Positions 1 to 64,000 of a stretch of 64,000 nucleotides of DNA are shown one piece after another (position 1 is the stretch's first letter; every line of letters starts with the position of its first letter). The notes under the pieces were generated by a model that saw nothing but the letters and a program-made list of their open reading frames with translations, was not told where the DNA came from and made no database searches. This DNA is from Leptolyngbya sp. CCY15150. Its GTDB lineage: Bacteria > Cyanobacteriota > Cyanobacteriia > RECH01. Position numbers and translations under genes: made by a program. The DNA lies in the NCBI RefSeq assembly GCF_016888135.1, contig NZ_JACSWB010000289.1, forward strand, positions 80,086-144,085, read 5' to 3'.

Positions 1-3000
1 GCCAACCCTCTTCACCCGGATCCTCATCTCGGGGTACCCAGGTGTCGTTGATAGCATCGACAGGAAAATCTGGGAAGTCAGGAAAATCAGAAAAGGGTAA
101 GGGCTGACTGGCACCTTGGTCTAGAATTGGACGATCGGCATCGGTCAACGGCAGGTTATCTAAGACGTTTGGATCCTCAGCATCGATAGACCAGGCATCC
201 AGCGCTTCATCCACCGTATCTGCCTGGGGCCAAACATCCGCCGCATCACCCAAGGGTTCTGAAGGACTTAAGAAAGACGCAGCATCGTCGCTCAGGCTGG
301 CCGTCGCCCCATCATCCCATGCGCCTTCAGTCTCAGACGTTTCTGCCTCGGCCTGCAGCAGAGCCTCTAGATCGTCTGGCGACGAGTCAGGCTCGGTGTC
401 TCCATCGACAGGCAGTTCCCAGGGCGCAGCGGTGAGATCTGAGGACGGTTCTTCCCCTAAGAGCATCGACTCTAGGTCATCATCGTGAGGGGACGGTTCT
501 TCTCCCAAGAGCATCGACTCTAGGTCATCATCGTGATCAGAAGGCGCAACAGGAGGCTCGGAGAGAGCGATCGCTTCTTCCCAAAGCGCCGACGCAGCAT
601 CCTCCACCTCATCACCACCCAGATCATCTCCTCCCCACGGATCATCCTCTGGAGACGGATCGGGTTCATGGCCAAAGAGCATTGACTCTAGGCGATCGGT
701 ATCGTCATCGTCAAAGGCAGGTTCATCCAATCTATCCAGATCGGCATCTGCAAACGGGGCAGATTCATGAAACTCGGCCTCAAGCTCCGACCATTCATCT
801 AGGTCTGAACTATCAGTCACCGGACTGGTGGCCATTTCATCCAAAGCCGCCAGCACGTCGTCAACATCCGAGGCGATCGCTGCCTCGGTGGTCTGGTCTA
901 AACCAGATTCCTCGTGATCAGCATCCAAATCGTGATCAGCATCCCAAGCTTCGGCAAGGGGCGAAGTCAGATCCGTCATCTCAGTCAACTCTGGGAGGGC
1001 GATCGCCTCCTCCGTTTCTCCCGAAATCAAGCTAATCATGGTGGGAGATTCTAAGTCTGCTGACCAGTCATCGACAGAATCCGTTACGGAATTAGTAGCG
1101 ACATCGTTCGCCGACATTCCGAATGCTTCATCCATGGCGCTGTCTAAACCATCCGGCGCATCTAAACCCGGTTCCTCAAAGATTAAAGCCTCAAGATCAG
1201 TCGTTTCATCACTGGATTCTGTAGCCATATCCAGCTCTTCCAACCCCGGAAATTCTGTTTCTTCCAAGCCTAGATCATCACGATCGCGACTCTCGGTTGC
1301 GGAGAATTCCATCCCTAAGTCTGCATGATCTTCCTGGATTGCCGAAGAGTCTTCAAAAACGAAGCCTTCGCTATCTGAGCTTTCCGATGTAGATCCGTCA
1401 GACATCAAGTCATCTAAATCAAAACCCTCGGATATAGGTTCTTCAAACACTAGATCTGCACTATCCGTGGAATCTGTCAGAGATTCATCAAAGACCAGAT
1501 CGTCAGGCTCTAAACCTGCTAGTTCAGACTCTTCGAAGACAAAATCTTCAGCGCTTAAGCCCTCCGATGCGGATTCTTCAGCCATCAGGTCTTCTAGATC
1601 AAACCCCTCAGATACAGATTCTTCGAAGACGAAATCTTCGGCACTTAAGCCCTCTGACGCAGATTCTTCAGGCGTAAAATCTTCTAAATCAAACCCCTCG
1701 GATACAGATTCTTCAGGCGTAAAATCTTCTAGATCAAACTCCTCGGATACAGATTCTTCAAAGATTAGATCTGCACTATCCGTGGCTTCTGTCAGAGACT
1801 CTTCAAAGACTAAATCTTCATCGTTGTCCAAATCTTCTAACGCAGGTTCTTCAAAGACAAAATCTTCAGCGCTTAAGCCCTCCGATGCGGATTCTTCAGC
1901 CATCAGGTCTTCTAGATCAAAACCCTCAGATACAGATTCTTCGAAGACGAAATCTTCAGCACTTAAGCCCTCTGACGCAGATTCTTCAGGCGTAAAATCT
2001 TCTAAATCAAAACCCTCGGATACAGATTCTTCAGGCGTAAAATCCTCTAGATCTAACCCCTCAGAGGCAGGTTCTTCAAAGATTAGATCTGCACTATCCG
2101 TGGCTTCTGTCAAAGACTCTTCAAAAACTAAGTCTTCATCGTTGTCCAAACCTTCTAACGTAGGTTCTTCAAAGACAAAATCTTCAGTCCCTAGTGCCTC
2201 TGACACAGATTCTTCAGACATAAAATCGTCTAGATCAAACCCCTCGGAGGCAGGATCTTCAAAACCTAGATCTGCACTATTGGCGGACTCGACCAGAGGG
2301 TCTTCAACGATCAAATCGTCACGATCGTTTGAAGCATCTTCCATGAAATCTTCCAGATCGAGATCCTCAGATTCAGACTCTTCACCCATGAGGTCACCCA
2401 TGAGATCTTCATGCTGAAGCCCTTCTGCTAGAGCTTTTTCAATGCCCCAATCGTCTTGATCTAAACCTTCTGCCAAAGAATCTTCTAGAGAATCCTCAAA
2501 GACGCGATCGCCCCCATCCATACTCTCAGCCCCATCCTCGATGGCGGCATCGTCAAACACTAGATCGTCACGATCTGCCGCCTCAGATTGAACCTCATCC
2601 AGCTCCGCCCATGGGTTATCTGCTGACTGATCGACCTGATCGGCAAACATCAGCGACTCATCTAGATCATTTAGATCATCTAGATCGGCTGTATCTGTTG
2701 CTGTATCTGTAGCCTCCTCAGGCCAGACCGACTCGGCGATCGCTTCCCCATCAACCTCAGCTTCGTCTTCATCTATTTCGTCTTCATCTATGCCGTCAAA
2801 AGCATCTAAGTCAAACTCATCCCTCGACGGAGATTTAGCAGCCGCCTCATTGGCAAACAACAGGTCATCCAGATCGGCATCATCCAAGTCTTCGTTGCCT
2901 TCCGAGATATCAGCCTGGGCCACATCGGGAGCGATCGCCAAATCACCCCAGCCATGATCTTCTGCTTCTAGGAAATTTGGCTCCGGTAGATCGCCATGGG

Positions 3001-4156
3001 GAAAGAGCACAGCCCGCAGTTCATCATCCGACGGCATTTCAAAGTCTGGTTGCTGCTGGTCGGCGGCATCGTCATCCCAGTTGTCGAGCAACTCTTCCAT
3101 GGCAGCATTGCGCTCTGCCGCATCATCGTCCATGTCTAGATCTAGACTATCTTCCGTTTCCGGCTCATCGGCAGTAGGCTCTATCCCTTGTTCAGTCGCC
3201 ACGTCAGCCGTATCTGACTGAAGGTTCTCCGATGCAGGGGATAGTAGTTGAAAAGGATTGCCGCCTTGGAGATCGCCCAAAGCACCGGTGAGGGCATCGG
3301 GGTTGCCTGAGGTAAACTCTACATCTGCGAAGGAAACATCATCGACCTGGAGGGATTCTGCATCTGTTGTGTCAGTGATGTCAAAACGGCTAAGACTGTC
3401 CCACTCGCTGTCTTGGCTCTCAGCTTTCGGTTCGTCTACTGTCTCACCAACGTCAAAACGGCTGAGGCTATCCCAATCGCTATCTTGACTCTCAGCTTTC
3501 GGTTCATCTGTGATCAAACCTGAGGACGTAGCATCATCTTGGGTGACACGTTGATCCGCTAGACCTTGGTCAGCATAATCGTCCGGCACTGCCTCAGGCG
3601 GGGGCGCTGGAGAAAAGTCGTCGGTATCAGTAGCTTGCGTAGGCTCAGCGATCGCCAGATAGTCTTCAGCTTCGGGGACGACGGGAGTTTCCAGATCAGA
3701 GGTTGCCTCAAATTGTTCGGATGGGGGCTCGCTGGGCTCGGATAACGATGAGGTCAGGTCATGGTTTGCAGACTCAGGTGCCGTGGGTGGAGCGACGGGC
3801 ACATGATCTGAGATACCCTCTAAACTATTCTCTGAAATACCCTCTGCGCTGTCCTCAGCAGGCTCACTATCCAACAGTACCTTGCTCGTCCAGTTGACAT
3901 GGGGTTGGTGCTGCTGTCGTCCATACACCATAACCGCAGAAACTGCCTCCACCCGAAGCTGAACAAGACTATGGCGCACGAACGTGGTCATCTTGTCTTG
4001 GTCGATGACTCGATCCGACTCAAACAAAATATGCAGATAACCATCTTGGGATGCCACACGGGTGCGAATACCGCGCGATCGCGTCGTGTGGTTCATCAGG
4101 CGCTCGATTGCTTTAGGGTCGCCGGTTTGTGCTTGGGCCAGAACGTCTTGAGACAT
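1..4156 (-). CDS. Giant acidic repeat protein, 3' end beyond the window
   Basis: The reading frame is open without a stop from the ATG at 4156 to the left edge, giving at least 1385 residues. An in-frame ATG at 4174 is an alternative start. The first ~85 residues form a compact conserved domain (beginning MSQDVLAQAQTGDPKAIERL) that I recognise as a recurrent cyanobacterial N-terminal domain of unknown function. Everything after it is extremely rich in Asp, Glu and Ser, with no predicted membrane segment. Between about 1440 and 2290 the protein consists of short motifs such as EESVSEGFDLEDF and EESASEGLSAEDF, organised in a 318-bp (106-residue) higher-order repeat. It is probably a largely disordered, highly charged protein. 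I cannot assign a function. The domain similarity is from memory. Confidence 0.85.
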   Translation of the reverse strand, partial: MSQDVLAQAQTGDPKAIERLMNHTTRSRGIRTRVASQDGYLHILFESDRVIDQDKMTTFVRHSLVQLRVEAVSAVMVYGRQQHQPHVNWTSKVLLDSEPAEDSAEGISENSLEGISDHVPVAPPTAPESANHDLTSSLSEPSEPPSEQFEATSDLETPVVPEAEDYLAIAEPTQATDTDDFSPAPPPEAVPDDYADQGLADQRVTQDDATSSGLITDEPKAESQDSDWDSLSRFDVGETVDEPKAESQDSEWDSLSRFDITDTTDAESLQVDDVSFADVEFTSGNPDALTGALGDLQGGNPFQLLSPASENLQSDTADVATEQGIEPTADEPETEDSLDLDMDDDAAERNAAMEELLDNWDDDAADQQQPDFEMPSDDELRAVLFPHGDLPEPNFLEAEDHGWGDLAIAPDVAQADISEGNEDLDDADLDDLLFANEAAAKSPSRDEFDLDAFDGIDEDEIDEDEAEVDGEAIAESVWPEEATDTATDTADLDDLNDLDESLMFADQVDQSADNPWAELDEVQSEAADRDDLVFDDAAIEDGAESMDGGDRVFEDSLEDSLAEGLDQDDWGIEKALAEGLQHEDLMGDLMGEESESEDLDLEDFMEDASNDRDDLIVEDPLVESANSADLGFEDPASEGFDLDDFMSEESVSEALGTEDFVFEEPTLEGLDNDEDLVFEESLTEATDSADLIFEEPASEGLDLEDFTPEESVSEGFDLEDFTPEESASEGLSAEDFVFEESVSEGFDLEDLMAEESASEGLSAEDFVFEEPALEDLDNDEDLVFEESLTEATDSADLIFEESVSEEFDLEDFTPEESVSEGFDLEDFTPEESASEGLSAEDFVFEESVSEGFDLEDLMAEESASEGLSAEDFVFEESELAGLEPDDLVFDESLTDSTDSADLVFEEPISEGFDLDDLMSDGSTSESSDSEGFVFEDSSAIQEDHADLGMEFSATESRDRDDLGLEETEFPGLEELDMATESSDETTDLEALIFEEPGLDAPDGLDSAMDEAFGMSANDVATNSVTDSVDDWSADLESPTMISLISGETEEAIALPELTEMTDLTSPLAEAWDADHDLDADHEESGLDQTTEAAIASDVDDVLAALDEMATSPVTDSSDLDEWSELEAEFHESAPFADADLDRLDEPAFDDDDTDRLESMLFGHEPDPSPEDDPWGGDDLGGDEVEDAASALWEEAIALSEPPVAPSDHDDDLESMLLGEEPSPHDDDLESMLLGEEPSSDLTAAPWELPVDGDTEPDSSPDDLEALLQAEAETSETEGAWDDGATASLSDDAASFLSPSEPLGDAADVWPQADTVDEALDAWSIDAEDPNVLDNLPLTDADRPILDQGASQPLPFSDFPDFPDFPVDAINDTWVPRDEDPGEEGW
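1440..2290 (-). repeat. 318-bp higher-order tandem repeat inside the acidic gene
   Basis: The segment starting at 1551 recurs at 1869, and the segment starting at 1763 recurs at 2081. Both shifts are exactly 318 bp. Within each unit are shorter degenerate 48-54 bp repeats encoding EES(V/A)SEG-type motifs. Because 318 is divisible by three, unit gain or loss keeps the frame. Confidence 0.85.
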
Positions 4157-4627
4157 GGTTGATGCCTGAATCATAAACTCAATAAGGGTCTTTCCGATGG
4201 CATGACTTACGCTACAAAGCGGTCTGGAAGTCGTTCAAGCATAAACAGGACATCTAAATAGGGCGGATTTAGAGTCGGTGCGTAAGCCTCAGGAGGACGA
4301 GATGTAGAGGTTTTGCGAATGCCGTGATGCTATTAAACGGTGTAGCTGCGAGATAGCGGCTAAGCGATTGGCCATGACCCGTAGGTTTAGACTAGCCTAG
4401 GGGCAGATGATCATCAGCGAGGCGCGTTCCCTTTGCCCTAGTGTATGTCGGTAACGGGAAATCTGACATCCTAACGGGGTCGGACTTGATGATTCGTCCC
4501 CCCGCAAGTTCCGATCGCCCAAGATGCATCCCTCGTCCCGAAATGCCCTACCGTATATATGGGGCACCTTCAAGGGAACGGTCTCCACCCGGTATAATCC
4601 TGAAGCAGCCTACGCTAAGAAATTGTA
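4157..4627. other. Intergenic region between divergent genes
   Basis: This region lies between the acidic gene (-) and a small gene (+). I find no convincing gene in it. A TATAAT hexamer at 4593-4598, 30 bp before the small gene, is a plausible -10 box, but no good -35 is visible. Promoters for both flanking genes are expected here. Confidence 0.5.
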
Positions 4628-4801
4628 ATGCTAGACCCACAACTCATGATCGGCAAAATTAGCGTGTTAGAACGTAAGCGCGAATCGCTTCTCAAGTTGC
4701 TAGAGCAACCTGATTTGGGTACGCTGCGCATCGATGTCAACCAGGCCTTAGAGGAGCTCGATGACCTGATTGATGAGCTCAAGCGAACCTTTACGGTCTA
4801 A
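4628..4801 (+). CDS. Small conserved-looking helical protein (57 aa)
   Basis: An ATG at 4628 opens a 57-residue frame ending in TAA at 4799-4801. The product (MLDPQLMIGKISVLERKRES at the N-terminus, ending LIDELKRTFTV) is rich in Leu, Glu, Lys and Asp, with heptad-like spacing suggesting one or two amphipathic helices or a coiled coil. It has no membrane segment or cysteine. It is followed by a terminator-like hairpin and preceded by a TATAAT box, which supports an independent small gene. I believe similar small proteins occur in other cyanobacteria, but no function is known to me. Confidence 0.7.
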   Translation: MLDPQLMIGKISVLERKRESLLKLLEQPDLGTLRIDVNQALEELDDLIDELKRTFTV

Positions 4802-4842
4802 TCAAAACGGCTGAACAACCCCCAAACGTTGGGTGCGATCGC

Positions 4843-4867
4843 TCTGCCCCCGGTGGCAGACGGTTTT
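4843..4867 (+). terminator. Rho-independent terminator after the small gene
   Basis: The stem TCTGCC (4843-4848) pairs with GGCAGA (4855-4860) around a CCCGGT loop and is followed by CGGTTTT. It lies 42 bp after the stop codon. Confidence 0.6.
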
Positions 4868-4912
4868 GCTGTTTAAGATTCCCTTTAAAATTCGTTAAAC
4901 GTTAGTCAAACA

Positions 4913-5239
4913 ATGGCCGAATATACTGTTCAGATTCAACATCAAGGCACAACCTATACGCTGCAAGTGCCCGACAATCAAACCATTTTGTCTAAAGCCT
5001 TGGATGAGGGTTTGGAGCTGCCCTCGTCCTGTAATGCTGGAGTTTGTACCACCTGTGCGGCATTGGTAGTTGAAGGCGAGGTTGACCAAAGCGAGGGCAT
5101 GGGCGTTAGTCCCGATCTACAGGCCCAGGGCTATGCGCTGCTCTGCTGCTCCTATCCTCGCTCTGACCTAAAAATTGAGACCGAGAAGGAAGATACGGTC
5201 TATCACCTGCAGTTTGGTCAGTTTCAAAATAAAGCGTAA
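4913..5239 (+). CDS. Plant-type [2Fe-2S] ferredoxin, divergent class
   Basis: The 108-residue protein carries the ferredoxin cluster motif Cys40-x4-Cys45-x2-Cys48-x29-Cys78, which binds one [2Fe-2S] centre for electron transfer. The cluster loop reads SCNAGVCTTC, whereas major photosynthetic ferredoxins read SCRAGSCSTC. It also has a short C-terminal extension (YHLQFGQFQNKA). These traits place it with the alternative cyanobacterial ferredoxins, similar as I recall to Synechocystis Slr1828, rather than with the main PetF. The changed loop suggests different partners or redox potential. The ferredoxin call is certain; the subclass is inference. Confidence 0.92.
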   Translation: MAEYTVQIQHQGTTYTLQVPDNQTILSKALDEGLELPSSCNAGVCTTCAALVVEGEVDQSEGMGVSPDLQAQGYALLCCSYPRSDLKIETEKEDTVYHLQFGQFQNKA

Positions 5240-5244
5240 CTGGA

Positions 5245-5261
5245 CTAGGGCCTATCCCTAG
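5245..5261 (+). terminator. Hairpin after the ferredoxin gene
   Basis: CTAGGG (5245-5250) pairs with CCCTAG (5256-5261), starting 6 bp after the ferredoxin stop. There is no T-run, so termination is uncertain. Confidence 0.35.
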
Positions 5262-5306
5262 ACAGACCAGCGCTGCCAATCCACAGAAGGCGATCGCTAG
5301 ACTGCT

Positions 5307-5501
5307 ATGGTGACTCAGTTTGTGACGCTAGAACTCCCCCTCCCCCTAGTACAAGCCGAGCGGGTGACGGCCATTGAGCAGGCCCTCGCCGTTTATGGCG
5401 ACCCGCTGCGCTGGGCAATTACCCAAGTGGATACGGATCGTCAGGTGGCGATCGTGGAAGCGGTGGTGGTGCAGGCTGCCCCTAGACAACAGAACGCATG
5501 A
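5307..5501 (+). CDS. Small conserved protein coupled to the DUF3326 gene
   Basis: A 64-residue acidic protein (starting MVTQFVTLELPLPLVQAERV). Its stop overlaps the start of the next gene in an ATGA arrangement (5498-5501), so the two are almost certainly translated together. It has no signal peptide, membrane segment or cysteine. The coupling suggests it acts with the DUF3326 protein. I do not recognise a family. Confidence 0.75.
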   Translation: MVTQFVTLELPLPLVQAERVTAIEQALAVYGDPLRWAITQVDTDRQVAIVEAVVVQAAPRQQNA

Positions 5502-6547
5502 CCTCCATCTCGATGCCCTACACAGCCATGCTGATCGTGCCCACCGGCGTCGGTGCCGCTATCGGTGGCTATGCCGGTGATGCTCTGCCCGTAGCACGAG
5601 CGATCGCCCAAGTGGTGGATTGCCTAATTACCCATCCCAATGTGCTCAACGGAGCCCAGCTCTACTGGCCCATCGCCAACGCCCTGTATGTGGAAGGCTA
5701 CGGGCTCGATCAGGTGGCCCTCGGACGTTGGGGCCTGCGGCCGGTGCAGCAAAACCGCATTGGCCTGGTGTTGGACGCGGGCATAGAATCTGACCTGCGC
5801 TGGCGACAGTTGCAGGCGGCGGATGCGGCCCGTGCCACTCTGGGTCTGAGTTTAACTGACTATGTGGTCACGGATGCGCCCCTAGGGGTGTCGCTGCAAA
5901 CGGCGGACTCAGGAGCCACCTGGGGCACCATTCAACGTCCCGATAGTCTCCTGCGGGCTGTGGAAGCGGCTATTCATCGCGGGGGAGCGGAGGCGATCGC
6001 TGTGGTAGCCCGTTTTCCCGATGACGTCGGTAGCGAGGCCCTCACCCAGTACCGTCAGGGCCAGGGCGTCGATCCCCTAGCGGGAGCAGAGGCGGTGATT
6101 AGCCACCTCGTGGTTAAAACCTTTCGGCTGCCCTGTGCCCATGCGCCGGCCCTGCAACCCCTGCCCTTAGATCCCAGCATTTCCCCTCGCTCAGCGGCGG
6201 AGGAGCTTGGCTATACCTTTTTACCCTGCGTGCTGGCTGGCTTAAGCCGCGCCCCGCAGTTTACCGATCGGGTTGATGCCCATAGCCTTTGGGCCAACCA
6301 AATTCAAACTCTGATTGCTCCCGACAGTGCCTGTGGTGGGGCCGCAGTGCTAGGCTTGAGTCAAACAGCCCGGCTGATTACCGTGGGTGACAACTCGACG
6401 ATGATGCAAGCTTCTCCCGATACCTTGGGGCTTCCAGCTCTGCGAGTCGCGTCATACCTAGAAGCCATCGGGGCGATCGCTGCCGAGCGGGCCGGTGTCC
6501 ATCTCGATGCGCTCACGCCCACCCTGTTACCCCTACGTCCGTTATAA
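5498..6547 (+). CDS. DUF3326 family protein
   Basis: The 349-residue product starts MTSISMPYTAMLIVPTGVGA. It matches what I know of the DUF3326 family, which is common in cyanobacteria and chloroplast-bearing lineages. It has Gly- and Ala-rich turns (PTGVGAAIGGYAGDA) and conserved Asp and Asn residues but no membrane segment. The function is unknown. It is translated with the preceding 64-residue protein and followed 30 bp later by a CPBP protease gene on the same strand, so the three may share a transcript. Confidence 0.85.
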   Translation: MTSISMPYTAMLIVPTGVGAAIGGYAGDALPVARAIAQVVDCLITHPNVLNGAQLYWPIANALYVEGYGLDQVALGRWGLRPVQQNRIGLVLDAGIESDLRWRQLQAADAARATLGLSLTDYVVTDAPLGVSLQTADSGATWGTIQRPDSLLRAVEAAIHRGGAEAIAVVARFPDDVGSEALTQYRQGQGVDPLAGAEAVISHLVVKTFRLPCAHAPALQPLPLDPSISPRSAAEELGYTFLPCVLAGLSRAPQFTDRVDAHSLWANQIQTLIAPDSACGGAAVLGLSQTARLITVGDNSTMMQASPDTLGLPALRVASYLEAIGAIAAERAGVHLDALTPTLLPLRPL

Positions 6548-6577
6548 GTCCCCCGTTGTCCACATCTGAACTGTCCT

Positions 6578-7156
6578 GTGAGTAAACCGTTGCCTCAAGA
6601 GCCAGAGTTTGAACCCCTTAGTCGCATCCAAATCTTGGCGGCCATGGGCGTCACGGCAATCCTATTGCTATTGGTGGCCCGGATCTGGCTTTGGCTAGAT
6701 GATGGGACAATTTTGGAGGTGCAACTGTCGGTGTCGGCGATCGCCCTTGGTGTAGGCATTGGGCTGGGCATCACGGTGGCCAGCAGTCTGGTCTACCAAC
6801 TTTGGCCCGCCTACCAATACAGCGCTGATCTCTATCTGAAGCTGGTGCTCAAACCCCTGATCTGGCCTGATTTGGTATGGCTAGGTATTTTGCCAGGGTT
6901 GAGCGAAGAGCTGCTGTTTCGCGGCGTGATGCTGCCGGCCCTAGGCTTCAATGGCGTGGCGGTGGTGGTATCCAGCCTTTGCTTTGGCGTGCTGCACTTC
7001 AGTGGTGTGCAGCAATGGCCCTACGTGATCTGGGCAACGACGGTGGGAGCCGTGCTGGGCTTCAGCGCCCTCGAAACCGGCAATCTGCTGATTCCCATCG
7101 TCGCTCATATGACCACGAATATGGTGTCGAGCCTGCTGTGGAAGCTTGAAAGTTAG
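6578..7156 (+). CDS. CPBP-family intramembrane glutamic endopeptidase
   Basis: The 192-residue integral membrane protein starts with GTG. It has the three motifs of the CPBP (Abi/CaaX prenyl protease-like) family: Glu110-Glu111-x3-Arg115 in SEELLFRG, Phe136-x3-His140 in FGVLH, and His177-x3-Asn181 in HMTTN. About five hydrophobic segments are visible, near residues 18-38, 50-72, 96-108, 122-142 and 150-190. Members cleave within membranes or process prenylated or bacteriocin-related substrates; the substrate here is unknown. It ends 10 bp before the stop of the convergent ABC gene. Confidence 0.9.
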   Translation: MSKPLPQEPEFEPLSRIQILAAMGVTAILLLLVARIWLWLDDGTILEVQLSVSAIALGVGIGLGITVASSLVYQLWPAYQYSADLYLKLVLKPLIWPDLVWLGILPGLSEELLFRGVMLPALGFNGVAVVVSSLCFGVLHFSGVQQWPYVIWATTVGAVLGFSALETGNLLIPIVAHMTTNMVSSLLWKLES

Positions 7157-7166
7157 GGGTCTAGCC

Positions 7167-9083
7167 CTAGCCCTTAACGGCGGCGCGACGCTGCTCTTGG
7201 CGATACTGGATCTGCTCCAAGTTGCCGAGGGGAATGGCGGCAATGAGGCTTTGGGTGTATGGCTTCTGGGGTGATTGATAAATCTGCTCAGCGGGGCCCA
7301 GTTCTTCGACCTTGCCTTGATTCATCACCATGATCCGATCGCTCATAAATTTCACCACCCCCAGATCGTGGGAAATGAAGATGTAGGTGAGCCCAAATTC
7401 GTCCTGCAGCTCTTTCAGCAGATTCAACACCTGCGCCTGCACAGAAACATCCAGAGCCGAGACCGACTCATCACAAATGATGAACTTAGGATTGAGGGCC
7501 AGCGATCGGGCAATGCAAACCCGCTGCCGCTGCCCGCCCGAAAATTCATGGGGATAGCGATCGATGGCATTGGCCTCTAGTCCCACCCGTTCCAGCAAAT
7601 AGAGAACCCGTTCCCGGCGCTGACGGGCCTGGCGCAGGGTGCCGTGGATGATCATCGGTTCCATAATCGCTGCCCCCACGGTTAATCGCGGATCGAGGGA
7701 GCTGTAGGGATTTTGGAAGACAATTTGCAGTTCGCGCCGCAGCATCCGCAGCTCGCGCCCCTGCACGGCTGTGACATCCAGGGCATCGAAGGTGATGCGT
7801 CCACCCATGGAAGGCACTAAGCGCATCAAGGCCCGCGCCAGCGTCGTTTTGCCGCAGCCCGATTCTCCCACCAGGCCCAAGGTTTCCCCCGGATAAACAT
7901 CGAAGCTCACCCCATTCACCGCCATCACATAGCGCTGGGTTTGCCCCAAAAGCCCCCGCACCGGAAAGCCCACCTGCAAATTTTGCACCGAGAGCAGGGG
8001 GGAGGATTGGGTAAGACTGGTGAGGCGATCGCTTACCTCGGTATCACTGATCTGTTCCCCAATGCGACTCAGATCCTCTTGAGCCAAGGGTTTTTCCTCT
8101 AGGATGACGGCACCGTCGGCAGATTGAGACACCTGCATAAAGTCGGAGACGGTGGGCAAATAGCGCATCCGCCGATCGGGTTGGGGGCGGCAGGTGAGCA
8201 GACCTTTGGTGTAGGGGTGCTGGGGGGCATCAAAAATATCGACGACGCTGCCCTGCTCAACAATTTTGCCTTGATACATGACGACGACGTCATCGGCAAT
8301 ATCGGCGATGATCCCCAGATCATGGGTAATGAACAGGATAGACATGCCTCGGCGATCGCGCAATTCCCGCAGCAGGTCCAAAATCAAAGCCTGCACCGTC
8401 ACATCCAGGGCTGTGGTAGGTTCATCGGCAATCAGCAGGGATGGATTGCAGGAAATAGCCATGGCAATCATCACCCGCTGAAGCTGTCCCCCGGATAGCT
8501 CATGGGGGTAGCGTTTCAAAATCGCCTGCTTTTGCTCAGCGATCGCCTGCATCACCTCTCGATCCGAGGGCGGCGCTGCCCCGATCGCCTGCTGCTGATC
8601 CCGATAGTCCTGGGCCAGGTCTTCATCACTGGCCACCAGCTTCACTTCCTGGAGGAGATTGATGGCGCGCCGTCGAGCTTCTGCCTTGGGAATATCTTGA
8701 TGTTGCTGGATCATCTCGATCAGCTGAAAACCGCAGGTATACACCGGGTTAAGGCTGCTCATCGGCTCTTGAAAAATCATGGCGATGCGCTCCCCGCGAT
8801 ACAGGCGCAACTGCTCAGGAGGCAGCGATCGCAGATCCACCGGCTCAGGGCGATCGCCATCCTGAAACCAGATCTCGCCGGAGACCACCTCTCCCGGAGG
8901 ACTAGGCACCAAGCCAATCACCGCTAGGGATGTGACCGATTTCCCAGAGCCAGATTCACCCACGATTCCTAACGTCTGTCCGCGTTGGACAGTGAAGGAA
9001 ATGCCATCGACCGCACGCACCACTTGCTCATCGGTACGAAATTGAACCTGGAGGTTGCGAACGTCAAGAATCGTGTCACTCAT
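7167..9083 (-). CDS. ABC transporter ATPase with two nucleotide-binding domains (oligopeptide type)
   Basis: Two complete ATPase domains sit in one chain of 638 residues. The first has Walker A GESGSGKS and signature LSGGQLQRV; the second has GESGCGKT and FSGGQRQRV. Both carry Walker B (LLIADEP, FIICDES) and switch histidines (ITHDLG, ISHDLG). The fusion corresponds to DppD/OppD plus DppF/OppF subunits of peptide or nickel importers, as in GsiA/YejF-type proteins. The start at 9083 ([15 protein letters not shown]) matches the family; an upstream ATG at 9185 would add 34 atypical residues. No permease or binding-protein gene is adjacent, so partners must be encoded elsewhere. Confidence 0.93.
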
Positions 9084-9488
9084 GGGTATCGAAGGTAATA
9101 AACGAGGTGGGACGATTTGCGGCAGAGGGGCTTGATAGATTTCTCGACGGATCTCAGATAAACCGCCCAGAAATCTATCGGACATATCGAGGACTAGCGT
9201 GAAAGAAACTATAGAGGGTAATGCCTATGGCGGTAGAATGCACCAGCCCGGTGTAGGCACTGAACCCGAGAGGTTTACGTCTAACCGTCTAGGGGTTCGA
9301 CCTCTCCGCATGAATACCCCAATGTTCTTCTAGTCCCTGGGGATCACCTAGCTCTACCTATCTTGCTCTAATTTAGATGGATCTTAGCAGCGTCGGTAAA
9401 GTTCTTGCTGTTCATTCACCCACACTGAACGGCTGATGTCATCCCCGTCTCCCCACTTATCTAGGGCAGTGATGCCCAACCCCACGAT
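9084..9488. other. Divergent intergenic region
   Basis: This region separates the ABC ATPase (-) from the SurA-like gene (+). I see no gene, RNA or clear repeat. It must hold promoters for both directions. Confidence 0.5.
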
Positions 9489-10346
9489 ATGCATTCAGTA
9501 AGCGAGCCAGTTCAGTCCTTCGATGATGTACCGTTTTTGGCGATCAATCAACAGTCTCTATCCTTAGGGACGGTGTTGCGCTACCTGCAATTGTCTGGAC
9601 GCTTATCACCGCTGATCCAGGATATTGTCAGTCAACATATTGTGCATCAAGCCATCCAAGCTCAGGATGCCGATCTGCCGGTGAGTGTGGAGGAGGTTGA
9701 GGGAGCGATCGCTCAGTTTCGCCAGCAGCAACGGTTGATTCCTGACGAGGCGTTTGCCCGCTGGCTAGGGGCGCAGAATTTGACCCGTGAGGTGTTTCAC
9801 AAGCGGATGATCTTGACCCTGAAGCTGGAACAGTTCAAAGCCAAGATTGCTGCGCCGGATCTCCTCGCCTATTTTCAGCAGCAGCAAGGATTGCTAAGTG
9901 AGGCAGACCTCTGCTGCATTCTGGCAGTGGATGGAACGCTGTTGGAAACGATTGCCCCATCCCTGCGCGATCGCACCCTGACAATGGATCAAGTGATCCA
10001 AACCTATGAGCGCAGAGAACCCCAGCAGGTGACGGTGCTGCGTGGGCTGATCCCCATTGCCCAACTGCCAGAGGCGGTGCGATCGCCGGTGATGACCGTT
10101 CCCCTCGGCACCCTGATTGGCCCGATCCTGGTGGGTCAACAGTGGACGCTGCTGCAGGTGGAAAATCGCGTGACGGCTCAGTTGACCGATCAAGTCCGTC
10201 GAGAGTTGCAGGATCGGCTGTTTCAGCGATGGCTGACCCAGCAGCTTGATCAAGTCATGGTGACCCTCGGCCCCAACCTCGACCGGCAGGAAGCGATCGC
10301 TCCCCTCAGTCGGCTCACCCTGCCCATTAACGAAACCGCTTCATGA
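9489..10346 (+). CDS. SurA/PpiC-like peptidylprolyl isomerase family protein
   Basis: The 285-residue protein has a SurA-N-like helical region (residues ~15-115, including QDIVSQHIVHQAIQAQD and the EVFHKRMILTLKLEQFKAKI stretch) and a degraded parvulin-like segment (~120-235, with TVPLGTLIGPILVGQQWTLL near its end). No signal peptide is visible, so it is probably cytosolic. Cyanobacterial homologues are usually annotated as peptidylprolyl isomerases, and some sit beside secretion genes. Here the 3' end overlaps the last 20 bp of the convergent RND transporter gene. Catalytic isomerase activity is uncertain. Confidence 0.75.
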   Translation: MHSVSEPVQSFDDVPFLAINQQSLSLGTVLRYLQLSGRLSPLIQDIVSQHIVHQAIQAQDADLPVSVEEVEGAIAQFRQQQRLIPDEAFARWLGAQNLTREVFHKRMILTLKLEQFKAKIAAPDLLAYFQQQQGLLSEADLCCILAVDGTLLETIAPSLRDRTLTMDQVIQTYERREPQQVTVLRGLIPIAQLPEAVRSPVMTVPLGTLIGPILVGQQWTLLQVENRVTAQLTDQVRRELQDRLFQRWLTQQLDQVMVTLGPNLDRQEAIAPLSRLTLPINETAS

Positions 10347-13300
10347 GGCGATCGCTGGCCAGGGAGATGACAATGTACAGCACCGGCACCACAAAGAGGC
10401 TCAGGAACGTGGCGATGAACATGCCGCCAAAGACCGTGGTACCCAGAGACTGACGGCTAGCGGCCCCAGCTCCGGTGGCGATGGTCAGAGGGAAAATACC
10501 CAGCAGGGTGGAAAAGGCGGTCATCAAAATGGGTCGGAGGCGATCTCGGGAGGCTTCCAGGGCCGCCTTGGTAATCGACATGCCCCGTTCGCGCAGTTGG
10601 TTGGCAAACTCCACAATCAAAATAGAGTTTTTGCTCGACAGACCAATCAACATCACCAAACCAATCTGGCAATAGAGATCATTTTCCAATCCGCGCAGGG
10701 CCTGGGCCGAGAGCGCGCCTAGGACGGCTAGGGGCACCGCCAGGAGAATGATCAGGGGATCCAGGTAGTTTTCATACTGGGCAGCTAGGACAAGAAAGAC
10801 AAAGACGAGCCCTAGACCAAAAATCAGGGGCGCTTGTCCGCCAGATTCGATCTCTTCTCGGGAGGTGCCGGCCCATTCATAGCCAAAGCCGGGAGGAAGC
10901 TGGGCTGCGAGCTCTTCCACGCGGCTGATCGCATCTCCCGAACTATAGCCAGGGGCAGGCGATCCAGAAATTTCGATCGATCGAAACAGGTTGAAGTGGT
11001 TAATGGTTTGAGCACCCGTGGTAGGTTCAATATCAATCAGCGAACTGATAGGAATCATCTCACCGGCCTGCGATCGCACGTAGATTTGCTCAATATCCTC
11101 AGGGCTCGATCGAAACTGTTGATCAGCCTGCACATAGACCCGATAGTTGCGTTGCCCCAAGGTGAAGTCATTCACATAGCGGGAGCCGATCGCTGTTTCT
11201 AGGGTGCTGAAAATATCGTCAATGTTGACGCCGAGAGCTTTCGCCGTATTGCGATCGACGTTGACCAAAAACTGTGGTGAATTCGCCGAAAATGTGGTGA
11301 AGACCGCCTGCAGGCCAGGAGTTTGGTTAGCCTGTCCTAGAAACTGGCCGGTGGTGGCCAGCAGATCATCCAGAGGGCCGCTACCCCGACGATCCTGGAG
11401 CTGGAAGTTAAATCCACCAAATTGTCCTAACCCCTGAATGGTGGGAGGATTCACCGGAAAAACCCTTGCTTCCGTAATTTGGGAGAATGTGCCAAATAGT
11501 TGCCCAATGATGGCTGACGCCGATTGACCGGGGCCCGTCCGCTCTTTCCAAGGCGTCAGGGTAGAAAACACAATCCCGCTGTTGGCGGTGCTGCCGCTGA
11601 AGCTAAAGCCTCCCACGGCAAAGGTGGCCACTACTTCAGGAATTTGCAAAATCTCGTCTTCAATCTGGGTCAGCACATCGCTGGTGTAGTTGAGCGAGAC
11701 ACCTTCCGGGGCCTGCACAATGGTGATGAAGTAGCCCTGGTCTTCCTCCGGCAAGAAGGCGCTGGGCACACTGGTGTAGACGAGAGCCGTGAGCCCTAGC
11801 AGCACAATGAAGATACCCACCATTAAGCTGCGCACCCGCACCAGCCGCCCTAGGAAACTGCGATAATTCCGCTGGGTACTATCCAGGAAACGGTTGAAGC
11901 GCTGGAAGAGATGGCCGAGCCAGCCCTCATCATGGCGATCGGGTCTGAGCAACAGAGCCCCGAGGGCTGGGGTCAGGGTTAGGGCTAGGAAGGTGGAAAC
12001 GGTAATCGAAAAGGCAATGGTCAGGGCAAATTGGCGGTAGAGGGCTCCGGTGGTGCCTGGGAAGAAGGCCACGGGAATGAACACGGCCATCAACACCAGG
12101 GAGGTGGCCACCACCGCTCCCGTCAACTCCCGCATGGATTCAATGGCCGCCTCCACAGGCGGTAGTCCCTCGTCTTGAATCAGACGACTGATATTTTCCA
12201 CCACAATGATGGCGTCATCCACCACCATGCCTGTCGCCAAGGTCAACCCAAACAGGGTGAGGCTGTTGATGGAAAAGCCAAACAGGTTGACGAAGATGAA
12301 GGTGCCGACGAGGGCAGTTGGAATAGTAATGGCGGGAATCAGCGTGGTGCGCCAGTTTTGCAGAAAGATGAAAATCACGAACACCACCAGGGCGATCGCA
12401 ATCAGCAGCGTCCACATCACCTCAGAAAGGGATTCTTCGACATACAGCGTAGTATCAAAGGCAATTTGGTAGCGCATCCCTGGCGGAAAGCTTTGGGACA
12501 ACCGTTCTAGCTCCGCTTTGATCGCCCTGGAAACCTCTAGGGCATTGCTGCCAGGAAGCTGCACGATCCCCAGCCCCACAGCCTCCTGGCCTCGAAATCG
12601 CAGGAAGGTGCTGTAGTCTTCCGCTCCCAGTTCTGCCCGGCCCACATCACCGAGGCGCACTAATGTACCGTCATCCCCCCGTTTCACCACCAGGTTCTCG
12701 AATTCCGATACATCCGTGAGCCGGCTAACGGCACGCAGGTCAATTTGATACTGCTGTCCGTCGTCTAAGGGCGGTTGCCCAATACGCCCAATCCCGGTTT
12801 GCAGATTTTGCTCATTAATGGCATTCACTACATCCTGAGGCGTTAGCGCCCGAGATGCTAAGCGGTTGGGATCCAGCCAGATGCGCATGGCATATTGGCG
12901 TTCCCCAAAAATGATCACATTACCAATGCCAGGAATGCGCCGCAGGGCATCCACCATGTACAGGTCGGTGTAGTTGCTGAGGAACACGTCATCATATTCA
13001 TCATTCTCAGCAAACAGCCCGATCGCCATCAAAAAGTTGCTGTTTTCCTTATTAACCGTCACCCCAGTACGCTGCACGCTTTCCGGTAGGCGCGGCTGGG
13101 CTGAAGATACGCGATTTTGCACATCCACAGCAGCAATATCGGGGTCGCGATCGGCCTCAAAGGTGACGGTGATCGAGGACGTTCCGCTGTTACTGCTGCT
13201 GGAGGTCATGTAGCGCAGCCCCTCAACCCCGTTGATTTCACGCTCCAATACATTGGTGACGCTACTTTCGACCACTTCCGCATTAGCGCCAGTGTAGTTG

Positions 13301-13443
13301 GCCTGCACCGTCACCTGGGTGGGACTAATATCCGGATATTGCGCAATGGGCAGGGTGGGAATGCTGATCAACCCGACGAGTAACACAATGAACGCACAGA
13401 CGGAGGCAAAGACTGGGCGCTTGATGAAAAAGTTGGCAAACAT
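10327..13443 (-). CDS. RND multidrug efflux inner-membrane pump (HAE1/AcrB type)
   Basis: The 1038-residue protein starts MFANFFIKRPVFASV, the classical AcrB-like first helix. It contains the proton-relay motif GMVVDDAIIVVENI in the central membrane block, a large periplasmic loop in each half and a second membrane block ending LFVVPVLYIVISL. It would form a trimeric proton-driven pump that exports hydrophobic compounds across both membranes with an adaptor and an outer-membrane channel. The start at 13443 fits the family; an upstream ATG at 13506 would add 21 residues. It lies 113 bp after the adaptor gene. No outer-membrane channel gene is adjacent. Confidence 0.96.
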   Translation of the reverse strand: MFANFFIKRPVFASVCAFIVLLVGLISIPTLPIAQYPDISPTQVTVQANYTGANAEVVESSVTNVLEREINGVEGLRYMTSSSSNSGTSSITVTFEADRDPDIAAVDVQNRVSSAQPRLPESVQRTGVTVNKENSNFLMAIGLFAENDEYDDVFLSNYTDLYMVDALRRIPGIGNVIIFGERQYAMRIWLDPNRLASRALTPQDVVNAINEQNLQTGIGRIGQPPLDDGQQYQIDLRAVSRLTDVSEFENLVVKRGDDGTLVRLGDVGRAELGAEDYSTFLRFRGQEAVGLGIVQLPGSNALEVSRAIKAELERLSQSFPPGMRYQIAFDTTLYVEESLSEVMWTLLIAIALVVFVIFIFLQNWRTTLIPAITIPTALVGTFIFVNLFGFSINSLTLFGLTLATGMVVDDAIIVVENISRLIQDEGLPPVEAAIESMRELTGAVVATSLVLMAVFIPVAFFPGTTGALYRQFALTIAFSITVSTFLALTLTPALGALLLRPDRHDEGWLGHLFQRFNRFLDSTQRNYRSFLGRLVRVRSLMVGIFIVLLGLTALVYTSVPSAFLPEEDQGYFITIVQAPEGVSLNYTSDVLTQIEDEILQIPEVVATFAVGGFSFSGSTANSGIVFSTLTPWKERTGPGQSASAIIGQLFGTFSQITEARVFPVNPPTIQGLGQFGGFNFQLQDRRGSGPLDDLLATTGQFLGQANQTPGLQAVFTTFSANSPQFLVNVDRNTAKALGVNIDDIFSTLETAIGSRYVNDFTLGQRNYRVYVQADQQFRSSPEDIEQIYVRSQAGEMIPISSLIDIEPTTGAQTINHFNLFRSIEISGSPAPGYSSGDAISRVEELAAQLPPGFGYEWAGTSREEIESGGQAPLIFGLGLVFVFLVLAAQYENYLDPLIILLAVPLAVLGALSAQALRGLENDLYCQIGLVMLIGLSSKNSILIVEFANQLRERGMSITKAALEASRDRLRPILMTAFSTLLGIFPLTIATGAGAASRQSLGTTVFGGMFIATFLSLFVVPVLYIVISLASDRLMKRFR

Positions 13444-13556
13444 GGGCTGATGGAGGGGGAAGAACGGAGGTGAATCGGTCTCAAGCTCAGCAGAAGGAAA
13501 CAGCAAGGAGTGGAAAGGTTGCGCTAACAGCTCCTGGGATACCTGAGGATAGTGGG

Positions 13557-14942
13557 TTATTTATTGGCTTCTGGGGCTGGAGGCGCTTCTTCGGCTGCCT
13601 CTTGCTCTTCGGGCATGATGGGGACACCGTCCGACAAATTAAGGATGCCTGAAACAATGAGCTGCTCACCGGGTTCTAGCCCTTCTAGAACCTGATAGCG
13701 GTTGCCTTGGATGCTGCCTAGAGTGACTTGGCGCTGTTGGGCGATCAGAGCTGGGCCCTCGCTTCCATCCTCAGAGGGGGGTGGGGCAACGGCGATATAG
13801 ACGAAGGTTTGTCCGGCAATGCGGGCGATCGCTTCTGTGGGAATTAAGATGCCATTCTCTTGGTTCCAAATCATCCGAGCCCGCACCGATTGTCCATCCA
13901 GCAGGCGGCGATCGCCATTGGAAAACGACGCTTTGGCTAAAACGGTTTGGGCTCCGGGCTCCACTTGGGGCGCGATAAAGCTAACCTGCCCTTGGCGCAG
14001 AGTAGTTCCCTGGGTATCCACCAGTTCCACCGGTAGGCCATTGCGCATCAACGGACGCCGTTCAATGGGCACGGAGAGCCGTAGTTCCAAGGTTTGATCC
14101 TGGGTCACGCTCGTGAGGAGATCACCTTGGCTGACAAAGTCTCCCACCTTGACAGGAATATCGCCCAAGGTGCCGTTGAAAGGAGCCACCACGACGGTAT
14201 CCTGTAGTCGGGCATTGGCGCTGGCCGCATCGGCTTGGGCGCGTTCCAGAGCAGCTTCTGATTCGGCCAAATTGGCACGGGCTGAGTCAATCCGCCGGTC
14301 TAGGGCATTCAATTGAGCGATCGCAGAATCCAGATTACGCGCCGCCAAGTCGAGCTGCTGCTGAGGAAAGGCTCCTTCTTCAACCAGCGCTGAGGCGCGG
14401 TTAAATTCTTCCTGCTGGAGGTCTACTTCGGCAACGGCGGCTACCCGATCGGCAATGAGGGCATCAACTTCAGAGGCAGAACTGGCTCGAATGGCCCGTG
14501 CTGAATTGATATCGGCTAGCAAACTAGCTAGATCAGACTGGAGCTCATCGGGGCTGAGCTGCACGATCGGTGTGCCAGCCTCAACCTGCTGTCCTGGCTC
14601 CGCATAGATCTCGACCACACGACCCTCAATCTCAGGTCGCAGGCTCACGGAGTTGCGAGATTCTAAATTGCCGATGAACTCGGACGACTCCTCAATGGGC
14701 GATCGCTCAACGGTCTCCAGTTGCACGGGTAGGCCGCCGCCTGGCATCATCATGCCCTCAGGGGCTCCCCCACCGGCTTGGCTGCTCATCCACCAACGCC
14801 AGCCCACTCCGCCTCCCACAAGCAGCAGAATAATGCCTAACCCAATGAGCCATGGCCGCTTAGAGGAACTGGATGGCGTAGATGATGAAGCCTCACGATC
14901 AGAGGATGGACTAATGGCAGATTCTTGAGTTGGATGGGTCAT
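13557..14942 (-). CDS. RND efflux periplasmic adaptor (HlyD/AcrA family)
   Basis: The 461-residue protein has a Ser-rich cytosolic N-terminus, one membrane anchor (~30-50, WLIGLGIILLLVGGGVGW), and a biotinyl-lipoyl half-motif (EIYAEPGQQVEAGTPIVQL) followed by a long alpha-helical hairpin (~130-235, rich in Ala, Glu and Arg). A second lipoyl half (VVAPFNGTLGDIPVKVGD) and beta-barrel domains follow. It links the inner-membrane pump to an outer-membrane channel. It is the first gene of the efflux operon, and tandem repeats lie 95-250 bp upstream. Confidence 0.95.
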   Translation of the reverse strand: MTHPTQESAISPSSDREASSSTPSSSSKRPWLIGLGIILLLVGGGVGWRWWMSSQAGGGAPEGMMMPGGGLPVQLETVERSPIEESSEFIGNLESRNSVSLRPEIEGRVVEIYAEPGQQVEAGTPIVQLSPDELQSDLASLLADINSARAIRASSASEVDALIADRVAAVAEVDLQQEEFNRASALVEEGAFPQQQLDLAARNLDSAIAQLNALDRRIDSARANLAESEAALERAQADAASANARLQDTVVVAPFNGTLGDIPVKVGDFVSQGDLLTSVTQDQTLELRLSVPIERRPLMRNGLPVELVDTQGTTLRQGQVSFIAPQVEPGAQTVLAKASFSNGDRRLLDGQSVRARMIWNQENGILIPTEAIARIAGQTFVYIAVAPPPSEDGSEGPALIAQQRQVTLGSIQGNRYQVLEGLEPGEQLIVSGILNLSDGVPIMPEEQEAAEEAPPAPEANK

Positions 14943-15036
14943 GGGTTCGATATTGGCAAGAGGGCATAGCGGATACTAGACGGTCAACCAGATAGCTTGG
15001 TCGTTCATAAGCTGTAAATCCGTCAGGTCGTCAATG

Positions 15037-15078
15037 CAGACTCAACATGTCACAACTCAGACTCGACATGTCACAACC
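15037..15078. promoter_or_regulatory. 21-bp tandem repeat with ACATGT core, candidate operator
   Basis: CAGACTCAACATGTCACAACT (15037-15057) is followed directly by a copy that differs at two positions (15058-15078). Each unit contains the palindrome ACATGT. The pair lies ~95-135 bp upstream of the RND operon start, where a repressor could act. The repeat is directly visible; the role is inference. Confidence 0.5.
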
Positions 15079-15162
15079 AACCAACGATACGGTTTCGCAA
15101 ACATGGGTCGTCACACCTGTGATCCATGAAACTCGTTTGACGCTGTGGAACAGATCCCTATC

Positions 15163-15188
15163 GATGTACTCATTAGATGTACTTATTA
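15163..15188. promoter_or_regulatory. 13-bp tandem repeat, candidate operator
   Basis: GATGTACTCATTA (15163-15175) is followed directly by GATGTACTTATTA (15176-15188), a single-base difference. It lies about 220 bp upstream of the RND adaptor start. A regulatory role is possible but not shown. Confidence 0.4.
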
Positions 15189-16214
15189 ATAGGAGAAATA
15201 CCCAGATAAATAATCCTGCTACTGGGTGAACTCTAGAAGGACTAGCAGGATTCAACGTCAGTTCGATGCGGCCATGGCTCCAGAAATCCCTAGTACTTCA
15301 TGGCGTAGTATTTGTCTCCTGTCGCGCCTCTGGCTTGCTGCAGACGAGCCGCCTGCGCAACGACGATAGTCAAGAGATGACCGCTGAGCGTCACTAGTCT
15401 GACAGACACATCCTGATTAGCTGACACAATTCCTGCCATCCTGATTCTCTCGTAGACTGGGTGAACATCAGCACAACTCAACAGAATCTAGGCTGGTGCT
15501 GGGTTTTCCGTTGCTCAACCCAGCCTACGCAACCAGATTTGTCCGTTAGCTAGGACTGGAAGTTTAAAGTTTTGATGTTTGTCAAACATACATTACCCTT
15601 AAACTCAAAACTTGTGATATGCAGTTTGACATCGGTTCAATAGATGAGTTGATATGTTCAAGACTCCGTAGATCGTGAAGATTTCAGGATATATTTCATA
15701 CCACCTAAAAAATGTGGATTCAAAGTAGAGAAAAAAATATGTAAATCATTGATGAATAGAAGCTATATGACGTTAAAACGAATACATTTACACAATAGCC
15801 TGATGTGGAAGATCTATCGCGAGAAATCAAGCTCTCTCTAAGCGATCGCCTCTATAAAACCTACGGATATATACGGATAGCCTGACAGCTTGCCGAACAA
15901 GATGTGTCTTTCTCTACGATATGAAGCTCCCTGTGAAGCATTTATGACTGAGCTTCATCCATGGTTCAATAAGGAGCGATTGAATTTTATAAAACAAGTT
16001 AAAGCAATCGCGATCGCATTGCCAGATTATGTGAATTTTCTGTGAATTGCAGTCATTTTCTCTGGATATAATGTGATGATTAATGACAGTTTGAATTCAG
16101 CTAAATAGCGGATATAGTCCTCAATATAACTATGTTAGATTGACCAAAGTTGATGAATGATCAGCACTTGCAATCAGACCCACAATTTAAGACGTAACGT
16201 GTCCGATCCGTGGA

Positions 16215-16370
16215 TGGATGATGGGTGCATCCCACGTTTGTAGCTCTCACCCTAAAGTCCTCTCCCAAGTCGGGCAAGGGACGTTGAATCCGGCTTTCCT
16301 TCTCTTGGTTGGGGAGAAGGGGTTGGGGGATGAGGGTCAACTTGCGAAACTGAGATGCTCCCTGGATGAT
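16215..16370. mobile_element. MITE-like element copy A with 8-bp target duplication
   Basis: The 140-bp element (16223-16362) begins GGGTGCATCCCA and ends TGAGATGCTCCC, imperfect 12-bp terminal inverted repeats (2 mismatches). It is flanked immediately on both sides by TGGATGAT (16215-16222 and 16363-16370), a perfect 8-bp target-site duplication. The interior carries a conserved C- and G-rich hairpin (CTTCTC and GGGGAGAAGGGG). It has no coding capacity, so it would need a transposase supplied in trans. A second copy is at 51199-51363. Confidence 0.85.
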
Positions 16371-16450
16371 TCTTGAGTTGAGAGTTGAGCATTGTCGAAT
16401 GGTGGCAGTTCATCATCTGTGTCTGTTGTTGTTCCCCTCACCCAAACGCT

Positions 16451-16726
16451 ATGAAGACTGGTTCCCTACGGCAACAAACCGAAACCTCTGAAGTCGGTGT
16501 GTATGATTGCGAGATTCACCTCAAATTTCGGTTGGTTGAAGATAAAGAGGTGATGGCTGTTGATTCAGAGCAACTCCTAGAACTGCTGCTTGAAGCATTG
16601 TCTTGCGGCGCAGATGATTGTCTAGAAACGCTGGATGCTGTGGTTGATGTGCAAGAGACCTCTGAGGTCAATGCATCCCCTCGAATGCGCCGTCAGCTCA
16701 TGCGTTTGCGCAATTCTCTTGCCTAG
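16451..16726 (+). CDS. Small conserved cyanobacterial protein (91 aa)
   Basis: The ATG at 16451 gives a 91-residue acidic protein (MKTGSLRQQTETSEVGVYDC at the start, MRRQLMRLRNSLA at the end). The N-terminal part is probably beta-rich (GVYDCEIHLKFRLVED), then two helices. From memory, similar short proteins occur in other cyanobacteria with the same N- and C-terminal signatures, but I know no function. An in-frame codon at 16385 would add 22 unconvincing residues. It stands alone, 89 bp after the MITE-like copy. Confidence 0.75.
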   Translation: MKTGSLRQQTETSEVGVYDCEIHLKFRLVEDKEVMAVDSEQLLELLLEALSCGADDCLETLDAVVDVQETSEVNASPRMRRQLMRLRNSLA

Positions 16727-17037
16727 GTGCAAGGAAACTAAATGAAAGGAGCCTAGATAGGGGCTTGCGGGAGGTGGTTATGCCCCTCCAGTGCCGGGAG
16801 AGCGATCGCCTCTGTCCGTGACTATTGTGGTTCTAGGCAGGCTTGTACTGGCAACCCAGAACCACCGCTCTAGAAACCTGTGCTTCGCAATAGGAGCATC
16901 ATCTAGATTGATATCGGCAGCATTGCTCCTAGGATCGCAGGGTGGTTTCTGCCTAGATTTGCCCACAAAGATACGTCATGGGCTACCGCTTCAGTAGCAA
17001 GGTCTACGGAGGTTGGAAAAAGATCTGCGCAAAAGTA
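16727..17037. other. Intergenic region before tRNA-Glu
   Basis: No gene is visible. Two long-range inverted repeats occur: GTGGTTCT with AGAACCAC near 16825-16866, and TAGGAGCA (16891-16898) with TGCTCCTA (16924-16931). Neither is followed by a T-run, so a terminator role is uncertain. Confidence 0.4.
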
Positions 17038-17066
17038 TTGACACGGTTTCCTAGATTCGCTACTTT
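17038..17066 (+). promoter_or_regulatory. Sigma70-type promoter of tRNA-Glu
   Basis: TTGACA (17038-17043) is separated by 17 bp from TACTTT (17061-17066). The -10 box ends 20 bp before the mature tRNA 5' end, a typical spacing for a bacterial tRNA promoter. Confidence 0.75.
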
Positions 17067-17086
17067 AATAAAGGAGATTTTAACGC

Positions 17087-17159
17087 GCCCCCATCGTCTA
17101 GAGGCCTAGGACACCTCCCTTTCACGGAGGCGACGGGGATTCGAATTCCCCTGGGGGTA
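17087..17159 (+). tRNA. trnE: tRNA-Glu (TTC anticodon)
   Basis: The 73-nt sequence folds as a cloverleaf. The acceptor strand GCCCCCA (17087-17093) pairs with TGGGGGT ending at 17158. The anticodon stem is CCTCC/GGAGG with loop CTTTCAC, giving anticodon TTC, and the T-loop is TTCGAAT. The CCA is not encoded. In cyanobacteria this tRNA also supplies activated glutamate for tetrapyrrole (chlorophyll, haem, bilin) synthesis. A strong promoter lies just upstream. Confidence 0.97.
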
Positions 17160-17366
17160 TCAAATCTTCGCTGAGTGGCTCGGAAATCGCAAGGTTTTCG
17201 AGCCATTTCACTTGGGTAGACAACAAGACATGGCGATAAGCATGATGCTGACATCACGACGATTAGAGCACGGCCCTCACTAGCCGAACCTAGACCGCAT
17301 CAGGCATAGAGTAATAGGGTGCCCTGATGCATCGGGTGGGTCGGCCGTAAGGATGTCTAAGGCTCG

Positions 17367-18107
17367 TTAGACGGCTTGGGGAGAGTCTTCTGATTCAGTC
17401 TGCTCAACTCTGGGAAGCTCCAAGCAGTAGCCTGCCCCATAGACCGTTTTAATATATTTGGGATGACGGGGATCTGGCTCTAGCTTGGTGCGTAGATGGC
17501 GAACGTGAACCCGGATGGTTTCAATATCGTCATCTGGATCATAGCCCCACACCTCTTTCAAGATTTCACTCGGGGAAACGGTTTGCCCATGGCGCTGCAA
17601 GAGGCAATGGAGCAACTCAAATTCTAGGTGGGTGAGCTTAACCGTTCGGTCAAACCAAATGGCTTCTAGCCGCTCTGGAACTAGGGTCAGCGGCCCGTAG
17701 TTGAGGATTTCGGTATGCTTTGCCGCCTGGGGAATGCGATCGGTGCGGCGCAACAGGGCTCGAACCCGTGCCAGCATTTCCTCAACTTCAAACGGCTTCG
17801 TTAAGTAATCATCAGCTCCCGCATTGAAGCCTTCCACTTTGTTTTGGGTTTGTCCAAGGGCCGTGAGCATCAGCACGGGGATATCTGCTGTGCGCTCATC
17901 TCGCCGCAGCCGTTGGCACACCGTAAAGCCATCCACCTTGGGCAGCATTAAGTCCAACATGATCAGGTCAGGTATCAGTTGCAGAGCCATGGCCTGACCT
18001 TTAATACCATCCGCTGCCTGACTCACATCATAGCCGGCCATTTCTAGGTTGACAGCAACCAGTTCTGAAATTGCAGAATCGTCGTCAATGACAAGTATCC
18101 GAGGCAT
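17367..18107 (-). CDS. rpaA: RpaA, OmpR-type response regulator of circadian output
   Basis: The 246-residue protein has a receiver domain (1-~120) with the acidic pair in VIDDDSA, phospho-acceptor Asp in LIMLDLMLP and Lys in [11 protein letters not shown], then a winged-helix DNA-binding domain (~135-235, ending [13 protein letters not shown]). The sequence matches RpaA closely (for example [19 protein letters not shown] and [17 protein letters not shown]) rather than its paralogue RpaB. RpaA is phosphorylated by SasA and drives circadian transcription. The ATG at 18107 is preferred over a GTG at 18110. The ~210-bp upstream gap should hold its promoter. Confidence 0.93.
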
Positions 18108-18321
18108 CACTAATGGGTATTTAACTACAGGTTATTCTAGCGACTTGGCAAAGGTTTGTATAAGAAAAATAAGATTCTTGTACAGATTATAAGCATGATT
18201 GCTCAGCTTTTTTGATGCCCTAGGATACGAAGTCGCTTTTGTTTCTAAGCAGGTAGGCGATCGCTAGGGTAAGTTCAGCCCCCAGAACATGATGGTCTTT
18301 GTTGCGAATTGTCACGATCCG

Positions 18322-19473
18322 TTACACATGGGGGATGTTTGGAAGCTGGGCGCACATGCTTGGGGATCGCTCGTGAACAGATGACTCAAGGCGATCGCCG
18401 CCTAGCTCAGCAGATCGGGCGGCGGTTTTTGGATGAGCAGTACACCAATCAAGCAGTCGGTTCCATGCCCACCACGGATCGCGATCGCCCCAAAAAGACT
18501 GACAGGCCTGGCTGCTGAGGTAGCCAATATGGCCACCGTAGCGGGTGAGCCAGAGAGTGATGGCAGGATTGTCACGGCAGGCCTGCTGAAGATCGGCAAT
18601 GATGCTGGGGGCAAAGAGAGGATCGTCGGCAGCGTAGAGAATCAAGGTGGGATGGGATAGGTGGGGCAGTAACGGCAGAGGGTTGCTGGCTTCGTAGTAG
18701 TCTTCTACGGTAGCGAAGCCTAGGGCAGGAATCACCAGCTCTTGGTCGAAGCCACGAATGCTGCGAGCTCGCCGAATCGCTTCTGGGTCAATGGCTTGGG
18801 GGTGGAAATGATGGAGCTTCCAGGCCAGGCGAGTGAGCTCCTGGGTAATAGCTCGCTCCACATATCGACCCAGCGGGGCCTGCATTAGGTAGGTGAGGGA
18901 GCGGTTGGAGTCGAGATTGGGGCAAATGACCGCAACGCCACCCATATCCTCGGGCTGCAGGTGAGCATAGGCGCTGAGATCTTGGGCGGCATGACCACCC
19001 CACAGGGCCAACTGTCCGCCCAGGGAAAAGCCGGTAAACCAAAAGGGACTGGGAAAGCCCATGGCTTTGGCCTGGTCGGCAATGTGGACAAAGTCTTGCC
19101 CCTCATAGAGACCATCGGAGGTGAGGGTGGGTGATAGTTCACCGCTTTTGCCATGGGCTCGCCAGTCAAACAAAATCACGGCAAAACCTCGGGCGATCGC
19201 TTTCCGTCCTAGAATTTGCAGCAGCCATTGATTGTCTAAGCAGCCCGTGATGCCGTAGGTGCCAATCATGGTGGCGATCGCTCCGGGGGGCTGAGCAATC
19301 CAGGCGTGCAGCGGCACCCCATTCGCGCCGTAAAAGATATGACTGCGGTAGATCGGCTGTGGTTCGAGGGTGAGTTGCTGCCAATGTCGCTTGACCCAGC
19401 GGGCCGTATGCAGGGTCATGGCTAGGCCATTTTTCAGCAGCCAGGGGGGAGTATAAGCCGGGGAATGGGTCAT
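18322..19473 (-). CDS. Alpha/beta hydrolase of the YheT/Abhd-like type
   Basis: The 383-residue protein has the hydrolase nucleophile elbow Gly148-Phe-Ser150-Leu-Gly152, an acidic residue in YAADDPLFAPS and a His in RYGGHIGYLS, consistent with a Ser-Asp-His triad. The region ILFDWRAHGKSGE resembles COG0429 (YheT) proteins. The N-terminus is not a clear signal peptide. It lies 6 bp downstream of the SRPBCC gene, so the two are probably cotranscribed. The substrate is unknown; esterase activity is the simplest guess. Confidence 0.85.
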   Translation of the reverse strand: MTHSPAYTPPWLLKNGLAMTLHTARWVKRHWQQLTLEPQPIYRSHIFYGANGVPLHAWIAQPPGAIATMIGTYGITGCLDNQWLLQILGRKAIARGFAVILFDWRAHGKSGELSPTLTSDGLYEGQDFVHIADQAKAMGFPSPFWFTGFSLGGQLALWGGHAAQDLSAYAHLQPEDMGGVAVICPNLDSNRSLTYLMQAPLGRYVERAITQELTRLAWKLHHFHPQAIDPEAIRRARSIRGFDQELVIPALGFATVEDYYEASNPLPLLPHLSHPTLILYAADDPLFAPSIIADLQQACRDNPAITLWLTRYGGHIGYLSSQACQSFWGDRDPWWAWNRLLDWCTAHPKTAARSAELGGDRLESSVHERSPSMCAQLPNIPHV

Positions 19474-19479
19474 TAAAAC

Positions 19480-19920
19480 CTATGAACGGTGGGCAAGGGC
19501 ATAGTTACGGAAGCGTTCGAGATCGGCCTGAATGGTCGATTCGACCACACGACCCAGGAAGAGGTTGTCCATCAACTGCCCCAAAATACCGGGAATAGCA
19601 TAGGCAACGGTGAGCTTTACAATGCTGCGATCGCCTCGGTCGTAGAACCGAATTGCACCGCGATTGGGCAGCCCGTCTACCGACTCCCATTGAATAATTT
19701 GATTGGGCGTGACCTTCAAAATGCGGGAGAGCCAGCGAAATTCTAGACCTCCGGAGGCCAAGGTCCAGCGAGAGAGTTCGGGATCGTCCTCCAAAATCTG
19801 TACCGAGTCGATCCATTTCATCCAGCGCGGCATCTGTTCTAGGTCAGACCATAGACTCCAGACGTGCTCGACGGGGGTTTCGACTTCAACTTGAACGCTA
19901 TGTTCGAGCCAATCAGACAT
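19480..19920 (-). CDS. SRPBCC (START-like) ligand-binding protein next to zds
   Basis: The 146-residue protein fits the polyketide cyclase/dehydrase SRPBCC fold (HSVQVEVETPVEHVWSLWSD at the start and a C-terminal long helix). Such domains bind hydrophobic ligands in a deep cavity. It lies 80 bp downstream of zeta-carotene desaturase on the same strand, an association I recall from other cyanobacteria. A role with carotenoid or other lipid intermediates is therefore plausible but unproven. Confidence 0.85.
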   Translation of the reverse strand: MSDWLEHSVQVEVETPVEHVWSLWSDLEQMPRWMKWIDSVQILEDDPELSRWTLASGGLEFRWLSRILKVTPNQIIQWESVDGLPNRGAIRFYDRGDRSIVKLTVAYAIPGILGQLMDNLFLGRVVESTIQADLERFRNYALAHRS

Positions 19921-20000
19921 AGATAGGTGCCGTGATGAACAACCAGGGAAGGGTGTGGGAAGACGAGTGTAGGAGGAATCGCGGGGGAGATCAAGACGGT

Positions 20001-21473
20001 CTAGGCAACCAGGGTCAGCTCTTGAATATCGGTGCGATCGCCGAAGGATTCTAGGATGACCTTGGCCGCCCGTTTGCCAGAAATGGTCGCCCCTTCCATG
20101 CTGTCAATGTAATCTTGCTGGGTGTAGCTACCGGCCAGGAAGAAGTTGGCGATCGGCGTCTTTTGATCGGGGCGATATCGATCCATACCCGGCGCTTCCC
20201 GGTACAGCGACTGGGCTAGCTTTACCACACTAGACCAGGTCATGGTCAGCGATCGCGATGAGGGAAACAGGTTGTGAACTTGGTCGAGCACATGCTGGGC
20301 GATCGCGTCGTTGGGTTGCTTAATGAAGGGATCGCCGGGGGTGAGCACGGCTTGGATCAGAGAACCTTGACCCTCGCGGTAATAGTTGCTGGGACTGGTC
20401 AGCGCTAGGTCGGCAAAGCAGGAGAAATCAGCATCGGCCGTATAGAGCAGGTTATCCAGCCCCGCCGCATGGTCAACCTGGGTGCGCTCGGCGGCATTGG
20501 TCAACTCGGTGACCCAGCCGTCGAAACGCAGTTGCACGGTGGCGACGGGAACGGTTTCTAGCTTATACACATTCTCGAACTGATCCCATTTCCGCCAAGT
20601 CTCGGGCAGCAGCCGTTGGACACCAGGCACATCGCAGGCGCAGACGTAGGCGTCGGCGGTAATGGTTTCCACGGTGTCACCGTTGGCGATCGCCAGGCCA
20701 GTGATCTGAGTGCGATCGCCCTCTTCACTGAACAAAATCTCGCGCACGCCGCGTCGGGTATGCACCTGACAGCCGCGCGCTCCCAGGTAATCCAAAATGG
20801 GTTTGTGCAGGTAGTCGTAGGGCGAACCTTCCAGCATCCGCAGCACCGATGCCTCGGTGCGGGCAGCAAAAAATTGGAAGATGGTCAGCATACAGCGGGC
20901 AGAAATCTGCTCGGTGTCAATAAAGCCCAAGGCATAGGCAATGGGATTCCACATACGCTTCAGGCTACCGTTGGAGCCGCCATGCTGACGAAACCAATCG
21001 GCAAAGCTGATGCCATCGAGGTCACGGATGGAGCGCATGGCTCCTTCAAAATCGACCAAGCCCCGCACAATTGGACTGGTGCCGAGGGCGATCGCATTTT
21101 GTAGCTTGTCTTGCACCGACAGTTGAGAGGTGGTGAAAAAGGCTTTCAGACCGTTAAACGGTGCGCCGGTGATGAAGCGGAAGTCGAGCGCGCCTAGGGT
21201 GCCGCCGGAGTTCACGAAGGTATGGACATGCTCCTTGAGCAGCAGGTGATCAATCGCGCCCACTTTTCCCATCAGGGCAAAGAGGTTGTAATAGCAGCCG
21301 AAGAAAACATGCAGCCCCATTTCTAGGTGATTGCCCTCAGCATCCACCCAGCTACCCACCTTACCGCCCACAAAAGGACGCGATTCAAAGATTTCTACCT
21401 CATGCCCGGCATCCGCCAGTTCCACGGCGGTCGAAAGTCCGGCTAGCCCTGCCCCAATAATTGCAACTCGCAT
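20001..21473 (-). CDS. zds: Zeta-carotene desaturase (plant type)
   Basis: The 490-residue flavoprotein starts [20 protein letters not shown] with the dinucleotide-binding GxGxxG motif, followed by [16 protein letters not shown]. The C-terminus has the FAD/carotenoid signature ([20 protein letters not shown]). It converts zeta-carotene to lycopene, the poly-cis pathway step shared with plants (CrtQ/ZDS). The start at 21473 gives the usual family length; an upstream ATG at 21548 would add 25 residues that do not fit. The SRPBCC and hydrolase genes follow on the same strand. Confidence 0.95.
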
Positions 21474-21643
21474 CCTTAACCTGTTCCAACCCAGTGACTG
21501 TAGTGAACCTAGCCAAACCTGTTGCCCGTGAAGCTGAACGCAGTCCAAAGGACTGGATTAACTCCTGCTGAGATTCTTTTTAGATTCTTTACATAGTGTA
21601 ATAGACCCTGTCCGCTTCGGGAATCACCCAACCGGATCCGGGG

Positions 21644-23659
21644 CTACCGCAAGCTGGCGCGCTTGGGGTTGGACGATCGCCGGGGAGGACGGGAGGGAGC
21701 GATCGCCGGGGGTGGAGCCGAGCGGGCCGTATCCGCGGTGGGAATGGTGAAGTGGAACTGGGTGCCCTGGTCACGACCAGCAGACTCCGCCCAGATTTTG
21801 CCCCCCAACCCCACAACAATCTGGCGGCAAATGGCCAAGCCCAGCCCCGTCCCGCCGGCCGTGCGCCGAAGGGCTCCTTCTTCTTGGTAAAACCGTTCAA
21901 AAACCGCCTCTAGGCGGTTGGGTTCAATGCCGCGCCCGGTGTCACGAATGGTCACCTCCAGCATGGCTTTGGCATCGCTCGCGGGCCGGGCCTCAATCAC
22001 CACCTGCCCTTCCGGCTCGGTAAATTTACAGGCATTGTCCAACAGCTTGGAGAGCAATTCCACCAGCCATTCTCCATCAGCCCGCACCAGCGGCAGTTCC
22101 GGCAAGGACACATTGGCCGTAATCGTCGGCATCTTGCCCTCCGACTGCCGGGTACGGATGCCGCTCAGGGCCAAGTCCACACATTCCTCTAAATCCAGCG
22201 GCTCCAGATGCCACTTCACTCGACCGCTTTCCAGTTGCGAGAGGGTGAGAAAATCCTGCACCAGGGTGCGCATGCGTTCGGCATCGGAGAGGGCAGAACT
22301 GAGCATCACCTGCCGCAGTTCTAGAGGCATATCAGGTTCGCTGGATAGACTCTCTAGGCAGATTTGAATAGTAGACAACGGGGTGCGCAGCTCGTGGCCG
22401 GTGATGGCAATCAGGTTACTGCGGGTGCGTTCTAGGGCTTCAAGCTGCTCATTGAGATCTTCAAGATGGGCGTAGGACTCGGCTTGAATCAGCGTTGTGC
22501 CCAATTGGGTGGCAATCGCCTCTACCAGACTCATTTCATCCGCCGACCAATCATGGGGGTCAGCGATACAAGACTGTAGCTCAATCACCCCCAGCAGGCG
22601 ACCTTGGTAGACAATCGGCACCATCAACCACGACCGGATCTGCCAACGATCAATCAGCGATCGCACCGCTTCTAGGTCAAAGGCTTGGGTCTGCTCTGTA
22701 TCTACAATGGCAACCGGCTCTAGGCTTTCGGTCAACACTTGAAAGAGAGGATTGTCAGCCAAGGGCCAAGATTCTCCGTGGAGCGAGGCCAGACCTTCCT
22801 CAAACCGATACTCGTGGTGAATCTGGGCCGCTTGATCCCGAGCCTTGCAGCGATAGATCAAGCAGCGACATACCTCCATGGCCTGCCCCAGTTCTTTGAC
22901 CGCCACGGCGAAAATTTCTTGAGGATTGAGCGATCGCCGAATAGCGGTGGTAATCAGGTTAGCCAATCGTTCTCGGCGCTCCTGAGCCGCGATGGAGCGG
23001 TAGGCTTTCAAAAGCTTGTATTGCCCAGCTTGCAGATAGGTAACCAGGCGCTGAGCAAAGGGATCGGGGTCAATATCTCGGGGCGGCAGGGGGCCATCCG
23101 TGAGGAAGTCAGCACGGGCCTGCTCCACCTTCTTGATAATCTCGGGGCGATAGTAGGCGACACGGTTTAATAAAAGCTTGGCGGCTTCACAGCTCACGTG
23201 GCGATCAAAGGTCCAAACTCCTTCAAACCGCCGGGTTTGATCCACCGTCATCCCTTCAGCGCCCTCGAAGTCAGAAACGCCCTGGCGCTCACGGCAGATT
23301 AAACAGGCAGAATACCGCGCCCCGATCACCACCAGATGCCATTCATGCCGCAGCTCATCATTGGCATCAAAGGCCACCATTTCATAATGGTCGCTGCGGT
23401 TAGAAAATTCTGTTTCGGCGGCGGCTAAGACATAGACCTGAGGGGTTAATGCTGCAATGCGTAGGTAGCGGTTGACCTCTTGGCGGTAAAATCGTTCTCG
23501 TTGAAAATTGGCAATGACAAGAGGCTGCCCTGTATCTGCCAGCACCTGGTCTTCCATGGCATGGGAAAGAGCTGTCAAGGATGCTTTAAAGTACATCTGT
23601 GACCGCAGGTGGGGCATGGATTGCAATAACTCTTCCAAGACGGAAGTCGTCATGGTCAT
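21644..23659 (-). CDS. DICT-GAF sensor histidine kinase
   Basis: The 671-residue protein has an N-terminal DICT sensory domain (~1-150, YFKASLTALSHAMEDQVL), a GAF domain (~235-400, ending LGVIELQSC region), a dimerisation/phosphoacceptor domain with His near 421 (AITGHELRTPLSTIQI) and a C-terminal ATPase domain with N, G1 and G2 boxes (LLDNACKFT, DTGRGI, GTGLGLAICRQI). DICT domains occur with light- and redox-related cyanobacterial signalling. No membrane segment is visible, so it is cytosolic. No response regulator is adjacent; the nearest, rpaA, has its own known kinase. Confidence 0.9.
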   Translation of the reverse strand: MTMTTSVLEELLQSMPHLRSQMYFKASLTALSHAMEDQVLADTGQPLVIANFQRERFYRQEVNRYLRIAALTPQVYVLAAAETEFSNRSDHYEMVAFDANDELRHEWHLVVIGARYSACLICRERQGVSDFEGAEGMTVDQTRRFEGVWTFDRHVSCEAAKLLLNRVAYYRPEIIKKVEQARADFLTDGPLPPRDIDPDPFAQRLVTYLQAGQYKLLKAYRSIAAQERRERLANLITTAIRRSLNPQEIFAVAVKELGQAMEVCRCLIYRCKARDQAAQIHHEYRFEEGLASLHGESWPLADNPLFQVLTESLEPVAIVDTEQTQAFDLEAVRSLIDRWQIRSWLMVPIVYQGRLLGVIELQSCIADPHDWSADEMSLVEAIATQLGTTLIQAESYAHLEDLNEQLEALERTRSNLIAITGHELRTPLSTIQICLESLSSEPDMPLELRQVMLSSALSDAERMRTLVQDFLTLSQLESGRVKWHLEPLDLEECVDLALSGIRTRQSEGKMPTITANVSLPELPLVRADGEWLVELLSKLLDNACKFTEPEGQVVIEARPASDAKAMLEVTIRDTGRGIEPNRLEAVFERFYQEEGALRRTAGGTGLGLAICRQIVVGLGGKIWAESAGRDQGTQFHFTIPTADTARSAPPPAIAPSRPPRRSSNPKRASLR

Positions 23660-24070
23660 CGATCGTCCGCGTGTGTGATTTGAGGGCGGGAGTAGGGAGG
23701 TTTGGCCAACCTCTGGGCATCGATCTCCGTAGAATCTAGCGATCGCCCTGGCAACGTTCCGCTACGTTGAACTGGGAATCACGGCTAGTTTCTGGTTGAG
23801 ATTCCCAAAGAGGCGGTGACACCGGTTCATGGGTAAGCTAGCCAGAACACCTCAAAATGAGTATTCCACCATTGTGCCACTACTAGTGTCTCAGAAGGAC
23901 ACCCGTCTCGCCAACCATAAAGAGGATATCGGTAGCTTAGGCGAGGATGAGCATTCCATAAACTATCCAGCGGTAGAGGCTAGGGCTAGGGGCGATCGCC
24001 CCCATGGGGCTAGGAGATTTTTCCTGTCGAGACCCATTACGCAGGGCACGGTTTGCTGTAGAGTGACAAT
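23660..24070. other. Divergent intergenic region
   Basis: It lies between the kinase (-) and the HEAT-repeat gene (+). I find no convincing gene. An inverted repeat GGGAATC with GATTCCC lies near 23771-23806. Promoters for both genes are expected. Confidence 0.45.
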
Positions 24071-24823
24071 ATGTATGATGACGATGCTAGCGTGTTAGAC
24101 CCTGCCATTGCCGCCGATAGCCCACTGGATCATCTCGAGGCGATCGACGTATCTGAGGATGACAAGCCAGATCCGGACGTAATGCTGCCTTTGCTAGACG
24201 CGTCCGACAATCAGCAGCGCATGTTGGCCACCCGAGCATTTTGTGAACTAGAGGAACCGCGTGCCGTTCCTCAATTAATTAACCTTCTGTCCGATACCTG
24301 TCCGCTCATCCGGGTGAGTGCCGCCTATGCCCTCGGACGCAACCCCAGTCCCCTAGCCGTTGATGCTCTCATTATGCAGTTAGAGCAGGATCTGAACGGC
24401 TATGTGCGCAAAGGACTTGTCTGGGCCTTGGGCAACTGCCGCGATCGCCGCTCCCTAACGCCGCTCACCCATGCCCTACGCACTGATATTTCCGCCGTGC
24501 GTCTATGGGCCGCCAGTGCCCTAGCCCAGATGGCAAATCTAGACTACGAATCGGTGATTGCCGCTATTCCTCCCCTCATTGAAGCTCTGCGGCGTGATCC
24601 TGTAGCAGCAGTGCGCAGCAACTGTGCCTGGGCGATTGGCCTGCTGTGTCGAGAGCTGCCGTCTAACGTGATTTATGCCACGGCTATAGACGCCATTATT
24701 GAAGCCTTTGCCGAAGATGAAGACATGGGCGTCCGCGACGATGCCCGTCTTGCTGTGCTCAAAGTGGGCGATCCTCGTGGACTCCAAGTGATTGAAGAAA
24801 TTGAGCAGGATGGGCTAGTTTAG
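24071..24823 (+). CDS. HEAT-repeat protein
   Basis: The 250-residue protein has an acidic N-terminus (~1-40) followed by about five HEAT/PBS-lyase-type repeats of ~31-35 residues (for example EPRAVPQLINLLSD, SPLAVDALIMQLEQD and DRRSLTPLTHALRTD). Such alpha-solenoids mediate protein contacts; some cyanobacterial relatives attach or detach bilins on phycobiliproteins, but nothing here links it to that role. It is followed by a strong hairpin. Confidence 0.85.
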   Translation: MYDDDASVLDPAIAADSPLDHLEAIDVSEDDKPDPDVMLPLLDASDNQQRMLATRAFCELEEPRAVPQLINLLSDTCPLIRVSAAYALGRNPSPLAVDALIMQLEQDLNGYVRKGLVWALGNCRDRRSLTPLTHALRTDISAVRLWAASALAQMANLDYESVIAAIPPLIEALRRDPVAAVRSNCAWAIGLLCRELPSNVIYATAIDAIIEAFAEDEDMGVRDDARLAVLKVGDPRGLQVIEEIEQDGLV

Positions 24824-24838
24824 AACCTATTGCTCGTA

Positions 24839-24868
24839 GGTGGGCAATCCCAACCTAAATTGCCCACC
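24839..24868. terminator. Hairpin between convergent genes
   Basis: GGTGGGCAAT (24839-24848) pairs perfectly with ATTGCCCACC (24859-24868) around a 10-nt loop. It lies between a + gene and a - gene that converge. A T-run is absent, but it probably serves as a bidirectional terminator or RNA end. Confidence 0.6.
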
Positions 24869-24888
24869 CAATGAGCCTGGATAGGCTA

Positions 24889-25083
24889 CTAATAGCTATC
24901 TTCTCCAGGGATCACATCGTATTGCGAGTCAGGGCTGCGCTGTTGGAGTGCAGCCGCACGAATAGCCTGCCACTGGGTATAGAGATCCTTGCTGTTGGGG
25001 CTCGTGCGGCGATAGCGCTGCACAGCACGATCTTGCTCCTGAGCAGTTTTAGAGGTAGGAATACGGGAATTAGACTGGGTCAT
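24889..25083 (-). CDS. Small hydrophilic protein (64 aa)
   Basis: The 64-residue product starts MTQSNSRIPTSKTAQEQDRA and ends PDSQYDVIPGEDSY. It is hydrophilic, rich in Gln, Ser and Arg, with no membrane segment or cysteine. The ATG at 25083 is preferred over 25092. I do not recognise a family. Support is modest: an intact frame in an otherwise empty interval, downstream of a shared hairpin. Confidence 0.5.
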   Translation of the reverse strand: MTQSNSRIPTSKTAQEQDRAVQRYRRTSPNSKDLYTQWQAIRAAALQQRSPDSQYDVIPGEDSY

Positions 25084-25191
25084 AGGTCTCACAGATAGAC
25101 AACAGAGTGACGACAGGGGTCTCCAACCATTTCTTAGTTTAATCCAGAGCCAAAGATATAGTCTAAATTCTGTAGCAAAAACTACAAAGCT

Positions 25192-26373
25192 TTAATTTTG
25201 TTCTTTAAATCGTGAGGGTGCTAGAGACTCAATCAGGAGGTCAGGGTTGCCTACCTGGCTTTTAGCAAAGCGTTGGGCGATGGGTGGCACGAAAGCAAAA
25301 GGATTGCTGAAGCCGGAGAATAGATGTAGACCTGCGTAGTCCGGGAGAGCGCCCACGAGGGGCATGCGATCGCCACTGAAGGCAACTAAGCAGCGGTGCC
25401 ATTGGCCAGGAACATCAGCTAGGGCCGGAATCAGGTGAGCGATCGCTTCTCGAATCTGGCGTTCACTCGCAGCAGCATCCACAGGTGCCTGGGGATCGGT
25501 GAGGAGACGGCTAATTTGGCCAAGCCGCAGATGTCCGTCAGCAAACTGAAAGATGCCCGCATCTAAGATGGGAGGAGCGATTTCGTGGCCAGCTTCATCC
25601 CAAAGATCTTCATGCTGGCGTTGCTCCATGGTGGCTTCTAGGGCAAAGCGGCGGGTGTTGGCGGGCATGATCACTGTGCGCAGGTTGAGGTCAACGGGCG
25701 GCGTTTCGATGAGTTCGGCATGGGAAAAGTAGCAGGGCACGGAAATCTGCATCTGCTGCAGCAAAGACCGGCTCATGCTCCCGGCACAGACCGCGACTTG
25801 ATGTCCAGCATAGGTCTCGGTAGGGGTAAGCACACCCGTGACCTTACCCTGATGGGTTTGCATCTGCTGCACAGGAGCGATCGCCACCTGCCCACCCAAG
25901 CGCTGGAAGGCGTGATTATAGGCCCGAACCGCTTTTTCAGGATGGACATGGCCATGCTTAACGACAAAGGCAGCAGCGATCGCCTCTGGATTGAGCAAGG
26001 GTTCAAGCTCACAAGCGGTTTGCCGATCAACCAAGGTGGGCTGGGGCTGGAAGCGCTGGTAGAGGTGCGTGAGGGCAGGCAGATCATCGTCGGGGAAAAC
26101 AGGCATCAACAGATCTCGTTCATGAAACTCGGTTGAGGCCCCCAGTTCGTCGCTGAGGTGTCGATGGCGATCGATGCCTTCTTGACACAATTGCTGGGTC
26201 ATATCCGTCGTGCCAGCCCAAAAAGCAACCCCGCCATAGCTAAAACGGGTAGCGCTGTGAGGGCGATCGCTTGGGTCAAGCAGCAGAACAGAAAAGCCCA
26301 CGTGAGCTAGTTCATAGCTGAGCGCAGCACCGGTAATGCCGTTGCCGATGACGATCCAGTCGTAGGTAGTCAT
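25192..26373 (-). CDS. FAD-dependent amino-acid/amine oxidase (DAO family)
   Basis: The 393-residue protein starts with a FAD-binding motif (WIVIGNGITGAALSYELA) and ends with the DAO-family signature region (PLVGALPDYAGLHLFSGFSNPFAFVPPIA). Members oxidise amino acids, sarcosine, glycine or related amines, producing imines and H2O2. The gene lies 35 bp downstream of a RidA-family gene on the opposite transcript order (ridA start at 26804 is separate and upstream is the porin), both on the minus strand. The substrate cannot be read from sequence. Confidence 0.87.
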   Translation of the reverse strand: MTTYDWIVIGNGITGAALSYELAHVGFSVLLLDPSDRPHSATRFSYGGVAFWAGTTDMTQQLCQEGIDRHRHLSDELGASTEFHERDLLMPVFPDDDLPALTHLYQRFQPQPTLVDRQTACELEPLLNPEAIAAAFVVKHGHVHPEKAVRAYNHAFQRLGGQVAIAPVQQMQTHQGKVTGVLTPTETYAGHQVAVCAGSMSRSLLQQMQISVPCYFSHAELIETPPVDLNLRTVIMPANTRRFALEATMEQRQHEDLWDEAGHEIAPPILDAGIFQFADGHLRLGQISRLLTDPQAPVDAAASERQIREAIAHLIPALADVPGQWHRCLVAFSGDRMPLVGALPDYAGLHLFSGFSNPFAFVPPIAQRFAKSQVGNPDLLIESLAPSRFKEQN

Positions 26374-26408
26374 GAAGAGGGTACGTCTAACAGAACCGAG
26401 AAGGGCGA

Positions 26409-26804
26409 TTAGAGGGATGCATCGGGGATCACCGCATCGACCTCAATTTCAACTTGCATATCTGGTGTTGCCAGCCGACTCACTTCAACAAGCGTATTGG
26501 CTGGGCGAATATCAGCAAACACCTCACCATGGGCCCGAGCCACGGACTGCCAGTCGTCCATATTGGTGATATACACACGGGTACGTACTACGTGGCTGAG
26601 GGAAGCTCCGACAGCTTCAAGGGCGCTAGCAACCCGCTGCAAGATATGGCAGGTTTGCTCATAGGGATCCGTACTAGAAATTTCACCCTTTTCGTTGGTG
26701 GCCGTTGTGCCGGCCACATAGACAAACGGACCAACGCGCACTGCTCGGGAATAGCCTGCCAGGGCTTCCCAAGGAGTGCCGGTTGAAACATGCTGACGTT
26801 CCAT
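26409..26804 (-). CDS. RidA-family (YjgF/UK114) deaminase-like protein
   Basis: The 131-residue protein has the RidA signature (YITNMDDWQSVARAHGEVFAD, then an Arg-Pro-Ala motif RPANTLVEVSRLATP, ending VEIEVDAVIP). RidA proteins hydrolyse reactive enamine/imine intermediates to ketoacids. The start at 26804 (MERQHVSTGTPWE) fits the family better than 26840. It is immediately upstream of the FAD-dependent oxidase on the same strand, 35 bp apart, so it may remove the imine that oxidase produces. Confidence 0.92.
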   Translation of the reverse strand: MERQHVSTGTPWEALAGYSRAVRVGPFVYVAGTTATNEKGEISSTDPYEQTCHILQRVASALEAVGASLSHVVRTRVYITNMDDWQSVARAHGEVFADIRPANTLVEVSRLATPDMQVEIEVDAVIPDASL

Positions 26805-26850
26805 AGCCAAGACGGTACAAGACGGTAAAGAACAGGGCAAAGAACCATGA

Positions 26851-26884
26851 ATCCCCGACCCCTGCAGAAGGAGGGATCGGGGAT
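26851..26884 (-). terminator. Strong terminator hairpin downstream of the porin
   Basis: The arm 26851-26863 (ATCCCCGACCCCT) pairs with 26872-26884 at 12 of 13 positions. It lies 37 bp after the porin stop on the minus strand and before ridA. It would end the highly expressed porin transcript. Confidence 0.65.
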
Positions 26885-26920
26885 CAGATTAGCCTATAAC
26901 TGAGTTAACGAGGTCAACTC

Positions 26921-28444
26921 TTAGAAGCTGAAGGTGGTACGGATAGCACCAATCAAGGAAGAATCCAAGCCACCGTTGTTATCTGGATCATCAATGTAGA
27001 TAACAGATGGGGTAACCGAGATGCGGTCGTTCACTTGCAGGCGGTAGAACACTTCAGCCAAGAAGGAGGTGTTGATGCTCCGATCAGGTGCACCAATAAC
27101 TCCAGTGAAGTTGTCGCGGCTGTAAGGAACAACACCAGCTAGAACACCCAGCATGTTGCCGCTACCACCGAGGTCGTTGAAGGCCAAGGTTCCTTGGTAG
27201 CTCCAAACTTCAGCATCACCATCAACACCGATAGAATCTACATCGGAGTAGGCGACGCCACCACCGATTTCAATGGTGTCGTTCAGGCGGAAGTTGCCTT
27301 GGAAACCGAAGTTGTTAGCGTTGTAAGCAGGCACGCCAAAACCAAGGGTGTTGTAGGTGCGGATGTAGGTCAGAGCTGCGTCAAAGGAGCCGCTCAGGAA
27401 GGTCAACTGACCGATGGCGCTGTAAGGACCATTGAACAGACCAGAACCTTCTTCAGGGCTAGCAGCATCATCTGCTGTGTAGCCTAGATCGAGGCTGATG
27501 TTGTCGGTGAGCTGAACGATGAGACCAGCACCAGCGTTACCCACGGTTGCGATGCTGTACTGAGAAGGGAAGCCAAAGTTAGACAGCGAACCGCTGGTGG
27601 AGCTATCCAAGGGGCTGATGGTGCTGGCTACGAAGTCATCCACACCCAGGCTATTGGCACCGATGCGAACATCAATGCTGCTGGTGAGAGGGAAGTCGTA
27701 GAACAGGTCGTCTAGGAAGACGTCACCATCGCTGCTGCCGCCATAGGAGAAACCGACGGGGTCAGCATCAAAGTCTTGGACGTCACGAGCGCGCAGACGA
27801 ACACGCAGACGGTCATCACCGGTGAAGCTAGAGTCGAAGTTCATCTCCGTCCGGTAGCCGAAGGTGACTTGGTCATCAAAGACTTCGTCACTATCGAAAA
27901 CAGCGGCGGTGCTGAAGATAGCGTTGCCGTTCAGTTTGGTGGTGGTGGAGAACTGGTTGGCTTCTAGTTGAGCGGTGCGAGCTTCTAGAGCATCAACACG
28001 GCCACGTAGAGTAGCTAGTTCAGCTTCAAACTGTTGCAAGAGTTGCTCAAGGGTGGTTAGGTCGCCACCGGTAACGGTGCGAGCAAATCCTTCCAAACAA
28101 GCGTTCAAACCAGCCGCGAACTCATAACGAGTCATGGCTTGGTTGCCGCGGAAGGTACCGTCGGGATAACCGGCGATACAACCGTAGCGGTCGATCAAGG
28201 AGCTGAGTGCTTGGTATGCCCAGTCGGTGGGTTGCACATCAGAGAGCTGAGTAATCGAGGTCACCTGACCCATGCTGTCAACGCTACCTTCGTTGGCGTA
28301 GTCAGCAATTTGCTCAAGGCTAGAAACGCTGGTGACGTCGGTATTGATTTCTTCTGATGCGATCGCAGAAGACGATGCAAAGATAGCTGTGCCCAAGATA
28401 GCTGGAGTTACCAGCAGGGACTTCCAAAGAATTTTCGGAGACAT
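26921..28444 (-). CDS. SLH-domain OprB-type outer-membrane porin
   Basis: The 507-residue protein has a signal peptide (~1-29, ending ASSSAIA), an SLH domain (~70-120, DWAYQALSSLIDRYGCIAGYPDGTFRG), a coiled-coil (~128-165, LEQLLQQFEAELATLRGRVDALEART) and a beta-barrel ending in Phe (IGAIRTTFSF), a typical outer-membrane signal. This is the architecture of the major cyanobacterial Som/OprB porins, which anchor the outer membrane to peptidoglycan-linked polysaccharide and pass ions or small solutes. Some members are annotated as iron-uptake porins. Codons are less HIP1-rich, as often seen for abundant proteins. Confidence 0.94.
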   Translation of the reverse strand: MSPKILWKSLLVTPAILGTAIFASSSAIASEEINTDVTSVSSLEQIADYANEGSVDSMGQVTSITQLSDVQPTDWAYQALSSLIDRYGCIAGYPDGTFRGNQAMTRYEFAAGLNACLEGFARTVTGGDLTTLEQLLQQFEAELATLRGRVDALEARTAQLEANQFSTTTKLNGNAIFSTAAVFDSDEVFDDQVTFGYRTEMNFDSSFTGDDRLRVRLRARDVQDFDADPVGFSYGGSSDGDVFLDDLFYDFPLTSSIDVRIGANSLGVDDFVASTISPLDSSTSGSLSNFGFPSQYSIATVGNAGAGLIVQLTDNISLDLGYTADDAASPEEGSGLFNGPYSAIGQLTFLSGSFDAALTYIRTYNTLGFGVPAYNANNFGFQGNFRLNDTIEIGGGVAYSDVDSIGVDGDAEVWSYQGTLAFNDLGGSGNMLGVLAGVVPYSRDNFTGVIGAPDRSINTSFLAEVFYRLQVNDRISVTPSVIYIDDPDNNGGLDSSLIGAIRTTFSF

Positions 28445-28968
28445 ATGTTTTTCCTCACACCTGCAAGTAGATTTCGAACCTACACAAGTAGTTATAGCAC
28501 TAGTGGCTCAAAAATGTTGAGAGTTGACGAAAAAAAATGGTAGTTCTGCCTAGGGAAGGCAGGAGTGGCGTCAACGCCCGGAATGGGACTCCCCTGAGAT
28601 TTGAAACTAGGATGCTGCTTACAAGATGTAAGACTGGTGGGAGATGGGGCAAGTTCCCCAGGATGAAAGGATGTAACCCCAGGATCGGGCTGGCCTCTAG
28701 TTCAAGGTTAGCGACTTGGTCTTCGCGGCTGGGGGAGACGGTGGGCTGCGTTAATCCTGGAATCCTCTGGTTAGAGAATGAAGTGTTACAGCAGGTGATC
28801 AACTCTACCGAATCCGAGAAATTGGGTGGAGAATCATTTCATGATCATGTCTACAGGTGACGTCACCTTAGCGTTGTTGCATGACGCTTCATGACGTCCT
28901 GGTTATGCTACGAATCTGAATGCTAACGAGCAGCTAATCACTTCTTGGGAATCTAGACTGGAAACGCT
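28445..28968. other. Intergenic region with possible IS remnant
   Basis: It lies between the porin (-) and the SIMPL gene (+). A 107-residue frame at 28537-28860 resembles, from memory only, the degraded end of an IS605/IS607-type TnpB region (a VNAR segment, then GGAATCCTCTGG followed by AGAGAATGAAGTGTTA). It is not an intact gene. The perfect palindrome at 28855-28868 is listed separately. Confidence 0.35.
28855..28868. promoter_or_regulatory. Perfect 14-bp palindrome upstream of the SIMPL gene
   Basis: AGGTGACGTCACCT equals its own reverse complement over 14 bp. It lies 100 bp upstream of the SIMPL gene start. Further TGACG half-sites follow at 28881-28895. This is typical of a dimeric regulator site; the regulator is unknown. 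Confidence 0.55.
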
Positions 28969-29871
28969 ATGAAACCTTTTTACAGCCATGGGTTGAGTTT
29001 GAGTGTGACGGCAGCGATCGCTACTGTGTTGGGGTTAGGTTTAGGACAAGTGGGGCAGGCTGCTACTCCTGCTGAGTCTGCCTTACCAGCGACGGAAGAG
29101 GCTGGGACAAGTGGGCCCATGCCTCAATCGTTGCTAGAGTCCGAGCAGGTGGCTCAGTTGCTTTATCCGCCTGTTAGCAACTCTCAAGGCTTGATGGTCG
29201 TGGGACAGGGTGTGGTTCGACAACCAGCGGACTCGGTCAAAATTAACATGAGCTTTTACCGCACCGATCCTTACTATGACTACTATGGCTGGGAAGAAGA
29301 CGGTTCTGAACCTGCTTCCCCTCCCACTGCCGAACCCTTAACAGAAGCAGCCTTACGTCCTATCACGAATGCGATCATTGCTACAGGGGTACCAGCAACA
29401 GCCATTGAGGTTGACCTATCCGGAGGAACCGGCTCCTACGGCACAACTAATACGGCTTCTGTGACCATCAGCCTGCGTAATCCAAGCCAAGCCCAAGTCC
29501 GAGACCTAGTTGCAGCGGTTAATGAGGCAACTGCAGGTACAGACATCTACAACCAAGGTGTGTTTGTTAACTACAGTGTTGATAACTGTGCCTCATTATT
29601 AGAGGACGTTTATATCTCCGCCATCCAAGATGCCCGATCCCGCGCTGCGACGATGGCAGATGCCTTGGATGTCGAGATTGAAGCGGTTCCCTCGGTAGCT
29701 GAATCCCCGTTCAACTTGTTCTATCCACCCTGCGATCCTGAGCAGCAAGGGCAAAGTTCATCCCTCTGGGGTGGCTATGGCTATGGGGCAGGAACCTACT
29801 ACGACCCCAGTATGCCGGCAGAGGTGCAGGTGCAGCGCGACATTTTCGTGACCTTCCCAATTCGGGATTAG
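28969..29871 (+). CDS. Exported SIMPL-domain (DUF541) protein
   Basis: The 300-residue protein has a signal peptide (~1-32, LSLSVTAAIATVLGLGLGQVGQA) and a SIMPL domain beginning GLMVVGQGVVRQPADSVKINM. The C-terminal part has PSQAQVRDLVAAVNEA and a long helix (SAIQDARSRAATMADAL) typical of the family. An acidic, Tyr-rich insert (DPYYDYYGWEEDGSEP) interrupts the domain. SIMPL proteins such as YggE are periplasmic and linked to oxidative or signalling stress, but their biochemistry is unclear. Confidence 0.9.
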   Translation: MKPFYSHGLSLSVTAAIATVLGLGLGQVGQAATPAESALPATEEAGTSGPMPQSLLESEQVAQLLYPPVSNSQGLMVVGQGVVRQPADSVKINMSFYRTDPYYDYYGWEEDGSEPASPPTAEPLTEAALRPITNAIIATGVPATAIEVDLSGGTGSYGTTNTASVTISLRNPSQAQVRDLVAAVNEATAGTDIYNQGVFVNYSVDNCASLLEDVYISAIQDARSRAATMADALDVEIEAVPSVAESPFNLFYPPCDPEQQGQSSSLWGGYGYGAGTYYDPSMPAEVQVQRDIFVTFPIRD

Positions 29872-29910
29872 GTCAGAGTCTGCGCTGGCTTCAGTACTAT
29901 AGGCTGCTGT

Positions 29911-29955
29911 TCATCCTCCGGTTTTCGATACAGTTTTCGATACATCGGAGGATGA
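29911..29955. terminator. Hairpin between convergent SIMPL and thyX genes
   Basis: TCATCCTCCG (29911-29920) pairs perfectly with CGGAGGATGA (29946-29955). The loop contains a tandem GTTTTCGATACA-type repeat. It sits between converging genes and is likely a bidirectional terminator. Confidence 0.6.
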
Positions 29956-29971
29956 TTTATGGTGCGGAGAG

Positions 29972-30694
29972 CTAGGGCGACAACCGAGCTTTCTTCAGGC
30001 GATTGGCTTCATACCAGGCGGCGATCGCAGGCACCCAGGCTTGAAAATGGGGCCAGATTTGTTCACAGAGCTTCTGGGCTTCGAGCTGAGCATCGGCTTT
30101 CCAGCGCAGATCCAGCAAGTGCATGAGCGATCGCACATTAGCCGACATCACCCAATGTTGGCGAATATCAAAGGGAATGAGTCCACGGGCATGTTCTTCC
30201 GCAAAGCCTTGATGGATGCGTTCGGCATAGCGATGGCAGGCTTGGAGACACCAATCTAGATCCTCCTGCCGCAGGTCTTCGGTGTAGTCGTACTTTTTGC
30301 CTTGGCGATCGCTATAGCTGCCCAAGGGACGCAGGTAGAACACATCTTCTAGCTCCCGCTTCCCCTCTATCACATCGAGGATGCGCTGTCCAGTATATCG
30401 GAAGGACTGAACATCAAATGAGACGCCCACGCGATGTGTCCTAACTTGCTGCATGGTGCTGTGGGGAAACCAGCCGCAGTTTAGGACAATTTGGGGGTGT
30501 TCCAGGGGGCCATAATGGCCGCGATTGCCTTGGAGCAGTTGTTTGACAATCACGTCGCCACATTTTTCTTCGCCGGGCCAGCGATCGCGTTCATCCCACA
30601 CGAAGCCTTCTGCATAATCTTGGTGCATTGCCCCGTAGATCACCTGTTGGGGGTTGGGGGTTTGGGAAATTAGGGCAACGGTAAACCGATCCAT
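29972..30694 (-). CDS. thyX: Flavin-dependent thymidylate synthase ThyX
   Basis: The 240-residue protein contains the ThyX signature region RTHRVGVSFDVQSFRYTGQR, a variant of the RHRx7S motif that binds dUMP and FAD, plus the conserved GHYGPLEHPQI segment. It makes dTMP from dUMP with FAD, NADPH and methylene-tetrahydrofolate. The ATG at 30694 is preferred to a TTG six bases upstream. No thyA is in the window. Confidence 0.95.
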   Translation of the reverse strand: MDRFTVALISQTPNPQQVIYGAMHQDYAEGFVWDERDRWPGEEKCGDVIVKQLLQGNRGHYGPLEHPQIVLNCGWFPHSTMQQVRTHRVGVSFDVQSFRYTGQRILDVIEGKRELEDVFYLRPLGSYSDRQGKKYDYTEDLRQEDLDWCLQACHRYAERIHQGFAEEHARGLIPFDIRQHWVMSANVRSLMHLLDLRWKADAQLEAQKLCEQIWPHFQAWVPAIAAWYEANRLKKARLSP

Positions 30695-30868
30695 AGTCAA
30701 TCCACAGTCAAATTTGGCTGAACAAAGTAACCATTATCCAAGATTTTGTCGAGATTTCGGGCATCCTAAACAATATATGTAGGTCTTTAACAGCGCTTCC
30801 CTGACTTGAGCATCCGGATTGGGGAAGCTTGTTATCGTCTTATTAGATTGACACCGCTTGGATGGGCT

Positions 30869-32767
30869 ATGAATCACTACGATTTTCTAAAACTGGCAAT
30901 GTTTAGCGGCAAGGGCGGGGTTGGTAAGACCACCCTCTCCTGCGGCTTTGCCCGACAGTGGGCCCAGCGGTTCCCCCAGGAATCGATCCTGCTGATCTCC
31001 ACCGATCCAGCCCATTCCTTGGGTGATGTATTGCAAATCCCCGTGGATGATACACCGCGTCCCATGGCGGATCTGCCCAATCTGCAGGTGCGGGCCCTGG
31101 ATGCCGACCAACTGCTGCAGGCGTTCAAGGCGGACTATGGCACGGTGCTGGAGCTATTGGTGGAACGGGGTAGCTTTGTGGAGGGCACCGATCTACAGCC
31201 GGTGTGGGATCTAAGCTGGCCAGGCTTGGATGAGCTGATGGGGATTTTGGAAATTCAGCGATTGCTGCAGTCGGACGGCTTCGATCGCATTGTGGTGGAC
31301 ATGGCTCCCAGCGGTCATGCGTTGAATTTGCTGGAACTCATGGACTTTTTGGATAGCTTCCTAGGTGCGCTGGAGCTATTCCAGGAAAAGCATCAGGTGG
31401 TCACCCAAACCCTTACCGGCCGCTACACCGAGGATGACGCAGATACGTTTATTCAAGACATGAAGCGGGATTTGGCAGATGGGCGATCGCTCCTCCAAGA
31501 TCCAGGGCAGACGGCTTGTCTAGTGGTGGCCATTCCAGAACCCATGAGCTGGCTAGAGAGCGATCGCCTCATCCAGTCTCTCGGCCGGCTCCAGATTCCC
31601 GTGGGCGGCATTTTTGTGAACCATCTCCAGCGCAGTGCTGCTGAGCCAGCCTCAGGAACCGACTGGCAACCCTGCTACTCCGAACAGCAGGAGATGCTAG
31701 ACAAGTTTTTGGCACTCCTCGAACCAGGGCAGGTGTTTGCAGTACCGGAGCAAGACAAGGAACCCGTGGGCGGTGCAGCGCTGGATCGGGTGATGGCGCA
31801 GGTGGTATCGGCGGAAACGGTGGCGATCGCTCCCAGGGGAACCTCGCCGGTGGTGCAGTGGCCCGAGTCAGTGCCCCCCAGTTTTCCAGATTTCATCGGT
31901 GAACAGCGCAAGCTGATTTTGCTCGGCGGGAAGGGCGGTGTGGGTAAAACCACCGTGGCAGCAGCGATCGCTTGGGGGATGGCCAACCAATATCCCGATC
32001 GCAATGTGCGGGTGATTTCCATTGACCCGGCCCATTCCCTCGGCGATGCCTTTGGGCAGCAGTTGTCCCACACACCGGCAGATGTGGCGGCTAACCTCAG
32101 CGCCCAGGAAGTCGATGCCAGCCAGATTTTGGATGAATTCCGGGATGACTACCTCTGGGAACTGGCGGAGATGATGAGCGGCGATACAGGCGAGGATGAA
32201 AGCCTGCAAATTGCCTATGGGCCCCAAGCTTGGCGGCAAATTGTAGCCCAGGCCCTGCCAGGAATTGATGAAATGCTGTCCTTGATGACGGTAATGGAGC
32301 TGCTGGAGCAGGGCAAGCAGGATTTGATTGTGTTGGATACGGCGCCCACCGGTCACCTGCTGCGATTTTTGGAAATGCCAACGGCCCTAGGCGACTGGCT
32401 CTCCTGGATTTTCAAACTGTGGATTAAATATCAAAACGTGGTGGGACGGACGGAATTTATGGGCCGCCTGCGGACGCTGCGCAAACGGGTGATGACGGCG
32501 CAGAAAAAGCTCACGGATCCAGCCCATACGGAATTTATCAGCGTAGTGCAGGCTCAGTCGGCCATTGTGGCGGAAACCCAGCGGCTGACGACGTCGATGG
32601 AATCTCTAGAGCTCTACCATCGCTTTATCGTGCATAATCGCTATCGTCCCGAACAGCCCCTTGTGGCAGATACCTTCCCCAATCAAACCGTGGTTCGCCT
32701 ACCGATGCTGCCGAGGGCGATCGCCCCTCTTGAGCAAATTCAAGGGGCCGCTAGGCTATTATTCTGA
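30869..32767 (+). CDS. Two-domain ArsA/Get3-like ATPase
   Basis: The 632-residue protein has two tandem ATPase domains, each with a deviant Walker A (SGKGGVGKTT at ~13-22 and GGKGGVGKTT at ~354) and switch motifs (DPAHSLGD in both; DMAPSGHALNLL and DTAPTGHLLRFL). Bacterial two-domain ArsA energises arsenite efflux, and Get3/TRC40 inserts tail-anchored proteins. No arsB, arsR or arsC gene is nearby, so I prefer a neutral ArsA-family call. A TTG at 30806 would add 21 residues; the ATG at 30869 fits the family. Confidence 0.9.
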   Translation: MNHYDFLKLAMFSGKGGVGKTTLSCGFARQWAQRFPQESILLISTDPAHSLGDVLQIPVDDTPRPMADLPNLQVRALDADQLLQAFKADYGTVLELLVERGSFVEGTDLQPVWDLSWPGLDELMGILEIQRLLQSDGFDRIVVDMAPSGHALNLLELMDFLDSFLGALELFQEKHQVVTQTLTGRYTEDDADTFIQDMKRDLADGRSLLQDPGQTACLVVAIPEPMSWLESDRLIQSLGRLQIPVGGIFVNHLQRSAAEPASGTDWQPCYSEQQEMLDKFLALLEPGQVFAVPEQDKEPVGGAALDRVMAQVVSAETVAIAPRGTSPVVQWPESVPPSFPDFIGEQRKLILLGGKGGVGKTTVAAAIAWGMANQYPDRNVRVISIDPAHSLGDAFGQQLSHTPADVAANLSAQEVDASQILDEFRDDYLWELAEMMSGDTGEDESLQIAYGPQAWRQIVAQALPGIDEMLSLMTVMELLEQGKQDLIVLDTAPTGHLLRFLEMPTALGDWLSWIFKLWIKYQNVVGRTEFMGRLRTLRKRVMTAQKKLTDPAHTEFISVVQAQSAIVAETQRLTTSMESLELYHRFIVHNRYRPEQPLVADTFPNQTVVRLPMLPRAIAPLEQIQGAARLLF

Positions 32768-32957
32768 AGCAAGGCTCCATTCTCCCGAAATCCTCCCGAT
32801 TTAAGTTGGGTCTTGGATAAGGAGGCGATCGCTAGCGATCAGGGATGATGGCACCGATAGACCGTGGGCTAGCCTCAACGGTCTTTGTTTTGCCAGCGTG
32901 GTTGGGCGATCGCGTCGCCAAGGCCTCCACCTGGTTGCACAACCAAAGGAACCTGGA

Positions 32958-34061
32958 ATGTCAGTCAAAACGATTATCTTGATTGGGCTATTGGTGTTTG
33001 TGCCGATTTCTGTGGCTGCCCATCTGATGCATATGGGAGCACTGGTGGTATTTGCCACGGCTGCGCTAGCTATTTTGCCCTTAGCCGCTTGGATGGGCAC
33101 AGCAACCGAGGAAATTGCGGTGGTATCGGGGCCAACCTTAGGTGGGCTGCTCAATGCCACTTTTGGCAATGCAACGGAGCTGATTATTGCCCTGATTGCT
33201 CTGAATGCTGGTCTGATTGAAGTGGTCAAAGCCAGTATTACCGGGTCGATTCTCGGCAACCTGCTGCTGGTCATGGGGCTATCGATGTTTCTGGGAGGCT
33301 TGCGCTACAAGGAGCAGGAATTTCAGCCGGTCTTAGCACGGCTGAATGCCTCATCGATGAACTTAGCGGTGATTGCCATTTTATTGCCCACCGCCGTCAA
33401 CTTCACCTCCACGGGCATTGAAGAATCTCAAATGCAGCGCCTATCCGCCGCTGTGGCCGTGGTTTTGATTGGGGTATACCTGCTCACCCTGCTGTTCTCC
33501 ATGAAAACCCACAGCTATCTTTGTGAAGCCGGAGAAGTGGATCTGGATCTGAATGAAGAGGGCGAAGACGCCGCCGGGCATCGTCCCAATCTCTGGCTAT
33601 GGACGGGGGTGTTGCTGGGAGCCACGCTGCTGGTGGCGCTCGAATCGGAACTGCTGGTGGGTGCTTTAGAGGAAGCGACCGAGCAACTGGGGTTGACTCA
33701 GCTCTTTACCGGCGTCATTTTGCTGCCGATTATTGGCAACGCGGCGGAACATGCCACAGCAGTCACCGTGGCAATGAAAAACAAAATGGACTTATCGGTC
33801 TCGGTGGCGGTGGGATCGAGTTTGCAAATTGCCCTATTTGTTGCGCCGGTGCTGGTGTTGGCGGGTTGGGTGATGGGACAGCCCATGGATCTCAACTTCA
33901 ACCCCTTTGAACTGGTTGCCGTGGCCGTCGCCGTGCTGATCGCCAATTCCATTAGCTCCGATGGGCGATCCAACTGGTTGGAAGGTAGCTTACTGCTGGC
34001 CACCTACGCAGTGCTGAGTCTAGCCTTTTTCTTCCACCCGATCGTTGAAGGGATTGGCTAA
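32958..34061 (+). CDS. cax: Calcium/proton antiporter (CaCA family, Cax type)
   Basis: The 367-residue membrane protein has two homologous halves with the CaCA alpha-repeat motifs: GGLLNATFGNATELIIALIAL and GNAAEHATAVTVAMKNKMDLS. About ten membrane segments are visible, with a short acidic loop (EVDLDLNEEGEDAAG) in the centre. It exchanges Ca2+ for H+. The ATG at 32958 is chosen because upstream residues are unlike the family. Confidence 0.93.
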   Translation: MSVKTIILIGLLVFVPISVAAHLMHMGALVVFATAALAILPLAAWMGTATEEIAVVSGPTLGGLLNATFGNATELIIALIALNAGLIEVVKASITGSILGNLLLVMGLSMFLGGLRYKEQEFQPVLARLNASSMNLAVIAILLPTAVNFTSTGIEESQMQRLSAAVAVVLIGVYLLTLLFSMKTHSYLCEAGEVDLDLNEEGEDAAGHRPNLWLWTGVLLGATLLVALESELLVGALEEATEQLGLTQLFTGVILLPIIGNAAEHATAVTVAMKNKMDLSVSVAVGSSLQIALFVAPVLVLAGWVMGQPMDLNFNPFELVAVAVAVLIANSISSDGRSNWLEGSLLLATYAVLSLAFFFHPIVEGIG

Positions 34062-34077
34062 TTCAACAAAGATGAAC

Positions 34078-34146
34078 GCAGGCGGTTGATTGGATTCAAC
34101 GGTGGGTTCAAACATACGTACCATCCAACCACCTGCTTGACGACGT
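34078..34146. terminator. Hairpin between convergent cax and GH1 genes
   Basis: GCAGGCGGTTG (34078-34088) pairs with CAACCACCTGC (34136-34146) at 10 of 11 positions across a 47-nt loop. It is located between converging stops. Its terminator role is moderate inference. Confidence 0.4.
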
Positions 34147-34159
34147 TGGCCATCAACGG

Positions 34160-35533
34160 CTAAACGACCCGGTTTTGGCTAATGCAGTCGGCATACCAGT
34201 AATAGCTAGCCTTGGGAATGCGGGTTTGGCTGGCATAGTCTACATAAATGATGCCAAAGCGGCGATCGTAGCCCCAGGCCCATTCAAAATTATCCAGCAA
34301 ACTCCAAACAAAATAGCCGGTGAGGGGATAGCCCTCCTGCACAGCGCGATGGGCGGCTCGTAGATGTTCTCGCAGGTAGAGAATGCGATCGCTGTCGATG
34401 ACCTCGCCTTGATCAGTCACCTGATCCTGAGCCGCACAGCCGTTTTCGCTGATGAAAAGCTGGAGATCGGGGCGATCGAGGGTGTCGCTAATGTGGCGAA
34501 TACTCCAGTACAGCGCATCGGGGATCACCTGCAGCCAAGGCATGTGCATGCGGGGATAGCCAGAGGGAAAGTCCAGCACGTCATACCCTTGATCCGTATC
34601 CGCTGCTCGCACATACATCCCGGAGTAGATATTGATCCCCAGGGCATCAATGGGTTGATGAATGATCGCTAAATCGCCAGCTTGGATATCGGGAGCCTGA
34701 TCCCCAAGCTGCTCCAGCAGAGCCGGGCTATACTGACCGGTCAGGGCTGGCTGGATAATGCCGCCGTTGCTATGGAGTCGGGAAAACGCTTTTTGACAGG
34801 CAGCGATATGCTCCGGGGTTTCGCTGATCGGGACGGGCACGAAGAAGTTATCGACCAAGGCGATGGAACAGGGTTGGGGAGAAGCGGCACGGATGGCCTG
34901 GCAGCCGAGACCGTGGGCCAGCAGCGCATGATGGGAGGTTTGCCAAACGTCCTTGGGCTGGGACACCACGGTGCCTGGGGCGTGGGGCGGCACTTGGTTG
35001 ACGCCATAGCCCAGATGGGTAAAGCAGGCAATTTCATTCAGGGTCATCCAGTGGGTGATGCGATCGCCCAACCGTTGCACCACGGCCGTCACATAGTCGG
35101 CAAAATCGTAGGCCATTTGGCGATCGCGCCAAGAACCATAGGCATCCTCTAACGCTTGAGGGCTATCCCAGTGAAACAGGGTGGCATGGGGGGTGATCCC
35201 ATGATCCCGCAGACAGTCTACAAGGCGGCGATAGAAATCGATCCCGGCTTCATTCACCGCTCCTCGTCCTTCCGGAATAATCCGCGGCCAGGCAATGCTA
35301 AAGCGATAGTGGCGGATGCCTAGATCCACCATGCGTTTTACATCATCGTCATAGCAGTGGTAGTGATCACAGGCGATCGCTCCGGTATCGCCATTTAGCA
35401 CCCGTCCCGGCGTTTCGCTGAACGTATCCCACACGCTGGGTCGCCGTCCATCGGCAGCGATCGCCCCTTCAATTTGGTAGGCCGCCGTGGCTGCCCCCCA
35501 CTGAAACCCAGATGGAAATTGATAGCTGACCAT
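34160..35533 (-). CDS. GH1 family beta-glucosidase
   Basis: The 457-residue enzyme starts MVSYQFPSGFQWGAATAAYQIEG, the GH1 N-terminal signature. Acid/base Glu167 lies in TLNE and nucleophile Glu ~363 in LFISENG. It has no signal peptide, so it is cytosolic. Retaining GH1 enzymes hydrolyse beta-glucosides, beta-galactosides and related sugars; cyanobacterial substrates may include glucosylglycerol-type or plant-derived glycosides, which sequence cannot decide. The start at 35533 is preferred to 35587. Confidence 0.94.
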   Translation of the reverse strand: MVSYQFPSGFQWGAATAAYQIEGAIAADGRRPSVWDTFSETPGRVLNGDTGAIACDHYHCYDDDVKRMVDLGIRHYRFSIAWPRIIPEGRGAVNEAGIDFYRRLVDCLRDHGITPHATLFHWDSPQALEDAYGSWRDRQMAYDFADYVTAVVQRLGDRITHWMTLNEIACFTHLGYGVNQVPPHAPGTVVSQPKDVWQTSHHALLAHGLGCQAIRAASPQPCSIALVDNFFVPVPISETPEHIAACQKAFSRLHSNGGIIQPALTGQYSPALLEQLGDQAPDIQAGDLAIIHQPIDALGINIYSGMYVRAADTDQGYDVLDFPSGYPRMHMPWLQVIPDALYWSIRHISDTLDRPDLQLFISENGCAAQDQVTDQGEVIDSDRILYLREHLRAAHRAVQEGYPLTGYFVWSLLDNFEWAWGYDRRFGIIYVDYASQTRIPKASYYWYADCISQNRVV

Positions 35534-35598
35534 AGGACTGCTCCCGACTACTGCTGCCTGCGATCGCCCTTGGGGATCGACATGCATCCCCGGTGGCG

Positions 35599-36153
35599 TT
35601 ATCGATCAAACCGTCGCATTAAATAGGCCACGCCAAAATCCCCGTTGGGATGATTTTCCAGCAGTCCGGCCAATTCAAAAATTTTCTCCGCCAGCTCAGA
35701 GCCCAGCTTATCCCGCGTAGCCTGGCGCTCCCGTTCGGCATAATTCTGTTCTTTCACCCGCGCCTGCCACTCACTAGAAAAGAGCCGTTCAATTGACGTG
35801 TGCAATCCCAACTCTTGCAGCACCTCCCATTCGCCGTGGTCGCACCAGATGCCGCCACAGTTGGGACAGCGCTCCACGTAAAAAGGCTGCTTTAAGTTCA
35901 CCTTGGCCCGGGCCAGGTAATGACGACAGTCAGGACAGAGGGCGGCCCGAGCATCCAAGGGCGACGTGGCATAATCTACATCCAGCGTGGGCTTGGGTAA
36001 CGTAGACTCCACGGCGGGCTGCTGCTGTTTCCACTCAATATATTGCTCTGGAGGAATCCAGGTGCCTTTGCAATCTGGGCAGCACTGCACCTGCATGGCG
36101 TCCGCCAGTAGACTGCTGGTGAGTTCAACGTTCTTATCTTTTGGACACTGCAC
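35599..36153 (-). CDS. Zinc-ribbon (zf-TFIIB type) protein
   Basis: The 184-residue protein carries three CxxC-containing zinc-ribbon segments: one begins at the N-terminus (VQCPKDK), with a CCPDCKGTW partner, then CPDCRHYLARAKV and CPNCGGIWCDHGEWEVL. The C-terminal half is helical and charged. GTG at 36153 is preceded by the strong ribosome-binding sequence AGGAAGGAG, which decides the start; the longer frame to 36252 lacks such support and overlaps patD. Its function is unknown. It follows the PatD-like gene on the same strand. Confidence 0.82.
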   Translation of the reverse strand: MQCPKDKNVELTSSLLADAMQVQCCPDCKGTWIPPEQYIEWKQQQPAVESTLPKPTLDVDYATSPLDARAALCPDCRHYLARAKVNLKQPFYVERCPNCGGIWCDHGEWEVLQELGLHTSIERLFSSEWQARVKEQNYAERERQATRDKLGSELAEKIFELAGLLENHPNGDFGVAYLMRRFDR

Positions 36154-36235
36154 AACCTTTCTCCTTCCTGGTCTAGCCCGCAGGCGATCCTTGCCGATCC
36201 CCTTTCCGATTAAAGCACCAAGCTTCGCCTCATGA

Positions 36236-36631
36236 CTATGCGTCGGGGCCATCTGCGGCGGCGGGATCAGATCCTAGGGACAGGACGCGATCGCAATAGG
36301 TTTGTAGCAACTGCAGGCGATCGCGCATCTGGGCCTGGCGCTGCATACGGGTTTGGGCTTGGCGCGAGGATTGCAAAAACATCACATCGATACCCAGCAA
36401 CCGTATCTGCTTATTCAGCTCCACCCCATAGGCCTGCACCTCCCCCGCGATCGCCTCGGGGATCGCAGCCTCTGTATCATCCAAAATCGCCTGCTGAAAC
36501 CACTGCTGCGCCTGCAGGAAGGCGGCCTGTATCTGAGCAACTTCGGGTTGGGGCGCGATCGCCAAACGCTCCACAACCTGCAACTGCTCTTTGAGGGTTT
36601 GATAGCGAGACGGATAGGGGAGAGAGACCAT
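36236..36631 (-). CDS. patD: PatD-like protein (heterocyst frequency control family)
   Basis: The 131-residue helical protein starts MVSLPYPSRYQTLKEQLQVV and ends with the conserved QAQMRDRLQLLQTYCDRVL region; the segment LNKQIRLLGIDVMFLQSSR is the family hallmark I recall. In Anabaena PatD affects heterocyst frequency through FtsZ, but homologues occur in non-heterocystous cyanobacteria, so differentiation cannot be inferred. Alternative starts at 36640 and 36649 (GTG) add three or six residues. Confidence 0.8.
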   Translation of the reverse strand: MVSLPYPSRYQTLKEQLQVVERLAIAPQPEVAQIQAAFLQAQQWFQQAILDDTEAAIPEAIAGEVQAYGVELNKQIRLLGIDVMFLQSSRQAQTRMQRQAQMRDRLQLLQTYCDRVLSLGSDPAAADGPDA

Positions 36632-37011
36632 CGGGATCATCGACCTCACGTTCTGATCAAAACATAAAGAAATCTGTATGGTTTATTTTGAGTGTGTCAG
36701 AATGTGATAAAGGCTAAGGCTCACCATCTGGGTGTGGAATCAAGGACTCGTCATCTACATCCTGCGTACCCTTGAAGCGCTAACCAGCGTGGAGCGATCG
36801 CTCATCCTCTTGCATCTTTGGCGCGTCAATCTGACAATACAAGGATATGTAACAATCATTGGCAAGCTTGGCGAATGATTCGGGTTGGGGCAAGAGCCGC
36901 CCGTAGATAGACTTTAATTAAGCTTTTCCCCAAGTCTCAATCACTCAGTGCTAACGGCTTTCATGCCGCATCTTTAGCCTTTTCTATGGTAATGAAAGGC
37001 AGGGGTGCGAC
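36632..37011. other. Divergent intergenic region between patD and rel
   Basis: No gene is visible. It should contain the patD promoter and upstream control of rel. I see no long repeat in this half; the structured hairpins start at 37012. Confidence 0.45.
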
Positions 37012-37056
37012 ATTTGTGTATTTCGATACACAAATACCAGTGGTATTGGCGAATAC
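37012..37056 (+). promoter_or_regulatory. Overlapping hairpins upstream of rel
   Basis: ATTTGTGTAT (37012-37021) pairs with ATACACAAAT (37026-37035) around a TTCG tetraloop. AATACCA-G-TGGTATT (37033-37047) and GTATT-GGCG-AATAC (37043-37056) follow. The second overlaps both neighbours, so they cannot all form at once. They lie 150-195 bp upstream of the rel start. They could be an attenuator, an RNA switch or a protein site. Confidence 0.55.
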
Positions 37057-37206
37057 AGTGCTGGTACTATGCTTTGATTCAGATGTCGTGCATGGTCAGA
37101 ACTAGCGTAAGGGCATAGCCCTACTTTGTCATTGCTAAGTCTACACTGCCAAGCCACCTGAGTTTTACTCTCTTCAGTCCACCCTAGGCGCAATGGGCTT
37201 AACAGT

Positions 37207-39507
37207 ATGAATGTGACCGCTCTCCCAACTCTCCCCGTTGATCTAACCCTGCCAACTTGGCTGCGTGAGTGCATCCTGTCTCACCAAGACTGTGGTGACG
37301 AGCCCCAGGATGATGCGTCGAGCAGAGATTCTCCGCCGGTGCTCCAAGGCGATGCGCTAGTGTGTCAGGCCTTTGAGTTTGCCTACTGTCTGCACCGCGA
37401 TCAGCGGCGGGCGTCGGGAGAGCCCTACATTGCTCATCCTGTAGCCGTAGCCGAACTCCTGCGAGACTTGGGTGGCAGTGCCGATATGATTGCGGCTGGT
37501 TTCTTACACGATGTTGTGGAAGATACGGAGGTGCCTTCGGAAGAAATTGAGGCACGCTTTGGGGCAGAGGTGCGCCAGTTGGTCGATGGCGTCACCAAGC
37601 TTTCTAAATTTAATTTTTCTAGTAAAACTGAGCGTCAGGCTGAAAACTTCCGGCGGATGTTTTTGGCCATGGCCCAGGATATTCGGGTCATCGTCGTGAA
37701 GCTAGCCGATCGCTTACATAACATGCGAACGCTGGAGCATCTGCCTGATGATAAACGCCGTCGCATTGCGCGGGAAACTCGGGAAATTTTTGCCCCCTTA
37801 GCCAACCGCTTAGGGATCGGGCGTTTTAAGTGGGAACTGGAGGATCTGGCCTTCAAGTATTTGGAGCCTGACAGCTACCGTGAGATCCAGCAACTGGTGG
37901 CCGATAAGCGAACGGATCGGGAAGATCGCCTACAGCAGGTGGCCTCCATCCTTCGCGATCGCCTCGATCAGTTGGGCATTCACTGTTTGGATGTCAGCGG
38001 TCGCCCCAAGCATCTGTATGGCATCTACCAAAAAATGCAGCGCCAGGGCAAGGAATTTGAGCAAATCTACGATATTGCAGCGGTGCGCATTATTGTGCAA
38101 GACAATGATGAATGTTATCGAGCGCTGGCCGTGGTGCATGATGCCTTCCGCCCCATTCCCGGACGCTTCAAGGACTATATTGGTCTACCCAAGCCCAACC
38201 GCTACCAATCGCTGCATACGGTGGTCATTGGCAGTTCTGGACGGCCCATTGAGGTGCAAATTCGCACCATGGCCATGCACCATGTGGCGGAATATGGGAT
38301 TGCGGCCCATTGGAAATACAAGGAGACCGGACATTCCAATGCGCGGTTAACCACCGATGATGAAAAGTTCACTTGGCTGCGGCAGTTGCTGGACTGGCAG
38401 AACGACCTGAAAGATGCCCAGGAATATCTCGACAGCGTTCGCGACAATTTGTTTGACGACGATGTCTATGTATTCACGCCCAATGGAGACGTGGTGGCGC
38501 TAAATCGCGGGGCCACCCCCATTGACTTTGCCTATCGCATCCATACGGAGGTGGGCAACCACTGTTCTGGTGCAAGGGTGAATGGTCGCATCGTCACCCT
38601 CGACACCGATTTACACAATGGCGACATTGTGGAGGTGATGACCCAGAAGAATTCTCACCCGAGCCTAGATTGGCTCAACTTTGTGGTGACACCGGGGGCA
38701 CGCAATCGCATTCGCCAATGGTATAAGCGATCGCACCGGGATGAAAACATTGCCCGTGGCCGCGACATGCTGGAGAAAGAGCTGGGCAAACCTGGGTTTG
38801 AATCCCAACTCAAGTCTGCGCCTATGCAAACGACGGCCGAGCGCTGCAATTACCAAGCCGTGGATGATCTGCTAGCGGGGCTGGGCTATGGGGAAGTCAC
38901 CCTCAACCATGTGGTCAACCGTCTGCGGGAGGCCATTAAGGTAACGCAGCCATTACCCACAGCGGTGGATGTGAACCCGGATGAGGCCGAACAAATGCGG
39001 CTGGCGGCCGCCCCAGCCCCCGCGAAAACGACGCCTCCTAGCCATGATTCACCCATTGCTGGCGTAGAAGGGTTGCTGTATCACCTAGCTGGCTGCTGCA
39101 ATCCTCTGCCGGGAGAATCAATTACGGGGGTGGTTACCCTTGGCAGTCGAGGAATTTCCATCCACCGTCAGGGCTGCAAAAATGTCATGGATGTACCGGG
39201 CGATCGCTTGATTCCCGTCAGTTGGAATGCCCATGCAACCCGCAGTTCTCGTCCCCAAACCTATCCGGTGCAGATTCAGATTGAGGTGATAGACCGAGTC
39301 GGGGTTTTGAAGGATATTCTGTCGCGCTTGAGTGACTACCACATCAACGTGCGTAGCGCTCAGGTGAAAACCTTCCCTGGGCAAACCGCCATCATTGACC
39401 TTGGGCTCGACATTTGCGATCGCGACCAGCTCGATCGCACCCTCACCCAAATTCGCAAGATGAGCGATATCCTCAACCTCCATCGCACAGGACAGGTGGA
39501 AGGCTAG
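37207..39507 (+). CDS. Bifunctional (p)ppGpp synthetase/hydrolase (Rel/SpoT)
   Basis: The 766-residue protein has an HD hydrolase domain (~55-200; AHPVAVAELL, FLHDVVEDT), a synthetase domain (~260-390; KDYIGLPKPNRYQSLHTVVIG), a TGS domain (~420-480; VFTPNGDVVALNRGATPIDFAYRIH), a Cys-containing conserved region (LAGCCNPLPGE, HRQGCKN) and a C-terminal ACT domain. It makes and degrades the alarmone ppGpp. The intact HD and synthetase motifs indicate a bifunctional enzyme. It is monocistronic, with an unusual hairpin leader and a strong downstream hairpin. Confidence 0.95.
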   Translation: MNVTALPTLPVDLTLPTWLRECILSHQDCGDEPQDDASSRDSPPVLQGDALVCQAFEFAYCLHRDQRRASGEPYIAHPVAVAELLRDLGGSADMIAAGFLHDVVEDTEVPSEEIEARFGAEVRQLVDGVTKLSKFNFSSKTERQAENFRRMFLAMAQDIRVIVVKLADRLHNMRTLEHLPDDKRRRIARETREIFAPLANRLGIGRFKWELEDLAFKYLEPDSYREIQQLVADKRTDREDRLQQVASILRDRLDQLGIHCLDVSGRPKHLYGIYQKMQRQGKEFEQIYDIAAVRIIVQDNDECYRALAVVHDAFRPIPGRFKDYIGLPKPNRYQSLHTVVIGSSGRPIEVQIRTMAMHHVAEYGIAAHWKYKETGHSNARLTTDDEKFTWLRQLLDWQNDLKDAQEYLDSVRDNLFDDDVYVFTPNGDVVALNRGATPIDFAYRIHTEVGNHCSGARVNGRIVTLDTDLHNGDIVEVMTQKNSHPSLDWLNFVVTPGARNRIRQWYKRSHRDENIARGRDMLEKELGKPGFESQLKSAPMQTTAERCNYQAVDDLLAGLGYGEVTLNHVVNRLREAIKVTQPLPTAVDVNPDEAEQMRLAAAPAPAKTTPPSHDSPIAGVEGLLYHLAGCCNPLPGESITGVVTLGSRGISIHRQGCKNVMDVPGDRLIPVSWNAHATRSSRPQTYPVQIQIEVIDRVGVLKDILSRLSDYHINVRSAQVKTFPGQTAIIDLGLDICDRDQLDRTLTQIRKMSDILNLHRTGQVEG

Positions 39508-39528
39508 GTACCAGCCGTCATGAGTCAT

Positions 39529-39563
39529 CTAGACCTAGTCCTGCGGGGCTGGACTAGGTCTAG
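39529..39563 (+). terminator. Strong hairpin after rel
   Basis: A perfect 13-bp stem (CTAGACCTAGTCC 39529-39541 with GGACTAGGTCTAG 39551-39563) has a 9-nt G-rich loop and lies 21 bp after the rel stop. It lacks a T-run but is the likely transcript end. Confidence 0.6.
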
Positions 39564-39644
39564 GCGCAGAGTCTGTCACCATGAGGCGGCAGTAGCCCGT
39601 CTATGTGCTAAGGCGGGAAACCTTGTTGTTCCTGGAATTCCTGG

Positions 39645-39692
39645 AATTCCTTTTCGTTTTTCTGTCTTTGTTCTTCTGTCTTGCGGTACTAG
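39645..39692. repeat. 14-bp minisatellite, short copy at a gene end
   Basis: After GAATTCCTTTTCG come two degenerate 14-bp units (CGTTTTTCTGTCTT-type), then TTGCGGTACTAG abutting the stop of the minus-strand gene at 39689. The same start and end sequences frame seven units at 47973-48069. Confidence 0.7.
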
Positions 39693-40210
39693 TCGTAGCC
39701 CGTGAAGTCATCTAGGGGAAAGTCCGTTTGGTTGGCTTCCGCCTCGTCTAGAGCCTGCAGCACCTGGTCAGGGTCGCTGCGATAGCCTTGATTGCTGACC
39801 ACCCAGCAGGGATCCCGGCCATCATCGACCACGGGCAGCATGTTCCTCAGGGTACGCAACGAGTTGAGACAAGCGGGACAGTCGCACCCAAAGAGGGCGA
39901 TCGCTGCATGGCTTTCGGCGTAGCTAAAGTCTAGGTCAGGCTGTTCTGAGGCACCGGATGCTGCGCTGGTGAGAGTTTCTGAACTCTCACCGGGGGCGGC
40001 TGCCACAAGCTGAGCACCAGACTGGGCAGAGGTTTGAAGACGGCGACAGACGAGCTGGCTGGCATCAAAACGAGACGTCTGGGCACAGACGATCCCCGTT
40101 TGGGGAGCAATGATGTCATTGGCATGGGCTGGGCGGGTCATCGCTGGAGCCAGCGCTCCACCCATTACCGTAGGCACCGACATAAGTGCGAGAGCAAGTT
40201 TCTTGTTCAT
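39689..40210 (-). CDS. Exported protein with CxCPxC motif
   Basis: The 173-residue protein starts MNKKLALALMSVPTVMGGAL with a signal peptide cleaved near residue 30 (PAHA-ND). The mature N-terminal half has CAQTSRFDASQLVCRR; the C-terminal half has FGCDCPACLNSLRTLRNML, resembling a thioredoxin-fold or metal/redox site, then an acidic tail. It is probably periplasmic or thylakoid-lumenal. I do not recognise a named family. The ATG at 40210 is preferred over 40234. Confidence 0.75.
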   Translation of the reverse strand: MNKKLALALMSVPTVMGGALAPAMTRPAHANDIIAPQTGIVCAQTSRFDASQLVCRRLQTSAQSGAQLVAAAPGESSETLTSAASGASEQPDLDFSYAESHAAIALFGCDCPACLNSLRTLRNMLPVVDDGRDPCWVVSNQGYRSDPDQVLQALDEAEANQTDFPLDDFTGYD

Positions 40211-40386
40211 AGCTTGTGCAGGACTGCGTGGCATGGGAAATTCTATCCTCTTTCAGCGGAAATGGATCGCGATCAGGATGAATGGATGAGATTGGGGATC
40301 GCCCTGACACCACGGGCTGCTGCGGCTGAACGTGTGAAGGGCGTTTCAAGTGTAGTGTATTCCCTGAGAAGGCTGGGTTACAAGTG

Positions 40387-41724
40387 CTACAGCACCCGCA
40401 GAACGCTGGCCACCTCTTCCACCGCATCAAACCCGCGGATCTCCTCTAGGGCCTGATTCATATTGCCTTCCCGTACATCATGGGTAACCACCACAATTTC
40501 AGCGCGATCGCCCTTCACATCGGTTTGCACCACAGACTCTAAACTGACCTGATGCTGACCAAAACAGGTGCCGAGTTGACCAATCACGCCGGGATAGTCA
40601 TGGGTGATCAGGCGCGCGTAGAAGCGGGTGACCAGGTCGTCCATGGGGGCCAGGGTGCAGTAGTGCTGATGGGCACAGGCCAGGAGTGGGTCAAGGGGTT
40701 TGCGATCGCTGCTTGGCCCAGCTCGATCCACCGTGAGGATGGCAGCAATGTTCAAAATATCGGATACCACCGCGCTGGCGGTTGGCCCGGCCCCGGCCCC
40801 TGGGCCAAAAAACATCACCTCTCCCACCGGATCGCCTTCAATCAAAATGGCGTTATAGACCTGATTGACGCTGGCCAGGGGATGGCTCTTGGGCACTAGG
40901 GTAGGATGGACGCGAATTTGCAGATGATCCGCTTGCTGGAACTTATCCAACAAGGCTGGGGCATCATCATCCCGTTTAGCGATCGCCAAGAGCTTAATCG
41001 CAAAGCCTAGTTTTTCCGCATAGGCAATGTCAGCGGCACTCACCCGGCGGATACCTTCGCAATAGACCTCCGATCGCTTCACGCGACCGCCAAAGGCGAG
41101 GGAGGCCAAAATGGCAATTTTATCCGCTGCATCGAGACCATCCACGTCGGCAGTGGGGTCGGCTTCGGCATAGCCAAGCTGTTGGGCATCGGCAAGGATT
41201 TCAGCAAAGTCACCGCCCTCCTGGGTCATGCGGGTGAGGATGTAGTTGGTGGTGCCGTTGATAATGCCCAAGATGCTCTGAATGCGGTTGGCGCTCAGGG
41301 ATTGTTTCAGGGGTTCAATCACCGGAATGCCGCCCCCCACCGCTGCCTCCAGCAGCACATACACCCCAGCCTTTTCCGCAGCGGTAAAAATTTCATCGCC
41401 ATAGCGAGCAATCACCGCCTTATTGGCCGTGACCACATGCTTACCATGGGCGATCGCCTTGAGGATCAGCGATCGCGCCGGTTCTAGCCCGCCGATCAGC
41501 TCCACCACAATATCCACCTCAGGACTGGTCACAATCGCCTCTAGGTCTGTCGTGAGGATATCGGTGGGAACTGCAACCTGACGAGGTTTATCTAGCGATC
41601 GCACCCCCACTCGGTGAAGCTCCAACTGCCCCACTAAGGGATGGCGCTGCTCTGGATGCAGCATAATATCTACGGTTCCGGTTCCTACCGTTCCCAGCCC
41701 TAGTAAACCTACCTTAAATCCCAC
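40387..41724 (-). CDS. hom: Homoserine dehydrogenase
   Basis: The 445-residue enzyme has an N-terminal NAD(P)-binding motif (VGLLGLGTVGTGTVDIM), the catalytic homoserine region (YAEADPTADVDGLDAADKIAILASLAFG) and a C-terminal ACT domain (PGVIGQLGTCFGQHQVSLESVVQ) for amino-acid feedback. It reduces aspartate semialdehyde to homoserine for Thr, Met and Ile. The start codon is GTG. It stands alone. Confidence 0.96.
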   Translation of the reverse strand: MGFKVGLLGLGTVGTGTVDIMLHPEQRHPLVGQLELHRVGVRSLDKPRQVAVPTDILTTDLEAIVTSPEVDIVVELIGGLEPARSLILKAIAHGKHVVTANKAVIARYGDEIFTAAEKAGVYVLLEAAVGGGIPVIEPLKQSLSANRIQSILGIINGTTNYILTRMTQEGGDFAEILADAQQLGYAEADPTADVDGLDAADKIAILASLAFGGRVKRSEVYCEGIRRVSAADIAYAEKLGFAIKLLAIAKRDDDAPALLDKFQQADHLQIRVHPTLVPKSHPLASVNQVYNAILIEGDPVGEVMFFGPGAGAGPTASAVVSDILNIAAILTVDRAGPSSDRKPLDPLLACAHQHYCTLAPMDDLVTRFYARLITHDYPGVIGQLGTCFGQHQVSLESVVQTDVKGDRAEIVVVTHDVREGNMNQALEEIRGFDAVEEVASVLRVL

Positions 41725-42254
41725 AGTTTCATCCTAGTAACAGTGATTGGACATCCTTGATTGGACAGCTACTCTGTCTGCAAGCCGTTATGCTAGACGT
41801 GAACCGACGCACTCCTTGCTCCGAGAGTGATCCTATCCGATCGCTGCCTCCAAGCTGTTGCGGTTGGTGCGTCAGTCCTACCTGATTCTATGATCGATGA
41901 TCAACCGGCGTTTCGGTTCGATCTCGTTCATCGCCTCCATGGAGCCCCATGGATCCAAAGTGCAGCACCAAGTAAACTATGTTCAATTCTAGGAGTCATT
42001 GTAAAGGCAATTGTGGAAGCAATTGTAGAGGCGATCGCGATCAAGGGATGGGGTTGATATTGTCCGAGAACTGTGGTCTGCTGCCGATGACAGGCGATCG
42101 CTGCTAGAAGTCACGTCCCCTCCTAGGGCAATATTGTAGATATAGCTGGGATAGTGCTAACAACGGGACACATGATTGGGCGTCAAGCTCCCCTTGGGTC
42201 GAGCTTGCGCTCTAGATACTAGATATAGGAAACCTTTCTCATACGGGGTTCGAG
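41725..42254. other. Divergent intergenic region
   Basis: It lies between hom (-) and the 885-residue gene (+). No convincing gene is visible. Three degenerate 12-bp units (ATTGTAAAGGCA, ATTGTGGAAGCA, ATTGTAGAGGCG) run from 41998 to 42033. Promoters for both genes are expected. Confidence 0.5.
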
Positions 42255-44912
42255 ATGGCAGATTGGGAGTTTTTGATTCAACAAGAGGGCGATCGCTCTT
42301 GGTTGCCGCTGGATACGCCCGACGTTGAAATCCTAGAGGGTCGCTACCGAGTGGTAGCCCGCAGTACCTATGCCAACCGTTCCGTAGAAGTTCGCATCAC
42401 CCACGACGCCGTCTACGAAGAGCCCCCCAAACGCCGCACCCAGGCCCGTTCTGCCCAAACCAATCGGGATGGCTTGATGATGGTGATTCCCTTTACCCGG
42501 CTGCAGCCCGGCACCTGGGAAATCCGCTGCATCAGCGATGTCATGGCGGATCTGATGGGAGAAGGATGGCAACAGCGAGTGCTCCTGCATGTATTGCCCC
42601 ATGAAGCCCAGGTGGGCGATGACTGGGGCTCAGATTGGTCACCAGCCGTGGACGAAGACGACATGGTGCAGGCAGACACCCAAACGGCTCAGACATCTGG
42701 GGAAGACGACACCTGGAGGCAGGCAGACGAGCCAATGCCAGCGGATCCCGACGACACCTGGGTGCAGACGGAAACCTCCGTACAGCCAGAGCCCGCGACA
42801 TCATCTGAGGGTGAGCCGGAGGCGCTGGCGACCAAGGAAGACGGCCCCGATGCGATCGCCCCATTCGATGGCGGTAGTCCAACAGCAGCGGATGACGCAG
42901 CGGCTCTTAGTTCAGATAGCGACTCCTCAGATCGCAACTCCGAGCCGGCTGCCGAACCCAACCCCGATACCTCCGAGTTTGGGCAGTATGTGCAGGCCGT
43001 CGATGATGTGATTGATGCGGTCTTTCAGCAGTTCCAAACCTCGTTGGATCCCCACGATGCGACGCCTGTGGCAGAAGCGATCGCTCCCCCAGACCCGGAT
43101 CCCAACGCCAACGCTCCAACCGCCCCTACCCCAGAGGAGGTTTCCCTCGACGCCAGTGTAGAAGCACCTCCAGACGATGCAGCGCCACCTGCGCCACCCC
43201 TACCCCTGACCCTGCGCCTCACCGAAGAGGTGTACCTACTATCCAAAGCCGGGAACTTGACCCTAGGTGGAGAGCTGGCTCTGCAGACCGACGCGCCTGC
43301 GGTTGTAGAAGGCGATGACCTAGACCGCGATCGCCCTGCGACCTCCTACCAATTGCGCCTGCGGTTGACCGATCCCCAATCGGGGCGATCGCTGCCTGAG
43401 CAGATCTATTCCCTAGCTCAACCGCTGACCCGCGATCATCTGCCCCTGGCCTTCCGCTGCGACTTTCAGGTTGAACCCGATTCCCTCAGCCATCTCTTGC
43501 TGGGGGAACTGGACGTGGTGGCTGCGGATCATCCCACCCAGGCGATCGCCACCCAATCGTTGACCGTGACGGTGGATTTGGACAATTTACTGAATGCGAT
43601 CGCCAACGAAACGCCCGCTTCGGAACTGTTCCAGCCGCCCCTCAACCTCCAGGGACAGCAGGTAATTGCCCCGGACTTGACCTTTCTCAACTTCCTCAGC
43701 AGTCCGCCCCAGTCTACCGGATTGACCTTCCAAACCTCCGGGCTGCCGAGCATAGCGCCACCGTTGCGCAGTCAGCGATCGCCCGAAACGGCGGAGGATG
43801 AACCCCGTCCCGCCAAACCCATCGACCTGCCATCGTTCAAGCCGCTCCCTAGTGCCGAGGAATCCTCAGACCTGGGGACGGAGTCCGAGGCAGAACTTGA
43901 GGATTCTGGGTCGGTTGAACACGATCAACCGGAGAGCGATCGCCCCTCGGACGAGGCAGAGTTTTCCGCTAATGCTCTGGCCGATGACGAGCAGCTTGAG
44001 GGCGAGGCGCTTTCGGATAAACCCTCAGAGCAGGCGGCGGAATTCCTGGACGTTGATCGAGATCAGCCACCTCTAGAGTCGGAGCCGGAACCGCCGGTGG
44101 CTGAGGACAGGCATCCTGAGCTGGATCGCCCCCAAGATCCGGAGATGTCCGTCTCCTTGCCCATTGTGCCCTTGCCGACCCCGGCCCTAGAGCCGGAGCC
44201 AGAACCCATTGAGATTAATCTATCGCCTGAAGACTCGGCGTTTCAGTCTCTCAACTTAGGCGATCGCTTCCAGTCACGCCTGTTGTCCTTAGCCCAAGAT
44301 GTAGAGCTGGCGGAGTGGCTGGGCGCGGTTTCTCCTCCCAGCCGCACCCCGGTGGATCCTGAGGCTGAGCCCAAGAATGACCTAGAGGATACCTTCTACA
44401 GCGTCACCTCCGAATGGCAGGCAGCTCCCAACAGTTGGGATGGTGGTTTAGCCGATGAAGAAATTGTCATGGATGACAGCAGCGACGATCCTGCGCCTCC
44501 AACGTCACCCGCTCTGACGCCTCCGCCAGAGCTTTGTCTGCCGGAGGATCAGGCGATTCCCACCCCCGTGCTAGAACTTCCCGGCGATGACCTGACCGCC
44601 GGGACACCCACGCGGCTGCGCCTCAGTTTGCCCAATCTACCGTCGAAAATCTACGTCAAAGTTTGGCTGCACGACTGTCAGCAGCGGGTGTTGGTGGATG
44701 GCCCCCACTGGGTGTCTAACTTTTTGCCCAACAGCCAGGGACATTTAGAAGGCAGTTTGACGATCGCTGTTCCCCTGGGCTGTATGGAGGTGCGGTTTGA
44801 AGCGATCGCAGTGGAAATGCTCACCCAGCGCGAGAGCCGCAAGGTGTCGGTTACCCGTTGGGTGATGCCGCCCAACTTACCCGATTTGGCCTTGGATGAG
44901 CTGGACGTGTAG
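42255..44912 (+). CDS. Large acidic cyanobacterial protein with conserved ends
   Basis: The 885-residue protein has a conserved N-terminal domain (~1-122, MADWEFLIQQEGDRSWLPLD) and a conserved C-terminal beta-rich domain (~775-875, LPNLPSKIYVKVWLHDCQQR). They are separated by a long region rich in Asp, Glu, Pro and Ser, with a middle beta-like segment (~318-450, LTLRLTEEVYLLSKAGNLTLGGELAL). It has no signal peptide or membrane segment. I recall similar ends in other cyanobacteria, without a function. It converges with the methylase gene, stops 12 bp apart. Confidence 0.85.
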   Translation: MADWEFLIQQEGDRSWLPLDTPDVEILEGRYRVVARSTYANRSVEVRITHDAVYEEPPKRRTQARSAQTNRDGLMMVIPFTRLQPGTWEIRCISDVMADLMGEGWQQRVLLHVLPHEAQVGDDWGSDWSPAVDEDDMVQADTQTAQTSGEDDTWRQADEPMPADPDDTWVQTETSVQPEPATSSEGEPEALATKEDGPDAIAPFDGGSPTAADDAAALSSDSDSSDRNSEPAAEPNPDTSEFGQYVQAVDDVIDAVFQQFQTSLDPHDATPVAEAIAPPDPDPNANAPTAPTPEEVSLDASVEAPPDDAAPPAPPLPLTLRLTEEVYLLSKAGNLTLGGELALQTDAPAVVEGDDLDRDRPATSYQLRLRLTDPQSGRSLPEQIYSLAQPLTRDHLPLAFRCDFQVEPDSLSHLLLGELDVVAADHPTQAIATQSLTVTVDLDNLLNAIANETPASELFQPPLNLQGQQVIAPDLTFLNFLSSPPQSTGLTFQTSGLPSIAPPLRSQRSPETAEDEPRPAKPIDLPSFKPLPSAEESSDLGTESEAELEDSGSVEHDQPESDRPSDEAEFSANALADDEQLEGEALSDKPSEQAAEFLDVDRDQPPLESEPEPPVAEDRHPELDRPQDPEMSVSLPIVPLPTPALEPEPEPIEINLSPEDSAFQSLNLGDRFQSRLLSLAQDVELAEWLGAVSPPSRTPVDPEAEPKNDLEDTFYSVTSEWQAAPNSWDGGLADEEIVMDDSSDDPAPPTSPALTPPPELCLPEDQAIPTPVLELPGDDLTAGTPTRLRLSLPNLPSKIYVKVWLHDCQQRVLVDGPHWVSNFLPNSQGHLEGSLTIAVPLGCMEVRFEAIAVEMLTQRESRKVSVTRWVMPPNLPDLALDELDV

Positions 44913-44924
44913 CCGGTGACCGGG

Positions 44925-47039
44925 TCAGCGATCGCCCCTCAACAACACCCATTCGGTTTCTGCTGCATCTAGGCCATAGAGCGCACAAACGGCCCGATCG
45001 ATGCATTCATCCAGCCGCCGATAGTCATCGGGTGAAGGATTGGGGTGAGCCATGAGGGTGAGCATGTGATCCACCCAGGCAAGTAAGGATTGAGCGCGAT
45101 AGCACCGGGGTAAAATCGGCAGTTGGCGCAGTTGGGGTGGCCCTAGGCATAGATAACCATCCCGTAGACCATGGCTGGCAAACTGTATTTGCACATAGCA
45201 ATCCATAACTCGACTGTTGAGAATGCCCAGATAATAACGTAGATCAACCGAGCTATCTGCCAAAATAATCGAGGTGGATTTAGCAGGTAAGATCTTACCT
45301 TGTTCATCCAGCACACCTTCTAACCGACGGGTGAGCCCCGCCACAATCACTTTGGGATGATGGGCCTGGCGGCAGCGTTTAGGCGATAGCTGATGCAGAT
45401 GCTCAGGGCCGAGGTAGGGACGCTGGTAGTGAGCTCCTAAGTAGCGCAGCTTTTTTTTACCCCACAGCACCCGGTAGCGATCCAAGGTGCCGCTGTTGAC
45501 CATGGGCAGCGCTTGGGGCGGCAACTCTTCACCCTCAGCCAAATCCTGGATTAAAGCTTGGAGGGCATAGGCTTCCGCGACGGTGGCCGCGCCATGCACC
45601 GAGGCGATCGCCCCCAGTGGTCGGGTCTGGCGTTCAAAGTGGGCAAGCAGGCGCGGCGGGGTCGTGATCTGCACCACCCGCCAAGGGCCAGGGTCTGGGC
45701 CAGTGGGGCGATCGCCCACCTGCAGTTCAGCCGCTGGAGTGTTTGCAGCGGTTACATCATCGAGCGATTGCATCACCTGGTAGGGCACAGGGGGATGGGA
45801 GGCGATCGCCTGGGCACATTTTTCTACGCAAAACACAATGGGATAGACCGATGCGGCGGGAAAGGTGTTGGCATGGGTGTAGTCGCGCATCCAGCAAAGG
45901 CGATGGCGCAGCAGCAGCGATCGGGTAGCCGCAGCATAATCAGCGGAGAGCAGCTTACTCGGCACCACTAAGCTCACCCATCCTCCCACTTGGCAAAGGT
46001 TGAGCGCCTGTTCAATAAAGATACAAAAACTATCCCAGTTACCCCGCGCCGTTTGATAGTGAGCCGTGCAAAACGACCGCCAGGTAGGAGACGCCGCGGT
46101 CATCTGCTCTGCATCTAGGTAGGGGGGATTGCCCAAAACTATCTCAAAGCCTCCCTGCTCCATGGCGGCAGGAAAGAGCGGCTGCCAGTCGATCTGCAAG
46201 AGCGTGTTGCCCACCTGCACAGCCCGCTGCAGGATCAAGCCCAGGGGCACTTGGGGGTCGGGCGTGGGCGGCTGGAGGAGAGCTAGCCCTAGGGAGAGAC
46301 GGGCGATCGCAGCGGCTTGCTCATCCAGCTCTAAGCCATGGAGATGGGTCTGCACCAGGTGCGATCGCGCTTCTAGGGTGAGATGGGTCTGACCATCCTC
46401 ATCTGTCCATAGAGCGGGATGCTGGGGGGATTGCTGCTGATACTGCTGCCCATACCAAGCTTGGAGCACCTGCAGACTGGCTAGCAAAAAGCCCCCACAG
46501 CCACAGGCCGGATCCAAGATCCGGACAACAGCCCCTGGCTGACGCAGGCGGGCCTGCACCGTTTGCTGCACCATCATCTGCACCAGCGGCGCTGGGGTGT
46601 AGTACACGCCGTCAGTTTTGCGGGCGGTTTTGCGGGCAGCTTTACGGGCGATCGCTTCTGCGGGCATACCCTGTCCCCGAGGCGATCGCTCATAGATAGC
46701 AGCTAGCAGACTAGGGTCTAGAGACTGCTGGGATAGATCGGCCGTGAGCTTCTGCCACAGGCGATCGCTGGGTTGGGGGTCATCCATGAGCCAATCCGCC
46801 GGAATCAGCCCCGGATCAGCTTGGGCGATCGCGGCAAGACGATCCTGCAACTGCCCCCAGGATGCGCTGGGCACTAGACCGCAGGCTTGCTCATACTGAC
46901 GCGCCATCAGCCACTTCAGCAGCCAACGTTGGCTCCCTTGCCATTCGTCCCATCCATCCTGCTGTCTGGCGAGATCACGGGCGATCGCCCCTTGCCAATG
47001 TTGACAGCGCCGCAAAAGCTGTGGCACCAAGCATCCCAT
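44925..47039 (-). CDS. Orphan N6-adenine DNA methyltransferase
   Basis: The 704-residue protein has motif I DPACGCGGF (176-184, SAM binding) and catalytic motif IV NPPY (304-307), followed by a C-terminal target-recognition-like region (TaqI-specificity type, ~470-690). The order is that of type IIG and related N6-adenine methylases. Its N-terminus (~1-140) is short and lacks a visible PD-(D/E)XK nuclease motif, unlike a full type IIG enzyme. No restriction gene is adjacent. It could be a solitary methylase or a degenerate type IIG enzyme. Confidence 0.88.
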   Translation of the reverse strand: MGCLVPQLLRRCQHWQGAIARDLARQQDGWDEWQGSQRWLLKWLMARQYEQACGLVPSASWGQLQDRLAAIAQADPGLIPADWLMDDPQPSDRLWQKLTADLSQQSLDPSLLAAIYERSPRGQGMPAEAIARKAARKTARKTDGVYYTPAPLVQMMVQQTVQARLRQPGAVVRILDPACGCGGFLLASLQVLQAWYGQQYQQQSPQHPALWTDEDGQTHLTLEARSHLVQTHLHGLELDEQAAAIARLSLGLALLQPPTPDPQVPLGLILQRAVQVGNTLLQIDWQPLFPAAMEQGGFEIVLGNPPYLDAEQMTAASPTWRSFCTAHYQTARGNWDSFCIFIEQALNLCQVGGWVSLVVPSKLLSADYAAATRSLLLRHRLCWMRDYTHANTFPAASVYPIVFCVEKCAQAIASHPPVPYQVMQSLDDVTAANTPAAELQVGDRPTGPDPGPWRVVQITTPPRLLAHFERQTRPLGAIASVHGAATVAEAYALQALIQDLAEGEELPPQALPMVNSGTLDRYRVLWGKKKLRYLGAHYQRPYLGPEHLHQLSPKRCRQAHHPKVIVAGLTRRLEGVLDEQGKILPAKSTSIILADSSVDLRYYLGILNSRVMDCYVQIQFASHGLRDGYLCLGPPQLRQLPILPRCYRAQSLLAWVDHMLTLMAHPNPSPDDYRRLDECIDRAVCALYGLDAAETEWVLLRGDR

Positions 47040-47145
47040 CCTGCATCATGAGGCTATTGGATTGACGACTCGGGTTCACTATTCGTGGCATGATCAGAGA
47101 CGGGGCGGCAATTGCTGTATCCCTGACCTGTTGTGAGAACATCCG

Positions 47146-47445
47146 ATGTCCAAGGAAACCCTGTTTGCGCTATCGCTCTTTCCCTACCTAGGCTTTTTAT
47201 GGTTTTTGACGCGATCGGGGCAAACGCCACGGCTAGCGCTGATTGGCTTTTATATGACCCTGGTCTTCGTCGCCGTCACCATTCCCGCTGGCATCTATGC
47301 GCAAATTGCCTATGGAGAAACCCTAGCCAATGTGGATTGGCTCCATGGCGGAGCAGAATTTTTCCTAACGCTTTCGAATATCCTAGTGGTGCTAGGGTTT
47401 CAGCAAGCTATTCGTCAACGCCAAAACGAGAACGAAACGCCCTAG
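47146..47445 (+). CDS. DUF3593 membrane protein
   Basis: The 99-residue protein (MSKETLFALSLFPYLGFLWF at the start) has three hydrophobic segments near residues 5-22, 30-52 and 66-85 and matches the DUF3593 family of cyanobacteria and plastid-bearing eukaryotes, of unknown function. It is probably a thylakoid or plasma membrane protein. Confidence 0.85.
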   Translation: MSKETLFALSLFPYLGFLWFLTRSGQTPRLALIGFYMTLVFVAVTIPAGIYAQIAYGETLANVDWLHGGAEFFLTLSNILVVLGFQQAIRQRQNENETP

Positions 47446-47484
47446 CCATGCCCTAGAGACTCCGAGACCTAGTGGATCAGCTAT

Positions 47485-47667
47485 CTAGATCGTGGTATCC
47501 GAGTCGTCGTCGTCAGGCTCCCCATTGCCTCCTATTTCTTCCTTGAAACCCCGTAGGGTTCTGCCGATCGCCCCTCCCAATTCGGGAATTTTCTTGGGGC
47601 CAAAAATCACTAGCGCCACTACTCCAATAATGACGACCTCAGGCCAACCGAGACTAAATGGAAACAT
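47485..47667 (-). CDS. tatA: Twin-arginine translocase subunit TatA/E
   Basis: The 60-residue protein has an N-terminal membrane helix (WPEVVIIGVVALVIFGPKKIPELGG) with the conserved FGPKK hinge and amphipathic helix, then an acidic tail. It forms the Tat pore that exports folded proteins such as the MsrP-like enzyme at 60-61 kb, which has a Tat signal. It is shorter than average but intact. Confidence 0.95.
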   Translation of the reverse strand: MFPFSLGWPEVVIIGVVALVIFGPKKIPELGGAIGRTLRGFKEEIGGNGEPDDDDSDTTI

Positions 47668-47972
47668 AGATTTCTCCTAATGCCCGAGTATTCCAGCATC
47701 CACGATGGATCCGATGCCCTAGAGGCATCCTGGTCAACATTATACAGGAGGCTGGTTTTTGGATAGGACAAGGCAGCGATCGCCCAACAAGTCTCAGGTT
47801 AAACATGTTGCCCGAGTTTGTTGAAAACCGCATCGTAGGGTGCCAGCACTCCCCCGTTGACGCCTGTCTCCTAGCTCCTACAACGCTTCTCCTGCAGCTA
47901 GGTCTAGGCGCGGGAGCAACCCTAGGAGCATGCCCAAGCTCAGCGTAGGAACAATATGCATGAATTCCTTTT
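47668..47972. other. Intergenic region upstream of tatA
   Basis: No gene is visible. A hairpin GATGCC-CTAGA-GGCATC lies at 47713-47729 and the tatA promoter should be nearby. The minisatellite begins at 47973. Confidence 0.45.
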
Positions 47973-48069
47973 CGCTTTTCTATCTTCGTTCTTCTATCTT
48001 CGTTCTTCTATCTTCGTTCTTCTGTCTTCGTTCTTCTGTCTTCGTTCTTCTGTCTTCGTTCTTTGTCTT
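47973..48069. repeat. 14-bp minisatellite, seven units
   Basis: Consecutive 14-bp units CGNTNTTCT(A/G)TCTT begin at 47973, 47987, 48001, 48015, 48029, 48043 and 48057 (last unit 13 bp). They are framed by GAATTCCTTTTCG and TTGCGGTACTAG, and end at the stop of the kinase gene. Read on the minus strand the mRNA tail is purine-rich. Confidence 0.9.
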
Positions 48070-48079
48070 GCGGTACTAG

Positions 48080-48892
48080 CTACATCAACGGGCGCAGGGC
48101 CTCCATGGCCTCCTCGGAGGTGGCAAAGCGGCGATCGAGGGCTGGGTGAACCATTTTCTTCAGCCAGGTCGTAAAGTCGGGAGATAGGTCGGTAATTGTC
48201 TCAAACTCCAAGCGCATGCCTCGGCTAGGGATTTCCGATGGCTCGATGCCCGTCAAACAGGTGACTAAGGTGACCCCTAGCCCGTAGATATCCGACGCTC
48301 GTACCGTGCGGCCGCCCACCTGCTCCGGTGGCATATAGCCGCGAGTGCCCACTAGGGTGAGGGAGGTGTTTTCGCTGGCAGACAGGGACTTGACGGAGCC
48401 AAAATCCACCAAAAAGACCTGAATTTTCGATCGCCCTGGATGGGTGACCAGCAAAACGTTGCTGGGCTTAATGTCGCGGTGAATAATCGGCGGCTGGCGG
48501 CTATGGAGATACTCCAAAATTTTCAGCACTTCTCGGGCAATGCGCTTCGACTCCCGCTCTGTAAAGTTGCGTCCTTCTTTTAGGTAGCTATCCAGAGACT
48601 TGCCCTGGATGTAAGACTGCACCAGCGCCATAGCCTTGCCATTCATCGGCAAATCCATCTCAAAGCTACCCAGATATTCTGGGGTCGAAGGATGCTTCAA
48701 GGACTTGAGCGCTTCTGCCTCTCGTTTGAACAACTTGAGGTCATCTGGCTTGAGTTCGTCGTCTACAAACACCAGCTTCAAGATAACCAGCGCCTCATTG
48801 GTGAGATCGCGAGCCAGCAGCGTCCAGCGCCCTGACTTCTTACCCAGTTGCTGTTGCACCTCATAGCGATCGCCTAGTATCTGCCCTGCCAT
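48080..48892 (-). CDS. Serine/threonine protein kinase (Hanks type)
   Basis: The 270-residue protein is essentially only a kinase domain: YEVQQQLGKKSGRWTLLARD is an atypical glycine loop, VILKLVF holds the ATP-anchoring Lys, HRDIKPSNVLLV the catalytic loop, DFGSVKS the metal-binding DFG, and GTRGYMPPEQ the activation segment end. It has no membrane helix or sensor domain. The start at 48892 (MAGQILGDRYEV) is chosen over 48982. The substrate is unknown. Confidence 0.92.
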   Translation of the reverse strand: MAGQILGDRYEVQQQLGKKSGRWTLLARDLTNEALVILKLVFVDDELKPDDLKLFKREAEALKSLKHPSTPEYLGSFEMDLPMNGKAMALVQSYIQGKSLDSYLKEGRNFTERESKRIAREVLKILEYLHSRQPPIIHRDIKPSNVLLVTHPGRSKIQVFLVDFGSVKSLSASENTSLTLVGTRGYMPPEQVGGRTVRASDIYGLGVTLVTCLTGIEPSEIPSRGMRLEFETITDLSPDFTTWLKKMVHPALDRRFATSEEAMEALRPLM

Positions 48893-49115
48893 AAGTCTTT
48901 TGAGGTTGGTGATTTTCCAGGTTATCCTTGACCGCAAGGATGTGCCAGTTGGTGATGCCTTGAAAACCCTGAACATTAACATTACTTGATTTTGCAGTCT
49001 GCGCCACCCTGTACCAATTACAGTTATATCTCTATTTGGTGCGGATCATGGGTGTGGTCTAAGGTTCTGCCATTGCCCCCCATCGATGACGCTCGCAGTT
49101 TTTGATTCAAGTATT

Positions 49116-49874
49116 ATGGCATCCAATTCTTCAACATCCATTCGACAAGAGCAACATCCTCTGATTCAGCGTCTAGCCCACTGCATTGAAGACGTCTGGC
49201 AAACCCATCTCGACCTATCGCCCTACCAACTCCCGGAGGATCTGGGGTATGTGGAAGGACGCTTGGAAGGAGAAAAGCTCACCATTGAAAACCAGTGTTA
49301 TCAAACTCGGGAGTTTCGCAAACTGCACCTAGAACTTGCCAAAGTGGGCAAATCCCTGGATATTTTGCACTGCGTGATGTTTCCGCGACCAGACTACAAT
49401 CTGCCGATGTTTGGTACCGATATTGTCGGCGGACGCGGGCAGGTTAGCGCTGCCATTGTAGACCTATCTCCCATTGCGCCGCCCGCTAATCCGGATGCTC
49501 TGCGGCGATCGCTGCCCGCCAATTACCAAACGGCGCTGCAAGACTACACGGCCCCCAGCTTCAGCCAACCTCGGGATCTACCACCCTGGGGGCATATCTT
49601 TTCAGAGTTTTGCCTCTTTGTGCGTCCTAGCGATGCAGCGGAAGAAGAAGCCTTTTTGGCCCACGTGCGGGCGATCTTAGAACTCCACTGCCAGTTGGCG
49701 ATCGCCACCCCATCTACGCCCGACCACCAGGCCGACCTGCTGGCTGGGCAGCAGCTTTACTGCAGCCAACAGCAGCAAAATGACAAAACGCGCCGAGTGC
49801 TAGAAAAAGCCTTCGGCGACGCTTGGGCAGAGCGATATATGACCACGGTGTTGTTTGACCTACCGACCCAGTAA
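49116..49874 (+). CDS. pcyA: Phycocyanobilin:ferredoxin oxidoreductase
   Basis: The 252-residue enzyme contains the PcyA signature stretches [37 protein letters not shown] and [21 protein letters not shown], including the conserved catalytic Glu, His and Asp (in GTDIV). It reduces biliverdin to phycocyanobilin with ferredoxin for phycobilisomes and phytochromes. An upstream ATG at 49086 would add ten residues; alignment from memory to other PcyA N-termini favours 49116. Confidence 0.95.
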
Positions 49875-49896
49875 AGGGCAACCAAGGGCGATCGCC

Positions 49897-50436
49897 CTAG
49901 GAGGCTGAGGACGGTGTGACGCGCTTACTCAACGACTCAGCCCGCCGTTTGGCGATCGAATTCGTCGGGTCATACTTGAGCGCTTCAGCGTAGGTCTCTA
50001 GGGCCTGGGCGATGAGTTGCTTCTTTTCGTAGGCATAGGCCAGATTATTCAGCGCGGTCACATAATCTGGGGTTTGGTCGAGAGCTTCTTTATATTGGCG
50101 AATGGCCAGGTCATACTGCTCTTGGGCCGCATAGGAAAACCCCAAGGCATTGTAGACCACTGCAATATTCTCCGCGCCCTTCAAGTCCTTACATTTCAGG
50201 GCTTTCTGAAACTGGACAATCGACTGAGAATACAGTCGTTTGTCTAGAAAAATCCCACCCAGCTCGTAATAGTCTTGAGACGTTCCCTTACCATTGGAGA
50301 GCTTCTCTTGCAGTCTGCTTAAGGACGTTTCCACCCGGCGGGTTCGTAACACTTGGCGCACCAAGAACCAGCTTCCCCCCAAAAGCAGCACCACCAAAAT
50401 GCTGAGATACGTTACAGCCAGTAGGCGTTCATCCAT
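49897..50436 (-). CDS. TPR protein resembling Ycf37 (photosystem I assembly)
   Basis: The 179-residue protein has one N-terminal membrane helix (~8-28, YLSILVVLLLGGSWFLVRQV) and three TPR units (SQDYYELGGIFLDKRLYSQSI, NALGFSYAAQEQYDLAIRQY, NNLAYAYEKKQLIAQALETY). This matches the architecture of Ycf37, a thylakoid protein involved in photosystem I assembly or stability. It converges with pcyA (22-bp gap). The Ycf37 identity is from memory of the family. Confidence 0.75.
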   Translation of the reverse strand: MDERLLAVTYLSILVVLLLGGSWFLVRQVLRTRRVETSLSRLQEKLSNGKGTSQDYYELGGIFLDKRLYSQSIVQFQKALKCKDLKGAENIAVVYNALGFSYAAQEQYDLAIRQYKEALDQTPDYVTALNNLAYAYEKKQLIAQALETYAEALKYDPTNSIAKRRAESLSKRVTPSSAS

Positions 50437-50617
50437 AGCGATCTAAAACGTTTATCTAAACAATCGTTAGCTTCCTTCAGACTAAGACAAAACGTAGACC
50501 ATTCATAGCCCTGCTTCTCCCAGTCCTAACCAGAGACCATCAAAGAACAGGGGCAGCATGATCAACGCCTGGGGAAAAGCACCTGCAGAAAACCCCAGTC
50601 GGATCAAACCGCTGGGG

Positions 50618-51115
50618 TCAAGTACCAATCACATATTTCTGCCACTCTTTGTGAACCCCGCTCTTCACCTGCTTCACCACCTCAAAATAAAGGCTGCTGT
50701 GGGGCCGGTGGGGTGGTCGGCGCAGGGGCATATTGGCTTCCTTGGGCGTGCGGTTGCCCTTGCGGACATTGCAGCGCACACAGGCCGTCACCATGTTCTC
50801 CCAGGTATCCACGCCGCCCCGCGATCGCGGCACCACGTGGTCGAGGGTGAGATCATCGCCCATATAGCCACAGTACTGGCAAGAATGCCCATCTCGATGC
50901 AACAGATTACGACGAGTAAGAGGAATTTCTTTGTAGGGAACCCGCACATAATGCCGAAGACGGATCACCGTCGGCAAGGGAAGATCGGCGTACACAATCT
51001 TGCCATTATGTTCAATCTGTTCGGCCTTTCCCTTAATCAACAACACCACCGCCCGACGCCAACTGGTAATGTTGAGCGGTTCGTATGAGGCATTAAGAAC
51101 CAGTACCTTGGCCAT
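50618..51115 (-). CDS. HNH endonuclease family protein
   Basis: The 165-residue protein starts MAKVLVLNASYEPLNITSWR and has an HNH fold with zinc-binding CQYCG and CVRCN pairs flanking DHVVPRSRGG, then NM. This is the small chromosomal HNH protein widespread in cyanobacteria and actinobacteria, probably a structural or repair nuclease rather than an intron enzyme. No intron or intein surrounds it. Confidence 0.92.
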   Translation of the reverse strand: MAKVLVLNASYEPLNITSWRRAVVLLIKGKAEQIEHNGKIVYADLPLPTVIRLRHYVRVPYKEIPLTRRNLLHRDGHSCQYCGYMGDDLTLDHVVPRSRGGVDTWENMVTACVRCNVRKGNRTPKEANMPLRRPPHRPHSSLYFEVVKQVKSGVHKEWQKYVIGT

Positions 51116-51190
51116 TGACTAAATGCTAAAGATTTGGTTTAGGGATTTTTTAAGAATACTAACACAGTCAGATTCGGCACGGCGTGGAGG

Positions 51191-51371
51191 ATGCACCTGG
51201 GTGCATCCCACTTTTATAGCCCTCACCCTAAATCCCCCTCCCAAGTCGGGCGAGGGACTTTGAATCCGGCTCCCCTTCTCCCTTTTTTTGGGAGAAGGGG
51301 TTGGGGGATGTAGAGCTTGCGCTTCCCGAAGGGTGGGTCAACTTGCAAAACTGGGATGCACCCATGCACCT
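51191..51371. mobile_element. MITE-like element copy B with 8-bp target duplication
   Basis: The 165-bp element (51199-51363) begins GGGTGCATCCCA and ends TGGGATGCACCC, perfect 12-bp terminal inverted repeats. ATGCACCT flanks it exactly on both sides (51191-51198 and 51364-51371), a perfect 8-bp target-site duplication. The interior matches copy A at 16223-16362, with a ~24-bp extra segment near 51313-51333. It carries a hairpin CCCCTTCTCCC with GGGAGAAGGGG and no gene. Confidence 0.9.
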
Positions 51372-51479
51372 AGCCAAGCGTGACTCGTCCCATCAGGGGA
51401 TAGTCGCTCAACCGTTGGCTGGTTAGAATGCAGGTGGACGAGATCGAATCCCCGCGCATAGGAGCAGACAGGAGAGGTT

Positions 51480-52085
51480 ATGAGCATTCGGCAATCTCAT
51501 TATGAAACACTACTCGCTGCCTACAGCAACCATGCCGGAGCGATCGCCCTGTTCAAAAAGTATCGCCCTTACCTAGAAATGATTCCCAGTATGCGCCGCC
51601 CTAAGGAGAGCGTGATTCCCATCCCGCTGCCCTTGGTGCGTACTCGTAATGCTGTGCCGGCTTCCGGAACAACGGGCACCACGATCGCCCCTGGAGATGT
51701 GATCCGCCTGCCCTGTGATGTGGCGGTGTTGATGTGCGATCCAGAATGGAAGGTGAAAACGGGAGTGGAGGTGTTCATCTTCATCCATCGCCCCTACGAA
51801 GATTTTTCGGATCTTTTGGCCCGCTGGCGGCAAACCCAAATTTGGTTAGACAAAGAGTATGAGTGGCTGATGCCCTCGCGCTATAAGCATATTCTCAGCG
51901 AAGGCACCGACGATACCCGTCCCCTGTTTGTCCTGTTTCCCGATACTCCAGAACGCATTCGCCAAGGTCTGCGCGGAGCCTGTTTACCCTACGTGATTCA
52001 AACGGTGCAGACGCCTGAGGATGATCTGGATGAGGAACCGGTCTCTACGCCTGAAACGGTGATGCCTGAGCTAGATGGCCAGTAG
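51480..52085 (+). CDS. Conserved-looking protein of unknown function (201 aa)
   Basis: The 201-residue soluble protein starts MSIRQSHYETLLAAYSNHAG, preceded by a GGAGAGG ribosome-binding site. It has a beta-rich middle (PGDVIRLPCDVAVLMCDPEW) with two cysteines, a helical segment (LLARWRQTQIWLDKEYEWLM) and an acidic C-tail. I do not recognise a family. It follows the MITE-like element with its promoter probably in between. Confidence 0.75.
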   Translation: MSIRQSHYETLLAAYSNHAGAIALFKKYRPYLEMIPSMRRPKESVIPIPLPLVRTRNAVPASGTTGTTIAPGDVIRLPCDVAVLMCDPEWKVKTGVEVFIFIHRPYEDFSDLLARWRQTQIWLDKEYEWLMPSRYKHILSEGTDDTRPLFVLFPDTPERIRQGLRGACLPYVIQTVQTPEDDLDEEPVSTPETVMPELDGQ

Positions 52086-52589
52086 GTAGGGCCTATGAAG
52101 AGATCTGGGTGACCGGGTTTCGGCTTCGCTCAACCCTCTTCTCCTGTAATGGAGCTGAGTTGTCGGGTTTCAGCTTCGCTCAATCCTCTGTTTATCAGGC
52201 TTGAGCATTGCCTGATTACTTTTTCCTGGGGACGATCCCAAGCTTTTCTCTATGAATACTGGGTTGACACTAGAGTCTAAACGGCCTTAACCCCTGGCCT
52301 AGGCGCTGTCCAATGCGATCGCCCCATAATAGGCCCCACCACGGCGAGAAACCCTAGGTTTTTCCATCTCACCTTGACTGAAGTTGGAAGTTAAGCGACA
52401 CTAACACTAAATGAGGGAACTTCTCATCTTTTGCGAAGATTTCTAACATCCTCCAACGTCTTAATACGAAAGATTACTTTGGGGCGATCGCTGCTAGACG
52501 TGACTCCCCTAATGAACCGTTCAAGCTCCATGTGTGCCGTCGGCACATCATTGAGTTGTAGGCTTAGCGCAGAAGGCTTGTAAAGACTG
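52086..52589. other. Intergenic region with a 50-bp-spaced duplicated repeat
   Basis: CGGGTTTCGGCTTCGCTCAA (start of unit at 52114) recurs at 52164 with two changes in 26 bp. Each unit has GGGTT near one end and AACCC or AATCC near the other. This resembles a dispersed repeat I recall in cyanobacterial genomes. A 61-residue minus frame at 52424-52609 looks spurious. Confidence 0.5.
52114..52189. repeat. Two copies of a 26-bp repeat
   Basis: Units occupy 52114-52139 and 52164-52189 with a 50-bp period. They differ at two positions. Confidence 0.75.
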
Positions 52590-52811
52590 ATGGAAACCCT
52601 AGAGTTCATTATCTATCCCGATGGGCGAGTGCAAGAGCGCGTCACTGGCATTGTGGGTCGTTCCTGTGCAGAGGTCACCGCTGCGATTGAGGAAAAGCTA
52701 GGGCGCGTCGTTCAACAAGAGGAGACGTCAGAGTTTTTTGCTCAACCATCTCTGCAGGTGTCTACGCAGGCTGATGTTGCTGCTGCCCAAGTCAGTCATA
52801 GCCAGTGGTAA
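52590..52811 (+). CDS. DUF2997 protein, upstream partner of Ycf35
   Basis: The 73-residue protein starts METLEFIIYPDGRVQERVTG and fits DUF2997, a small family that I recall being encoded beside DUF1257/Ycf35 in cyanobacteria and some plastids. It has no signal or membrane segment. It lies 68 bp upstream of ycf35 on the same strand. Confidence 0.85.
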   Translation: METLEFIIYPDGRVQERVTGIVGRSCAEVTAAIEEKLGRVVQQEETSEFFAQPSLQVSTQADVAAAQVSHSQW

Positions 52812-52879
52812 GCGATCGCTGACCGTTTTGTGTTGATTGTGTTGTTCATTATTAGCGTTTAACTATCGAGCTTTTTCCT

Positions 52880-53266
52880 ATGTCACACTTTAGCCAAATT
52901 AAGACTCAGCTTCGTGATTTGACCGCCCTCCAGGCTGCCTTAGAAGACCTCAAAATCGACTGGAAGTCTGGCCCTGCGCCGGTGCGAGGCTACCAAGGAC
53001 AAACCCACACCGCCGCTGTCGTCATTGAGCAAAACAATGGCTATGACGTCGGGTTTAGCTGGAATGGCAACCACTACGAGCTGGTGTCGGATCTGCAATA
53101 TTGGCAACAGCCCCTATCGGTGGATGGCTTCCTGAACCGCATTTCTCAGCGCTATGCCTACCACACCGTGCTTGGACAAACCGCTCAGCAAGGTTTCCAA
53201 GTGTCTGAAGAGCAGCAGAATGCAGATGGTTCCATTCGCTTGGTGCTCCAGCGCTGGACGGCGTAG
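52880..53266 (+). CDS. ycf35: Ycf35 (DUF1257) protein
   Basis: The 128-residue protein starts MSHFSQIKTQLRDLTALQAAL and ends GSIRLVLQRW, the recognisable pattern of DUF1257/Ycf35, conserved from cyanobacteria to red-algal plastids and of unknown function. It is soluble and lies between DUF2997 and a [4Fe-4S] ferredoxin gene, a recurrent cluster. A hairpin follows it. Confidence 0.9.
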   Translation: MSHFSQIKTQLRDLTALQAALEDLKIDWKSGPAPVRGYQGQTHTAAVVIEQNNGYDVGFSWNGNHYELVSDLQYWQQPLSVDGFLNRISQRYAYHTVLGQTAQQGFQVSEEQQNADGSIRLVLQRWTA

Positions 53267-53304
53267 GCCATGTTGGTCGTCTCACTGTGAATAGGACAAA
53301 GACT

Positions 53305-53332
53305 TGTGGGGTGCGGGTTTCTGTGCCCCACA
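53305..53332 (+). terminator. Hairpin after ycf35
   Basis: TGTGGGG (53305-53311) pairs with CCCCACA (53326-53332) and is followed by GCTATTTGG. It could be a partial terminator or a processing site before the ferredoxin gene. Confidence 0.45.
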
Positions 53333-53408
53333 GCTATTTGGTAGGCTAATAATCTACTAGGGGTCTGGAGCCATCTAGACCCAAACCCGATGATTATGGA
53401 GTGTAGGC

Positions 53409-53861
53409 ATGGATGAATCCTTCTCAGAGATGAATGCGATCGCCCCCGATTCCTCCCAAACGGGTCTAGAGCCAGAATTGGGCGGACATCTGCGCAATGC
53501 GCCAGAACGTACGGGGCTGGAGCCGGAGTTGGGCGGTCTGGTGCGCCAGAAGGGTGTCTATGTGGATGAGGTCACCTGCATTGGCTGCAAGCACTGCGCC
53601 CATGTGGCCCGCAATACGTTCTATATCGAGCCAGACTATGGGCGATCGCGGGTGATTCGTCAGGATGCGGATTCGGAGGAGATTCTGCAAGAGGCAATCG
53701 ATACCTGCCCTGTAGACTGCATCCATTGGGTGGACTATACCGAACTCAAGCAGCTAGAGAGCGATCGCCAGTTCCAAGTGATTCCTCGGGCCGGTGCGCC
53801 CATCGATCAGTCCCTAGTGCAAACCAATCGCCGACGGCAGAAAAGCGATCGTAAGTCCTGA
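53409..53861 (+). CDS. [4Fe-4S] ferredoxin with GLEPELGG leader repeat
   Basis: The 150-residue protein has one [4Fe-4S] cluster motif, Cys57-x2-Cys60-x2-Cys63 with Cys100 in CPVDC (a fifth Cys at 104). Its N-terminal leader repeats TGLEPELGG twice (~18-26 and ~35-43), a conserved feature in relatives I recall. The domain continues with EPDYGRSRVIRQ. It is the third gene of the DUF2997-ycf35 cluster and probably supplies electrons to, or assembles with, those proteins. Confidence 0.9.
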   Translation: MDESFSEMNAIAPDSSQTGLEPELGGHLRNAPERTGLEPELGGLVRQKGVYVDEVTCIGCKHCAHVARNTFYIEPDYGRSRVIRQDADSEEILQEAIDTCPVDCIHWVDYTELKQLESDRQFQVIPRAGAPIDQSLVQTNRRRQKSDRKS

Positions 53862-54033
53862 TCATTAGCGAACAAATACACCCTCATCGCTCAACCGATC
53901 GGCGCATCTGCTTCGACTCTTTGGGGGTGGCGTTGGGTGGCGATCGGAACGAAGATGCTCGATAACAACTCCACGGACAAGTATCAAATACAACGCTAGC
54001 AATACGTGAGTACTTAAACAACAAAATGGAAGA

Positions 54034-54167
54034 TATGCAGATCTTTGCTGTCTATCTACCCTGCAGAGGGCTATTATGCAGATTACTCGAAGCCTATCTA
54101 CCCCTAGAGGGTGAATAGACAGCAAATAATCTGCCTATTCACCTAGTAGGAGGCATATAGGCAGATT
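54034..54167. repeat. Cluster of interlocking inverted repeats
   Basis: TTTGCTGTCTAT (54044-54055) is the perfect 12-bp complement of 54115-54126. AATCTGCCTAT (54128-54138) is the perfect 11-bp complement of 54157-54167. GCAGATTA (54078-54085) complements 54127-54134, so these pairings compete. TATGCAGAT is also a direct repeat (54034-54042, 54075-54083). A pyrimidine-purine stem CTATCTACCC/GGGTGAATAG (54094-54116) sits inside. It lies just before the cassette boundary at 54186. Confidence 0.8.
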
Positions 54168-54186
54168 GGATCGATCTAATAAGTTG

Positions 54187-54957
54187 TTATGCGAAAAGGG
54201 GAGATCTTTGAGCGTTGAACAAAGAATTGCCGACAGGCTCGCGGAGTTACGCGCTCTGGGAGATGAAGTCAGGCGAACACGGAGATCTCCGTCCGCAGGG
54301 CACATGACTAGTGATTTTGTTGATGTGCAGATCGCCAACCGTTGGCTCACGAGTTGCCTTAGTCTATTCGGGCGGGTTTTTGGCGAAGATAGTGCCCATT
54401 ACAAGAGGTTGAATGAACAGTTTCCTAGTTATCCCAAGTGGCCGAATGTAGAGCAGGCTTATGGTGTGTTGCTCGCCGCCATCGATGACTTCGAGAAAGA
54501 AGCGCTTTTCTCTATCAAGCAACTCATAGAGGCGGAGGTCTTTGATGAGTTTTTAGACCAAGCTGAACAACTCCATTCGTCTGGATATTTTCAGCCGGCT
54601 GCCGTAGTCGCTGGAAGTGTTCTGGAAGATGGCCTAAGAAAACTTTGTGGACAACACAACGTAACGCTTCCTGATCGTCCCAAGCTTGATTGGATGAATT
54701 CGGAGCTCGCTAAAGTTGGCGCCTACAACAAATTAATTCAAAAGAAAGTGACGGCTTTAGCGGATATAAGGAACAATGCGGCACATGGGAATTGGGGAGA
54801 ATTCACATCCGAGGATGTCACTGCAATGATTCGAGATATCCGTGATTTCATGTGCCGGTATTTCGCATAACAAATCGTTGCAGCGGACATTTGACCCGCC
54901 ACCCATTTTTGCTGCCGCAGAAACGGGCGTCGCCTCAAATGCCGCTGAACTCAGGCG
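54187..54957 (+). mobile_element. Integron-type gene cassette 1
   Basis: The unit begins after the G of GTTATGC (54186-54192) and ends with the G of GTTAGCC (54957-54963) at an attC-like site, giving 771 bp. Its first six bases, TTATGC, are the exact complement of the R'' box GCATAAC in its own attC, which is what a circularised cassette requires. It carries a single ORF in the normal orientation. No integrase gene is in the window. Confidence 0.8.
54208..54870 (+). CDS. HEPN-like protein in cassette 1
   Basis: The 220-residue protein starts most plausibly at TTG 54208 (SVEQRIADRLAELRALGDE), preceded by GGGGAG seven bases upstream; an upstream TTG at 54166 lies outside the cassette. The C-terminal ~100 residues resemble the DUF4145/HEPN superfamily: PAAVVAGSVLEDGLRKLC, then ADIRNNAAHGNWGEF with the Arg-x4-His motif (R in IRNNAAH) of HEPN ribonucleases. 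Such domains act in RNA-targeting toxins and anti-phage systems. Its stop codon overlaps the attC R'' box, typical of a cassette ORF. The family and function are inference. Confidence 0.78.
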   Translation: MSVEQRIADRLAELRALGDEVRRTRRSPSAGHMTSDFVDVQIANRWLTSCLSLFGRVFGEDSAHYKRLNEQFPSYPKWPNVEQAYGVLLAAIDDFEKEALFSIKQLIEAEVFDEFLDQAEQLHSSGYFQPAAVVAGSVLEDGLRKLCGQHNVTLPDRPKLDWMNSELAKVGAYNKLIQKKVTALADIRNNAAHGNWGEFTSEDVTAMIRDIRDFMCRYFA

Positions 54958-54963
54958 TTAGCC
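54865..54963 (+). mobile_element. attC recombination site 1
   Basis: R'' GCATAAC (54865-54871), spacer AAATC, then the L'' side GTTGCAGCGGAC. On the 3' side CCGCTGAAC (L'), TCAGGC, and core GTTAGCC (54957-54963). CAGCGG (54881-54886) and CATTTGA (54888-54894) pair with TCAAATG (54935-54941) and CCGCTG (54942-54947), 13 bp with one extrahelical A (54887). Layout, spacings and 99-bp length are those of attC sites of class 1 and Vibrio-type integrons. Confidence 0.87.
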
Positions 54964-55039
54964 TGCCCAACCTTTCGAAGAGGTAGTTGTACCGCTCACA
55001 GGCGTATAAAATCATCCATATCTTTTAGTTGAAAGCACG

Positions 55040-55444
55040 TTGACGAGATTTGAGTTCATAGTGGATGGACCACCCGTATCACAACAGACTCGCAGGCGTG
55101 AACGTCTTAGAGCCTGGAAAATAGTGGTACGGCAAGAGGCAGAGAAATATTGGTCACCAGGGCAAAAAGCAGCTACAGGTCTAATCATGCTGCAAATCAC
55201 CTATTTCTATGATTCTGTTGCTATAGATGTGGACAATATTGTCAAGCCAATTCAGGATGCCATAATTGGATTAGCCTACATTGACGATGATCAAGTCACT
55301 GACGTTCTTGTCAGGAAGCGAAATTTGTCAGGTAACTTTAAAGTAGAAAACATGACCTCAACCCTAGCAGAAGGTTTTTCTCGTGGAAACGAATTCTTGC
55401 ATATTGTCGTAATTGAGGCTCCTGACCAAGAGGTACTGATCTGA
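55040..55444 (+). CDS. RusA-like Holliday junction resolvase in cassette 2
   Basis: The 134-residue protein starts with TTG (MTRFEFIVDGPPVSQQTRRR). FEFIVDGPPVSQQ, DVDNIVKPIQDAI with its acidic DxDN, and DDDQVTDVLVRKR fit the RusA endodeoxyribonuclease family, whose Asp residues coordinate Mg2+ and cut four-way junctions. RusA genes are usually phage-borne, but no other phage gene is here. It ends in the ATGA overlap with the next ORF (stop at 55444), so the two are translationally coupled. TATAAA at 55005-55010 is a possible promoter. Confidence 0.85.
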   Translation: MTRFEFIVDGPPVSQQTRRRERLRAWKIVVRQEAEKYWSPGQKAATGLIMLQITYFYDSVAIDVDNIVKPIQDAIIGLAYIDDDQVTDVLVRKRNLSGNFKVENMTSTLAEGFSRGNEFLHIVVIEAPDQEVLI

Positions 55445-56124
55445 TGGCAACCCCAACTGCAAACCTAGAAAGAGAGCGATTACTTCAACTAGCGGAAGAA
55501 TATCGTGACAAGGGATACGAGATTTCTTTTCATCCAAACCCTGAAGACCTACCTGATTTTCTTAGAAATTATCGCCCTGATATGATCGTGCGGCGGGGAG
55601 ATGAAGCTGTGATTATTGAAGTGAAGTCACGTCGCTCACTTAATTCCTCCTCTAGGCAGTATTTGCAGAATCTAGCCCAATCTGTGGAACAGCATCCTGG
55701 TTGGCGATTTGAGTTAGTGATGACCAATCCAGAGGACGTTGTATATTCTTCAAGAGCTGAAAGCTCTCTTCAACAGTCTGAAATAGAAACAAGACTTCAA
55801 GTAGCAAGGCAACTTGCAACACAACACCCAGAATCAGCAATCCTCTATTCCTGGTCTCTTGTTGAGGCAACTTTAAGGCTGGTTGCAGAGCATGAGGGAA
55901 TGAGTTTGCAAAGACTTGATTCGCTTTATTTAGTAAAACAATTAGTGACTGAGGGTGTGATTTCACGTCCTGAATACCAGTTACTTATGGATGCGCTTTC
56001 ATTACGTAATGCAATTGCTCATGGCTTCAAAGCAACCCAAATTACGCAAGAGTCTGTATATCAGCTAATTGATGTCGCAGAGCAATTGTTGAAAACTTTG
56101 CACATTGGTGCCGAAGCAGACTAA
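55444..56124 (+). CDS. PD-(D/E)XK nuclease fused to HEPN-like domain
   Basis: The 226-residue protein has an N-terminal restriction-nuclease-like fold (~20-100): YRPDMIVRRGDEAVIIEVKSRRSL gives Asp in PDMIV and Glu-x-Lys in IIEVKS, the PD-(D/E)XK active site. The C-terminal half (~130-220) is helical, with LRNAIAHGFKATQ carrying the Arg-x4-His HEPN motif. Paired DNA- and RNA-cleaving domains are common in defence proteins. It overlaps the RusA-like gene and ends inside the attC R'' box. The domain calls are motif-based; the function is inference. Confidence 0.8.
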   Translation: MATPTANLERERLLQLAEEYRDKGYEISFHPNPEDLPDFLRNYRPDMIVRRGDEAVIIEVKSRRSLNSSSRQYLQNLAQSVEQHPGWRFELVMTNPEDVVYSSRAESSLQQSEIETRLQVARQLATQHPESAILYSWSLVEATLRLVAEHEGMSLQRLDSLYLVKQLVTEGVISRPEYQLLMDALSLRNAIAHGFKATQITQESVYQLIDVAEQLLKTLHIGAEAD

Positions 56125-56205
56125 CAACTCAAATGAAGCGGACAATTCCGGGCCACTGGTACTGAGTTAAAGGTCATCTGTCGCCGCTGATTTGAATCAT
56201 TAGGC
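56119..56205 (+). mobile_element. attC-like site 2, degenerate crossover
   Basis: R'' GACTAAC (56119-56125) is followed by AACTC. TCAAAT (56129-56134) and AGCGG (56137-56141) pair with ATTTGA (56190-56195) and CCGCT (56184-56188), with a small GA/G interior bulge. The end reads ATTAGGC (56199-56205) instead of GTTAGGC, so the crossover G is A. It overlaps the stop codon of the preceding gene, as expected. It is 87 bp long. Confidence 0.7.
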
Positions 56206-56287
56206 GGAAAGGTTCAATTCAAATGAGCTGTAAGATATGCCGACTTGAGCACCATAAGTAAGATAAGTGCGATCGCTGATCTTGTAG

Positions 56288-56344
56288 GGTGCGTTCCCTA
56301 CTGCAACTCCTACCACCTCACGGATAGATTTTTGGGAACGCACC
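56288..56344. repeat. Inverted repeat with GGTGCGTTCCC arms
   Basis: GGTGCGTTCCC (56288-56298) and GGGAACGCACC (56334-56344) are perfect 11-bp complements. This resembles a dispersed GGTGCGTT hairpin family I recall in cyanobacterial genomes. It lies between the second attC and the LysR gene. Confidence 0.65.
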
Positions 56345-56371
56345 ATGGTCGTAAATTCCTTAAAGCAAGCC

Positions 56372-57319
56372 CTAGATAGTTCCTGAAATTGTCTTATCTA
56401 CTTTTAATGCGATCGATAATGCAAGCGATCGCAACCATTGGCAAGCTGGGGAAGTTTCAGTAGACTGATGCCAACGCATAAACACTGAAAAGTTTGAAAT
56501 CGCGAACGGCAGGGGTAGTAGTTTCAACTGTTGATTATTTACAAAGGCAAGGGCGACCCGATAGGCTAAGGTGGCAACTAAATCAGTCTGCGCCAGAATA
56601 AAGGGTGCAGTCAGAAAATGGGGAGTTGAAAGAGCAATGTGTCGTTTCAGATTTTGTTCAGCAAGGAGTGTATCTACCCTTCCGATACGATCTTGTTTGA
56701 CCGAAACAAGCAAGTGAGAAACTGATAGGTACTCCTCCAAAGAGAGAGAACTGCCAATGATGGGATGATTTTTACGGCAGACGCAAACATAGCTTTCTTG
56801 TAATAGCAATTGTTCCTGATGCCACGCAATTTTTTCAGGAAACACACCACAAGCCAGATCAATTTCACCATTATCCAGTAGAGACAGTAATTTTTGACGA
56901 TCGCCGGATCGAATCTGCACACTGATTTGAGGTGCAAGGGTCTGTATCGCTTGCATCAAGTGTGGCAGCAAGGTGAATTCTACATAATCAGACATGCCAA
57001 TTGCAAAAACTCGATCGCTCGTTGCTGGATCAAACGTGGATTGATCCAGAAGCACCACTTGAATTTGCTGCAACGCGGGGCGCAATTGTTGATGCAGAGC
57101 GATCGCGGTGGGTGTGGGGCGAAGTCCGGCAGCCGTTCGAGTAAATAAGCCATCCTTGGCTAAACTTCGTAGTCGAGCTAGAGCATTACTGGTTGCCGGT
57201 TGACTTAATCCAACTCGTTCTCCGGCACGGGTGACGTTTTGCTCCGTCATCAACGCATCAAACACGACCAGCAGATTGAGATCAATCCCTGCCAAATTGA
57301 TGTGGTGAATATTGGTCAT
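56372..57319 (-). CDS. LysR-type transcriptional regulator
   Basis: The 315-residue protein has an N-terminal winged helix-turn-helix (~10-68, LNLLVVFDALMTEQNVTRAGERVGLSQPATSNALARLR) and a C-terminal periplasmic-binding-like effector domain (~95-300). It is divergent from the DJ-1/PfpI gene with a ~70-bp shared promoter region, so it probably controls that gene and the next. NodD/LinR-type subgroup is possible. Confidence 0.93.
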   Translation of the reverse strand: MTNIHHINLAGIDLNLLVVFDALMTEQNVTRAGERVGLSQPATSNALARLRSLAKDGLFTRTAAGLRPTPTAIALHQQLRPALQQIQVVLLDQSTFDPATSDRVFAIGMSDYVEFTLLPHLMQAIQTLAPQISVQIRSGDRQKLLSLLDNGEIDLACGVFPEKIAWHQEQLLLQESYVCVCRKNHPIIGSSLSLEEYLSVSHLLVSVKQDRIGRVDTLLAEQNLKRHIALSTPHFLTAPFILAQTDLVATLAYRVALAFVNNQQLKLLPLPFAISNFSVFMRWHQSTETSPACQWLRSLALSIALKVDKTISGTI

Positions 57320-57388
57320 ATCAATTATCCATTGGACAAATCTATCATGACCGATCCAGGATGGATTTGTGTAACTTGGAAGCGCCTA

Positions 57389-58159
57389 ATGAGTCTAAAG
57401 AATGTAAACTCGGTGAACCCCAACCACAAAAAGCGGGTAGCGATCGTCATTTCCAATCCAGCCGTGTCCGTAACCACAGGTTGGCCCGTTGGGTTTTGGT
57501 GGAGTGAACTGACCCATTCTTACTACGAATTGACGGAGGTGGGCTACAGCGTTGAAGTATTTAGCCCAGAGGGTGGCAAGTGCGAACCCGATGCCATGTC
57601 TGATCCTCGCGATCCATCCGGTTACTCGGCCTCTGATCTAATCAGCATGGGATTTATTGCGACATCAAATCTCGTTAGCATGATTGACTGTACCTGCTCA
57701 GTTGATGAAATTGATGTGGCGCAGTTTGATGCGATCGTTGTAGCAGGTGGGCAAGCCCCCATGTTTACCTTTGAGAAAGCAACCGCTTTGCATGATAAAT
57801 TCGTTCAATTTTATGAAATGGGCAAAATTGCCAGTGCCCTTTGCCACGGCACTGCGATTCTGCGCTACGCCAAGCTTTCTAATGGGGAGTATTTAGCAAA
57901 AGGAAAGACTGTCACGGGATTTGCCAATGTGGAAGAAGATTTTGCAGATAAAGCCGTTTGGGAGATGAATCTTTTGCCGCGCGATCAGCATCTGATGCCT
58001 TGGCGAATAGAAGATGAACTAAAAAATATCGGGGCAAATTACGTTCAGGCCGGTTTATGGAAGGGCTTTGCTGTGCGAGATGGCAACCTGATTACCGGGC
58101 AGCAGAATTTTTCGGGCGCAGAAACAGCAAAGGCAGTAATTGAAGCCCTGGGACGGTAA
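57389..58159 (+). CDS. DJ-1/PfpI (class I amidotransferase-like) protein
   Basis: The 256-residue product starts MSLKNVNSVNPNHKKRVAIV and has the DJ-1/PfpI fold: FDAIVVAGGQAPMF, then the nucleophile Cys in ASALCHGTAIL and catalytic His. It is closest in layout to Hsp31/HchA-like glyoxalase/chaperone proteins. GGAAG lies eight bases upstream of the 57389 ATG; upstream Met codons at 57347 and 57239 run into the LysR promoter. It overlaps the next gene by one base (TAATG). Confidence 0.85.
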   Translation: MSLKNVNSVNPNHKKRVAIVISNPAVSVTTGWPVGFWWSELTHSYYELTEVGYSVEVFSPEGGKCEPDAMSDPRDPSGYSASDLISMGFIATSNLVSMIDCTCSVDEIDVAQFDAIVVAGGQAPMFTFEKATALHDKFVQFYEMGKIASALCHGTAILRYAKLSNGEYLAKGKTVTGFANVEEDFADKAVWEMNLLPRDQHLMPWRIEDELKNIGANYVQAGLWKGFAVRDGNLITGQQNFSGAETAKAVIEALGR

Positions 58160-58821
58160 TGAGGAACATAATGAAGAAAGTAATGAAGATTACCTTTATT
58201 GGAGTTGGCAATGTGGGGGCTCCCCTAGCAGATCATCTGCAAAAGCTGGAACATTCAGTCACGATCGCCGCCCGGAACCCGAATTCTCCATCCGTACAAG
58301 CTGCTTTAAGCCGCAATGCCAGTTTTAAGGTGGAGCCACCGCTCGAAGCCGTGAAATCAGCAGAGGTTGTGTTTTTAGCCACGCCGTTTACAGCCAATGA
58401 AGCGGCTCTGTCAGAGGTTAGTTCTGCGCTAGAGGGCAAAATTTTAGTGGATTGCACCAACCCAGTGGGCGCAAATTTGACTCATGGATTGAAGAGTGAG
58501 CGATCGGGTGCTGAGGTTGTCCAGAGCTTTGTTCCTGCTGCCAGGGTCGTTAAGGCATTCACCATTTACGGATTTGAGAACTTTGAGGACAATATTTATC
58601 CAGGCTATGGCGACCTGAAACCAGCGATGTTGATCGCAGGTAATGATGGGATAGCCAAGCAAACCGTTTCTACGCTTTGCCAGGAATTAGGTTGGGAACC
58701 CGTTGATGTAGGAAACCTGTCCATGAGTTTGCATCTGGAACACATGACCCTGTTATGGATTCAGATGGCGCGGGTACAAGGATTGGGGTCTGGATTTGTT
58801 TGGGCAAGGCTACAGAAATAG
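58159..58821 (+). CDS. NADPH-dependent F420-reductase-like oxidoreductase
   Basis: The 220-residue protein has an N-terminal NADP-binding motif (ITFIGVGNVGAPLADHLQKLEHSV) and the family segments EVVFLATPF and LVDCTNPVG, then a helical domain. It belongs to the F420-dependent NADP oxidoreductase/pyrroline-reductase-like fold; in bacteria lacking F420 these proteins reduce other substrates. It is translationally coupled to the DJ-1 gene by the TAATG overlap, so the LysR gene probably controls both. Confidence 0.85.
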   Translation: MRNIMKKVMKITFIGVGNVGAPLADHLQKLEHSVTIAARNPNSPSVQAALSRNASFKVEPPLEAVKSAEVVFLATPFTANEAALSEVSSALEGKILVDCTNPVGANLTHGLKSERSGAEVVQSFVPAARVVKAFTIYGFENFEDNIYPGYGDLKPAMLIAGNDGIAKQTVSTLCQELGWEPVDVGNLSMSLHLEHMTLLWIQMARVQGLGSGFVWARLQK

Positions 58822-59018
58822 GTTTAAAGGCTTAAAGAATGAAGGAAGCTCAAAACTCCATCACAGGCATTTGTCACTAACCAATCTCCGCAGCATCCTA
58901 CGCAGAGAAAACAGCCATTCACAATCTATCAAGGTGGCACAACCCTGGAGGCGATCGCCAGGTTAATATGAGAGAGCGATCGTTTTATTTTATCAGCCCT
59001 TGTATGGGGAGACTTCCA

Positions 59019-59237
59019 ATGACATTAGCTGAACTTATGTCACAAATTCAGGAGCTTCCAAAAATCGACAAGCTTCGATTGATGCAGTTTCTTGCCACAG
59101 AGCTAGTTCAGGCAGAAGACGCAAACTTCTTTGTTGCGAACCAAGAGTATCCTGTCTGGTCGCCTTATAATTGCTCAGAAGCTGCCAATGTTTTAATGAA
59201 TCTTCTAGCGACAAAGCAGCAAGAACAGAATGGCTGA
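59019..59237 (+). CDS. Small helical protein paired with an aspartic protease
   Basis: The 72-residue protein starts MTLAELMSQIQELPKIDKLR, with GGGGAG ten bases upstream of the ATG at 59019, and has two short acidic helices. Its stop overlaps the start of the next gene by eight bases, so the two are coupled. The LPKIDKLRLMQFLATEL pattern is like small antitoxin-type or assembly partners in cyanobacteria. The function is unknown. Confidence 0.72.
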   Translation: MTLAELMSQIQELPKIDKLRLMQFLATELVQAEDANFFVANQEYPVWSPYNCSEAANVLMNLLATKQQEQNG

Positions 59238-59661
59238 TCCTCAAAGATTTCCATACAAGATTATTGACAGCAGTCTTGGTATGGTCGATAGAATGCCGTA
59301 TTTGCCATTAACATTTAGCCTGAATAATCAATCCTTGGATGCTGAAGGCTTACTAGATACAGGTGCAAGCGTTAATGTTCTGCCATACGAGTTAGGACTA
59401 CAGCTAGGTTTAATTTGGGAGAATGAAACGCTCTCGGTTGTACTAGCAGGTAACTTGGCTCGATTTGAAGCTCGTGCAGTCGTTGTTGATGCTCAAGTCA
59501 GTTCATTCCCAACAGTTAACCTTGCATTTGCCTGGACACAAGCAACTAATGTGCCTTTGATTTTAGGACAGGCTAATTTCTTTTTTGAGTTTGAGGCCTG
59601 TTTCTTCCGTGCGCGTTCTGAATTTGAGATTCGTCCTAAACAGATTGGCAGTGATATGTGA
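59230..59661 (+). CDS. Retropepsin-like aspartic protease domain protein
   Basis: The 143-residue protein has the retroviral-type aspartic protease motif LLDTGASVNVLP (DTGAS, catalytic Asp), a second beta region (TNVPLILGQANFF) and no membrane segment. One such domain dimerises to form an active site. It overlaps the small helical gene by eight bases, a two-gene arrangement I recall in cyanobacteria and relatives. Its target is unknown. Confidence 0.83.
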   Translation: MADPQRFPYKIIDSSLGMVDRMPYLPLTFSLNNQSLDAEGLLDTGASVNVLPYELGLQLGLIWENETLSVVLAGNLARFEARAVVVDAQVSSFPTVNLAFAWTQATNVPLILGQANFFFEFEACFFRARSEFEIRPKQIGSDM

Positions 59662-59981
59662 GGTACGGTCTAATAATCCCGTTGTGCAACAATCGTACAA
59701 AGCCTCTTCGTTGAAGCTGGGAGATTTTTAGCGACGGGTCAATGGGGTTGTTAGTCTCTACCATGCCCATGAGTTTGCACAGGCTTGCGCGATCGCTCTT
59801 GTATCAGTCAGATAGAGAGCTTGCTTGCCAGTATATTTTCGGCTGCGTGGTTGTCGCTAGGTTGGGGAGAGCGATCGCCTGCCTATCGTTTGGGTTGATG
59901 AAGGAAGCTCGAAACCTCTACCACAGGCAGACGAATTCTTGTCATGACTGCTAAAATATCTGACGGAAGAATAAGAAATTG
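59662..59981. other. Gene-free region downstream of the protease pair
   Basis: No convincing gene is visible; a short + frame at 59742-59954 lacks any recognisable feature. GCGATCGC sites occur. The terminator-like hairpin at 59982 follows. Confidence 0.45.
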
Positions 59982-60013
59982 CCCTCCTTGGGTTCGAGAA
60001 TAACCAAGGAGGG
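59982..60013 (-). terminator. Terminator hairpin downstream of msrP
   Basis: CCCTCCTTGG (59982-59991) pairs perfectly with CCAAGGAGGG (60004-60013) around a 12-nt loop. On the minus strand it is followed by CAATTTCTTATTC, a T-rich tail. It is 116 bp after the msrP stop. Confidence 0.6.
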
Positions 60014-60129
60014 ATAAGGTGAGAAACGGTATGTGATCTCCTTTTTTCCAAGCGGGATTCAAGAGGGCTAGACCTTGGTGCGATCCACAGATCCGCTAGC
60101 TCTAGAAACCGGCTAGGTATACAGATCAG

Positions 60130-61104
60130 TTAGGCATACAGATCGGCGACGTAGTCGGCATAGCCGTTGTAGAGCAGAGAGGGCTGCTGTTCCCAGGAAA
60201 ACTCAGAGCCAGGGCCAACCAAGCGTTCTGTCGCTTGCGACCAGCGGGGATGGGGGACATCCGGCTCCACATTCGATTCAAACTTGTATTCGTTGCCGTT
60301 GATGGTGTTCCAAAACGTGGCGGGCTGCTCGGCCACAAACTCAATGCCCACCACCGACTTGGCACCCTTAAAGCCATATTTCCAAGGCACCACCATGCGA
60401 ATAGGAGCACCGTGCTGTTTCGGCAAGGTTTGCCCATAGGCTCCCACGGCGAAAAAGGCAAGGTCGTTAGCCATTTCTTCGATGCGCAGCCCTTCGGTGT
60501 AGGGCCAGGGTAGGAACGACGAACGCAGACCTGGGCCTTTGGTCACCTCGGAGTCGTAGTAGGAGGTGAAGCGGACGTATTTGGCGTCGCTGCTAGGTTC
60601 CACGGCCTCTAAGATGCGGCTCATGGGGAAGCCAATCCAGGGCACCACCATGGCCCAGGCTTCTACACAGCGGAAGCGGTAGACCCGTTCCTCTAGGGGA
60701 AAGTTGAGCAGGTCTTCTAAGCCGTAGGTGGTAGGATTCTTGACCAAACCGCCGACGTTCAGCGTCCAGGGATTGGTGGGTAAGGCCTGGGCATTTTGCC
60801 AGATGGACTTGGTGCCGCCAAATTCGTAGAAGTTATTGTAGGTGGCGGCAATTTGACGGCCGGTGATCGGGCGATCGCCCTCTCGAAAGTTGGCATTGGC
60901 TACGGCATTGAGATCCTGCACCCCTGCTAAGGGATCGCGATCGCGCTGGGTGGAGGCTTGGCAGGCTGTGAGCGGCGCTGCGGCAGCGATCGCCCCCAGA
61001 CCAATCATAGATTTCATAAACTTACGCCGTCCCCAGAAGGCGGCTTCAGCGGTGACTGGCTGGTCGATCACCTGCCAGGGTTTTGGAATTCGAATCAAGA
61101 CCAT
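60130..61104 (-). CDS. msrP: Methionine sulfoxide reductase catalytic subunit MsrP (YedY)
   Basis: The 324-residue molybdoenzyme has a Tat signal (RRKFMK at 26-31, then a hydrophobic stretch AIAAAAPLTA and Cys48, possibly a lipobox) and the molybdopterin Cys146 in YRFRCVEAWAMVVPW. It repairs oxidised methionines in periplasmic proteins. The partner haem subunit MsrQ is not adjacent. The Tat export subunit TatA is at 47.5 kb. Confidence 0.93.
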   Translation of the reverse strand: MVLIRIPKPWQVIDQPVTAEAAFWGRRKFMKSMIGLGAIAAAAPLTACQASTQRDRDPLAGVQDLNAVANANFREGDRPITGRQIAATYNNFYEFGGTKSIWQNAQALPTNPWTLNVGGLVKNPTTYGLEDLLNFPLEERVYRFRCVEAWAMVVPWIGFPMSRILEAVEPSSDAKYVRFTSYYDSEVTKGPGLRSSFLPWPYTEGLRIEEMANDLAFFAVGAYGQTLPKQHGAPIRMVVPWKYGFKGAKSVVGIEFVAEQPATFWNTINGNEYKFESNVEPDVPHPRWSQATERLVGPGSEFSWEQQPSLLYNGYADYVADLYA

Positions 61105-61175
61105 ACTGCGTCCCCATCATCTGACTAATCCTCTGCGTCTTTATCTTGACGCAATCATCAGGATCTGGGCAATGG

Positions 61176-62537
61176 TCATGCTGGGGGCGACCACTGGGTC
61201 AGCAGCGCGTTGACCACCTGATCTAGCCCCACGGCCCGAGATGCCTTGAGTAGGTAGCGATCGCCGGGTTGAACGCTGTCTAGGAGATAGTCAATCACCT
61301 GCTTATGGGTCTCAAAGGCATGGCAGGGAATCGATCCAGCGCCGGCAATCAATGCATCTCGTTCCTCAGGATCGGCCAAGATCAGCACCTGGTCTAGCTT
61401 GAGCTGCTGGGCCACCTGACCCACCTGCTGGTGGAGGGCGGGCGATCGCTCTCCCAGCTCTTTCATGGTTCCCAAAATGGCAATGCGGCGCTGACCGGGC
61501 GTATCCGCTAGCAATTGCAGAGCTGCGGTCATGGATTCTACCCCCGCGTTGTAGGTTTCATCCAGCACCATCACATCCTGGGGCAAGCTATGGCAACGGG
61601 ATCGCCCCTCGGGTAAGGTCACCGGCACCTCGTCACCGAGGGTTGTCCAATCCATACCCACTGCTTGGGCCACAGCCAGGGCCGCGAGGTAGTTGATGGC
61701 ATTATGGCGACCGGGCAACGGCACAGCGATCGCCTTCCCCTGCACCCGCAGTTGTTCAGGAGCTGTCCATTCCCCCTGGAGATCGCCCCCGTCCAGACCG
61801 TAGGTGAGGACGCGACCGTTCCAGACCGTAGTGGCCGTGTCCATCAGCCGCTGGTTGTCGTGGTTGAGAATGGCTATGCCATCAGGACGGAGGTTGGCCA
61901 GCAGTTCGCACTTGGCATCGGCGATCGCCTGCTCCGAGCCTAGGCGACCAATGTGCGCCGTGCCGACATTGGTGATCACCGCAATATCGGGCTGGGCAAT
62001 GTGGGTCAACAGGGCAATTTCCCCCGCCCCCCGCATCCCCATCTCCACCACCGCAAACTGATGCGCCGCCGTCAGTTCTAGCAACGTCTTGGGGACGCCA
62101 ATTTCGTTGTTGTAGTTCGCGCGGGTTTTCAGCACCGCGCCTTGGGTGCCCAGCACCGCCGCAATCAGCTCCTTCGTCGTCGTTTTACCCACCGACCCCG
62201 TCACCGCCACGACGGGCCCTGGGAAACGCTGCCGCCAACCGCGACCCAAGGCTTGGTAGGCCGCCAGGGTATCCGGCACCACCCACAACGGCGCGGCTTC
62301 CAACCCTGGGGGAATCTGATCCACCACCGCTGCGATCGCCCCCTGGGCTAACACCTGGGCCACAAAGTCATGGCCATCAAAGCGATCGCCCCGCAGCGCC
62401 ACAAACAGATCCCCCGGCTGTAGGGCACGGCTATCGGTAGTCACATGGGCGATCGCCTGATGTAGATCCAGGCTAGATGGGCAGATGGCAGATGGCAGGA
62501 GCGCATCGAGATCGGCCAGGGTAAAGGGTTTGACCAT
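61176..62537 (-). CDS. murF: UDP-MurNAc-tripeptide--D-Ala-D-Ala ligase
   Basis: The 453-residue enzyme starts MVKPFTLADLDALLPSAICP and has the Mur ligase ATP motif TGSVGKTTTKELI, the central-domain motif AVVEMGMRGAGEI, and the C-terminal region LDETYNAGVESM. It adds D-Ala-D-Ala to the peptidoglycan precursor. The ATG at 62537 is used; an upstream TTG at 62567 would add ten atypical residues. No other mur gene is adjacent. Confidence 0.95.
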   Translation of the reverse strand: MVKPFTLADLDALLPSAICPSSLDLHQAIAHVTTDSRALQPGDLFVALRGDRFDGHDFVAQVLAQGAIAAVVDQIPPGLEAAPLWVVPDTLAAYQALGRGWRQRFPGPVVAVTGSVGKTTTKELIAAVLGTQGAVLKTRANYNNEIGVPKTLLELTAAHQFAVVEMGMRGAGEIALLTHIAQPDIAVITNVGTAHIGRLGSEQAIADAKCELLANLRPDGIAILNHDNQRLMDTATTVWNGRVLTYGLDGGDLQGEWTAPEQLRVQGKAIAVPLPGRHNAINYLAALAVAQAVGMDWTTLGDEVPVTLPEGRSRCHSLPQDVMVLDETYNAGVESMTAALQLLADTPGQRRIAILGTMKELGERSPALHQQVGQVAQQLKLDQVLILADPEERDALIAGAGSIPCHAFETHKQVIDYLLDSVQPGDRYLLKASRAVGLDQVVNALLTQWSPPA

Positions 62538-63084
62538 AGAGATTGCAACAACGGACAACAGTAGCAAGCGTAGCGACAGTAGCGAAGGGTGAACATGCCC
62601 CGCAGCCCAAGGACTGGAGAGCGATCGTCAAGGAGCGATCGTCAAGGTGAATCACTCTCCAATCCGTACGACCCATAATCTAGGTGCTATCATACCGCCC
62701 CTCTGGAGGCCTAGAGCAGGGTGCTGATGGTCTTGAAGATCGAAAGGTTCATCTACCCCTCATTGATCATCTCCGCAACTTCACGGAGTCTTCACTAAAA
62801 AATCATCATTTTTGGATAGATTTAACCGATGATATGACCGTGATCACCCTGAGGTTACCCTCTGCTGTAGTACCATATAGGGCACGATTATTCCTAACAT
62901 CATCTTCTAAACCTTAATTCAGCCGCTCTTGTCAATCATCACATGGGTATAGTCATGAGGATCTGACTTGAGTTAAATTAATGAGCGCTTCTCCCACCAT
63001 CAGGTTGAGCTAAAACACCTTCGCTATTTAGATTACGATCATTCACCCTCACTCCAGAACGAGCTCGTTCTGTCCACTCAGCTC
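62538..63084. other. Divergent intergenic region
   Basis: No gene is visible between murF (-) and the last gene (+). A perfect 14-bp tandem repeat, GAGCGATCGTCAAG, occupies 62619-62632 and 62633-62646. The second half (~62740-62930) is A+T-richer and may contain the downstream promoter. Confidence 0.5.
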
Positions 63085-64000
63085 ATGAGCAGCTATAGCA
63101 GACCGATTGAATCTAGCGAACAGGCGTTGTATGACCACTTCTTGCAGTGGGTTGATTGCGAACCGCCAGAAGCCCTAATTCAGCGGTTCAAGGCACTATT
63201 CATTGATGGTGGAGCCTACAGCGATCGCGAGATATCCAAGGCCCTAGCGCAGATTGTTTGTTCGGGCTCGGCTGATGAAGAGTTTCGCTTTGTGGTGAAT
63301 CGCTGTTGCCACATTTTAATTAACCGCTGGCAGGCGCGATCGCAGTTTCAGCCCGCCGTGCTGGACTTGATTGGCCTGTTCGATCAAGTGCAAGGGCGGC
63401 CAACATCAGGAGGGCTTTATCGCTCTCGCAGCACCCGCCGCTTGCAAGACTTGGTGGTTGATTTCACCAGCACCGAGCAATGCCTCACCCTCCGGCGCTT
63501 GGCCAGGGTCTTGAGCGAACACCTAGAGCCCAGTAGCTCTGGTTCCCAAGATTTAGGCATGTTGATTCCTCGCTATCCCTACCTCTACGAGCATTGTTTG
63601 CTGAATGACGATAGCGTTTCAGAACAAAAATCTACCGTTCGCAAGCTCCAAGCGGAACGTCAGCGCCAGTTTGAAGTAGACCTGAGCCGCTATGTAACGT
63701 CGATGGTGCGGCGATCGCCTACAATGTCTCCCACCGCCGCTGCGATCGCTGCACCAACGGTGCCAAATCCTACTCTCCTGGGCGATCGCGCCTTAGGGGG
63801 AGCGCTAAAGCATTATCTAGGGCGCGTAGATGGCTCCAATACCTATCGCGACCTAGCCCAAGGGTTTATGGCCCGCAGCCAGCATACGCCGTCCTACCGA
63901 TTGTTTAAGAATGATTTGTTTGAATACATCACATCATCCGTCGATGGCGACTATGGGGCTCGGCAGTTTAGCAATCAGCTTTATCAACAGCTCCGAGTTG
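63085..64000 (+). CDS. Conserved cyanobacterial protein, C-terminus beyond window
   Basis: An ATG at 63085 opens a frame that runs uninterrupted to the right edge (305 codons). The product starts MSSYSRPIESSEQALYDHFL and contains FRFVVNRCCHILINRWQARS, rich in charged helices, then a Ser/Thr/Pro-rich linker (~211-230). It is probably soluble. I recall a cyanobacterial family with the same N-terminal pattern but no function. The stop is not in the window. Confidence 0.8.
   Translation, partial: MSSYSRPIESSEQALYDHFLQWVDCEPPEALIQRFKALFIDGGAYSDREISKALAQIVCSGSADEEFRFVVNRCCHILINRWQARSQFQPAVLDLIGLFDQVQGRPTSGGLYRSRSTRRLQDLVVDFTSTEQCLTLRRLARVLSEHLEPSSSGSQDLGMLIPRYPYLYEHCLLNDDSVSEQKSTVRKLQAERQRQFEVDLSRYVTSMVRRSPTMSPTAAAIAAPTVPNPTLLGDRALGGALKHYLGRVDGSNTYRDLAQGFMARSQHTPSYRLFKNDLFEYITSSVDGDYGARQFSNQLYQQLRV

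Follow-up and report, generated by a model that had tools for sequence, protein, structure and literature searches.

Several MITEs have been described in cyanobacteria. The Nezha elements (Zhou et al. 2008, as cited in PMC10969869 and PMC3733652) resemble the element analyzed here in being short, non-coding and bounded by terminal inverted repeats, a likeness that is drawn from their description in the citing papers. The MITEs of Anabaena sp. 90 are 77-541 bp long, form hairpins and are mostly intergenic, and our element shares their size range, hairpin and intergenic setting. They were called type II because no insertion sequence (IS) of that genome had their ends (PMC3542288), whereas the genome studied here does contain an IS that shares the ends of its MITE.

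The closest autonomous elements belong to the ISMich2 group of the ISKra4 family, such as ISOni1 of Oscillatoria nigro-viridis PCC 7112 and ISMic1 of Allocoleopsis. They have in common with our MITE the GGGWGCATCYCA-(C/G)TTT ends, target duplications of 8 or 9 bp and cyanobacterial hosts. Unlike these IS, the MITE is 140 bp long, has no transposase and contains an unrelated interior. In the ISMich2 group, the transposase is encoded by two ORFs that a -1 frameshift connects, and the Mutator-related prokaryotic (p-MULT) elements have ends of 18-39 bp and flanking repeats of 8 or 9 bp (PMC3942029). A literature search by end sequence returned unrelated papers only, and no report of MITEs derived from ISKra4/ISMich2 elements was found in the collection searched, which is itself incomplete. 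A MITE with the ends of a known family, ISKra4, is an ordinary kind of thing, and it is well supported in the present case.

Anatomy of the element and its empty site

The window, i.e. the whole stretch of 64,000 nucleotides that was analyzed, is part of contig C289 of the Leptolyngbya sp. CCY15150 genome, a draft of 5.75 Mb in 304 contigs. It contains a 140-bp element reading GGGTGCATCCCA...TGAGATGCTCCC between perfect 8-bp direct repeats (Table 1). The preliminary description of this locus had reported a perfect 8-bp duplication and ends that are inverted repeats with two mismatches, and both observations were reproduced, GGGTGCATCCCA and GGGAGCATCTCA differing at 2 of 12 positions. The length of the duplication is unambiguous at this copy, because a 9-bp fit fails (only 2 of 9 positions match). 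No ORF of at least 80 aa was found in the 140 bp. The element is intergenic; a small conserved ORF follows it, with its ATG at 16452, 89 bp downstream of the element.

Table 1. Coordinates, within the window, of the two MITE copies and their parts.
Feature	Position	Strand	Remark
Left target-site duplication TGGATGAT	16215..16222	.	Single copy (TAGATGAT) at the congener's empty site
Non-autonomous element (MITE), 140 bp	16223..16362	+	Without ORF of at least 80 aa
Left terminal inverted repeat GGGTGCATCCCACGTTTGTA	16223..16242	+	Similar to GGGAGCATCCCACTTTTGCA, an ISKra4-type end found in this genome
Interior, palindromic, G+C-rich	16243..16342	+	+ strand of the whole element forms one long hairpin
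Right terminal inverted repeat GGGAGCATCTCAGTTTCGCA	16343..16362	-	
Right target-site duplication TGGATGAT	16363..16370	.	
Left duplication ATGCACCT flanking the second copy	51191..51198	.	
Second MITE copy, 165 bp	51199..51363	+	Extra block GTAGAGCTTGCGCTTCCCGAAGGGT near the right end
Right duplication ATGCACCT flanking the second copy	51364..51371	.	

The orthologous site was located in both congeners with the joined flanks of the window copy, a query that by its construction shows the empty site only. In congener G002, the alignment (93% identity over 618 bases) was contiguous through the junction, where a single target copy and no remnant of the element were found. The corresponding region of the other congener, G001, is also devoid of the element, its junction being too diverged to be exact. 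In view of the exact empty site in G002, the insertion most likely postdates the divergence from this congener.

We considered the possibility that the sequence is a static structured element (an RNA hairpin, an attenuator or a REP-like repeat) with a regulatory role, its mobility being incidental or ancient. The whole element folds strongly on the + strand (-61.9 kcal/mol, z -3.35) and more weakly on the other; this hairpin, the intergenic position just upstream of a conserved ORF and the existence of the interior also without the ends speak in favor of such a role. Yet the perfect duplications at unrelated sites, together with the exact empty site in G002, indicate an insertion that followed the species split. 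Furthermore, the congeners retain the downstream gene though they lack the element, a search for terminator-like sites was negative, and an Rfam search of the window returned one tRNA only, with no match at the element. We regard a static regulatory element as highly improbable.

Dispersed copies and their duplications

A search of the same genome with the element plus its duplication gave 46 matches, full or partial (E<=0.01). The end pattern GGGWGCATCYCA was found exactly 39 times, some of these being single ends without a linked element, versus 0 times for the reversed control pattern. When the flanks of the copies were tabulated, as the preliminary description had proposed, 8-bp flanking repeats (at least 7 of 8 positions identical) were present in 16 of the 29 copies that could be delimited in this genome and the two congeners. 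As a control, left and right flanks belonging to different copies were paired, and 0 of these 812 combinations matched. A clean 8-bp duplication was absent from the 13 others, of which some fit 9 bp (9/9 for L024 and L078, 8/9 for L081) and the rest are decayed or cut. Copies devoid of duplications or of defined ends, which would have spoken against a transposing element, were not encountered among the well-preserved ones, but the ends of older copies have decayed.

Two MITE copies that break contigs are identical over their readable part and have flanks that pair at 8/8 and 7/8 positions, so that their copying was recent. The fact that contigs break in this repeat family, in a draft of several hundred contigs, could raise the suspicion that the flanking repeat and the ends are a coincidence or an assembly artefact. 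This is hardly conceivable, since the same anatomy recurs in many independent copies from three genomes and none of the control pairs matched.

Among 17 copies whose insertion site was inspected, 13 had no ORF of at least 80 aa across the empty site. Two of the others (L012 and L076) fall into a long ORF, inside its first dozen codons, possibly through mis-called starts, and L021 lies near the end of an ORF; L064 and L088, also part of the 17, were not relied upon, their positions being uncertain or at variance with those used for the duplication count. The multiple copies, the duplications, the exact empty site in a congener and the recurrence of these ends and this interior in other genera support the earlier proposal that the sequence transposes and belongs to a dispersed cyanobacterial family, and we conclude that it is a real, recently mobile MITE.

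Insertion sequences with the same ends

The exact pattern GGGWGCATCYCACTTTTGCAAA was present in 106 stretches of a collection of 84,980 genomes, and all the matches listed were cyanobacterial. Many of them are short elements (84-198 bp) flanked by duplications of 8 or 9 bp. Full-length elements with perfect 8-bp duplications were found in Tychonema (1177 bp) and Chlorogloea (1204 bp), and their ORFs scored 269 and 246 bits, respectively, with the model NF033572 transpos_ISKra4 (cut-off 205). Three plasmid-borne elements also have GGGWGCATCYCA ends: ISOni1 (1180 bp, 9-bp duplication GCGTCAGTG), an ISKra4-like element of Kovacikia (1188 bp, 9-bp duplication) and another of Microcystis FD4 (1262 bp, 8-bp duplication). 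All five relatives have two ORFs whose overlap coincides with, or is close to, a T6-T9 run; the Moorena element (L166) has a broken second ORF. The overlapping ORFs fit the -1 frameshift arrangement of the ISMich2 group. Their probable placement in this group rests on the two-ORF arrangement and on the hosts rather than on a tree.

The preliminary description had named ISL3, IS66 and IS256 as candidate families, without choosing between them, and these families, too, make 8-bp duplications. IS256 is moreover a p-MULT relative, though only a cousin, the transposases of IS256 and ISKra4 both being Mutator-related (PMC3942029). However, what the full-length elements carry between these ends is an ISKra4 transposase in two overlapping ORFs, and the Pfam IS66 and ISL3 models scored far below cut-off on transposases with these ends. 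The mixture of 8- and 9-bp duplications displayed by both the IS of this genome and the MITE is also that of p-MULT elements. The families named earlier are therefore not the right ones, and mobilization by any of the three families appears very unlikely.

A potential partner was detected in the Leptolyngbya genome itself. Fourteen contig ends stop about 93-96 bases inside a sequence starting with GGGAGCATCCCACTTT, seven of them being left ends, with the ORF start MTPEDQER, and seven being right ends, with the ORF end ...NTASVNAMLSLRCAYLNGQLAC. This ORF end, as translated from the contig ends, is similar to NIESVSSILSLRCAYLNGQLSS, with which the ISKra4 transposase of Tychonema terminates. By its flank, each of the seven left ends can be matched to one of the seven right ends, five pairs over exactly 8 bp and two over exactly 9 bp. 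These contig ends are a multicopy IS (seven copies) with identical ends, the interior of which has collapsed out of the assembly. Neither NF033572 nor a transposase protein search detected an ISKra4 transposase in the contigs of this genome, as the contigs stop within the repeated IS; both its ORF ends and its relatives point to a member of the ISKra4 family. A larger element with the ends of the MITE, which the preliminary description had suggested looking for, is thus present in the same genome, its interior unassembled, and exists in full length in the relatives. A search for the IS ends in the congeners found none; all that G002 has is a fragment whose end is a variant, GGGGAGCACGTCAC. The MITE and the partner IS share no obvious sequence beyond about 20 bp, which rules out that the MITE is a simple internal deletion of this IS.

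We consider it very probable that the MITE is moved in trans by an ISKra4-family (ISMich2-type) transposase supplied by an element of the same cell, its ends being the recognition ends of this enzyme. According to this scheme, the MITE ends (GGGWGCATCYCA, then about STTTYG) would correspond to the recognition ends of cyanobacterial ISMich2-type ISKra4 IS. The DDE transposase of a same-cell full-length element would bind them in trans and excise the MITE, perhaps via a circular intermediate, as suggested by analogy with relatives. Insertion would occur with a stagger of 8, sometimes 9, bp, and repair would generate the flanking duplication. We infer that a transposase of the ISKra4/ISMich2 type is most likely what actually moves the MITE. 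A dispersed cyanobacterial repeat is hereby given a family, being tied to ISKra4 (ISMich2-type) elements, and GGGWGCATCYCA is a diagnostic end that can be searched in any genome. Furthermore, a cyanobacterial strain in which the MITE coexists with its likely partner IS would permit trans-mobilization by a Mutator-related bacterial transposase to be tested directly.

The hairpin interior and other short elements

The interior of the MITE is a near-palindrome. The same ends enclose a homologous interior at 13 of 108 pattern sites, in Kaiparowitsia, Leptolyngbya RL_3_1, Shackletoniella, Leptolyngbyaceae MP9P1.79 and others. The preliminary description had likened the CCTCACCCTAAA interior to a common dispersed repeat of cyanobacteria. 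It is indeed a dispersed sequence that extends to other genera, but it also occurs without these ends, so that its presence is not enough to define the element. Related interiors devoid of the ends are present in the Leptolyngbya genome as well, including near-tandem copies on contig C292 bounded by CCTCGAAGACCCTCA-like sequence.

The hairpin interior might be an independent module that more than one kind of terminal repeat has captured (ISKra4-type ends in the MITE, CCTCGAAGACCCTCA...TGAGGGTCTTCG-type ends at G000:C292). We find this unlikely; if it were true, a structured, perhaps functional, sequence would ride on several transposases. Of note, the interior-like copies L026 and L028 (near-tandem at G000:C292:130426-130827) and L027 have the borders CCTCGAAGACCCTCACC...GATGAGGG and possibly represent a second repeat family that shares the interior.

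Several MITE copies contain, in place of TC at the same point of one arm, a block of 21-25 bp (ACCCTTCGGGAAGC(GC)AAGCT(CT)AC). This was observed in the second copy of the window (51308-51340) and in L012, L023, L025, L087, L168, L174 and L020, of which L168 belongs to another cyanobacterial genome (MP9P1.79), and L020 carries the block apparently in the opposite arm, the only such case. The 22-mer core of the block has only 4 occurrences in the Leptolyngbya genome, each inside a MITE copy. Either a small dispersed repeat has inserted into the MITE, or the block may mark an old subfamily; both readings are possible.

Other short elements were noticed during these searches. Leptolyngbya sp. FACHB-8 (L102, L109, L150, L159 and others) and Calothrix PCC 7103 (L090) have very short near-palindromic elements, of 89 bp and 84 bp, respectively, which bear these ISKra4-type ends and are flanked by duplications of 8 or 9 bp. 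In Baaleninema simplex PCC 7105 (L098, L107, L112-L114, L119, L120 and others), a different MITE-like family is present in many copies, which have GGGTGCATCTCACTTTTGCAAAAACATCA at one end and, apparently, TTGAGTGCGCCCA close to the opposite end.
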